From NCBI GenBank assembly GCA_038999265.1, contig JAWAAR010000003.1:1-36757 (forward strand): a stretch of 36,757 bases of DNA. The letters run 5' to 3'. A program made the position numbers and the translations under genes. The notes below the pieces were generated by a model. The model was not told where the DNA came from. It saw nothing but the letters and a program-made list of their open reading frames with translations, and made no database searches. Every line of letters starts with the position of its first letter. The stretch's first letter is position 1. The stretch comes from Candidatus Aenigmatarchaeota archaeon (GTDB lineage: Archaea; Aenigmatarchaeota; Aenigmatarchaeia; CG10238-14). Positions 1 through 36,757 of this stretch are shown here, one piece after another.

Positions 1-2
1 CT

Positions 3-578
3 GGGCCTACTTTTAATACAATATTTTTAGGTTTCTTTGGGACATCAATTGGTTTAATTGGTATATATTTATCCATAAAAACTTGGTTTAAGGGTTTCAA
101 AGAGAGTATAGAAAAAATAAGTTATAACGAACCAGAATTTATAAAAAAAGAAATTGAACCACAAACAGGAAAAAATATTTTAGAGGAATTAAAAGGTTTA
201 AAAGATGAAATTTCTTTGAAAAAAATAAAAAATGATAAAGATTTACTAACAGTTTTAGCATACTTGATAATAGGAGAGTTCGGTATATTTTCCTCCCCAA
301 CCATCTCCCCACCAACCCCTAAAATTGGATTCTTATTCTTCATCATCTTCCTTATAGGGGCATTTATATTCTTGAGAAGGACTTACAAAAATTTCAAAAA
401 TGGAATCATACATCTTATTATTACAATTATATTTGGTTTTATTCTATCAGTAATTCTAGGAATTTTCTGGGGTGGTCTTACTTTGAAAACATTGCTCTCA
501 TTCAATTACTTTAAAACAACCTCAGTAGTTGCCTTGATAACAGGGATCTCTGTATCATTGATAATGGGAAATAAATAA
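3..578 (+). CDS. Membrane protein of unknown function, 5'-partial
   Basis: The reading frame is open from base 3 to the TAA at 576-578, so the gene begins upstream of the window; a TTG at 216 is probably just an internal leucine codon. The visible 191 residues hold a hydrophobic segment at the very start (around IFLGFFG), a charged lysine/glutamate-rich stretch of about 50 residues that looks cytosolic, then three more hydrophobic segments (around FLFFIIFLIGAFIFL, IIHLIITIIFGFIL and VVALITGISVSLIM). It is therefore probably a polytopic membrane protein. I recognise no family. The next gene starts 29 nt downstream on the same strand, so the two may be co-transcribed. Confidence 0.6.
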   Translation, partial: GPTFNTIFLGFFGTSIGLIGIYLSIKTWFKGFKESIEKISYNEPEFIKKEIEPQTGKNILEELKGLKDEISLKKIKNDKDLLTVLAYLIIGEFGIFSSPTISPPTPKIGFLFFIIFLIGAFIFLRRTYKNFKNGIIHLIITIIFGFILSVILGIFWGGLTLKTLLSFNYFKTTSVVALITGISVSLIMGNK

Positions 579-607
579 TATAAGAGACAACTTAATTTAA
601 GATAAAA

Positions 608-1333
608 ATGTTGATAGCTGCAACAGGGGATATACACTCACCCATAAATTATGAGTTATTCATCAAAAGTATAGATAATTTGCATATCAGCCCTCATTTA
701 TTTTTAATTTCTGGAGATATAGTAGACAGAAAATCTGCAAAAGATGAGGTAACAATAAAAGAAATAAGAAAGGTTTCTAATGCTATTTTTGGGAAGATAA
801 ATTGCCCTATAATATCATGTTTCGGCAATAATGAATTTGAACAAGATTGGGAAAAAATAATAAAAAGTAATCCTGAAATAAAATTTCTCCAAGATGAATC
901 TATGGTTTTAGAAATAGAAGGTAATAAGGTTGGTATAGTTGGGTCAAAAGGCTCCTTGGACAGACCAACTATTTGGCAAAGAAAAAATTTACCAGATATA
1001 ACAAACATATACCAAAAAAGGGTGGAAAAAATAAATGAACTGCTATTAGGTTTAAATGTAGACTACAAGATACTTCTAATCCACTATCCACCAACATACA
1101 AGATACTTTCAGGTGAAAATCCATCTTACTATCCGGAATTGGCCTGCAGCTCATTGGAAAGACTCATAGTAGAAACAAAAGTTAATCTTGTAATAACAGG
1201 CCATGTACACAAGGGAAAAAAAGAGGTTTGGATAAATGGAACCCCGGTAATAAACGTTGGTTTAACTTTAAACAACGGAATTGTTGTCATTGATACTGAA
1301 AAACTTAAAAGAGGGCTTAGTAGGTTTCTTTAG
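608..1333 (+). CDS. Calcineurin-like metallophosphoesterase
   Basis: A 241-residue protein with the metal-binding signature of calcineurin-like phosphoesterases in order: GDIH near residue 7 (D-x-H), GDIVD near 36, GNNE near 73 (variant of GNHD/E), a single histidine in LLIHYPP near 158, and GHVHKG near 197. These residues bind a two-metal centre that hydrolyses phosphomonoesters or phosphodiesters. The length fits small YfcE/MJ0936-like archaeal enzymes. There is no signal peptide, so it is cytosolic. The substrate cannot be told from sequence. The ATG at 608 has no strong SD. It lies between an unknown membrane protein and valS, which has its own promoter. Confidence 0.88.
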   Translation: MLIAATGDIHSPINYELFIKSIDNLHISPHLFLISGDIVDRKSAKDEVTIKEIRKVSNAIFGKINCPIISCFGNNEFEQDWEKIIKSNPEIKFLQDESMVLEIEGNKVGIVGSKGSLDRPTIWQRKNLPDITNIYQKRVEKINELLLGLNVDYKILLIHYPPTYKILSGENPSYYPELACSSLERLIVETKVNLVITGHVHKGKKEVWINGTPVINVGLTLNNGIVVIDTEKLKRGLSRFL

Positions 1334-1352
1334 TTTTTCTACCACAAACATG

Positions 1353-1362
1353 TTTTTAAATC
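1353..1362 (+). promoter_or_regulatory. TATA box of valS
   Basis: TTTTTAAATC is centred about 27 nt upstream of the valS ATG at 1384. There is no SD in front of that ATG, so the transcript is probably leaderless. This is inferred from archaeal promoter rules. Confidence 0.5.
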
Positions 1363-1383
1363 TCATCCAACAATTTATTAAAT

Positions 1384-3738
1384 ATGGACCTTGAACCAAA
1401 AATAAAGGAAAAGGTTTGGGAAAAATCTTTGGAAAAAACCATTTGGGATTTTTGGCAAGAGAATAAAGTATTTAAATTTGATAAAAAATCGAAAAAACCT
1501 TTATTTTCAATAGATACCCCACCACCTTATGTCAATACACCAATACACATAGGGCACGCCTACACTTATGTTTGGCAGGATATAATGGCCAGATCAAAGA
1601 GGCTTTTGGGGTATAATGTTCTATTCCCAATGGGGCTTGATAAGAATGGTCTGCCAATAGAGGTTCAGGTAGAAAAAATTTACAAAATCAACATGCATGA
1701 AACACCAAGAGAGGAGTTTATAAAACTTTGCAAGAAGATGATAGAAGAGTCTGGGGACAAATCTTTGGACTCATTCAAAAAATTAGGTCTAAGTTGCAAT
1801 GAATGGGAAGTTAAGTATGAAATATCCGGTAGATACGATACTGATGATCCTGAATACAGAAGATTAACCCAGGAAACTTTCATAGATCTTTGGGAAAAAG
1901 GTTTGATATATGAAGATTCAAAGCCGACAAACTATTGTTCTGTCTGTGGGACAGCAATAGCTGACGCTGAAGTTGAATACAAAGAGGCAAAAACCAAACT
2001 CAATTACATAAAATTTAAGGTGAAAGAAACTGGTGAAGATATAATAATTGCCACAACCAGGCCAGAGTTACTCTGTACATGCAAGGTAGTTATATACAAT
2101 CCAGAGGATGAAAGATACAAGCATTTGAAAAACAAAAAGGCAATAGTTCCAATATTTGAACATGAAGTCCCAATAATACCACACCCTTCTGCTAAAATAG
2201 AGTTCGGATCTGGCCTTGTGATGATATGTTCTTTTGGTGATTATACAGATATCCGTGTACTAAGAGAACTTAATATAGAACCAAGTTATGCTATAGATAC
2301 AAATGGGAAGATGACAGATGTTGCAAAAGGGTATCAAGGATTGAGGGTTGAAGAAGCACGAGAAAAGGTGATAGATGATTTGAAAAAAATGAACCTAATA
2401 GTGAAACAGGAAGAAACAGAAAACAGACAACCAATATGCTGGAGGTCAAAAACACCAATAGAGTTTGTCGAGTTGAAGGAATTTTATCTTAAACAAGTAG
2501 ATTTCATAGATAAACTCAAGGAAGTTTCAAATAAAATGGAATTTTTTGCTTCTGAAAGCAAACAGATACTTTTTGATTGGATAAATTCAATAAGTATAGA
2601 CTGGGTCTTGACAAGAAGAAGGTATTATGGGACAGAAGTACCCCTCTGGTATTGCAAGATTTGTGGTTATGTTTATGTCCCGGAAAAAGGAAAGTACTAT
2701 CAACCATGGAAGGAACCTTGCCCAATAGATAAATGTCCAAAGTGTGGTGGAAGGGATTGGAGGGGTGAGGAAAGGACATTTGATACATGGTTTGATTCCT
2801 CATCATCGGAAGCATATATAATGGGTTATCTTTGGGACAAAGAGTTCTTCTGGAAAAACATGCCATGTTCAATGAGACCTCAAGGAAAGGAAATTGTACG
2901 ATGCTGGTTGTATTACACAATACTCAAGTCAATGCATTTGTATGGAATACCACCATTCAAACAATGTTGGATACATATGCATGTAGTGGATGAGCATGGA
3001 AAAAAGATGTCCAAATCCCTTGGGAATGTGATAGATCCCCAAGAAATTTTAGAAAAGTATGGAGCTGAGGCCTTCAGGATATGGAGCTGCTTGGAAGGAA
3101 ATATAACCAAAGGTGATATAAGATGTTCATTCGAAAGAATAGAAGGAAATTCAAAATTCCTCACAAAACTATGGAATGTCAGTAGATTCATCTCAATGTT
3201 CCCCCAGCCAAAAAAAGTGAAACTAACGCCGTCAGATAAATGGATATTAGATGAGTTGAGGTTGTTAGTTGAAAGAACAAAGGATAATTATGATAGATAT
3301 GAGTTTAGTGTTGTAGCCGAAGATATAAGAAATTTTGTTTGGAATGTTTTCGCTTCAAATTACATAGAGATGGTTAAAGTCAGGGCCTATGGAGAAGGTT
3401 TTAACAAGGAAGAACAAGAAGCCGCCTGGTTCACTCTCCACCAAGTCCTTAAAAATGTTCTTATAATACTATCCCCCATAACACCGTTTATAACTGAATA
3501 CATCTGGCTCAAGTTATATTCAAAAGAAAGTATATTCAAGGAATCATACCCAGAAATTAATTGGAATAATGGGATGGAAAAATTTACTGAAAAATTGCTT
3601 GAATTTAACAGCAGGGTCTGGAAAGAAAAAAAGGAGAAGGGGTTAAGTATGAAAGCAGAAATAGACATAAAAATACCAGAAGAACTCAAAATTTTTGAGA
3701 AGGATTTAGTTAAAACACACAATATCAAAACATACTAA
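1384..3738 (+). CDS. valS: Valine--tRNA ligase (archaeal type, short)
   Basis: Class I aminoacyl-tRNA synthetase that joins valine to tRNA-Val. The HIGH motif is at residues 55-58 after SIDTPPP, and KMSKS is at 541-545 in KMSKSLGNVIDP. The editing (CP1) domain starts near ATTRPELL. CxxC zinc knuckles appear at CSVCG and at CKICG/CPKCGG. The wording NGLPIE, CWRSKTPIEF and RPQGKEIVRCWLYYTI matches archaeal ValRS better than IleRS or LeuRS. At 784 residues it is shorter than the roughly 850-900 typical, because the region after the anticodon-binding domain is cut down. Its stop overlaps the end of the opposing small membrane protein gene by 14 nt. Confidence 0.88.
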   Translation: MDLEPKIKEKVWEKSLEKTIWDFWQENKVFKFDKKSKKPLFSIDTPPPYVNTPIHIGHAYTYVWQDIMARSKRLLGYNVLFPMGLDKNGLPIEVQVEKIYKINMHETPREEFIKLCKKMIEESGDKSLDSFKKLGLSCNEWEVKYEISGRYDTDDPEYRRLTQETFIDLWEKGLIYEDSKPTNYCSVCGTAIADAEVEYKEAKTKLNYIKFKVKETGEDIIIATTRPELLCTCKVVIYNPEDERYKHLKNKKAIVPIFEHEVPIIPHPSAKIEFGSGLVMICSFGDYTDIRVLRELNIEPSYAIDTNGKMTDVAKGYQGLRVEEAREKVIDDLKKMNLIVKQEETENRQPICWRSKTPIEFVELKEFYLKQVDFIDKLKEVSNKMEFFASESKQILFDWINSISIDWVLTRRRYYGTEVPLWYCKICGYVYVPEKGKYYQPWKEPCPIDKCPKCGGRDWRGEERTFDTWFDSSSSEAYIMGYLWDKEFFWKNMPCSMRPQGKEIVRCWLYYTILKSMHLYGIPPFKQCWIHMHVVDEHGKKMSKSLGNVIDPQEILEKYGAEAFRIWSCLEGNITKGDIRCSFERIEGNSKFLTKLWNVSRFISMFPQPKKVKLTPSDKWILDELRLLVERTKDNYDRYEFSVVAEDIRNFVWNVFASNYIEMVKVRAYGEGFNKEEQEAAWFTLHQVLKNVLIILSPITPFITEYIWLKLYSKESIFKESYPEINWNNGMEKFTEKLLEFNSRVWKEKKEKGLSMKAEIDIKIPEELKIFEKDLVKTHNIKTY

Positions 3739-4006
3739 AAATACCTTTTTGCAATAGGAAGATGAAGAATATTATTGAAAAAAATGAACTTTTTACACCA
3801 ATTATAAGGTATAGGCCAATAGCTGCATCTATTATGCTTACAAAATTCAAACCACCATAACCAATTCCAATTATTATACCAAATAATATTCCCTTTATCA
3901 ATAGGATAAAACCAATTAACCTTGTGATATTAACTGGAATAAGAGATGATGATAGAATAAATAATGAACAAATAATATCCAATATTCCTAAAATTTTCAA
4001 TAGCAT
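3725..4006 (-). CDS. Small membrane protein, unknown
   Basis: A 93-residue, highly hydrophobic protein with about three predicted transmembrane segments separated by short polar turns (around ILGILDIICSLFIL, LIGFILLIKGILFG and a C-terminal hydrophobic third). It starts at an ATG only 5 nt after the P-type ATPase stop, so it is very probably the last gene of that operon and could be an accessory subunit; that is inference. Its 3' end overlaps valS by 14 nt tail to tail. I recognise no family, and because the ORF is short and hydrophobic I am less sure that it is expressed. Confidence 0.55.
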   Translation of the reverse strand: MLLKILGILDIICSLFILSSSLIPVNITRLIGFILLIKGILFGIIIGIGYGGLNFVSIIDAAIGLYLIIGVKSSFFSIIFFIFLLQKGIFSMF

Positions 4007-4011
4007 GTTTA

Positions 4012-5835
4012 TTATCTGAAAACAAACGAATTTATCATTATAGATAAAGTACTTGAAATGCTTGCTGCACAGGCTGTCATAAGTGTTGGCAAAATCCCAA
4101 ATTTAATAAATAATCCAGAAGCAAATAAAACAGCAAAAATATTATAAAAATATGTCCAGAACAGGTTCTGTTTTATCTTCTTTTTAGTAAAATCTGAAAT
4201 AATTATAATTTCTTCAACTAATCTCAAATCATCTTTTGTTAGAACTATGTCAGACGATTCCCTCACAATGTCTAGATCAGTATTTATTGAAATTCCGACA
4301 TCTGCCTGAGCCAATGAAGGAGCATCGTTTATGCCATCCCCTATCATAATTATCCTTCCACTCTTTCTCAATTCCATTATTATTGAAAGTTTTTTTTCTG
4401 GGGAAACATCCCAATAAACTTTTTTTATACCAAGATCTCTTGCAACTTTAATTGCAGAATTTCTGTTACTTCCTGTTAGAAGAATAATTTTTTTATTTCT
4501 TTTTTTAAGGAAATTGATAAATTCCTTAGAAGATGTCTTTATAGTATCTTCAAATGAAATTATACCAACAATTTTTTTATCAACAATTAGGAAGATTTCA
4601 TCTAAAAAATTTTCATGATATCTTATGCCAAGTTTTTTCAAAAGCTTCCTCCCACCGACATATATCTCTTTTCCTTTATATTTTGCAAATAAACCCATTC
4701 CATGAATTTCTCTGAATTCATCTGGATCTGGGATGTTCCTTTCTCTGAATTTATTCAAAATCATTCTAGAAATAGGATGGGTTGAATTCTTTTCTGCTAT
4801 CAGCAAGTAATCTATCAATTCCTTTTTACTGATCCCCATTTTCTTTATTTTAAGATTTGATCTACTCTCACTTATTGTGCCAGTCTTGTCTAGGACAAAA
4901 GTGTTGATTTCAGGTATTAACTCTATACACCTTGGGTTTTTGACTATTATACCCTTTCTGTTCAACTTTATTATAGAATAGAAAACAGATACATGGGTTG
5001 CAAGAACAAGAGATGCATTTGAAGAAATAACAAGAACTGTGACGCCTCTCTCAATTGATTCATAAGTTGAATTTCCTAGAATTTTCCATGCAAAAATTGT
5101 TGAAATAGATGAGAGGATTATAAGAAACATGAATAATCTGTAGGGTTTTCTGATTTCTTGTCGGTTTCTAATTTTTGAAGATTCCAAGTTTTTTACAATC
5201 TCAAATATCTGAGATAAATAAGTATCAATTCCAATTCTCTCTGTCTTTATTTTTATTAAACCATTCAGAACAACTGTTCCTGCTATCACTCTTTCTCCAA
5301 TGTTTTTTTCTACTGGCCTGCTCTCACCTGTTATCAAACTTTCATCCAAAATAGACTTTCCCTCTAAAATAATCCCATCGACTGGTATTCTATTTCCTGG
5401 CCCGACCTTTACAATATCCCCAGGAGAAATATCTCTTATATCAACAATCCTCTCTTTTCTATTGACAACATTGACCTTTCTTGGTAAAAGCGTGTATATG
5501 TCTTTGAAATCTTCTTTTACTTTTTCATATGTTCTGATTTCAATGTTCTTAGTTATAAAGTAGACAATTATAATAATTGATGTTACTTGAAAGTTTGTTT
5601 CTCTGTTTTCTAAAAACCCATACAAACTAAAAAGATAGGTCGATAAAAAGGAAAGAAAAAAAAGCAAATCCACATTAAAATCTTTTATTCTTTTAAAGAT
5701 GAAGAATGACGTTAAAATAACTGAAGCTGTTGAAAGGACTATTATAAAAAAAATATTGACTGAAAAAAAGACTAAAATCAATATTATAGATGATAAAAGT
5801 AGGTTTATTAATGTAAAATAATTGAGTTCTCTCAT
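4012..5835 (-). CDS. P1B-like P-type ATPase with altered ion-site and TGD motifs
   Basis: About 607 residues, counted from the ATG at 5835 (a TTG codon directly before it gives one more residue; numbers below use that longer count). Present are the actuator motif TGES (170-173), phosphorylation motif DKTGT (D317), an HP dipeptide (354-355) as in the nucleotide domain of heavy-metal P1B pumps, and GDGIND (500-505). The C-terminal membrane pair keeps FYN and SS...N, typical of P1B. There is no N-terminal metal-binding domain. Two signatures differ: the membrane CPC/SPC motif reads SNA (273-275, in VISSNASLVLATH), and the usual TGD reads TGS (455-457). Ion specificity therefore cannot be assigned. 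It starts about 10 nt after the phosphoglycerate mutase gene and precedes a small membrane protein. Confidence 0.85.
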   Translation of the reverse strand: MRELNYFTLINLLLSSIILILVFFSVNIFFIIVLSTASVILTSFFIFKRIKDFNVDLLFFLSFLSTYLFSLYGFLENRETNFQVTSIIIIVYFITKNIEIRTYEKVKEDFKDIYTLLPRKVNVVNRKERIVDIRDISPGDIVKVGPGNRIPVDGIILEGKSILDESLITGESRPVEKNIGERVIAGTVVLNGLIKIKTERIGIDTYLSQIFEIVKNLESSKIRNRQEIRKPYRLFMFLIILSSISTIFAWKILGNSTYESIERGVTVLVISSNASLVLATHVSVFYSIIKLNRKGIIVKNPRCIELIPEINTFVLDKTGTISESRSNLKIKKMGISKKELIDYLLIAEKNSTHPISRMILNKFRERNIPDPDEFREIHGMGLFAKYKGKEIYVGGRKLLKKLGIRYHENFLDEIFLIVDKKIVGIISFEDTIKTSSKEFINFLKKRNKKIILLTGSNRNSAIKVARDLGIKKVYWDVSPEKKLSIIMELRKSGRIIMIGDGINDAPSLAQADVGISINTDLDIVRESSDIVLTKDDLRLVEEIIIISDFTKKKIKQNLFWTYFYNIFAVLFASGLFIKFGILPTLMTACAASISSTLSIMINSFVFR

Positions 5836-5845
5836 CAATAATTTA

Positions 5846-7426
5846 TTATTTGTAAAACTTAAATGGAGTTATCAAACTTTCACCAGTCATCTCCTTTGGT
5901 TTTTTAAATCCCATTATTTCAAGTATTGTAGGGGCGACATCTTTCATTTCACCATTTCTTAAACTTATGTTTTTCAAATCCTCATCTTTGCTAATAACAA
6001 AGAAGTTTACCGGGTTTGTGGAATGAGATGGTTTAGGATCTCCATTGGGATAAAGTTTGTCCTCAACACTTCCGTGGTCGGCCGTCAAAATAATGGTATA
6101 ATTGTTTCTTAGACCGGATTCTACCACTTTTCCAACACACTTATCTACAGTTTCTATGGCTTTTATTATCGCCGCTTTTTTAGCACTATGGCCAACCAAA
6201 TCACAATTGGCAAAGTTTATTAGGATGAAATCAAACTTTTTAGTGGAAATTTGTTCAACAGCTTTTTCAGCCACTTCATTTGCTGACATTTCTGGCTTCA
6301 TATCATATGAAGGTACTTTTGGGCTTGGAATCATGATCCTTTCTTCACCAGGATATTCCTTCTCTATCTGTCCGTTGAAGAAATAAGTAACATGGGCGTA
6401 CTTCTCTGTTTCAGCTATCCTCAATTGCTTAAGACCTTTTTTGGATAAAAACTCACCCAAATGGTTCTTTACAATCTGTTCCCTGAATGCATATATTTTT
6501 CCAAACCTTTTATCATATTCGGTCATTGTCACAAAATAGACTCTTGGGTGGACTTTTCTCTCAAACTTGTCAAATTTTTTGGATATAAATGCCTGTGTAA
6601 GTTGCCTTGGTCTATCTGTCCTGAAATTGAAGAATATAAGTCCATCACCATCTTTCACTGTTCCATATTCCCTTATAACTGTTGGTTGGATGTAGTAATC
6701 GGTTTTATCACCTCTTCTATAGGCCATCTCTATTCCTTCAATTGCATTCTTTGATCTAAAACCTTCCCCAAGAGTTAACATTTCATATGCCTTCTTTGTT
6801 CTATCCCAATTGTTGTCCCTATCCATTGAATAGTATCTTCCTATGAGTGTAACTATCTCCCCAATCCCAAATTCAGAACACTTTTTTTCTATCATTTTCA
6901 CATATTTTTTTGCTGACCTTTCAGGGACGTCTCTTCCATCTGCTATGAAATGGATATAAACTTTTTTCAAACCCATCTTTCTTGATAGTTCCAGTAAAGC
7001 GAATAAATGGTTTATATGGGCATGAACCCCTTCATCTGAACATAAACCAGTTATATGAAGGGATGAGTTGTTTTTCCTGACCCTCTCCATAAGTTTTAGA
7101 AAAGTTTTGTTTTTGAAGAAAGAGCCATCCCTAATTGATCTGTTAATCAATTCAAGGGGTTGCCAGACAATTCTGCCAGCACCTAAGTGTAAGTGTCCAA
7201 CTTCAGAATTTCCCTGCGAACCTTCTGGTAGGCCGACTGCATTTCCACAGGCTTTGTTTATACAGTGGGGGTATTCTTTAAGTAGTTGATTATAGACGGG
7301 TGTTTTTGATTTTTTCACATAGTTTCCTGGTCCATCTGGTGCAACACCCCAACCATCGGCAACTATGAGTATTATTCTCCTATAAGACTTTTTTAAAGTC
7401 CTTACCAACAGGTTTTGCCATTTCAC
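5846..7426 (-). CDS. gpmI: 2,3-bisphosphoglycerate-independent phosphoglycerate mutase
   Basis: Interconverts 3- and 2-phosphoglycerate, the glycolytic step before enolase. It is the long bacterial-type iPGM (about 510 residues), not the shorter archaeal ApgM. Visible are ADGWG near the N-terminus, the phosphoserine motif GNSEVGH followed by GAGRIVWQ, DGRDVPERS, the metal-binding stretch NFANCDLVGHS, and TADHGSVED near the C-terminus. These residues normally bind two Mn2+ ions. The start is uncertain: the only in-frame standard options are a GTG at 7426, which overlaps the enolase gene by 47 nt, or a TTG at 7408. An AGGAGA lies at the enolase stop, directly before ATA codons, so a rare start there is possible. 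Same operon as eno and the P-type ATPase. Confidence 0.9.
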   Translation of the reverse strand: MKWQNLLVRTLKKSYRRIILIVADGWGVAPDGPGNYVKKSKTPVYNQLLKEYPHCINKACGNAVGLPEGSQGNSEVGHLHLGAGRIVWQPLELINRSIRDGSFFKNKTFLKLMERVRKNNSSLHITGLCSDEGVHAHINHLFALLELSRKMGLKKVYIHFIADGRDVPERSAKKYVKMIEKKCSEFGIGEIVTLIGRYYSMDRDNNWDRTKKAYEMLTLGEGFRSKNAIEGIEMAYRRGDKTDYYIQPTVIREYGTVKDGDGLIFFNFRTDRPRQLTQAFISKKFDKFERKVHPRVYFVTMTEYDKRFGKIYAFREQIVKNHLGEFLSKKGLKQLRIAETEKYAHVTYFFNGQIEKEYPGEERIMIPSPKVPSYDMKPEMSANEVAEKAVEQISTKKFDFILINFANCDLVGHSAKKAAIIKAIETVDKCVGKVVESGLRNNYTIILTADHGSVEDKLYPNGDPKPSHSTNPVNFFVISKDEDLKNISLRNGEMKDVAPTILEIMGFKKPKEMTGESLITPFKFYK

Positions 7427-8672
7427 CTAACTCATCCTCTATTTCCATTAGTCTATTGTATTTACAGACCCTTTCTCCTCTAGATGGTCCAACTTTTATG
7501 AAACTTGAATTTACAGCAACCGCTATATCAACCATAGTTGTATCATTAGTTTCACCCCCACCTCTATGAGAAACTATTGTAACTATGCCATTATTTTTTG
7601 CAAATAGACAGCAATCAATGCATTCTGTCAAAGTTCCTATTTGGTTGGGTTTAATCAAAATGGCATTTATTGATCTGGTATTTATGGCCTTTTCCAATCT
7701 CTTGATATTGGTTACAGTTAGGTCATCACCTATATTTAGAATTCCCGGCATTTTTTCCATAAGTAAGGGCCAGTTTTCCCAATCATCCTCGGATAACATG
7801 TCTTCAATTGTAACTATAGGATATTTTTGAATCCATGGTAAATAATATTCTATCAATTCTTCAGAGGAGAGTTTTTTATCTTCTATTTTAAGGTGATATT
7901 TTCCATCCCTGAAAAATTCTGAGGCTGCGGCATCGATTGAAATACCGACATTTTCTAATGGGTTATAACCACTCTTTTTTATGGCTTCTGTTATAAGTTT
8001 AAGAGGGATTTCATTACTCATTAAACCTGAAGGAGCAAATGCACCTTCATTTCCAACATTTGTGTTCAAACCGTTTTCAATTAAAATTTTTTTCAGGATT
8101 TGGTAGATTTCTATTCCCATTCTCACATTTTCAGTTGCTGTTTTTTCGCCAAAAGTTGAGACACAATATTCCTGAATGTCAGTCGAATTATCTGCATGTT
8201 TACCACCTTCAATAACCACCATCATTGGATTTGGTAGTCTCCATTCCCCATATATCCTAAAAGTTTCTCTTATATACTGGTAAAAAGGTATCATTCTCTC
8301 ATTTGCGGCTGCCTTTGCGACTGCCAAGGATACAGCAAGAATTGAATTACCCCCCAAATTTGACTTGTTTTCTGTTCCATCTAGCTCTATCATTATTCTA
8401 TCTATCTCTCTTTGGTCGTATGGTTCCATGCCTATAAGTTTTGGTGCTATTTTCTTGTTAACATTCTCAACAGCTTTCAACATACCTTTGCCCAGAAACC
8501 TCTTTTGGTCATTGTCTATAAGTGTGAAGGCTTCATGTGAACCAGCTGAAACTCCAAAAGGGACTGATGCAATTCCCACCATTGTGCTGCTTAATGTGAC
8601 TTTCACTTCTATTGTTGGGTAAGAACCAGAACTCAATATTTCTCGTGCTTCTATTTTTTTTATTTTAGTCAA
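7380..8672 (-). CDS. eno: Enolase (divergent)
   Basis: Dehydrates 2-phosphoglycerate to phosphoenolpyruvate. Catalytic positions (yeast numbering) are kept: S39 and H43 in VSAGSHE, H159 and E168 in GGKHADNSTDIQE, E211 in GNEGAFAPS, K345 in LIKPNQIGT, H373 in SHR, and K396 in FIKVG. Several normally fixed stretches are changed: DSRGNPT reads SSGSYPT, PSGAST reads PFGVSA, and SHRSGET reads SHRGGGET. I chose the TTG at 8672, because it has TTAGTGATA just upstream, the same arrangement as the divergent minD start, and gives the usual N-terminus TKIKKIEAREIL and 430 residues. A start at 8747 would add a 25-residue tail and leave almost no promoter space. It heads the operon eno-gpmI-ATPase-small membrane protein. 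Confidence 0.9.
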   Translation of the reverse strand: MTKIKKIEAREILSSGSYPTIEVKVTLSSTMVGIASVPFGVSAGSHEAFTLIDNDQKRFLGKGMLKAVENVNKKIAPKLIGMEPYDQREIDRIMIELDGTENKSNLGGNSILAVSLAVAKAAANERMIPFYQYIRETFRIYGEWRLPNPMMVVIEGGKHADNSTDIQEYCVSTFGEKTATENVRMGIEIYQILKKILIENGLNTNVGNEGAFAPSGLMSNEIPLKLITEAIKKSGYNPLENVGISIDAAASEFFRDGKYHLKIEDKKLSSEELIEYYLPWIQKYPIVTIEDMLSEDDWENWPLLMEKMPGILNIGDDLTVTNIKRLEKAINTRSINAILIKPNQIGTLTECIDCCLFAKNNGIVTIVSHRGGGETNDTTMVDIAVAVNSSFIKVGPSRGERVCKYNRLMEIEDELGEMAKPVGKDFKKVL

Positions 8673-8764
8673 TGTATCACTAATATTATTGAGATTTATT
8701 AGAATATAATGTTTGAAAAAGGAAAATTTTAATTTAAGGCAAACCATCTATTATTAGTGATAGT
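8673..8764. promoter_or_regulatory. Divergent eno / minD-like promoter region
   Basis: A 92-nt AT-rich spacer between two TTG start codons. Each start has an identical TTAGTGATA element about 3 nt upstream, which looks like an SD (GTGAT). ATTTTAATTTAAGG around 8727-8738 is about 30 nt upstream of the plus-strand start and may be its TATA box. The minus-strand TATA box is not clear. Confidence 0.45.
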
Positions 8765-9529
8765 TTGACAAGAATAATCGGTGTTGTTTCTGGAAAAGGT
8801 GGTGTCGGCAAGACAACTGTTGTCACAAATTTAGGCACAGTTTTAGCCAAGAGGGGTAATAAGGTCACAGTAGTCGATTGCAATGTAACAACATCGCATC
8901 TCCTCATGCATTTTGGTAGAGTCAGTTATCCAAAGACATTGAATGATGTTTTAAGGGGAACTTCAAGTATAAAAGAAGCGACTTATCTAAGTTACACAGG
9001 TGTAAATGTTGTTCCAGCTTCACTTAATTTGTCTGATTTGATTGGTGTTGACATAACCCTTCTTGGGGAAAAAATAAAGAACCTTTTTGAAGATCAAGAT
9101 TTTGTAATACTCGACGGAGCTCCTGGTTTTGGTAAGGAGGCTGTATCTGGGATGATGGCTTGTTCAGAGGCTATAATGGTATCAACACCTTATCTTCCTG
9201 ATATAACTGACATAGTCCGTGGTAAAGCTTTGCTTCAGGATTTAGGAATAAAAGTTTCTGGTCTGGTATTGAACAAGGTCACGGGAAAAAGTTTTGAGTT
9301 AAAGGAAGAAGAAATATGTGAACTTACTGAGCTTCCGGTGATAGCAAAAATCCCCTTTGATTTCAAGGTCCTTGAAAGCCTTGGGTTGAAGATTCCATTG
9401 ACCTTTTATGATAGAAAATCTAAAGTTGCCCGTGAATTCCACAAGCTCGCATCCTTTATAACTCAAGAAAAATATGAAGATAGAAATATACTCAGTAGGC
9501 TTGGAAAGTTGTTTTCAAAGTGGTCCTAA
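8765..9529 (+). CDS. MinD/ParA-family ATPase
   Basis: A 254-residue P-loop ATPase of the SIMIBI class with the deviant Walker A KGGVGKTT at residues 11-18, a switch II-like LDGAPGFG near residue 120, and a MinD-like overall layout. The aspartate-rich region after strand 2 reads VDCNVTTSH instead of the usual DxDxG, which may affect partner binding. Such proteins position cargo or division machinery, or act in Fe-S carrier assembly; nothing here decides between these. The start is TTG with a GTGAT SD. No ParB-like partner is adjacent. Its stop is 1 nt from the stop of the converging GH57 gene. Confidence 0.85.
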   Translation: MTRIIGVVSGKGGVGKTTVVTNLGTVLAKRGNKVTVVDCNVTTSHLLMHFGRVSYPKTLNDVLRGTSSIKEATYLSYTGVNVVPASLNLSDLIGVDITLLGEKIKNLFEDQDFVILDGAPGFGKEAVSGMMACSEAIMVSTPYLPDITDIVRGKALLQDLGIKVSGLVLNKVTGKSFELKEEEICELTELPVIAKIPFDFKVLESLGLKIPLTFYDRKSKVAREFHKLASFITQEKYEDRNILSRLGKLFSKWS

Positions 9530-9530
9530 T

Positions 9531-10754
9531 TTAACCAGCTTCAGAAGAGTAATAAAAATTATTCATTTTCCCATATATCTCTTCTCTTATCGTCTCAGCT
9601 TTTTGTATGAATTCCTCAATTTTTGTATCATTAACCAATGATTTGAGTTTATAGAAAGCCTTTGTTTGCATCTCCAGACCAGCCAAAAATCTGGAAGCAA
9701 CTCTATGCCATTTATCCCTTGTAAACCACCAATACATGCAACTATATTGACTTTTATCAACCAGATCCCTGACAATCATGAAGTTTTCTCTTAATTTCCT
9801 GCTACCGTTTATTTTTCTCTCAGCCATGTGTGTTGCTTTTATTAAAAGATCGAGATGCTCCCAAGCCAACTGGTGAACGCTCTTGAATGGCTCTTGGTGT
9901 TTTTCCAACCAAAGAGGGAAATAATTACCAGCCTTTATATCCTCATAAGTCGTAGACCAGGATGATGGAAAAGCGTCAACATCACCCAAATATTCAAACC
10001 TCTTGAATATTTCACCACAATTTATTGTCTCTACTTCTGGATTCTTGCTAATTTTCTCCAGAGTTTCTTTCAATCCTTCAACCATCCAAGGAACATGATG
10101 TCCTATAGTTTCACCATCCAAGGCTGTAAAGCAGTAAGTACCCTTGTTCTTAAGCAACCTCTCAACAAAATCACTATTGGTTCTCCCAAATCCTATATCC
10201 AAACTAACAACATCATCCCTAAATATCACTTTTAAAGTATATTTACCATTTCTTACTGTGTGAAATCCCTTGTTTGTCCATTTTCCATTAGAAGCCACAC
10301 CAGCCAATGAAACCCATTCATATCCGGCCTTTCTTATAGCAGGTATTATATCTGGTGAATAAGCCATCTCTGGCAACCAAACTCCAGTTGGTTTATAAGA
10401 TTCACCAAAGGCCTTTCTGTTTATCTCATCATTGAGTTTTATCTGTCTTATTATCTCACTTTCTGGTATTAATGGACAAAGGGCATGATAACAGGTTGTT
10501 GAGACAAATTCCAACTGACCATTTTCAGCAAGTTTTTTCAACCCCTCAATCACATCCCAGAGACCATTGTCCATCAACAATTTTGTAAGGGAACCATTAA
10601 TGTTCAAAGTAAATTTGGCATCTGGATGCTGAGAATATATTTCTATTATCTTTCTATAAGATTCATCAGTAACCTTTAACAACCATTCTTTTGTCTGGAC
10701 TGGTGGCTGATATATATGCCAGAGAGGTGCCCAAAATACCTTTTCTGTAGCCAT
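9531..10754 (-). CDS. Glycoside hydrolase family 57 protein
   Basis: A 407-residue protein with the ordered GH57 motifs: LWHIYQPP at residues 11-18, a second conserved region around CYHALCPL (88-95), WLPEMAY (126-132) with E129 as likely nucleophile, and ALDGETIGHH (211-220) with D213 as likely acid/base. The family includes alpha-amylases, 4-alpha-glucanotransferases and branching enzymes acting on alpha-glucans. There is no signal peptide, so the enzyme is probably cytosolic and acts on storage glucan; that is inference. A GTG at 10763 is possible, but AGTGA 5 nt before the ATG at 10754 favours ATG. No other carbohydrate gene is nearby. Confidence 0.85.
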   Translation of the reverse strand: MATEKVFWAPLWHIYQPPVQTKEWLLKVTDESYRKIIEIYSQHPDAKFTLNINGSLTKLLMDNGLWDVIEGLKKLAENGQLEFVSTTCYHALCPLIPESEIIRQIKLNDEINRKAFGESYKPTGVWLPEMAYSPDIIPAIRKAGYEWVSLAGVASNGKWTNKGFHTVRNGKYTLKVIFRDDVVSLDIGFGRTNSDFVERLLKNKGTYCFTALDGETIGHHVPWMVEGLKETLEKISKNPEVETINCGEIFKRFEYLGDVDAFPSSWSTTYEDIKAGNYFPLWLEKHQEPFKSVHQLAWEHLDLLIKATHMAERKINGSRKLRENFMIVRDLVDKSQYSCMYWWFTRDKWHRVASRFLAGLEMQTKAFYKLKSLVNDTKIEEFIQKAETIREEIYGKMNNFYYSSEAG

Positions 10755-10763
10755 AGTTGTCAC

Positions 10764-10854
10764 TAATTAATAATTAAAAGTAGTATTTAAGGATTACTAT
10801 AGAGTAGTAAATATATTGATATATTTAAATAAAAGCGTTAAAATGTTGTAAAAA
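10764..10854 (-). promoter_or_regulatory. Upstream region of the GH57 gene
   Basis: An AT-rich 91-nt spacer. Read on the minus strand, TTTAAATATATC and TATATTTACT are TATA-like tracts, and TTAATTAGTGA just before the GH57 start contains its SD. A T-rich stretch immediately after the neighbouring gene's TGA (GATTTTTAC, minus strand) could serve as that gene's terminator. Confidence 0.35.
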
Positions 10855-11784
10855 TCAAATTTTCGAGCAGAAATAGGTGACAACCTTATAATAATTGTCC
10901 TGGGTTTTCTCTATTATTTTTAGGATCTGTTTTTCATCCTTCCCAGATCTCAGTTTTAACATCTCTTTTATAATAGGATTCCCATTTTTTCTGATGACTT
11001 CGGGTACGTCTATATTTGACATCCTTTTTAATTCCCTGTACCACTTATTTTCGAACATCTTGAAGCTTATCCAGGAAATACTCAAACCAAGATAAATAAG
11101 GAAAATATCATCAAGAAAGTGTTTCTGATCTCTTTTTAAGGCATCTATTATATCATTTTCAGTAAATTTTACACCCAAAAACTCCTTAAATGTTGATTTG
11201 TAGTTTTCATAGAGTTCCTCATCAAATCCAAAACTCATGAGCCTACTATTGGCTAATATGTCCTTTATGTATAAAACAGATGTGTTAGTAACACGAATCA
11301 GGGAAACAAACAGCCTTTCCTTTGTGAATGGTTTTTTCTCCATATGTTTTTCAAGTATTGCAAGTATGTTTTTCCCTGACTTATCCATCTGTTCCTCGAG
11401 TTTGCTCTCTATGCCATCAATTTTATTGAGAAGGTGCATTAATTCGTGAGAAAACAGGCCTTCAATAGCATTGTAGTTCATCTCCTTAAAAATCCTCTCA
11501 TTTCCATTCAACAATATTATTGGGGTTTTACCAGGTGTCCAATAAGTGAAACTAGGGGTGTTTTGAGTTATCCATTCCCTTATTTCCCCATGTCTTCTCA
11601 CCTGAATTTCCGAGAGTATTTTCTTTGTTAACCCTATAGGATTCTTTGTTACATATATCTCTATCTTACCTAATTTCCTAACATCCGTTCTCTTTGAAAA
11701 TTCCTTTAACACAGAAGTTATTGCAGATGATATTATTCTGGATTCTCTTCCCTTGAAATCCATGTGTTTTACTACTTGAACCAT
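10855..11784 (-). CDS. HEXXH-motif putative metallopeptidase
   Basis: A 309-residue protein with HELMH (H113, E114, H117) inside FSHELMHLLNKIDG, the zinc-binding signature of gluzincin/metzincin-type peptidases. A third ligand is not obvious; acidic residues in a helix around DEELYENY are candidates. The rest is helical and charged, with no signal peptide or clear membrane segment, so a cytosolic protein is likely. I do not recognise the family by name. The first ATG (11784) lacks an SD; ATG at residue 8 (MDFKGRE) is an alternative. It lies 24 nt after the PIN-ATPase gene on the same strand, so co-transcription is likely. Confidence 0.65.
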   Translation of the reverse strand: MVQVVKHMDFKGRESRIISSAITSVLKEFSKRTDVRKLGKIEIYVTKNPIGLTKKILSEIQVRRHGEIREWITQNTPSFTYWTPGKTPIILLNGNERIFKEMNYNAIEGLFSHELMHLLNKIDGIESKLEEQMDKSGKNILAILEKHMEKKPFTKERLFVSLIRVTNTSVLYIKDILANSRLMSFGFDEELYENYKSTFKEFLGVKFTENDIIDALKRDQKHFLDDIFLIYLGLSISWISFKMFENKWYRELKRMSNIDVPEVIRKNGNPIIKEMLKLRSGKDEKQILKIIEKTQDNYYKVVTYFCSKI

Positions 11785-11808
11785 AGAATAGTATTTGTTT
11801 TCAAATTA

Positions 11809-13623
11809 TTAAACGGCAAGGACTTTTACCTTCTTTCCACCTATTATTGCTTGAACCAATCTTCTTCCTATCTCAGAACTCTTGTTTATCCTTATCTCAT
11901 ATTTTTTACCTATTGTTGCCGAAAGGAGATATTCATCTTCTATATATATATCTGCAGAAGAACTCTTCACATCCTTTCCAAACCTGAACACCAAAGTATT
12001 GCCAATTTCATCAATAGAAAATTCAACTTCCTTTCCCATTGTTGGATATTTTGGTTCAACATCTATGTGTATCCCCAACTCCTCTTCTAATTGGTTAATA
12101 TTGCTTCCACTCTTTCCTATCAATCTTGCTATGCAATTATTGTTAACCTTGACAGATACCCTTTCATCACTTGTAAAAGTGACCTCCGCCTCTGGGTCAT
12201 ATCTCCTTATAACCTGCTTTATTCTCTGGATTGCAAGCTTTCTTATAGCACTCTCTTTTTTGGTATCTTCCTTAATTGGTATGACAACATTTTCCTCTCC
12301 ATAGGTGTATATCTCATATACAAGCTTCCCATTTTCAAAGTCCCTGACCTCCACAACAGGTCTTGTCAAATCACTTTCCGTCATTCCACTTGGGACTTTT
12401 ACTGTTAATGAGAGGTCATAAACATTTTTTATTTCCCCATCCTTGATGAATATCACGGTATCGACAACATGGGGTATCATCCCAAGTTCTATCTTTCCTA
12501 TAAACCTCTGGACAGCGTCTATTGCCTCTGAAGCATGAACAACACCAACCATTCCCACACCCGCCAATCTCATGTCAGCAAATATCTTGAAATGATTGGG
12601 TTGTCTTACCTCATCAAATATTGTATAATCAGGTCTGACTAATAGGAGAATGTCAGCAGTCTTAAAATAGTCTCCCCCTAAAGGTGCATATTGGGTTATT
12701 TCCGGGGGGACTTGTAAATCCCTAGGTGATTCCAAGGTCTTCACTATCTTGCCCTGTGAGTGATAGAATTCTGCCAAACTGGCGGTAAAGGTTGATTTAC
12801 CAGATCCCGGGGGACCTGCGACTAGAATTCCCTCGGCCCTTTCTTTCAATCTTTCCTTGAGTTTTTGAGATAGTTTGTAATCATCCAGTGTGAGTTTTAC
12901 TATGGGTCTGACTATTGTTATCTCAAAGCCGTCAGAAAAAGGTGGTCTTGCTATTGCTATCCTATTGTTTCCCATCTGGATTATAGTTGCGCCTCCCTTT
13001 TCTGCCTCAATAAATGTGTCTTCTGTCTTTCTAGCACTCTCGACAATTTCCTCTATTATTGTATTCATTTGTTCTCTTGTAAGTGGCTTATCGTCTATAA
13101 CTTCCAACTTAAATTTTCCTGGCTTCCCTCTCTTTGCCATTGGTCTGACATTCTCCTTTAGATGAAGGCTCATGGTATCCGGTGTGAAGTATTTTTGAAA
13201 TGTCAGTTCTTTTTTATCTGCATCAGGTGGCATGTATTCTGTTTTCACACCCTCTGCAAGCCCTGTGAGATACTGGACATAATCAGCCGTCAATAAGGTG
13301 GCATCCTCAAACTTTGCGGAATCTCGGATAATTGCATCAAGTCTCCCACCCTTTGCGAGTTTTATTTCTTCAAGTGTTGGTCTCTCACCCGTAAATCTAA
13401 TCTTTATATCCTTGTCCTTTATCAGTTCCCTTATCTGTTTTATCTCTTCCAATCCAACAAAACCCTCATTTCTTCCATGTGAGGCCTGGGCCTGAAGTTC
13501 ATCCAGTGCCGCTATTGGGATTATGATTTCCTTCAACCCTTCCAGTTCTCCAGCCTGTAACATTTTTGTTACTTTCCCGTCTATTATTATGCTTGTATCC
13601 AAACAGATTTTTTCAACCTTCAT
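11809..13623 (-). CDS. PIN domain-VirB11-like ATPase-KH protein (PINA family)
   Basis: A 604-residue three-domain protein. Residues 1-130 form a PIN nuclease-like domain with acidic residues at D9, D96 and D114. Residues 230-410 form a secretion-type (VirB11/PilT) ATPase with Walker A GPPGSGKST (270-278), an acidic pair in FDEVR (337-338) and a conserved histidine region VVHASEA. Residues 480-525 form a KH domain with the GKSG loop. This architecture is typical of archaeal PINA, described in Sulfolobus as a Holliday-junction branch-migration ATPase. The start is the ATG at 13623, preceded by GAGTGAT; an upstream GTG at 13632 lies within that SD. It faces a 38-residue zinc-ribbon gene across a 146-nt gap. 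Confidence 0.88.
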   Translation of the reverse strand: MKVEKICLDTSIIIDGKVTKMLQAGELEGLKEIIIPIAALDELQAQASHGRNEGFVGLEEIKQIRELIKDKDIKIRFTGERPTLEEIKLAKGGRLDAIIRDSAKFEDATLLTADYVQYLTGLAEGVKTEYMPPDADKKELTFQKYFTPDTMSLHLKENVRPMAKRGKPGKFKLEVIDDKPLTREQMNTIIEEIVESARKTEDTFIEAEKGGATIIQMGNNRIAIARPPFSDGFEITIVRPIVKLTLDDYKLSQKLKERLKERAEGILVAGPPGSGKSTFTASLAEFYHSQGKIVKTLESPRDLQVPPEITQYAPLGGDYFKTADILLLVRPDYTIFDEVRQPNHFKIFADMRLAGVGMVGVVHASEAIDAVQRFIGKIELGMIPHVVDTVIFIKDGEIKNVYDLSLTVKVPSGMTESDLTRPVVEVRDFENGKLVYEIYTYGEENVVIPIKEDTKKESAIRKLAIQRIKQVIRRYDPEAEVTFTSDERVSVKVNNNCIARLIGKSGSNINQLEEELGIHIDVEPKYPTMGKEVEFSIDEIGNTLVFRFGKDVKSSSADIYIEDEYLLSATIGKKYEIRINKSSEIGRRLVQAIIGGKKVKVLAV

Positions 13624-13769
13624 TAAAATCACTCTTTAATTAGGAATAAGAAAACTTATAAATGAAGGTCAGTTATTTAAACCATTCTTTGATAAAAAAT
13701 AATTTTTCTGATCTAGGAAGTTGTTAACTTTTTATCTTTTACTATTCATAACCACGATTAAGTGATTAC

Positions 13770-13886
13770 ATGAAAAGATGCCCAGAATGTGGGTCCACAA
13801 AATTGCATTACACAGAAGAAGGGTTGGTCTGCAGGGAATGCGGCCTAGTCTTAGAATCGGTAGTAATGTTTTCGATGGAATCCTAG
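13770..13886 (+). CDS. 38-residue TFB-like zinc-ribbon microprotein
   Basis: A short ORF starting at ATG 13770 with a good SD (AGTGAT, 13761-13766) 3 nt upstream. It encodes two CxxC knuckles, CPEC at residues 4-7 and CREC at 21-24, followed by GLVLES. This matches the N-terminal zinc ribbon of archaeal TFB / eukaryotic TFIIB, which contacts RNA polymerase, but the linker and the two cyclin folds are absent: the ORF stops after residue 38. It ends in CTAG (13883-13886), where its TAG is shared, on the opposite strand, with the stop of hisS. It could be a stand-alone regulator, or a remnant of a tfb gene. The intact SD and cysteines favour a real gene. Confidence 0.7.
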   Translation: MKRCPECGSTKLHYTEEGLVCRECGLVLESVVMFSMES

Positions 13887-15178
13887 GATAATAATTCAAT
13901 AATTTCCTCAATTGTAAGCAACCTTTCTTCTCCCGTAGACATGTCCTTAAGTTTCAGTCTGCCACTTTTTATTTCCTCCGGACCTACTATGATTGAATAA
14001 GGAATTCCAAGAGAATTGACATATTCCATCTGTTTTTTAAGATTTCTGTTCATAAGATCGATTTGTGTGTTAATTTTTGATCTTCTGAGTTTTTTGGCAA
14101 CTCTCAGGCAGTAATTTCTGGTTTCCTCATTTACATTTACGACAAAAACCTTTGTTTCCGTCTTCATTCTCTTTTCATTTCTTTCCTTCAGAAGTTCTAT
14201 TATTCTTTCTATTCCCAAGGCTATACCGACAGCCGGGATTTCTTCCCCCCCAGAAAATGCCCCTATCATTTTGTCATATCTCCCGCCACCAGCCAAGCTT
14301 CCTATCTTCTTGTCATTACCCATTATCTCAAAAATTGTCGAAGTGTAATAATCCAGACCCCTCACCAAGCTGAGGTCGATTATTATGTTTTTTCTTCCCA
14401 TATTTTCCAATTCATTCAAAAGTTGTTCTAGCTCTCCTAATCCGTCAAGGGCGAGTTTGTTTTCTCCCACAAGATCCCTTGTTTTTCCGATAACGTTTTT
14501 TGGCTCAAGTTTAATGTCAATTATCTTCAATATCCTTTCTATCTTCTCGGAGGATAACCCCACATTTTCCAGTTCCTTTTCAACCCCTTCTATACCAATC
14601 TTGTCCAGTTTATCTATTACTCTAAATGTTTCCGGGATTTTCTTTTCTGGTATCCCTGCAAACTGCATAATCCCTGTCAAAAGCTTCCTGTTGTTTACCC
14701 TCATAACACAATCAGTAAAACCTAGCTCCTCCAAAACTGCCATCGCACAATCTATCACTTCCGCATCTGCCGACATTGATTTAGACCCGACTACATCTAT
14801 GTCACACTGCCAAAATTCCCTGTATCTTCCTCTTTTAATTTCCTCATATCTCCAGACACGGGATATCTCATATCTCTTAAAAGGTTTTGGCAACTGTGGA
14901 TTGGATGCAATAACTCTGGCTAATGGGACTGTTTGATCAAACCTCAATGCAAGTTTTCTTCCAGACTTGTCTTCAAAAACATAGAGTTTATCCTGTTCTC
15001 CCGATCCTATGGATTCCTTCAAGGCAAACAACTCAAAGTGTTCAATTGATGGTGTTTTTAGTGGGTCATATCCATATCTCTTGAATACAGATTTAACAGT
15101 ATCAAAAACCCTTTCCCTCAGTATCATTTCTTCGGGGAAAAAGTCCCGTGTGCCTCGAGGTGGTTGGAATTTGGTCAT
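13883..15178 (-). CDS. hisS: Histidine--tRNA ligase
   Basis: A 431-residue class II synthetase that charges tRNA-His. Recognisable are PRGTRDFFPEE at the N-terminus, LRFDQTVPLAR, motif 2 around YEEIKRGRYREFWQCDID, the HisRS-specific GLDYYTSTIFE, and motif 3 in AGGGRYDKM...GIALGIERI. The C-terminal anticodon-binding domain (about residues 330-431) is complete. Length is normal for the family. It starts at ATG 15178, with TATA-like sequence (TATATATTTTATAA) about 30 nt upstream on the minus strand. Its stop overlaps that of the zinc-ribbon ORF by four bases. The accessory island begins just upstream of this gene. Confidence 0.95.
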   Translation of the reverse strand: MTKFQPPRGTRDFFPEEMILRERVFDTVKSVFKRYGYDPLKTPSIEHFELFALKESIGSGEQDKLYVFEDKSGRKLALRFDQTVPLARVIASNPQLPKPFKRYEISRVWRYEEIKRGRYREFWQCDIDVVGSKSMSADAEVIDCAMAVLEELGFTDCVMRVNNRKLLTGIMQFAGIPEKKIPETFRVIDKLDKIGIEGVEKELENVGLSSEKIERILKIIDIKLEPKNVIGKTRDLVGENKLALDGLGELEQLLNELENMGRKNIIIDLSLVRGLDYYTSTIFEIMGNDKKIGSLAGGGRYDKMIGAFSGGEEIPAVGIALGIERIIELLKERNEKRMKTETKVFVVNVNEETRNYCLRVAKKLRRSKINTQIDLMNRNLKKQMEYVNSLGIPYSIIVGPEEIKSGRLKLKDMSTGEERLLTIEEIIELLS

Positions 15179-15335
15179 TTTATCAATAGTTTGTTGGAAA
15201 TTATAAAATATATACCAGTGCGCATTAATAATTTTCTTAAAAATTTCAACCTAATTACCAGTAAATAAATTGGGTGGGAATTGCTTGATCCTGGTTAATG
15301 TCACACTATTTTTCTTTTATTTTTCTTACTGATTT

Positions 15336-15344
15336 CACTGCTGA
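15336..15344 (+). repeat. Left copy of 9-bp direct repeat (target-site duplication)
   Basis: CACTGCTGA here and at 16443-16451 in the same orientation flanks the IS5-like element. A 9-bp duplication is known for some IS5-family groups. On the left, two extra bases separate it from the best-matching inverted repeat. Confidence 0.6.
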
Positions 15345-15346
15345 GG

Positions 15347-16442
15347 GTCCCGTTGTATAACTTCTATAAAATAGAAATCTAAATATATACCAGGTGATAT
15401 CAATGCATGGTAAAAGAAGACATTCTATGACTGGAAAATCTATAATAGAGAACTGGTTGATAGGGGAAAAAACTAACTGAAAGAACTGTTTCCATCAAAA
15501 ATCATGTTTCAAATTTTTGGGAAGAAGAACTTCTTAGGATGAACGAAGGAAAAGAGGGTCCAGGTACAAATACCCTGATTCTCAAATAATTTTCTTCTCC
15601 CTTCTTAGATCAGCCTTCATTGTTAATTCATATAGAAATCTTCAGGGTTTGGGTTTCCTTTTCTTTGAAAAAGTTCCCGATTACGCCGAAATAAACAGGA
15701 GAATAAGAAAACTTAACCTGGATGTCCTAAGGAAAATAAATAAGGAGGTTACAAGAGCCAAAACAAAAGGGAGGATCATAGATATAACACTAGATGGAAC
15801 AGGTGTTCAAATAAATGGGAAATATGTTTGGATTGACAAGAAAGCCAAGAAGATTAGAAAAAGGGATTGGAAGAAAGTAAACATAGCAATAGATGTTGAA
15901 ACAAGGCAGATTCTTGGTATAAAAGTTCTTGAAAAGAATGAAAATGAAGGATGTCATAAAAATACAGTCGATTTGTTGGTTGATACTTTTGACAATATTG
16001 ACGAAACTGCAGAAATAAGGAGGCTTTATGGTGATGGTGGATATGACAATGAAAACAATTTCAGGATGCTTGAATTCTTGGGTATAGAGCCTGTTATAAG
16101 AGTAAGAAGAACCTCAAGAATCAAGGCAAACTATATGTCTAAATCACTTAAAACAAAAAAGAAAAGAAAATTCTTTGAAAATAAGAGAAACAAAGTAGCC
16201 TTGGAACAGTTTGATTGGGAGAAGTATATAGGGAATAGTAGATATGGCAAAAGGAGTGGAATAGAGGGTATTATAGGCTCATTTAAACGATTTTTTAGGG
16301 GAAAATATATTTTCAAGATCAAATGAGATGATTGAAAGGGAAATTTTTACAAAAGTCTGATATGGAATATGATGGTTGATTGAGAAGTATTGTAATTGAT
16401 TAGTGGGAATAAGGTTGTTTTTCCTCAGTTATTCAACAATAC
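15347..16442 (+). mobile_element. Degraded IS5-like insertion sequence
   Basis: About 1.1 kb with imperfect terminal inverted repeats: GTCCCGTTGTATAAC at 15347-15361, and the complement of 16428-16442 (GTATTGTTGAATAAC), identical at 11 of 15 positions. It is flanked by 9-bp direct repeats and carries one DDE transposase gene broken by several frameshifts. The transposase begins after a good SD (AGGTGAT, 15392-15398). The element is probably no longer autonomous. I infer the family from the transposase and do not claim a specific named IS. Confidence 0.75.
15403..16383 (+). pseudogene. IS5-like DDE transposase, multiply frameshifted
   Basis: Joined across frames, the product is a DDE transposase. 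An N-terminal part (around FYDWKIYNRELVDRG, then VSNFWEEELLRMNE, then KYPDSQIIFFSLLRSAF) precedes a catalytic core that is open from 15538 to 16326. The core has ITLDGTG (first D), LYGDGGYDN (second D) and GKRSGIEGIIGSFKRFF (E), so the triad itself is intact. I infer frameshifts near 15420, 15465 (in a GGGGAAAAAA run), 15548, 16300 and 16345; the original C-terminus (around FSRSNEMIEREIF, then KSLIWNMM) is recovered only by changing frame, ending at the TGA 16381-16383. Five indels argue for decay, not a programmed shift. Confidence 0.8.
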
Positions 16443-16451
16443 CACTGCTGA
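16443..16451 (+). repeat. Right copy of 9-bp direct repeat (target-site duplication)
   Basis: CACTGCTGA, directly abutting the right inverted repeat of the IS5-like element, identical to 15336-15344. Confidence 0.6.
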
Positions 16452-16547
16452 ACCTAACTAAAAAATATATAAAGTGATAGCAGGTGTGTTTATTAATGCG
16501 AACCAATATTATAAAATATATATATTTTTTTATGTAAAAAAAATGGT

Positions 16548-17954
16548 ATGGGAATTTATAGGACTGTTTGTGGTCTATTAGCTGCTGTTGCTTTTATAAT
16601 GTTGGGTTGTAATGTTTCGGGGGGTATACATCCAACCCCAATTGTAATAAATCCAGAGGATAAATGCGGTTCTATTAGAACAGTCTTATTTGGTCCGGAA
16701 AGCCTCACCCAAAGATTTGTAGATTCGGTTAAGGGTTGTTATAATACAAGGCTTACTTCTTGTCTTGAAGAACCATATTTCCCTTTACCTCCAAACAGAA
16801 GTGATTATTTAGATTGTATGGTGAGATCAGTAAATCCATCTCTTGACGATTTAAATTATTATATTACATTAGGTTTACAAGAGGAATGTATAGGTAAGGA
16901 AGATTTAGAAAGTATAATGAAAATGTTAGAAGAGGCCCCTTTGCCTTCAGATGATAATATTCAATTTTGTAATTTTCTTTATTCCTTAATCCCCGCTCCT
17001 ATTGATCCCTCTCTATTTGTGCGGGCATTAATGGAAGAAAGATACGGTGTACCAGCAAACATTGGTTTTGAAGATGGTTTTTATGCTGTTTTTGGGGCAG
17101 TAACATCATTAGATCTTTTGAGACCAAATTCATTTAATGATTTTATTGCAAATGAATTGAGAAGGGGCAGTGGTTTTTTAAGACTTGAGGACAATCTTTA
17201 TTGGAGTAGTCGTGGGAGTTTAGTTGGGATTATTGGAGGTTCTCCTCCAAGAAAAGTTGAGCTTAATGATGTAATGTTAGACCTACAGCAAAAGCTAGGA
17301 AAAACAGACACATTAATAGTAAACATAGGTCCAGGTATGTATATGGGAGAAATGAATCCAGTTTGGGATTATATACCAAGAGGAACAAGTATGACGGTGG
17401 CTTTTGAACCTAATGCTGTTGTTTTAGATGCACTAAAAAAACGTACTTTTGATCCATTAGTATATGGACCCGAGAATTATTTACTAACTCGTAGGGCTTT
17501 TTCTGCTGAGAGAGTTAGTGTGGACCCAAAAGGTATTGTTGTCTCAGTAAACCCGGTTGGACCAGGTTTAGATGCTTTTTTAGATACTAGAATAGATACC
17601 CCACGTTTAGGTGTTTTAAATACTTCAGCTATACTCGGAACAAGGTCCTCTGGTGAATTTACAGATCCTAGATTTATAAAAGCTGTTGATGACGCGGTAA
17701 ATGAAGTAACATCGACTTATGGTGATTTGGGCCCAAACCCCAGAAGAGCAATAATCGAAAACTCATTATATTCATCAGATTTCAATCGTTTATTTGCAAA
17801 AGAATTAGGAGAAATCTACCAACAAGAAGGTTTTGATTTCTATTTACGATTTCTATATCCTGGAGAAGCAGTAGATCGTTGGGGACCATCACCATATAAT
17901 TTAAAATTTCAAAACAGCCCTTCCCAGTTTGAAATTTTTCTTAGGAGGCGATAA
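16548..17954 (+). CDS. Secreted lipoprotein-like protein with a methyltransferase-like segment
   Basis: 468 residues. The N-terminus has a short positive region, a hydrophobic stretch and LGC-NVSGG, a lipobox with C21 as the possible lipidated residue. Cysteines at 40, 64, 72, 90, 114 and 141 could form disulfides in an extracellular N-terminal half. Residues 256-300 read LIVNIGPGMY ... MTVAFEPNAVVLDAL, which resembles motif I and the following acidic strand of Rossmann-fold SAM methyltransferases; a secreted methyltransferase would be odd, so this may be a repurposed fold. About nine arginines use CGN codons, more than in neighbouring genes, which mostly use AGA/AGG. It lies between two decayed transposase genes. 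I do not recognise the family; transfer from elsewhere is likely. Confidence 0.7.
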   Translation: MGIYRTVCGLLAAVAFIMLGCNVSGGIHPTPIVINPEDKCGSIRTVLFGPESLTQRFVDSVKGCYNTRLTSCLEEPYFPLPPNRSDYLDCMVRSVNPSLDDLNYYITLGLQEECIGKEDLESIMKMLEEAPLPSDDNIQFCNFLYSLIPAPIDPSLFVRALMEERYGVPANIGFEDGFYAVFGAVTSLDLLRPNSFNDFIANELRRGSGFLRLEDNLYWSSRGSLVGIIGGSPPRKVELNDVMLDLQQKLGKTDTLIVNIGPGMYMGEMNPVWDYIPRGTSMTVAFEPNAVVLDALKKRTFDPLVYGPENYLLTRRAFSAERVSVDPKGIVVSVNPVGPGLDAFLDTRIDTPRLGVLNTSAILGTRSSGEFTDPRFIKAVDDAVNEVTSTYGDLGPNPRRAIIENSLYSSDFNRLFAKELGEIYQQEGFDFYLRFLYPGEAVDRWGPSPYNLKFQNSPSQFEIFLRRR

Positions 17955-18166
17955 AAATTCCAACTATACTTTATCGAGATTTAAACTTATTTAATCTTTA
18001 TTTACAGTTAACCGTAAATCAAATTGGTGAGGGAGAAAACTTTAGAGATGTCACAGTTGCTGTTAGATGGTATAAGGCCGATCGCACCGGTGCATTGAGT
18101 TTCTCAATAAGAAGTTTGTATGAATTTTTTAATAGAATTAGAGGGCGCTGTCCAAAAAAATCATAA
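17945..18166 (+). pseudogene. Truncated ORF cut by the second insertion sequence
   Basis: The frame is open from 17945 to the TAA at 18164-18166 and reads sensibly (NQIGEGENFRDVTVAVRW, then TGALSFSIRSLYEFFNRI), after which it enters the GGGCGCTGTCCAAAAAA end of a decayed IS. There is no ATG; a GGAGGCGAT at 17944-17952 sits 4 nt before an ATT codon, which could be a rare start or coincidence. CGA and CGC arginine codons resemble those of the upstream lipoprotein gene. I interpret it as the remaining part of a gene of the same island interrupted by the IS. Function unknown. Confidence 0.4.
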
Positions 18167-18758
18167 CCCCATAAAATCAAATGATAATAAGGGAGGGTAA
18201 CAAGCTCCCAAAGTTAGGTGAGTTATGATCCCCGACGGAATCCATTCATCAATTGTACAAGAAATAGATAAACACACAGACAAATAGTACACATTCATTG
18301 ATTCCACGGAATTTACATCATGTAAGAAGGAATCGCTGATGTTTCATTTCTCTTGCGGGATAACCAAACTTTATACCCACTCGGAATGTTTTATGGAAGA
18401 GGAGAACTGTTCATGAATCTGTTGAGGGTTGTCTTAAAGAAGATTCAGGGGAATTATTAGCAGATGCATGGTATGATAGTAATGATGCATTAGGTTCAAT
18501 GGTAAGGTTAGGTTATAAACCAATGGTAAAAACAAGGAAAGGATGGGCGGCTATTTCAGGAGAAAGGTCGGAAAATTCTATAGACATCCGATAGGTAGGC
18601 AACTTTGACAAATGATTATGGGGGATAGGTTGAAGACAATCAGAATATATACATCAGAAGTGAGGATAGGATGCAGAATCATCTCCTATCAGGTGAAAAT
18701 ATTGATGAGATTTGTTTACTGTATTTTTTTGGTTGAAAATTATTGTTATTTTCTATAA
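18144..18758 (+). mobile_element. Second decayed insertion sequence
   Basis: GGGCGCTGTCCAAAAAAATC near 18144 looks like an IS terminus and is followed by transposase fragments. The right end is unclear: AGAAACGCTCC near 18763-18773 is only a weak inverted match. No flanking duplication was found. About 0.6 kb remains, so the element is deleted as well as mutated. Confidence 0.5.
18225..18758 (+). pseudogene. Decayed transposase
   Basis: Fragments in different frames resemble a DDE transposase unlike the first one. From ATG 18225 the frame reads through IVQEIDKHTDK, one in-frame TAG near 18285, then YTFIDSTEFTSCKKE (likely first catalytic D in IDST). Another frame gives GELLADAWYDSNDALGSM and LGYKPMVKTRKG (second catalytic D region). 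A further shift gives KFYRHPIGRQ, and then a C-terminal IGCRIISYQVKILMRFVY ending at TAA 18756-18758. It has stops and at least two frameshifts, so it is inactive. Confidence 0.6.
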
Positions 18759-18806
18759 TTTTAGAAACGCTCCACCTATTTTAACTTTCTTTACTAAATC
18801 TACTTT

Positions 18807-19352
18807 ATGCCAGAAAACCAAGAGGAGGCAATAACTTATGAATATATAAGAAAAATACAGAGAGACGAGCAGCAAGAAGCAAGATTGGTGAAGCTGCCTC
18901 CAGATTTTTATGAGAAGGTAAGGATGTATATTGATCAAAAAGAAAAGATTTCAAAGAAGAAAAAAGACCAAATTTCACAAAAAGAAGTTGAGAATACAAA
19001 AAGGGTTCTGGAAGATATATACAACAGAAGGGAGACCAAGATTTTACAGCAAGCAATATTTGCCTCAAGGACAGGTATTCCAATACAAAACTTGACCAAG
19101 GAGGAAGAAAAACTTTTCAGGCAATTAGTCGACCTCCTGAAATTCCAGAGAGAAAAGACTTTAAATATATTAACCAAAAATAAAGAGGAAGAAATCAAGT
19201 TAAAGAAGGTTAAATTCACTCAGGAAGTCCCCGAATTTGTTGGGATTGACATGAAAAAATACGGTCCCTTCAAGGAGGGGGATGAGGATGAAATACCTGA
19301 AGAAAATGCCGATTTGATGATAAGATCTGGAATCGCAAGAATGGTGGAATAG
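18807..19352 (+). CDS. gins51: GINS complex subunit Gins51
   Basis: A 181-residue protein. The N-terminal two thirds is helical and charged (GINS A domain). The C-terminal 40 residues, around FVGIDMKKYGPFKEGDEDEIP, match the small beta-rich B domain of archaeal Gins51, in the A-then-B order of the Sld5/Psf1 class. GINS links the MCM helicase with Cdc45/RecJ-like protein and primase at the replication fork. The eL42 gene begins immediately after its TAG (19350-19352), and eS27 follows, so replication and translation genes share one operon. Confidence 0.85.
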   Translation: MPENQEEAITYEYIRKIQRDEQQEARLVKLPPDFYEKVRMYIDQKEKISKKKKDQISQKEVENTKRVLEDIYNRRETKILQQAIFASRTGIPIQNLTKEEEKLFRQLVDLLKFQREKTLNILTKNKEEEIKLKKVKFTQEVPEFVGIDMKKYGPFKEGDEDEIPEENADLMIRSGIARMVE

Positions 19353-19634
19353 ATGGAAGTTCCAAAAAACCAGAGAATATTTTGCCCTATTTGCAGGAAG
19401 CACACCGAACATGTTGTGGATGTGTCCAAAAAGAAACAAAGAAGAACAATGGCCCAAGGTCAAAGGAGATATTTAAGGAAACTTCAAGGTTATGGGAGTT
19501 TTCCCAGACCAAAACCCGACCATGAAAAGGCTGTAAAAAAAACTGATCTAAGATATAAATGCTCTGTTTGTGGAAAGAAGCATGAAAAAGGTGAGGGTTT
19601 CAGAAACAAGAAATTTAAAATAGTCAAGAAATGA
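19353..19634 (+). CDS. rpl44e: 50S ribosomal protein eL42 (L44e)
   Basis: A 93-residue basic zinc-ribbon protein of the large subunit. Visible are CPICRKHTEH near residue 11, the conserved MAQGQRRYLRK and GYGSFPRP, KKTDLRYKC, and CSVCGKKHEKG providing the second cysteine pair. Length is normal. It starts directly after the gins51 stop with no spacing and is followed 9 nt later by eS27, the usual archaeal pair. Confidence 0.95.
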   Translation: MEVPKNQRIFCPICRKHTEHVVDVSKKKQRRTMAQGQRRYLRKLQGYGSFPRPKPDHEKAVKKTDLRYKCSVCGKKHEKGEGFRNKKFKIVKK

Positions 19635-19643
19635 GGTGGTTTT

Positions 19644-19823
19644 TTGATAAGGGAACCTACTAGCAGGTTTGTCGAGGTTGTCTGTCCAAAATGCAAAAAT
19701 GAGCAAATAATCTTCAACAAGGCTTCAAGAAATGTCCAATGCTTGGTTTGTGGGAATATACTATCAGAACCAACAGGCGGTGTTAGTAAAATAAAGGCAA
19801 AAATAATAAAGGTACATGGTTAA
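19644..19823 (+). CDS. rps27e: 30S ribosomal protein eS27 (TTG start)
   Basis: A 59-residue small-subunit protein. The start is TTG at 19644, with the strong SD GAGGTGG at 19633-19639. Four zinc cysteines are at CPKC (14-17) and CLVC (33-36), with the family ending PTGGVSKIKAKIIKVHG. The gene lies 9 nt after eL42, the standard archaeal arrangement, and the stop TAA is at 19821-19823. Confidence 0.93.
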   Translation: MIREPTSRFVEVVCPKCKNEQIIFNKASRNVQCLVCGNILSEPTGGVSKIKAKIIKVHG

Positions 19824-19845
19824 AGTTTTTACTTTTCTTTCCCAA
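19824..19845 (+). terminator. T-rich terminator-like tract after eS27
   Basis: AAGTTTTTACTTTTCTTTCCC follows the eS27 stop immediately, fitting the T-rich sequences at which archaeal RNA polymerase terminates. Only 36 nt separate eS27 from glyS, so it may be only partly effective. Confidence 0.35.
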
Positions 19846-19859
19846 TTAAAGTTGATGAT

Positions 19860-21341
19860 ATGGCAACTCTGCAAGATATTCAAAAGGTATGTTTATCCAG
19901 GGGCATAATATATCCAACAGCTGAAATATATTCTGGACTCTCGGGTTTCTTTGATTATGGTCCAATTGGGACGCTAATAAAACAAAAATTCGTGGATTAC
20001 TGGAGAGAGATATTTGTCAAGGAAAATGAAAATTTCTTTGAGGTTGATGGGTCAGTTATTCTACCGGAAAAGGTCCTAATGGCCTCCGGGCACGTTGATT
20101 CTTTCATAGATCCAATAACTCAGTGTAAAAAGTGTAAGAGCATTCACAGGGCTGATCACCTTATAGAGGATTTGACAGGAAAATTTGTAGAAGGTAAGGG
20201 GGTTGAAGAATTAACAGAGATTATAAGAAAGGAGAAGTTAAAATGTCCTAAATGCGGGGGGGAATTGGGAGATGTCAAGGTATTCAACCTCATGCTCAAG
20301 ACAGAAATCTCACCATTAGGGGGGCAAATAGGTTATCTGAGGCCAGAAACAGCCCAAAATATTTTCACCACATTTAACAGAATTTTCAAGACAAACCGTT
20401 CAACATTGCCAATGGGAATAGCACAGGTGGGCCATTCTTTCAGAAATGAGATATCACCTAGGAACTTCACAGTAAGAGTGAGGGAGTTCAATCAAATGGA
20501 AATAGAGTTGTTTTTTGATCCAAATGATGACAAGTGTCCTATGTTCGATGAAGTTAAGGATATTGAAATAAATGTAGTCACCAGAGAGGCACAGAAAAAA
20601 GGCGAAGGAATGGTAAGAATAACTGTTGGTGAAGCTTTTAAAAGGGGGATAATACCAAATCAATGGCTTGCATACTTCTTGGCCAAGGAATTCATCTTCT
20701 ACAAGTCGATAGGAATACCAGAGGATTGCCTCAGGTTCAGGCACATGCTTCCGGAGGAAACTCCACACTATTCAAAGGGTAACTTTGATCTAGAGATAAA
20801 GTTTGATTTTGGATGGAAGGAAGTTGTTGGAAATGCTTATAGAACTGATCACGATCTTAAAAATCACATGAAACATGCAAATGTTGATATGTCTGTACCA
20901 ACCGAAAATGGAAAGGTCATTCCCCATGTTGTGGAGCCTTCTTTTGGGGTTGATAGGACCATTGCCGGTATTTTATTGCACACATATGTTGAAGATAAGA
21001 AAAGAGGTTGGAATTGGTTTAAATTACCGGCAAGAATTGCCCCTTATATTGCAGGTGTTTTCCCGTTAGTTAAAAAAGATGGGTTGTCTGAAAAAGCCTT
21101 TGAAATATACAAAAAACTGAAAAAAGATGGGTTTGATGTGTTTTTTGATGATTCTGGGTCTATTGGAAAAAGGTATGCAAGATCAGATGAAATAGGGGTG
21201 CCATTTGCAATAACAGTTGATTATGATACATTGGAGGATGGGACTGTTACAATAAGGAATAGAGATTCAACAAAGCAAATAAGGGTTCATGTTGATGATT
21301 TGAAGATATTTCTTGAGAGGGCATCAAGAGGTCTTTTATAG
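19860..21341 (+). CDS. glyS: Glycine--tRNA ligase (alpha2 type)
   Basis: A 493-residue class II synthetase of the archaeal/eukaryotic homodimeric type. The N-terminus has YSGLSGFFDYGPIG. A zinc-binding insertion carries CKKC (89-92) and CPKC (129-132). Motif 2 is FRNEISPRNF, preceded by LRPETAQNIF, and motif 3 is PSFGVDRTI. The last 120 residues form the anticodon-binding domain. It is shorter than many archaeal GlyRS (about 550-580), mainly through smaller insertions. The start is ATG 19860, with GATGAT just upstream as weak SD. Its stop is 1 nt from the stop of the opposing dph6. Confidence 0.95.
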   Translation: MATLQDIQKVCLSRGIIYPTAEIYSGLSGFFDYGPIGTLIKQKFVDYWREIFVKENENFFEVDGSVILPEKVLMASGHVDSFIDPITQCKKCKSIHRADHLIEDLTGKFVEGKGVEELTEIIRKEKLKCPKCGGELGDVKVFNLMLKTEISPLGGQIGYLRPETAQNIFTTFNRIFKTNRSTLPMGIAQVGHSFRNEISPRNFTVRVREFNQMEIELFFDPNDDKCPMFDEVKDIEINVVTREAQKKGEGMVRITVGEAFKRGIIPNQWLAYFLAKEFIFYKSIGIPEDCLRFRHMLPEETPHYSKGNFDLEIKFDFGWKEVVGNAYRTDHDLKNHMKHANVDMSVPTENGKVIPHVVEPSFGVDRTIAGILLHTYVEDKKRGWNWFKLPARIAPYIAGVFPLVKKDGLSEKAFEIYKKLKKDGFDVFFDDSGSIGKRYARSDEIGVPFAITVDYDTLEDGTVTIRNRDSTKQIRVHVDDLKIFLERASRGLL

Positions 21342-21342
21342 T

Positions 21343-22020
21343 TTATTTTCTGGATAATTTGACCTTTTTTACCATTAAATACCCGCTAGAGGTTTTTTCA
21401 TCCCAAATTATTTCTGAATCTTCTATAATAATTTTTTTCTTGAATATTGGGCCATCTAAAACCAGGGTCTCATAATCACCACCTTCCCCAACCAAATTTA
21501 TTCCATATTTTTCTTCCAATTCAAGCAGTTGTTTTAGGATGTTTTCATCTAATTTTCTACCAAGCCAATCTTTAGAGAAACCTAAAGAATAAACACCAAC
21601 AAATCTCACATCAAAACCAAGTTTAATTGTCTCTTCTAGAAATCTTCTTTGGTCATATCCCCAAAAAGGTGCTATTAGTTCTAAACCCAATCTAGAGCAA
21701 ACTCCCTCTATTCTTGTCTTTTGATAGTTGCTTGCTATTCCCCCTGTTGCAATTCCGTCTATATCAAGATCTTGGAGGATATTATATAGGTCTTCAACCT
21801 CCTCTTCCTTTTTTCCACTCGTATTTTTCTTGATTAGTGGTATTCCAATAGCTTCAGATAATTTATCAACTATATGTAAATTTGGGGTGTGATACATCCA
21901 TGAATCCTGTCTTTTTGGGATCATGGTTACAAGGAATTCTATTTCTAACCCCTTTTCTATGCACCAGTGGGTTGTCCTGGTTGAATCTTTCCCCCCGGAA
22001 AAAAGGACTGCAATCCTCAT
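21343..22020 (-). CDS. dph6: Diphthine--ammonia ligase (Dph6-type ATP pyrophosphatase)
   Basis: A 225-residue protein with the PP-loop SGGKDS at residues 8-13, the family hallmark of N-type ATP pyrophosphatases. GIATGGIASNYQKTRIEGVC, WGYDQR and GEGGDYETLVLDGPIF are characteristic of the Dph6/MJ0570 family, which amidates diphthine on elongation factor 2 in the last step of diphthamide synthesis. Start is the ATG at 22020. The gene shares a 108-nt divergent spacer with the downstream 76-residue protein. Confidence 0.88.
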   Translation of the reverse strand: MRIAVLFSGGKDSTRTTHWCIEKGLEIEFLVTMIPKRQDSWMYHTPNLHIVDKLSEAIGIPLIKKNTSGKKEEEVEDLYNILQDLDIDGIATGGIASNYQKTRIEGVCSRLGLELIAPFWGYDQRRFLEETIKLGFDVRFVGVYSLGFSKDWLGRKLDENILKQLLELEEKYGINLVGEGGDYETLVLDGPIFKKKIIIEDSEIIWDEKTSSGYLMVKKVKLSRK

Positions 22021-22112
22021 TCAAAATATTATAAGAAGTTAGAAATAATTATTTAATTGATGATGGGTTGTCAACTTTAAATACTCACCATCCTTTAAGT
22101 AATTAGTCTAAT

Positions 22113-22119
22113 AGGAGGT
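22113..22119 (+). promoter_or_regulatory. Strong SD and TATA box of the 76-residue gene
   Basis: AGGAGGT at 22113-22119 lies 9 nt upstream of the ATG at 22129. CTTTAAATAC around 22075-22084 is a likely TATA box, implying a short leader. Confidence 0.5.
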
Positions 22120-22128
22120 TAGAATAGA

Positions 22129-22359
22129 ATGGTAGAATACAAGACAATAAAATCTGAAGAAATAAAGGTTGGTAGCAACGATTTTATAGAGGTTGCCAGG
22201 AAGAAGGCTGTAAGTGAGACGGGGGAAAATGAATTCATATCCATCTCAAGAGGATTTTTGATGATGGATGGTAGCAAGAGGTACAGAAAATCGTTTACAA
22301 TACCAATACAAAAGGATGTTGTTGAATTTGTTGCAAAGAAGATAAAGGAGATGGCCTAA
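22129..22359 (+). CDS. Small conserved-looking protein, possibly nucleic-acid binding
   Basis: 76 residues, lysine-rich, no cysteine, no membrane segment. It contains VGSNDFIEVARKKAV, then EFISISRGFLMMDGSKRYRKSFTIP and a C-terminal helix. Two sheets with a basic turn and a closing helix resemble the layout of PC4-like single-stranded-DNA-binding proteins, but I cannot confirm membership, so this is a weak analogy. A very strong SD suggests high expression. The last four bases, CTAA (22356-22359), overlap the stop codon of the gene converging from the other side. Confidence 0.65.
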   Translation: MVEYKTIKSEEIKVGSNDFIEVARKKAVSETGENEFISISRGFLMMDGSKRYRKSFTIPIQKDVVEFVAKKIKEMA

Positions 22360-22841
22360 ATTTCCATCCAGTTTTCTATCTCTTCCTCAGTCTCCATTTT
22401 GATGTTTTTTGGTTTATCTTCTATTGTTTTTTCCAATATTTCCTCCATCAATTCAGCATCGAAGTCCTCATCCTTTTTTTGAACCTTCTTAAGTATTGGT
22501 TCTCTTTTTTTTATTTTGGGTATTTCTTCCTCCTCTATCTTGAAAAGTTCCTTTCTTTCAGGTTTAATCTCCTGTGTTTTTGCTTCCAAAAGTTTTGATA
22601 ATCTTTGCTCTAGGCTCAATACCTTATCCATCAGGTAGGATATTCTCTCGTCTGGAGTCCCATTGCCATCTTCTATTGTTTTAAGTATCCCCATCTGCAA
22701 AAAGGTACCTATTACTCCAATATTTGTCTTTTCTCCAGTCTCAATATCCTCGCAAATGTAAGTTTTCTTGTTATTGTCAAAATAAATCTTATAATCCTCC
22801 AAATTCAACCTAAACTTGGTTGGTATCTTCATCCCCATCAA
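22356..22841 (-). CDS. Hypothetical acidic coiled-coil protein
   Basis: About 160 residues. The first 65 residues look folded (KIPTKFRLNLEDYKIYF, TYICEDIETG). Residues 66-90 are a likely coiled coil (YLMDKVLSLEQRLSKLLEAK). The remaining C-terminal half is a charged, glutamate/lysine-rich tail that is probably disordered and ends in EEEIENWMEI. Start is uncertain between TTG 22841, ATG 22838 and ATG 22832. I recognise no family. It converges with the 76-residue gene, with overlapping stops. Confidence 0.6.
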   Translation of the reverse strand: MMGMKIPTKFRLNLEDYKIYFDNNKKTYICEDIETGEKTNIGVIGTFLQMGILKTIEDGNGTPDERISYLMDKVLSLEQRLSKLLEAKTQEIKPERKELFKIEEEEIPKIKKREPILKKVQKKDEDFDAELMEEILEKTIEDKPKNIKMETEEEIENWMEI

Positions 22842-22930
22842 TATTCTATTCTTGCTTCAGGGATTAATGGTTTTTGGTTTTAGAAGAAGTTTATATTTAA
22901 TTTACTACTATTATATAGTAAAAAATACAT

Positions 22931-22940
22931 ATTTTTAAAA
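22931..22940 (+). promoter_or_regulatory. TATA box of the GNAT gene
   Basis: ATTTTTAAAA lies 24-33 nt upstream of the ATG at 22964 and there is no SD, consistent with a leaderless transcript. Confidence 0.45.
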
Positions 22941-22963
22941 AGTTCAGAAGCATCAATTTTCTC

Positions 22964-23722
22964 ATGGCTACCCAAAAAAGGAATATAGAATACAATGGGG
23001 AAACTTATGAATTAGAAAGAATAACTGATGCTTACAATGAAAACCCAGAAAATACTTTGGAAGCATTATTAAATTTATATGCTTGGGATGATTGGAAAGA
23101 CGATGAAGAGGGGTTTAGAGATTATACAAGAGATCTTCTCGAAAGAGGGTTGGATGGGTATTTTCTTTATTATGAAGGAAGACGCATAGGATATTATGCG
23201 TTGAATAGATTGAAAGACTTGACGGAGGGTGACATAAATACCAGTAAAATATCAGAAATCATAAAGTATTTGATTTTGATTCTTGGAGGAGATGTCTCTA
23301 TTGATCAGATATGGCATACTTATGACTATACTGTTTTGGAAAAATATAGGGGAATGGGTTTGGGAAGGTTATTGGCTAGACAAACTTTAGAAGATATTTT
23401 GGGAGAAGATGAAGTAAAGATTGGGTTTGTTTATTATGGTGAAGGAGATGAACATACCTCAAGTTTATTGGCGTTAATGTATGCTGGCCACTTCATAGGA
23501 AAGGACTTTCCTGATGTATATGGTGAAGGTATAGATACACTTATCACAGTATATAGCAAAAGAAGACCAACATTTACTGGAATTAAAATAGACTATCGCA
23601 AGGGAGATGACTTGAAAAAACTTGTTAAAGAAATTAAAAGAGTTACAAGTGAAGATGAGAAGGCTTTAGTTGGATACAATCCTGATACAGAAAGTTTTGA
23701 AGTTGCGGTGTATGAAAATTAA
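22964..23722 (+). CDS. GNAT-family N-acetyltransferase
   Basis: A 252-residue protein. The acetyl-CoA-binding motif A is clear: DYTVLEKYRGMGLGRLLARQTL (residues about 121-142), with RGMGLG as the R/Q-x-x-G-x-G/A loop. The sheet before it is DGYFLYYEGRRIGYYAL. An acidic N-terminal helical region (about 20-65) and a further 60 residues after the GNAT core are unusual additions. The substrate is unknown. It is transcribed from its own TATA box, upstream of the ribosomal protein operon, which has a separate promoter. Confidence 0.75.
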   Translation: MATQKRNIEYNGETYELERITDAYNENPENTLEALLNLYAWDDWKDDEEGFRDYTRDLLERGLDGYFLYYEGRRIGYYALNRLKDLTEGDINTSKISEIIKYLILILGGDVSIDQIWHTYDYTVLEKYRGMGLGRLLARQTLEDILGEDEVKIGFVYYGEGDEHTSSLLALMYAGHFIGKDFPDVYGEGIDTLITVYSKRRPTFTGIKIDYRKGDDLKKLVKEIKRVTSEDEKALVGYNPDTESFEVAVYEN

Positions 23723-23738
23723 CTAAAACCAAAAAACC

Positions 23739-23747
23739 TTTATAAAT
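23739..23747 (+). promoter_or_regulatory. TATA box of the eL18-RpoK operon
   Basis: TTTATAAAT lies about 45 nt upstream of the GTG start at 23789, predicting a leader of about 17-20 nt that includes the SD AGAGGTG at 23776-23782. Confidence 0.55.
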
Positions 23748-23788
23748 CTTCCTTTCCAAGTATTATCTTGTTAAAAGAGGTGTAGCGA

Positions 23789-24154
23789 GTGGCAAAGCGC
23801 ACCGGTCCCACGAATCCGGAACTTAAAAAATTGATCGAAGATCTCAGAAAAAAGTCCTTTGAAATTAATTCGAGGTTTCTTAGAGATATAGCAGAAAAAC
23901 TCAACAAGCCTAGAAGGAAAAGGATAGAAGTAAACCTCAGTCATATAGATAGATATACTGAAAAAGGGGATACTATAATAGTCCCAGGAGTTGTGATGGG
24001 TTTTGGGGAATTGACTAAATCAATAACAATATCTGCCTGGAGGTTTACTGGTCCAGCCAAGGAAAAAATCGAAAAATCGAAAGGCAAGGCTATTACGATC
24101 CAAGAACTAGTTAAAGAAAACCCAAAAGGAACAAAAGTCAAGATAATATGTTGA
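23789..24154 (+). CDS. rpl18e: 50S ribosomal protein eL18 (L18e)
   Basis: 121 residues; first gene of the conserved archaeal cluster eL18-uL13-uS9-RpoN-RpoK. The GTG start at 23789 follows AGAGGTG. Typical features are RTGPTNPELKKLI, NLSHIDRYTEKGDTIIVPG, and an alanine/lysine-rich C-terminal helix with NPKGTKVKII. Its last bases overlap the first possible start of uL13 by 7 nt. Confidence 0.95.
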   Translation: MAKRTGPTNPELKKLIEDLRKKSFEINSRFLRDIAEKLNKPRRKRIEVNLSHIDRYTEKGDTIIVPGVVMGFGELTKSITISAWRFTGPAKEKIEKSKGKAITIQELVKENPKGTKVKIIC

Positions 24155-24579
24155 TGATTATGAAAGTGTATGACGGAACAAATCAAATATTAGGAAGGAT
24201 GTGTACAAGAGTCGCAAAGGATATTTTAAAAGGAATAAACGTACATATCGTCAACTGTGAGAAGATTGTAATTTCTGGAGACCCAGAAGCAACAAAAAGA
24301 AAATACTTAGAAAGAAGACATAGAGGAGATAGGGATCATGGACCTTTCTTCCCAAGAATGCCTGACAGGATAGTTAGAAGGACTGTCAGAGGTATGTTGC
24401 CGAAAAATAGGAGAGGGCAGGCTGCTCTGAGAAGATTAAGAGTTCACATCGGTGTTCCAGAAGAATTGAAGAAACAAACATTCATTCAACTAAAGGATGC
24501 TGATGCTAAGAGATTAAAATGTAAAAGTATAAGTATCGAAGAATTATCCCTATGGCTGGGAGCACCCAAGAGATGGTGA
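24148..24579 (+). CDS. rpl13: 50S ribosomal protein uL13
   Basis: About 140 residues of the large subunit. Conserved stretches are GTNQILGRMCTRVAKDIL, VNCEKIVISGD, and VRGMLPKNRRGQAALRRLRV. The N-terminus reads MLMIMKVYDG, so ATGs at 24148, 24154 and 24160 are all possible; the third fits the family best. It overlaps eL18 and is followed by uS9 after one base. Confidence 0.95.
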   Translation: MLMIMKVYDGTNQILGRMCTRVAKDILKGINVHIVNCEKIVISGDPEATKRKYLERRHRGDRDHGPFFPRMPDRIVRRTVRGMLPKNRRGQAALRRLRVHIGVPEELKKQTFIQLKDADAKRLKCKSISIEELSLWLGAPKRW

Positions 24580-24580
24580 A

Positions 24581-24988
24581 ATGACAGGTCCAATAGTATC
24601 AACTGGTAAAAGAAAAACTAGTGTTGCAAGGGCAACTATTAGAGCTGGAACAGGACATGTAGTAATAAATGGTACACCAATAGATTTATATAAACCAGAA
24701 TATGCGAGATTGAAAATAAGAGAAGCCATGATGCTTTCGGGTGACTTAATAAAAAAAGTAGATATAAGTATCAATGTAAAAGGCGGTGGTGTATCATCCC
24801 AAGCAGATGCAATAAGGCAGAGTATAGCCAAGGGTTTAGTTGAGTTTTTTAATGATGAAAATTTAAAAAAGATATACTTGGAATATGACAGAAATTTGTT
24901 GGTTTATGATTCAAGGAGAACCGAGCCTCACAAACCATCCAGATCAAGAAAAGGTGCAAGAAGACATAAACAAAGGAGTAAGAGGTAG
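24581..24988 (+). CDS. rps9: 30S ribosomal protein uS9
   Basis: 135 residues. GKRKTSVARATIRAGTG is near the N-terminus, GGGVSSQADAIRQSIAKGL in the middle, and the basic tail ends in KQRSKR, which in this family reaches the decoding site and P-site tRNA. The arrangement RTEPHKPSRSRKGARR is typical. It begins 1 nt after the uL13 stop. Confidence 0.96.
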   Translation: MTGPIVSTGKRKTSVARATIRAGTGHVVINGTPIDLYKPEYARLKIREAMMLSGDLIKKVDISINVKGGGVSSQADAIRQSIAKGLVEFFNDENLKKIYLEYDRNLLVYDSRRTEPHKPSRSRKGARRHKQRSKR

Positions 24989-24992
24989 TTAA

Positions 24993-25187
24993 ATGATAAT
25001 ACCTGTTAGATGTTTCAGTTGTGGAAAGGTTGTTGGTCATCTATATGAAGAATTCAAGAAAAGAGTTGAAAATGGGGAAGATCCCAAAAAAGTCTTAAAT
25101 GAATTGGGATTAAAAAGATATTGTTGCAGAACTTTGATGTTAGGTCATGTTGATTTGCTTAAAAAGGTTGCAGACTTTCAACCATAA
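24993..25187 (+). CDS. rpoN: RNA polymerase subunit RpoN (Rpb10)
   Basis: 64 residues. The diagnostic zinc signature is present: CFSCGK near residues 8-11 and the adjacent pair RYCCRT near 43-45. It is the small assembly subunit that contacts RpoD/RpoL and RpoB. It starts 4 nt after uS9, at the usual position in this archaeal cluster. Confidence 0.95.
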
Positions 25188-25197
25188 AAGTGGTTTT

Positions 25198-25464
25198 ATG
25201 GTAGAGTGGCCAAGAAATAGGTTAACAAGGTTTGAAGTAGCTAGGATAATAGGAGCAAGATCCCTTCAAATATCATTGGGGGCTCCGCTTCTTATAAAAC
25301 CACCAAAAGACGAGTTTGACCCAATAAAATTGGCAAAAGAGGAATTCAAGCAACTGAAAGTTCCAATGACTATTAAAAGACCTCTACCATCAGGAGAAAA
25401 GATTGTAATAGATATTAAGGAAGGTATAAAAAATTGGTTGGAAGAGCACAAGGGTGAAATCTAG
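25198..25464 (+). CDS. rpoK: RNA polymerase subunit RpoK (Rpb6/omega)
   Basis: 88 residues from the ATG at 25198. [22 protein letters not shown] is the omega/Rpb6 core, followed by [10 protein letters not shown] and the [12 protein letters not shown] tail. An upstream in-frame ATG at 25147 would create a 41-nt overlap with rpoN and a non-homologous extension, so I reject it. RpoK binds and stabilises the largest subunit. Its TAG shares the palindrome CTAG (25461-25464) with the opposing tyrS stop. Confidence 0.93.
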
Positions 25465-26549
25465 CGGGTTATTTTTTGCTGTTTGACTAACTCATACATT
25501 TCCCTTGCCTTTTTACTCCTTTCAAAATGTGATCTTATAGGTTCTATGAGTATATCCAAATATTCTGAAACAGCCTTCTTTAGATCTAATGGATGTATTT
25601 TTCCTTCTCTATAAGCTTTTTCCAATTCAAGGTAATTCTCAAATTCGATGGATCCACCAAATTTTTGAGGTCTATCTATTTTCATTGTCTTGAATTTCCT
25701 GAAAATTATGTGTTTTGAATAATCTAATATTGGATTGTTTTCCACAATCTTTTCTGGGCAGAAGGCTTTGTTGATTTTTCTTTCTATTTCTTCTCTACTG
25801 TCATGAACATATATGCATGTTTCTGGTTTGCTTTTACTCATTTTCGAGCTTATCTGAATGTCTATTGTTTTATTCTCGTCATACCCATCAGGTGTCTTGA
25901 CACCTTCCAGACCCATGAGCATGTGATGACTAACTATAACTGGCTTCCACCAGCCAAGTTTTGGACCAATTTCCCTCGCCAACATATTTGCCCTCCTCTG
26001 ATCCAAACCCAATTGACAAATATCTGCCTTTAAATGAAAGATATCGGCTGTTTGCATCATAGGATAGAATAGTTGGGCTGTTTCCTTTAATTCTGTTTCG
26101 GTTCTTCCCATTATTGAAAGGCATCTTATTGCACGATTTACAGTAGTATTTTTTGCTATCAGGATAACTTTTTTCCAATAATCTGGATCTTTTACTACAT
26201 CACTTGTCCAAATAACCTCGACTTTTTTCATATCTATTCCAGCTGCCTTCCAAACTTCTATGAAGTATTTTCCAACCATCTTTATTTTTTCTAGATCACC
26301 ACCCATCTTGTTATTCAACCACCCAAACCAATCGGCAACATAAAGTTTAAAGTGAATACCAGCTTTAAGTAAATTTTCTATGTTTATTGCCCTGTATATA
26401 CCAAAAGGGAGGTGGGCAATACCACTTGGTTCAAATCCATCATAAGCAATGGGATGTGTTTTTGATTGCAGGATTTCTCTAAGCTCATCCTCGGTTATTA
26501 TTTCCTCTCCTATTTCTTTTATTAGTTGAAGTTTGGTTTCAATATCCAT
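25461..26549 (-). CDS. tyrS: Tyrosine--tRNA ligase (archaeal type)
   Basis: A 362-residue class I synthetase. [15 protein letters not shown] contains the HIGH equivalent (HLPFG). [20 protein letters not shown] is the tyrosine-binding region, and SSKMSKSKP is the KMSKS loop. The rest is a compact archaeal-type C-terminal anticodon domain without an S4 domain. The ATG at 26549 follows GAGGAGAT closely, a good SD. The stop overlaps that of rpoK by four bases. Confidence 0.94.
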
Positions 26550-26886
26550 TGTATCTCCTCATTTTTAACATCTAACATATAGATTAATAATTTTTTAATA
26601 AATTAATCACTTACTGATTTTTTGTATTAAAAATTAAATATTTCCAGAAATTTTTTATCTTAATATTTTTTTAAACCAAGACATTTTGATATAAAATTTT
26701 CAAAAATTTTCTGTTAAATTTTGTTAAATGCTATATATAAACTAATATGGACTAATTGTTTTATCATCCTCGTTGATAAAAACTGGAGAATTGATCAATA
26801 TTGTTTTGAAATTTCTTTTGAATTTATAATCAGTGTTTTTTGGAATATAATTATTTTTATATTAATGAGTCAAATTAACAAAAAAA
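26550..26886. other. AT-rich intergenic region with a TATA-hairpin element
   Basis: A 337-nt gap, long for this genome. The left part carries the SD and promoter of tyrS. A clean TATA box, TATATATAAA, is at 26732-26741 on the plus strand. A perfect 7-bp stem, TTTATCA/TGATAAA with a 7-nt loop, is at 26760-26780, exactly where a transcript from that TATA would start. No convincing ORF lies here. The right end has the T7 tract that terminates the minus-strand operon. I see no tRNA. Confidence 0.5.
26870..26886 (-). terminator. T-tract terminator of the rlmH operon
   Basis: On the minus strand a run of seven Ts follows the TGA of the 46-residue gene immediately, then GTTAATTTG. This fits archaeal intrinsic termination. 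Confidence 0.45.
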
Positions 26887-27027
26887 TCATTTTCTAGTCG
26901 CAATAAAAACTATCATAAATAAAATAAAAAATATTAAGCCACAAATTAGAATTACCTCTTTCCAAGTTAATATTCCCCTTTCAACTAAAAAAATCATAAT
27001 CTTTGCCAAAATTAGACCCTTAATCAA
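26887..27027 (-). CDS. 46-residue single-pass membrane microprotein
   Basis: A short ORF starting with TTG at 27027. Its SD, AGGTGAT, is placed 4 nt upstream and overlaps the rlmH stop codon (the TGA is inside GGTGAT). The protein has a short amphipathic N-terminus (IKGLILAKIMIFLVERG), then one clear transmembrane helix (around VILICGLIFFILFMIVFIA) and a basic end (TRK), suggesting an N-out or tail-anchor-like topology with the basic end inside. The stop TGA is at 26887-26889 and is followed by a T7 tract. Function unknown; the SD coupling to rlmH supports that it is a real gene. Confidence 0.6.
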   Translation of the reverse strand: MIKGLILAKIMIFLVERGILTWKEVILICGLIFFILFMIVFIATRK

Positions 27028-27031
27028 AAAA

Positions 27032-27457
27032 TCACCTATGATATTTTTTACCCTCTATCAAAGTAAATGCCCTATATATTTGTTCTATCAGAAATAACCT
27101 AGCCATCTCATGTGTTAAAGTCATCTTAGATAAGGAGAGTTTCAAATCCCCAAATTCAAAAATAGATTCATCCAATCCCTCAGGGCCTCCAATTACAAAA
27201 CAGATGTTTTTTGATAAGTTTTCTTTTATTAATTTTGAAAATTCAAGAGAAGTCATCTCAATTCCATGTTCATCAAGTAAAATTTTAACTCCATTAAATT
27301 TCTTTAACTTTTCAATCATTTTTTGACTTTCCAATTTTTTCCCAAGATCTCTTATTTCTAAAATATCAATTTTTGGAATTCTTTTTAAATATTCATCTAT
27401 GCCTTCTTTTATGAATTCTTCCTTTACTTTCCCAACAGCTATTATTTTTATTTTCAT
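27032..27457 (-). CDS. rlmH: 23S rRNA (pseudouridine-N3)-methyltransferase RlmH
   Basis: 141-residue SPOUT methyltransferase. It starts MKIKIIAVGKVKEEFIK, has the SAM-binding knot sequence FVIGGPEGLD, and ends in the diagnostic EQIYRAFTLIEGKKYHR. In bacteria RlmH methylates pseudouridine 1915 in helix 69 of 23S rRNA; a corresponding role in archaeal rRNA is likely. Its ATG overlaps the stop of the upstream membrane protein gene (ATGA), and its own TGA overlaps the SD of the next ORF, so the three are translationally coupled. Confidence 0.9.
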   Translation of the reverse strand: MKIKIIAVGKVKEEFIKEGIDEYLKRIPKIDILEIRDLGKKLESQKMIEKLKKFNGVKILLDEHGIEMTSLEFSKLIKENLSKNICFVIGGPEGLDESIFEFGDLKLSLSKMTLTHEMARLFLIEQIYRAFTLIEGKKYHR

Positions 27458-27909
27458 TTATTTCCCTTTTTACTCTTTTCAAATCTTTTTTTATCAACAA
27501 TTTCCCAAAATTCAAATTTCTTAATTAATCTATAGGTAAAAAAATAGGATAGTGGTTTTACAGAATTTCCAATATAATCAGAAATCAAATGCGACAAAAA
27601 CCCAAGGACAATTCCATAAGTTAAAATTCTATTAAAAAAATAATTTCCCAACAATAAAATTATCGGTAATAATTCTATTGAATGAAAGATTAAATGAATT
27701 TTTTTGTATTTGCACTGATAAGAATACTCAAAAAGTTCCCTTACATTGAAATTTATTTTCCCAGAGGAGAGCCAATAATCCAACCAATGATCAACATCCA
27801 TTAAAAAACCAACCAAGAAAAATAGGATTGAACCAGTTATAGATGAAGTTAATATGTAAAATATAGATGCAAGAATTAATGATATTATAAAATGGTATTG
27901 TGTCCTCAA
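27454..27909 (-). CDS. YdjM/DUF457-like membrane protein
   Basis: 151 residues with about three or four hydrophobic segments. Conserved polar residues sit in or next to membrane helices: FLMDVDHWLDYW near 36-47, HLIFHSIELL near 72-81 and LSHLISDYIG near 104-113. Such D/H patterns are typical of the YdjM/DUF457 group of predicted membrane-bound metal-dependent hydrolases. The start is TTG at 27909 with SD GAGGTGG 4 nt upstream. A basic C-terminal tail (KKRFEKSKKGNK) is probably cytosolic. Translationally coupled to rlmH by a 4-nt overlap. Confidence 0.7.
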   Translation of the reverse strand: MRTQYHFIISLILASIFYILTSSITGSILFFLVGFLMDVDHWLDYWLSSGKINFNVRELFEYSYQCKYKKIHLIFHSIELLPIILLLGNYFFNRILTYGIVLGFLSHLISDYIGNSVKPLSYFFTYRLIKKFEFWEIVDKKRFEKSKKGNK

Positions 27910-27962
27910 TAAACCACCTCTTAATTTAAAGACAATTGAAATAAAAAATATTTTTTAGTTAT

Positions 27963-27973
27963 CTATTTATATG
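27963..27973 (+). promoter_or_regulatory. TATA box of the cysteine desulfurase gene
   Basis: CTATTTATATG lies 21-31 nt upstream of the ATG at 27994, so the transcript is probably leaderless. Confidence 0.4.
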
Positions 27974-27978
27974 AAAAG

Positions 27979-27995
27979 ATATAACAGTGTTATAT
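27979..27995 (+). promoter_or_regulatory. 17-bp palindrome overlapping the start codon
   Basis: ATATAAC-AGT-GTTATAT is a perfect inverted repeat with 7-bp arms and a 3-bp spacer. It covers the predicted transcription start and the first two bases of the ATG at 27994. It is placed to act as a repressor operator between TATA box and gene. Confidence 0.4.
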
Positions 27996-29196
27996 GGATG
28001 TAAATAAAGTTAGGAGAGATTTTCCAATACTTCAAAAAAAAATAAATGAAAAATATCCAATTTATTTCGACAATGCATGCCAGACCTTAAGACCAAAGCA
28101 AGTTATAGATAAAATATTAGAATACTATCAGGAATATCCTGCATGTGGTGGCAGAAGCATACACAAATGGGGAGATAGAACTACCCAGGAATATCAAAAA
28201 TCTAGAGAATTGGTGGCGAAATTAATAGGAGCCAAACCTAATGAAATAATTTTCACCAAAAACACAACTGAAGGTTTAAATTTAGTAGCCAATTCTTTTG
28301 GTTTAAAAAAAGGTGATGTAGTACTTACATCAGATAGGGAACACAATTCAAACCTAGTTCCATGGCAGGTACTTGTAAAAAAAAGAAAAATAGTCCATAA
28401 AATAGTACCTTCAAAGGATTCAATCTTCGATTTGGAAAAATATCAGGAAATGATAAAAGGAGTAAAACTCGTTTCAATGGTTTTCACCTCAAACATAGAT
28501 GGATATACATTACCTGTTAAAGAAATAATCAAGATAGCCCATGAAAATAATTCCCTCGTAATGTTGGATGGTGCCCAGGCAGTTCCACATAAGGAAATTG
28601 ATGTTAAAAAACTGGATGTTGATTTTTTGGCTTTTTCTGGACACAAGATGCTCGGCCCTTCTGGTGTTGGTGTCTTATATGGAAAATATCATCTTTTGGA
28701 AAAATTAGAACCATTTATAGTTGGGGGTGATACTGTTAAAAATACAACTTATAGTGACCATGAATTGCTAGACCCACCTGAAAAATTTGAGGCAGGCCTC
28801 CAGAATTATTCTGGGATTATTGGTTTGGGTGAAGCGGTAAGATACTTGGATAGAATTGGATTAAAAAATATAGAGAAACATGAAATCCAATTAAATAAAT
28901 TAGCAACTGAAGGTTTGTTGGCTATGGGTGCAAAAATTGTTGGAGTTCAGGAAGCTGAAATGAGATCTGGAATAGTTTCCTTTTTATTGGAAAATATACA
29001 TCCACATGACATCTGTATGATACTTGACTCGGAGTTTAACATAATGATCAGATCTGGGTCACATTGTGTTCACTCTTGGTTCCATGATAAATTCCCAAGT
29101 GGTTCTGCCAGAGTAAGCTTCTACCTATACAATACAAAAGATGAGGTAGAAATTTTCTTGGATGCTATATCCAATATTAAAAAAGAATTCAGATAA
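27994..29196 (+). CDS. SufS-like cysteine desulfurase
   Basis: A 400-residue class V aminotransferase-fold, PLP-dependent enzyme. The PLP lysine is K218 in FSGHKMLGPSG. The catalytic cysteine is C358 in RSGSHCVHSW, where SufS enzymes typically read RxGHHCAQ. DGAQAVPHKEIDV and TSDREHNSNLVPW are also typical. It supplies persulfide sulfur for Fe-S cluster assembly or tRNA thiolation. No SufU, SufBC or other Fe-S gene is beside it, so its partner is unknown. It starts under a 17-bp palindrome that may be an operator, and is followed by the converging pilin gene 27 nt away. Confidence 0.88.
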   Translation: MDVNKVRRDFPILQKKINEKYPIYFDNACQTLRPKQVIDKILEYYQEYPACGGRSIHKWGDRTTQEYQKSRELVAKLIGAKPNEIIFTKNTTEGLNLVANSFGLKKGDVVLTSDREHNSNLVPWQVLVKKRKIVHKIVPSKDSIFDLEKYQEMIKGVKLVSMVFTSNIDGYTLPVKEIIKIAHENNSLVMLDGAQAVPHKEIDVKKLDVDFLAFSGHKMLGPSGVGVLYGKYHLLEKLEPFIVGGDTVKNTTYSDHELLDPPEKFEAGLQNYSGIIGLGEAVRYLDRIGLKNIEKHEIQLNKLATEGLLAMGAKIVGVQEAEMRSGIVSFLLENIHPHDICMILDSEFNIMIRSGSHCVHSWFHDKFPSGSARVSFYLYNTKDEVEIFLDAISNIKKEFR

Positions 29197-29218
29197 AAAA
29201 ATAAACAAAAAATAATAA
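29195..29218 (-). terminator. T-rich terminator downstream of the pilin
   Basis: On the minus strand the 24 nt after the pilin gene are almost all T with a few A and one G (TTATTTTTTGTTTATTTTTTTA). This matches archaeal U-tract termination and would end the pilus operon. Confidence 0.45.
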
Positions 29219-29223
29219 ACCTA

Positions 29224-29607
29224 TTAATTATGGATGGTTGCCGTGTCTGTATGTCCTCCTAAACCACCAGTCACATTGTAGGTTATTGTTATTTGCACAT
29301 TACCAGTAGTAGATATTCCTGTAATTTCTATGTCTTGACCTGGTTGGAAAACTTCACCTACAACACCTGCACCAGAGCCACCTGTTAGACCTGTAATTCC
29401 AATCTCTTGAGCTCCATTTCTTATTTTCAAAGTTCCAGCACTGTAGTCAACAAAGGCAAAGTTACTGAAACATGGACTACATTTCACTGATCCTTTTGTC
29501 TTGAAGACTCCCATTGCAAAGAGGGCCCCTACAACCACTATTATAATTAATATGGCCCATCCATATGTCATCAGATATTCCATTGCAGCTTGTCCTTTCT
29601 TTCTCAT
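29224..29607 (-). CDS. Archaeal type IV pilin (major-type)
   Basis: 127 residues. The class III signal peptide reads MRKKG then QAAMEYLMTYGWAIL; prepilin peptidase would cut after the glycine, leaving glutamate at +5. A hydrophobic helix (WAILIIIVVVGALFAMGVF) builds the filament core. A short CxxC (KCSPC) follows, then a glycine/threonine-rich beta domain. This N-terminus is common in DPANN-group pilins. The SD AGAGGTTTT lies 4 nt before ATG 29607. It is the last gene on the same strand as the secretion ATPase and platform genes, after a 47-nt gap, and may be expressed at higher level. Confidence 0.88.
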   Translation of the reverse strand: MRKKGQAAMEYLMTYGWAILIIIVVVGALFAMGVFKTKGSVKCSPCFSNFAFVDYSAGTLKIRNGAQEIGITGLTGGSGAGVVGEVFQPGQDIEITGISTTGNVQITITYNVTGGLGGHTDTATIHN

Positions 29608-29654
29608 CTCAAAACCTCTTACAATACTTTTATTTTCCTTACTAATAAATTTAA

Positions 29655-30677
29655 CTAAACAAAAGCTAACCCAAGTAATTTGCCAACAATTATAGTTGAG
29701 ATAAAGTATAGAACGATACTTATTATTAATATCAATGGTATATATTTTATCCCATCCTTCTCATTCCCACCCGATAAAACACCTATTAACATGGCACTAA
29801 ATATTGAAGTTACTGCAAGTGAAATCAAGGAATATTTGATCAAAAAATTCTTACCTATATTAGACTTACTGATGTCTATCTTGATGAAACTCCCATAACT
29901 CGGGACCTCGCCGATATTTTCAGATATATTCCCCATCATTCCCACAAGATGGGAGGAGATTGAATAAAGAATAGGGGCTGCTATTGCAGAAGCAAAAAAT
30001 ATGAATATGGAATACATCATGACTTGAGCCCTTATTTCCTTTTTTAATAACCTGACTCTGCTTATATCATCTGCAATTCCATCGAGAAGACTTGAAAGGT
30101 TTCCACCTTTTGATATGCTTTCTTTTATTAAATCCACTGTCTTTCTCAAGACATTGGAATTTATATTTTCTGATATTACTTCCAGAGATTCCTGAATTGA
30201 AACACCAGACAAACTTTTTTTGGCAGCCTTCCTTATTTGAACTTCTAAAGGCCCAAACTCCGGTCTGGCCGAGAGCATCAATGCTTTGTCGGTTGTAAGT
30301 CCAGATCTTATATTTGAAGACATTAGTTTCAATGCATCTGGTAAAACTTCCTCTGCAGTTTTAGATCTTTTATCTGCTATCATAACAATAGAATAGTGGA
30401 ATGTTATCTCAAAAAAAACAAAAACACCAAAAGGTATAATTATTTTATTAATCGATGTAAGTTTAGTTAAATTTAGAAAAACAAATGTTATAATCCCGAT
30501 AATAATTCCATAAATTATAAGAAAACCAAAATATATCTCTGGCGAAATTTGTATGTCTGCATATCTGAAATAATCGGAGCAAAATTTCCTGTAAAACTTA
30601 GGCATTCTACCAAAAACAAACCTGTAAACATTTCCTATGAATTTGGTCTCAATTCTTTCAATAAACCTTTCATTCAT
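29655..30677 (-). CDS. Type IV pilus / type II secretion platform protein (TadC/GspF-like)
   Basis: A 340-residue membrane protein with a T2SSF domain: the cytosolic helical core around EEVLPDALKLMSSNIRSGLT and GGNLSSLLDGIADDI. It has two N-terminal transmembrane segments (near 50-100) and three more after residue 220. The N-terminal 50 residues are basic and cytosolic. With its neighbour it forms the inner-membrane platform that the ATPase rotates or pushes. ATGA overlap with the preceding tadB-like gene. Confidence 0.85.
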   Translation of the reverse strand: MNERFIERIETKFIGNVYRFVFGRMPKFYRKFCSDYFRYADIQISPEIYFGFLIIYGIIIGIITFVFLNLTKLTSINKIIIPFGVFVFFEITFHYSIVMIADKRSKTAEEVLPDALKLMSSNIRSGLTTDKALMLSARPEFGPLEVQIRKAAKKSLSGVSIQESLEVISENINSNVLRKTVDLIKESISKGGNLSSLLDGIADDISRVRLLKKEIRAQVMMYSIFIFFASAIAAPILYSISSHLVGMMGNISENIGEVPSYGSFIKIDISKSNIGKNFLIKYSLISLAVTSIFSAMLIGVLSGGNEKDGIKYIPLILIISIVLYFISTIIVGKLLGLAFV

Positions 30678-31564
30678 TCTGTCTGCGGCCTCCTATTTTT
30701 TATAAGACCTATAAACATAAACTGGAAAAATGCGGTAAAAATTAAAATAAACCAGAATATTGATCCAGACAAACTGAAACTTGTGAATGAAGAAATTATC
30801 ATCAGGAAACTTACTCCTAGAGTTGGAAATATAACACTCATCATCATGTACATCATAGCCATTGGGTTTAATTGGGAACCATATCTCCTTATTGAAACCA
30901 TTCTCTCATAAGACAAATCATCAACTATCACTCTTAAAGTTGAGGAAAGATCAGCACCCGATCTCATTGAATTTGTTATTTGCCATATAACCCTTCTGAA
31001 ATAATTTGATGGGTTTTTTATTGCAAGTTCTTCCAAAGCTTCTATTTCCGGTTTTCCTGTTGAAATTTTTTTAATAACTTCCTTAAATTCTTCAGATATT
31101 ACACCATAATCTCCCCTGGATATCGAAACCAAACTATCAAATAAACTAACACCAGAACTCACTTGTATTTCCATATTTCTCAAAGCAAATAAAAGATTTT
31201 TTTCAATTTCCCTTGATTTTCTTGAAATTAACAATTTTGGGTAATATTTTATATAAAAAAAAGTTGAGAAAAATAAAACAATTGGTATTGATATCAAAAA
31301 ATATATTGGAAGAGGCCTGAATCTTGAAACAAAAACCAAAATAAAAAATGTAAATAAAAACCAGAAAAAACCAGAAATGAAAGCGAGAGTGAGATATACC
31401 CTATCATCTACGTCGATATCCGCCATCAAAAGTTCCATCTTTGTTGCCGGATAGATTTTTGATAAGAAATTGCCTATACCTATAAACTTTCTTGAAATCT
31501 TTTCCATTATCTTTGGAGGCATGGGTATTAAAGGTGTCTTTCTCATCAAAAAACCCTTAACCAT
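30674..31564 (-). CDS. Type IV pilus / type II secretion platform protein (TadB/FlaJ-like)
   Basis: 296 residues. Two hydrophobic segments lie around residues 52-110 (AFISGFFWFLFTFFILV; IYFLISIPIVLFFSTFF). A T2SSF domain follows, with NLLFALRNMEIQVSSG and SMRSGADLSSTLRVIVDDL, and C-terminal membrane helices at about 240-290. Start is uncertain: ATG 31564 overlaps the ATPase gene by 19 nt, whereas ATG 31546 (MRKTPLIP) gives a TGATG overlap. Paired with the TadC-like gene, it completes the heterodimeric platform. Confidence 0.85.
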   Translation of the reverse strand: MVKGFLMRKTPLIPMPPKIMEKISRKFIGIGNFLSKIYPATKMELLMADIDVDDRVYLTLAFISGFFWFLFTFFILVFVSRFRPLPIYFLISIPIVLFFSTFFYIKYYPKLLISRKSREIEKNLLFALRNMEIQVSSGVSLFDSLVSISRGDYGVISEEFKEVIKKISTGKPEIEALEELAIKNPSNYFRRVIWQITNSMRSGADLSSTLRVIVDDLSYERMVSIRRYGSQLNPMAMMYMMMSVIFPTLGVSFLMIISSFTSFSLSGSIFWFILIFTAFFQFMFIGLIKNRRPQTE

Positions 31565-33096
31565 TCCTGAGGTATTATAGATTCTGGTTTCTGGTTCTTT
31601 CTAATTAAATCCAAAATCCTATTTCTATCATTATAATACTCTGCGATAACCTTACCCACACCATTAACAGAGTTGATCTTGTTTTTTAAAAGCCAGGAAA
31701 GAATTTTTTTCTTTTCCTCTATATCATTCCTTATTTCATTTAAACTAAACCCAGTAAACATCCTTATTTTTTCAATAAAACCAAAACCCCTTTGAGATTT
31801 CTCTATTTTATCTTTTTTTGGATCCCATCTGGAAATTATTTTAACATCAATTTTTCCGTTTTTCTCATGAAATTCTGCTATCTCATACACCCTCCTAATA
31901 CCCATCCTTCTATCCCTATGCATCACAATTATCAAATTTATTGCCTTTACCAAGGTTTCAGGAACATTTATTGGAGGGTTGATCAATCTCCTGAAAGTTT
32001 CCTCTGCAGTATCTGCATGAAGTGTTGCATAAACACTATGCCCCGTGTGCATAGCTTCAAATAAAACCTCGGCCTGATCTTGCTTCCTTATTTCTCCAAC
32101 TATTATCCTGTCTGGCCTCATTCTAAGGCTGTTAACAAGAAGATTAAGCATGTTCACCTCACCCTTGCCTTCCGGATTAGGTTCCCTAGTTGTTAATGGT
32201 ACCCAGTGGAGAAAGTTTGGCAGAACTATCTCTCTTGTGTCTTCAATACTTATTATCCTTTGGTTTGGAGGAATAAATGGTGTAATGGCATTAAGGAAAC
32301 TTGTCTTTCCACTTCCAGTTCCACCGGAAATTAGCATATTCATCTCATACTGAACTCCCAGCCATATCAGAGCGGCATTCTCTATATCTATGGTCTTGTA
32401 TTCTATAAGATCTGTTATAGTCCATGGGCTTCTCCTAAATAGTCTTATTGTCAGGGTATTGCCTTTTGTTGATATTGGAAAAAGGGTTGCATTGACCCTA
32501 TCACCTGAAATTAGATGAGCGTCCATCAAAGGGTTCAATATACTTATTTGCTTTCCGACCCTTCTACCTATCATTGATGAATAATTTTCTATTTTTGACT
32601 CAGTCTCTATTTTTATATTGGTCTTCAACCAACCGAATTTCCTATGATAAACAAAACAAGGCTCCTCACTATTGTTTATTACTATCTCTTCAAGATTTCC
32701 ATCACCAATTAACATCTCTATTTCCCCTAACCCCAACATTTCCTGTATCAAAAGACCTGAAAGAAATTGCTTCTCATCAACTGATATATTGGGTATATCC
32801 TTTTCGATCATCTCCAATGATTTCAAATAAAATTTTTTCTTTATTTCATTCATCTTCTTTGGATCTAATATGTCAGAGACGCTTAGTTTCATCTCCGAGA
32901 TGAGATTTTCCTTGATCTGTTCCATAAGTATTGAAGTCCCTTTCTCAATCTGAGGAAGTTTAAGATAATAGATAGGAACAAACTCTTCTTTTTTCTTTAT
33001 TATTTTTACTTCCCCTATAACCTTGTCAACCTTTAGTTCATATTGATCTAGAATTTTCTCAGCCTGTTCTAGATGATTTTTCTTTTTATTTCTCAT
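31546..33096 (-). CDS. Type IV pilus assembly / secretion ATPase (TadA/FlaI-like)
   Basis: 516 residues. Walker A is GGTGSGKT (258-265), the acidic box is RIISIEDTREI (280-290), Walker B is around RIIVGEIRKQD (330-340), and the His box is YATLHAD (356-362). The N-terminal 200 residues are the usual N-domain. The last 60 residues include a helix-hairpin-helix-like INSVNGVGKVIAEYYNDR. It drives pilin assembly. The gene overlaps the upstream CBS protein by 4 nt (ATGA) and the platform gene downstream. Confidence 0.92.
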   Translation of the reverse strand: MRNKKKNHLEQAEKILDQYELKVDKVIGEVKIIKKKEEFVPIYYLKLPQIEKGTSILMEQIKENLISEMKLSVSDILDPKKMNEIKKKFYLKSLEMIEKDIPNISVDEKQFLSGLLIQEMLGLGEIEMLIGDGNLEEIVINNSEEPCFVYHRKFGWLKTNIKIETESKIENYSSMIGRRVGKQISILNPLMDAHLISGDRVNATLFPISTKGNTLTIRLFRRSPWTITDLIEYKTIDIENAALIWLGVQYEMNMLISGGTGSGKTSFLNAITPFIPPNQRIISIEDTREIVLPNFLHWVPLTTREPNPEGKGEVNMLNLLVNSLRMRPDRIIVGEIRKQDQAEVLFEAMHTGHSVYATLHADTAEETFRRLINPPINVPETLVKAINLIIVMHRDRRMGIRRVYEIAEFHEKNGKIDVKIISRWDPKKDKIEKSQRGFGFIEKIRMFTGFSLNEIRNDIEEKKKILSWLLKNKINSVNGVGKVIAEYYNDRNRILDLIRKNQKPESIIPQEWLRVF

Positions 33097-33866
33097 TCCT
33101 TCACCTTGAGTATAGGAGAACCAAACATTCCATACTCTATTTTTATCAAACCCTTCTTCTCCAATATTTTTGCCAAATTTTCTATATGATTCTCTTTAAG
33201 GTTCATCTCCTTTGCTATTTGATCAACTGTTACCTGTCTCCTTTTCTCTACTATTTCAAGAAGATAGTCTATTTCACTCTGAATAACCTTATCTGTTGCC
33301 CTATGTATCGAGTCTACAAAGAATTCGGCACTTAGACCCATTACAACATCTTCCATAGTTATAATTCCAACTAGATTTTTTTTACCATCTCTTACCAATA
33401 ATCGATGAACTTTTTTTTCTGCCATCAATTTACTAGCATCCGTCAACTTTTCATCCTGATCTATAAAATAAACATTCTTCGACATAAAATCCTTGACCTT
33501 TATTTTTTGCAACTCGTTTATGTCTATCTCATCACTTTTAGAGTCAAAGAGTTTTTTCTCATACATAAGTTTTATTATATCTGTCTGACTTAATATCCCG
33601 AAAACTTTTCCATTTTTAACAACAGGAGCCCCTGTTATTGCATACTCAGAAAAAAGTTCCAAGGCATATCCAATGTTATCATCTGGGTCCAATGTTTTTA
33701 AATCAGTCGACATTATATCTTTCACAGTTGTTTTTATGACAATTGGAACTTTTTTACTCTTTTCATCAACCAACTTTTGTATTAGAATCTTCTTCCCTTC
33801 TATCATCCTCTCATCAAGAGGCTCCCTATTTCTCCTAAATTTGTCTTTCAAGAGTTTCAATACCAT
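33093..33866 (-). CDS. Tandem CBS domains fused to a winged-helix domain
   Basis: A 257-residue protein. After a charged N-terminal 45 residues, two CBS domains follow at about 45-104 (VKDIMSTDLKTL ... VFGILSQTDIIKLMY) and 121-178 (VKDFMSKNVYFI ... LVGIITMEDVVMGL). CBS pairs commonly bind adenine nucleotides. Residues about 195-257 form a winged helix (QVTVDQIAKEMNLKENHIENLAKILEKKGLIKI), so it may bind DNA, or may act as a protein switch. It is the first gene of the pilus arm and overlaps the ATPase start by four bases, which links it to pilus regulation. Confidence 0.83.
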   Translation of the reverse strand: MVLKLLKDKFRRNREPLDERMIEGKKILIQKLVDEKSKKVPIVIKTTVKDIMSTDLKTLDPDDNIGYALELFSEYAITGAPVVKNGKVFGILSQTDIIKLMYEKKLFDSKSDEIDINELQKIKVKDFMSKNVYFIDQDEKLTDASKLMAEKKVHRLLVRDGKKNLVGIITMEDVVMGLSAEFFVDSIHRATDKVIQSEIDYLLEIVEKRRQVTVDQIAKEMNLKENHIENLAKILEKKGLIKIEYGMFGSPILKVKE

Positions 33867-33930
33867 TCTACCACGTATAAAATTTTCCTATATAATTAAT
33901 TAGTTCTGAAATAATAAAATAATAGGTTAT
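33867..33930. promoter_or_regulatory. Divergent promoter between the two pilus arms
   Basis: Only 64 nt separate the CBS gene (minus) from the first pilin-like gene (plus). Minus-strand TATA-like TTATATAGG lies near 33888. The plus side has AATAATAAAATAATAGG directly upstream of the ATG at 33931. A CBS-wHTH regulator binding here could control both arms. Confidence 0.45.
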
Positions 33931-34338
33931 ATGAAAGCCCAGGTTGCAATTGAATACTTGATAATCGCGAGTATAGGGCTTATTTTGGTATTGATAGGTG
34001 GAAAATATCTTCTTGATGTGTTTCTGGATTATTCAGATCAAAATAGGATATCTATTGCTAAGAACACGGTCAAAAAATTGGGTGAAACAGCGGATTTTGT
34101 ATCATCCCAAGGGCCACCCTCCAAGACAAAAATAAGGATTTTAATTCCAGATGGTGTCCAAAAAATATCTTTTGAAAATAAAACAATAGTTTTAAGTTTG
34201 AAGACAAGGTCTGGAATCAACGACATTTACTACAAAACTAAAACCGAAATCAGAGGAAATTTACCCCTAAAATCAAGTGAATATTACATTTCACTGGAAT
34301 CTAAAGAAAATTATGTCAGCATAAGTGTGGTTGGATGA
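33931..34338 (+). CDS. Class III signal-peptide pilin-like protein
   Basis: 135 residues. MKA then QVAIEYLIIASIGLILVLIG is a very short class III signal peptide with glutamate at +5, followed by the hydrophobic assembly helix. The rest is a beta-rich domain without cysteine. It is the first gene of the plus arm, and its stop overlaps the next start (ATGA, 34335-34338). It may be a minor pilin of the same filament as the minus-arm pilin. Confidence 0.8.
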   Translation: MKAQVAIEYLIIASIGLILVLIGGKYLLDVFLDYSDQNRISIAKNTVKKLGETADFVSSQGPPSKTKIRILIPDGVQKISFENKTIVLSLKTRSGINDIYYKTKTEIRGNLPLKSSEYYISLESKENYVSISVVG

Positions 34339-34721
34339 AGGCCCAAATAAGTACAGAATTTATTGTCTATTTTTTGATAATTCTTTTTTTCGGGGCCTTT
34401 TTTTTGAGTGGCCATCTATCAACCAAAGAAAAATTGTCTTATTTAAAAAATGAAAAAGAAGTTGATGAGTTTTTGGATAGAATAGTTTTTGAGATAAATT
34501 CAGCTACTATTGCTGGAGACGGATATGAAAGGAGATTTTATCTTGAAGACACCTTGGCAGGTTATTCAAATTACAAAATAACTATTCAAAATTATTCTGT
34601 TTTCTTGGATTGGGGAAACCGTTCAAAGTCATCGACAATAATTACCCCATCTGTTAATGGAAGTTTCAAGAAAGGGTGGAACACTATAAGAAATTTAAAT
34701 GGTGTATTATATGTCAACTAA
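34335..34721 (+). CDS. Class III signal-peptide pilin-like protein
   Basis: 128 residues. MKA then QISTEFIVYFLIILFFGAFFL again gives a minimal signal peptide with glutamate at +5 and a hydrophobic helix. A conserved-looking aromatic beta region follows (RFYLEDTLAGYSNYKITIQNYSVFLDWG). Overlaps the previous gene by 4 nt and the next by 11 nt. Confidence 0.8.
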   Translation: MKAQISTEFIVYFLIILFFGAFFLSGHLSTKEKLSYLKNEKEVDEFLDRIVFEINSATIAGDGYERRFYLEDTLAGYSNYKITIQNYSVFLDWGNRSKSSTIITPSVNGSFKKGWNTIRNLNGVLYVN

Positions 34722-35181
34722 GGGTCAAAGTTTATCATATGATTTTCTAACAGCCTTTACCACATTCCTCTTGGTCGTGCTGATAATTTTTGTTTTATTT
34801 GAGTACTCCTCAAATAGTATAAATGATTTTAAAAAAATAGATGAAATTTCAAGAATTTCATCCCAAATATCTGAAGTTTGGATGAGTGAAGGTCTCCCAA
34901 ACAACTGGGACCCGGAAAATGTGATTGAATTGGGGTTATTAAGTAATCAAAGACTTAACCAAACTAAAATTGAATATTTGAATGAGATAGGATATTATAA
35001 GGTCAGAAAATTTGTAGGCTCTGGTGTTTACAATTTTCTTTTAACAATAAGTGATCATGAAAATAATACTATTTTTGAATTTGGTTTCAAACCTGAAAAG
35101 TATGAATTTTCTTCGAAGACAAGAAGAATTTCAGTTCTAGGAAAAAAAATAGTCTATGTGGATACGGTGGTTTGGGGATGA
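34711..35181 (+). CDS. Pilin-like membrane protein
   Basis: 156 residues from ATG 34711. An in-frame start at 34699 would overlap the previous gene further. The N-terminus reads MSTKG then QSLSYDFLTAFTTFLL, which looks like a class III signal peptide but has tyrosine at +5 and aspartate at +6 instead of glutamate at +5. A transmembrane helix and an extracellular domain (residues 45-156) follow. Its TGA overlaps the ATG of the vWA gene. Confidence 0.75.
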   Translation: MSTKGQSLSYDFLTAFTTFLLVVLIIFVLFEYSSNSINDFKKIDEISRISSQISEVWMSEGLPNNWDPENVIELGLLSNQRLNQTKIEYLNEIGYYKVRKFVGSGVYNFLLTISDHENNTIFEFGFKPEKYEFSSKTRRISVLGKKIVYVDTVVWG

Positions 35182-36757
35182 AAAAGGGTTTTGTTTTTAC
35201 CATGGATATACTCCTGGGTATTATTATAAGCATCTCAATACTTTTGACATTTAATTTTATAATAGATGATTTTGAATTAGGTTACCAAGAATATCAAAAT
35301 CTTGCCTATAGATCACAAGATATAATAAACCTCCTCTCTACCCTTAAATTAAACGAGATTGAAGAAAACCCAAAAATAAACAAACTTTTTTCAGAGGGTA
35401 TACTAAAAGAGGAAGATATGGAAAAAAACATCCTTGATATTTCCACCAGTCTTTTTTATTCTGGAAATAAAACACTGGCTTCTGAGGTGATTGGTACCGT
35501 GATCGAAAATGTATCTAAGGATGTTTGTGTCCAAGTCTTAGTTTTTTCTGAATCTATTTATTCTTCATGCAATACTACTGGTGAAGACTATTTTGTTTCA
35601 ACAAAAATAGAAACAGGATATGAGATTGGTAAACCAGTTGAAGGATTTATAGCAAGGGCTTCCATTTCCAGCATATCTGGCAAATATACAAATTCTTATG
35701 TTTATTTTGGTGGTTATGAAGGTGAAGGTAATATAACAAAAATAATTGATCTCCCACCTTTTGTTGAAATATCTGAAGTATACATGGAAGTTGATTCAGG
35801 AAATAATTTCACGCTTTACATAAATGGAAATTTTTCAGGAATTTATAACAAAACTAATAATTTCGAGATGCTTGCTGACAAGTGGATAGTGGACCCAATT
35901 TACTATACAAATTTTATTAAAGGAGAAAATTTGATAAGGTTGAATTTTACAGGGTTGGGTTATATTGGAGGTGGTTTTATAAGGGTCACTTATCAAACAA
36001 AAGAATTATCTCAGGAAGAGTTTGAAAATAAATACTTTTTCCCAGGAATTGAGGGGTTTATAAATGTTTATTCATCATTTTTTGTTCCAGGAAATTTGAA
36101 TGGTCTCTCAGTTCACCTACACTACAAAAGCAATTACACAACTTTCCTGAATATAGCTGGTTTCACAGTCTATAGAAATAATACCACAGAAGAGAATAGA
36201 ATTGATATAGGAAATTCGACAATCTCAACTCTTCTTGATTTTAGAAATCTAAGTGGAAAAACAATACCTGTGAGATTAGGGACAGAAGGTTTCACAACCT
36301 TTTCCTCAGGAAATGCCGATGTTATCCTGATAACAGATTTATCAGGCACGATGGATTGGAGATTGGATAGTGGAGAAACAGGTGTAAGTAGAAGTTGCAC
36401 CGATCCTAATTTGTATAATCCAAGCACAAAAAGGATAAGCCTGGCTAAGTGTTTGGCTATTGATTTTGTTCAACAAATACTTAATACAACCGGGAATAGG
36501 ATTGGATTGGTGGGCTACAGTGGAGTGCCAAACTATTTGTGTTCAGATCCGAGCAACCCAATAAGATCGTATCACAACCTCACAAATAATTCCACTTCAT
36601 TGATATCACAAATAAACACTTACACACCTAGCGGGGCAACAGGTATTTGTGGAGCGATTAGAAAGGCAAGAACAATTCTACATGACCAGAGCAACTCATC
36701 AAGGCAAAAATTTATAATAGTCATGACTGATGGTTTGGCTAATGTTCAATGCGATCC
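35178..36757 (+). CDS. Large surface protein with a vWA domain, 3'-partial
   Basis: Open from ATG 35178 to the window end (526 codons, no stop). The N-terminus MKKGFVFTMDILLGIIIS has a class III-like positive charge and a hydrophobic helix, with aspartate at +6 after the glycine, as in the preceding gene. Residues 40-370 form an extracellular, beta-rich region with many N-x-S/T sequons (for example NTT, NFS, NYT). A vWA domain starts near residue 380: MIDAS D387 in DLSGT, T488 in GATG, D518 in MTDG. vWA domains mediate metal-dependent protein adhesion. The gene overlaps the upstream pilin-like gene by 4 nt, suggesting a pilus-linked adhesin or tip protein. Confidence 0.8.
   Translation, partial: MKKGFVFTMDILLGIIISISILLTFNFIIDDFELGYQEYQNLAYRSQDIINLLSTLKLNEIEENPKINKLFSEGILKEEDMEKNILDISTSLFYSGNKTLASEVIGTVIENVSKDVCVQVLVFSESIYSSCNTTGEDYFVSTKIETGYEIGKPVEGFIARASISSISGKYTNSYVYFGGYEGEGNITKIIDLPPFVEISEVYMEVDSGNNFTLYINGNFSGIYNKTNNFEMLADKWIVDPIYYTNFIKGENLIRLNFTGLGYIGGGFIRVTYQTKELSQEEFENKYFFPGIEGFINVYSSFFVPGNLNGLSVHLHYKSNYTTFLNIAGFTVYRNNTTEENRIDIGNSTISTLLDFRNLSGKTIPVRLGTEGFTTFSSGNADVILITDLSGTMDWRLDSGETGVSRSCTDPNLYNPSTKRISLAKCLAIDFVQQILNTTGNRIGLVGYSGVPNYLCSDPSNPIRSYHNLTNNSTSLISQINTYTPSGATGICGAIRKARTILHDQSNSSRQKFIIVMTDGLANVQCD

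What the first reader, a model, noticed from the sequence alone, without database searches (positions are those of the whole stretch)
29224..36757. Type IV pilus locus with CBS-winged-helix head gene and a vWA surface protein
The minus arm has a CBS-CBS-wHTH protein translationally coupled to the secretion ATPase, two platform proteins and a pilin. The plus arm has three overlapping pilin-like genes and a glycoprotein-like vWA protein whose N-terminus resembles a pilin signal peptide. Together they suggest a nucleotide-sensing, adhesive pilus. In host-dependent small archaea such a system could mediate host attachment; that last step is inference.
Basis: partly seen in the sequence, partly recalled or inferred. 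Interest (0 to 1): 0.75.

Follow-up and report, generated by a model that had tools for sequence, protein, structure and literature searches.

The report
Pilus motor with swappable regulator gene
A tiny archaeon carries genes for a hair-like pilus, and next to the pilus motor gene sits a small dedicated protein whose attached sensor part has been exchanged repeatedly among related archaea, which suggests a plug-in control of the motor that, as far as I could find, nobody has described.

Summary
The locus is real, except that the contig ends inside the vWA gene. Minus arm: CBS-CBS-wHTH, secretion ATPase, two single-domain T2SSF platform proteins, class III-signal pilin. Plus arm: three overlapping pilin-like genes and a vWA protein with a prepilin-like N-terminus.

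What it missed: the conserved element is the winged helix, not the CBS pair. In 83 of 97 loci of this ATPase clade (DPANN archaea) a homologous wHTH gene lies within 200 nt upstream of the ATPase, but its partner is a CBS pair (34), membrane segments (21), coiled coil (16), zinc site (4), MinD ATPase (1) or other (7). Partners were exchanged at least seven times. wHTH and ATPase co-occur across 156 genomes (76 both, 2 and 11 one only, 67 neither). The recognition helix is acidic family-wide, unlike off-locus wHTHs.

Best reading: a dedicated ATPase-docking hub with interchangeable input; here probably an adenine-nucleotide sensor. A transcription factor is the main rival. Host attachment remains inference.

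The parts
33093..33866 (-). Head gene: CBS pair (about residues 45-178) + C-terminal winged helix (about 197-253); the wHTH is the part conserved across the ATPase clade
   Evidence: Pfam CBS 1e-29; wHTH family in 83 of 97 loci; AF2 model pLDDT 76
31546..33096 (-). Pilus assembly (secretion) ATPase of a DPANN clade separate from the second ATPase of the genome
   Evidence: Pfam T2SSE 2e-36; ATPase tree, clade branch support 100
30674..31564 (-). Platform protein 1 (one T2SSF domain)
   Evidence: Pfam 5e-18
29655..30677 (-). Platform protein 2 (one T2SSF domain)
   Evidence: Pfam 2e-15
29224..29607 (-). Pilin, probably major (leader MRKKG^QAAMEYLMTYGWA)
   Evidence: Leader read from sequence; same family at the end of the operon in many relatives
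33867..33930 (.). 64-bp divergent intergenic region between head gene and pil2
33931..34338 (+). pil2, pilin-like (leader MKA^QVAIEY)
   Evidence: Family conserved in the loci
34335..34721 (+). pil3, pilin-like (leader MKA^QISTEF)
34699..35181 (+). pil4, pilin-like (KG^QSLSYDF); related to DUF7287 proteins and to a pilin-like gene of the second pilus locus
35172..36757 (+). Modular vWA protein with prepilin-like N-terminus (KKGFVFTMD), cut by the contig end
   Evidence: Pfam VWA_2 8e-9; MIDAS DLSGT; truncation

Best explanation
This is a type IV pilus machine of the Epd/Tad-like plan (one ATPase, two single-domain platform proteins, QxxxE pilins, a minor-pilin set with a large modular vWA protein). 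The head gene encodes a dedicated pilus component: a winged helix that has most likely become a protein-docking module on the assembly ATPase, carrying an interchangeable input or anchor domain. In this genome the input is a CBS pair, so adenine-nucleotide status (AMP/ADP/ATP or a related ligand) would gate ATPase activity or recruitment. Elsewhere the same slot carries membrane segments, long coiled coils, zinc sites or a MinD-type ATPase, a position comparable to that of TadZ in bacterial Tad. The vWA pilin is presumed to sit at the tip and bind a surface. Shown: gene content, overlaps, conservation, domain exchange, co-occurrence, acidic helix family-wide. Inferred: docking on the ATPase, ligand, gating, tip position, adhesion.
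For: 83 of 97 clade loci have the wHTH gene within 200 nt upstream of the ATPase, 23 with a 4-nt overlap; 10 ATPases of other clades have none. Partner domains differ and need at least 7 changes on the ATPase tree. 76/2/11/67 co-occurrence in 156 genomes. The head stays at the ATPase even where the platform genes are not adjacent (26 loci) or the pilin arm is collinear. Recognition helix -3.2 charges in 71 heads against +2.0 in 9 off-locus wHTHs; Lrp-type relatives have RKR/SYR where this family has EEW. A MinD-wHTH fusion lies in the slot in G026. Both CBS nucleotide motifs are intact.
Against: The wHTH fold is closest to DNA-binding regulators. The window's own recognition helix (ENL) is about neutral, not acidic. 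11 genomes hold the wHTH without this ATPase, and in some it is away from any ATPase or beside the vWA gene. No wHTH-ATPase fusion found. No complex was modelled.
Confidence: 0.5

Rival explanations
1. The head protein is a pilus-specific one-component transcription factor: the CBS pair senses a nucleotide and the wHTH controls the divergent promoter of both arms. Membrane-anchored variants would be membrane-bound regulators like ArnR.
For: wHTH fold nearest to IclR/Lrp; the gene heads one arm with a 64-bp divergent region; membrane-bound HTH regulators of archaella are known (PMC4858521); wHTH copies exist away from the ATPase.
Against: Acidic recognition helix with conserved E-E-W in most members; no palindrome seen; start codons overlap or nearly touch in f12 loci, leaving little room for an operator; the gene sits mid-operon next to the ATPase in collinear loci.
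Confidence: 0.33
2. The vWA protein is not a tip adhesin but a membrane-anchored base component (as once proposed for TadG), or the filament serves DNA uptake or secretion rather than adhesion.
For: TadG vWA proteins were hypothesised to anchor the pilus (PMC4858521); no structural proof of tip location here, since the model failed.
Against: Prepilin-like leader and MIDAS conserved in many relatives; clusters with minor pilins; large modular minor pilins form tips in Tad/Kil (PMC12075869) and carry a vWA adhesin module in S. sanguinis PilB (PMC8179133).
Confidence: 0.25
3. Adjacency is only inherited operon order: the head gene is a housekeeping CBS/wHTH gene that happens to precede the ATPase.
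For: Many loci come from related genomes, so they are not independent.
Against: The partner domain changes repeatedly while wHTH and position stay; mostly one strong copy per genome, present with the ATPase clade and mostly absent without it; contacts are kept while other gene neighbours are reshuffled.
Confidence: 0.05

Closest known systems
EppA-dependent (Epd) pili of Methanococcus/Thermococcus (clade 1 of Makarova 2016, PMC4858521; PMC6668835)
   Same: One ATPase, two single-T2SSF platform proteins, QxxxE class III pilins, several minor pilins, a large adhesin-like protein
   Different: wHTH head gene at the ATPase not described there; vWA protein instead of DUF2341/PilY adhesins; direct ATPase relationship not tested
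Bacterial Tad pilus (TadZ-TadA-TadB-TadC, TadE/F/G) and Myxococcus Kil tips (PMC6668835, PMC12075869)
   Same: ATPase followed by two platform genes; minor-pilin set with a large modular pilin, vWA in TadG; a dedicated gene in the slot before the ATPase
   Different: No secretin; the slot holds a wHTH protein (MinD fusion in one genome only), not TadZ; homology of pil2-4 to TadE/F not shown
Modular vWA pilin PilB of Streptococcus sanguinis (PMC8179133)
   Same: Prepilin-like leader followed by a vWA module with MIDAS
   Different: Archaeal, far larger (877 aa in the intact same-genus orthologue), leader with D at +6; adhesion untested
ArnR/ArnR1 membrane-bound HTH regulators of the archaellum (PMC4858521)
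   Same: HTH protein associated with a type IV filament locus, membrane-anchored like some heads here
   Different: Found at archaellum loci of Crenarchaeota, not fixed at the ATPase; homology not tested; no partner exchange reported
CBS-pair adenine-nucleotide sensors (MJ1225, CBSX2-AMP, AcuB)
   Same: Fold and nucleotide-motif match
   Different: Fused to this wHTH and tied to a pilus ATPase; ligand unknown

Membership tests
Archaeal type IV pilus system | Secretion ATPase plus T2SSF platform | tested here: met
   Pfam T2SSE 2e-36, T2SSF 2e-15 and 5e-18
Archaeal type IV pilus system | Pilins with class III leader | tested here: met
   Leaders read in pilin, pil2, pil3; Pfam Class_IIIsignal weak in 2 of 19 family members
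Archaeal type IV pilus system | Prepilin peptidase in the genome | tested here: met
   Two PF01478 genes
Epd/Tad-like subgroup | Two platform genes with one T2SSF domain each | tested here: met
   criterion from PMC6668835
Epd/Tad-like subgroup | ATPase inside the Epd/Tad clade | not tested
   No Epd reference ATPase at hand; among solved structures the profile ranks A. fulgidus GspE (338 bits) over FlaI (267) and CpaF (232)
Epd/Tad-like subgroup | Second (MinD/TadZ-type) ATPase in the locus | tested here: not met
   Not in the window's pilus locus; only G026 has a MinD-wHTH gene at the ATPase
Modular vWA pilin | Prepilin leader and hydrophobic helix | tested here: inconclusive
   KKGFVFTMD with D at +6 then a hydrophobic stretch, family-wide; structure model failed
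Modular vWA pilin | vWA module with MIDAS | tested here: met
   VWA_2 8e-9; DLSGT and TDG motifs, DxSGS in relatives
Modular vWA pilin | Adhesion | not testable with these tools
   Needs binding experiments
DNA-binding wHTH transcription factor | wHTH fold | tested here: met
   Profile matches IclR/Lrp 5e-5 to 2e-4; model
DNA-binding wHTH transcription factor | Basic or polar recognition helix | tested here: not met
   Family mean charge -3.2 against +2.0 in off-locus controls; the window's own helix is about neutral, so for this member alone inconclusive
DNA-binding wHTH transcription factor | Operator in the promoter region | tested here: inconclusive
   No palindrome seen by eye in the short intergenic regions
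Adenine-nucleotide CBS sensor | CBS pair with G-h-h-[ST]-x-x-D motifs | tested here: met
   GILSQTD and GIITMED
Adenine-nucleotide CBS sensor | Ligand binding | not testable with these tools
   Needs ITC or thermal shift

The most novel reading that the evidence does not exclude
A DPANN-wide pilus family in which a repurposed, non-DNA-binding winged helix is a dedicated docking hub on the assembly ATPase, and evolution plugs different sensor or anchor domains (CBS, membrane segments, coiled coil, zinc site, MinD) into that hub to place the pilus motor under different controls.
Probability: 0.42. Interest if true: 0.75.

Novelty: new variant of a known kind. Interest (0 to 1): 0.58.

Why it matters
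Cultivated DPANN archaea depend on contact with hosts (PMC11291902), but their attachment machinery and its control are barely known. In the comparable ultrasmall Saccharibacteria a type IV pilus contributes to host binding (PMC12206443). This locus gives a concrete candidate: a pilus with a modular vWA protein and a motor tied to a dedicated hub that, in this lineage, may read nucleotide status, a currency such reduced cells may have to obtain from hosts (inference). It makes a direct prediction: the wHTH binds the ATPase, and ligand binding by the CBS pair changes its activity or recruitment.

Tried and rejected
AF2 of the vWA protein gave pLDDT 39 from a 3-row alignment and was not used. 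AF2 of the head protein gave the expected CBS pair plus wHTH; Foldseek hits were dominated by CBS. A conserved palindrome in the divergent region was looked for by eye and not seen. A wHTH-ATPase fusion was looked for and not found. A MinD-wHTH fusion was looked for across 155 genomes; among the listed matches only G026 has it. The missing part of the vWA gene was looked for in the assembly and not found. The idea that CBS defines the head gene was rejected after the survey. The idea that the wHTH occurs only beside this ATPase was rejected: eleven genomes have it without the ATPase. Seven literature searches found no description of this head gene, but most subscription papers and supplementary tables could not be read.
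Full report
OBSERVATION. On the minus strand, in order of transcription: CBS-CBS-wHTH (33093-33866), ATPase (31546-33096), two T2SSF proteins (30674-31564 and 29655-30677) and a pilin (29224-29607). On the plus strand: pil2, pil3, pil4 and the vWA protein, from 33931 to the contig end. Pfam supports each large protein. Junction overlaps are 4, 19 and 4 nt on the minus arm and 4, 23 and 10 nt on the plus arm. The window is the whole contig C3, so the vWA gene is truncated, and the rest is not elsewhere in the assembly. The genome is 0.79 Mb and 97% complete. It has a second ATPase/platform locus and two prepilin peptidases. Named relatives with the ATPase are Woesearchaeota, Pacearchaeota, Micrarchaeota and Ca. 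Iainarchaeum, all DPANN. A vWA gene on a Woesearchaeota contig (L108, itself cut) is 76% identical over the overlapping part, though its head gene is of another type.

In same-family genomes the CBS-wHTH gene lies directly upstream of the ATPase (compare coordinates). The vWA-family gene follows pil4 in most loci where pil2-pil4 are recognised, both divergently (window, L069-L074, L078) and collinearly (L075, L077, L085, L089). The finding passes both tests.

WHAT IS CONSERVED. I collected 97 loci of this ATPase clade, from genomes of the phylum and from named contigs, and searched the upstream gene. In 83 the gene ending within 200 nt upstream on the same strand carries a homologous winged helix; 23 overlap the ATPase by exactly 4 nt. 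Of the other 14, at least two are cut at contig ends close to the ATPase (L082, L096), and four have a wHTH gene elsewhere in the fetched stretch (L111, L115, L222, L227). Ten ATPases of other clades show none. The partner domain differs: CBS pair 34, transmembrane segments 21, long coiled coil 16, zinc-binding motif 4, MinD 1, other 7 (domain checks; the transmembrane, coiled-coil and zinc classes rest on simple rules of my own). On a maximum-likelihood ATPase tree the partner types cluster but need at least seven changes. One Micrarchaeota genome has two ATPase loci with different heads (L105 coiled coil, L291 CBS). In G026 a CBS-wHTH gene is followed by a MinD-wHTH fusion that abuts the ATPase.

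CO-OCCURRENCE. Of 156 genomes, 76 have both the ATPase clade and the wHTH, 2 only the ATPase, 11 only the wHTH, 67 neither (Fisher p 2e-29, which ignores relatedness). Most genomes hold one strong copy. The wHTH-only cases I looked at (for example L311, L312) are coiled-coil or other wHTH proteins away from any ATPase of the clade. They show that the protein can persist without the neighbour, which limits the claim. In named Woesearchaeota and Micrarchaeota genomes a second copy is common, and some of those lie at an ATPase.

DNA BINDER OR DOCKING MODULE? The fold is a normal wHTH by profile, nearest to IclR and Lrp regulators. But the recognition helix carries a conserved E-E-W, and its residues average -3.2 charges in 71 heads against +2.0 in nine off-locus archaeal wHTHs picked up by the same profile. 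At the same positions Lrp-type proteins have RKR or SYR. The most conserved positions are D7 (99%), L42 (98%), T4 (92%), E36 (86%), Y52 (84%), E43 and G56 (83%) and W38 (82%). The window's own helix (ENL) is about neutral, so this argument is statistical for the family and weak for this member alone. The divergent intergenic region is 64 bp here and in most divergent relatives ranges from 77 bp down to a 12-bp overlap (one is 420 bp; one of -35 probably reflects a wrong start codon), without a palindrome seen by eye. The head stays at the ATPase when platform genes are not adjacent (26 loci) and when pilins are collinear. Adjacency of head and ATPase (80 of 92 loci with enough flank) exceeds that of ATPase and platform (62 of 92; divergent platform proteins may be missed by my profiles). 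I therefore prefer an ATPase-docking hub (about 0.5) over a transcription factor (about 0.33); the two are not exclusive.

WHAT THE CBS PAIR MAY DO. Both CBS domains keep G-h-h-[ST]-x-x-D (GILSQTD, GIITMED), conserved in most CBS-type heads but mostly lost in family f12. The model shows a CBS pair joined by a long helix (171-209) to the wHTH (pLDDT 76). Solved neighbours include AMP-, ADP- and ATP-bound CBS pairs. Ligand and effect are inference.

THE vWA PROTEIN. It starts KKGFVFTMD; the family signature is G(F/V/I)xF(T/S)xD followed by a hydrophobic stretch. The window has MIDAS DLSGT and TDG; relatives have DxSGS. Family members in other genomes lack vWA or are short (about 140-180 aa), so vWA is an optional graft, as in bacterial modular pilins (PMC8179133) and Tad/Kil tips (PMC12075869). 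The fold could not be modelled.

KNOWN SYSTEMS. Two single-T2SSF platform genes are the mark of Epd and Tad (PMC6668835). The main text of the 2016 census of archaeal T4P mentions neither CBS nor winged-helix proteins, and says that cognate pilins of a nanoarchaeal ATPase clade could not be identified. A later paper notes that pilus components of some DPANN genomes show no detectable similarity to those of other archaea. Supplementary tables were not read, so the gene may be listed there under an arCOG number. In Tad loci the slot before the ATPase holds TadZ (gene order from general knowledge; TadZ similarity to archaeal MinD-type components); here it holds the wHTH protein. That parallel rests on position and one MinD fusion, not on homology.

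HOST ATTACHMENT. Nothing here tests it. The analogy is Saccharibacteria, where a thin pilus contributes to host binding (PMC12206443).

Noticed in passing
L099:8038-11124 (G035), L114:9995-13072, L116:4892-7165: Pilus ATPase genes of three relatives are interrupted in frame by intein/LAGLIDADG homing-endonuclease sequence (PF14890 3e-29 in L099; PF14528 in all three).
   Followed up: partly
L070:12520-15292, also L071 and L074: Two coiled-coil genes (about 700 and 234 aa) are inserted between the second platform gene and the pilin in one genus (g3).
   Followed up: partly
L069:2183-3427 and equivalents in other loci: A further pilin-like gene (about 270-430 aa, starts RKGV.FS) lies near the end of the vWA arm in relatives; its copy is lost at the contig end here.
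   Followed up: partly
L311:7174-7770, L312:7164-7688 (family f7): Coiled-coil wHTH proteins of the same family in genomes without this ATPase clade; function there unexplained.
   Followed up: partly
L318:6869-7324 (G123): wHTH gene of the family near a vWA-family gene, away from the ATPase locus of the same contig.
   Followed up: partly
window 15649-16326: ORF that looks like an IS5-type transposase by eye.
   Followed up: no
window 16548-17954: Predicted lipoprotein-like secreted protein (signal ending ..AFIMLGC) next to the transposase-like ORF.
   Followed up: no
window 11809-13632 and 8765-9529: PIN-ATPase-KH type protein (T2SSE match) and a MinD-type ATPase on the same contig, not linked to the pilus arms.
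   Followed up: no
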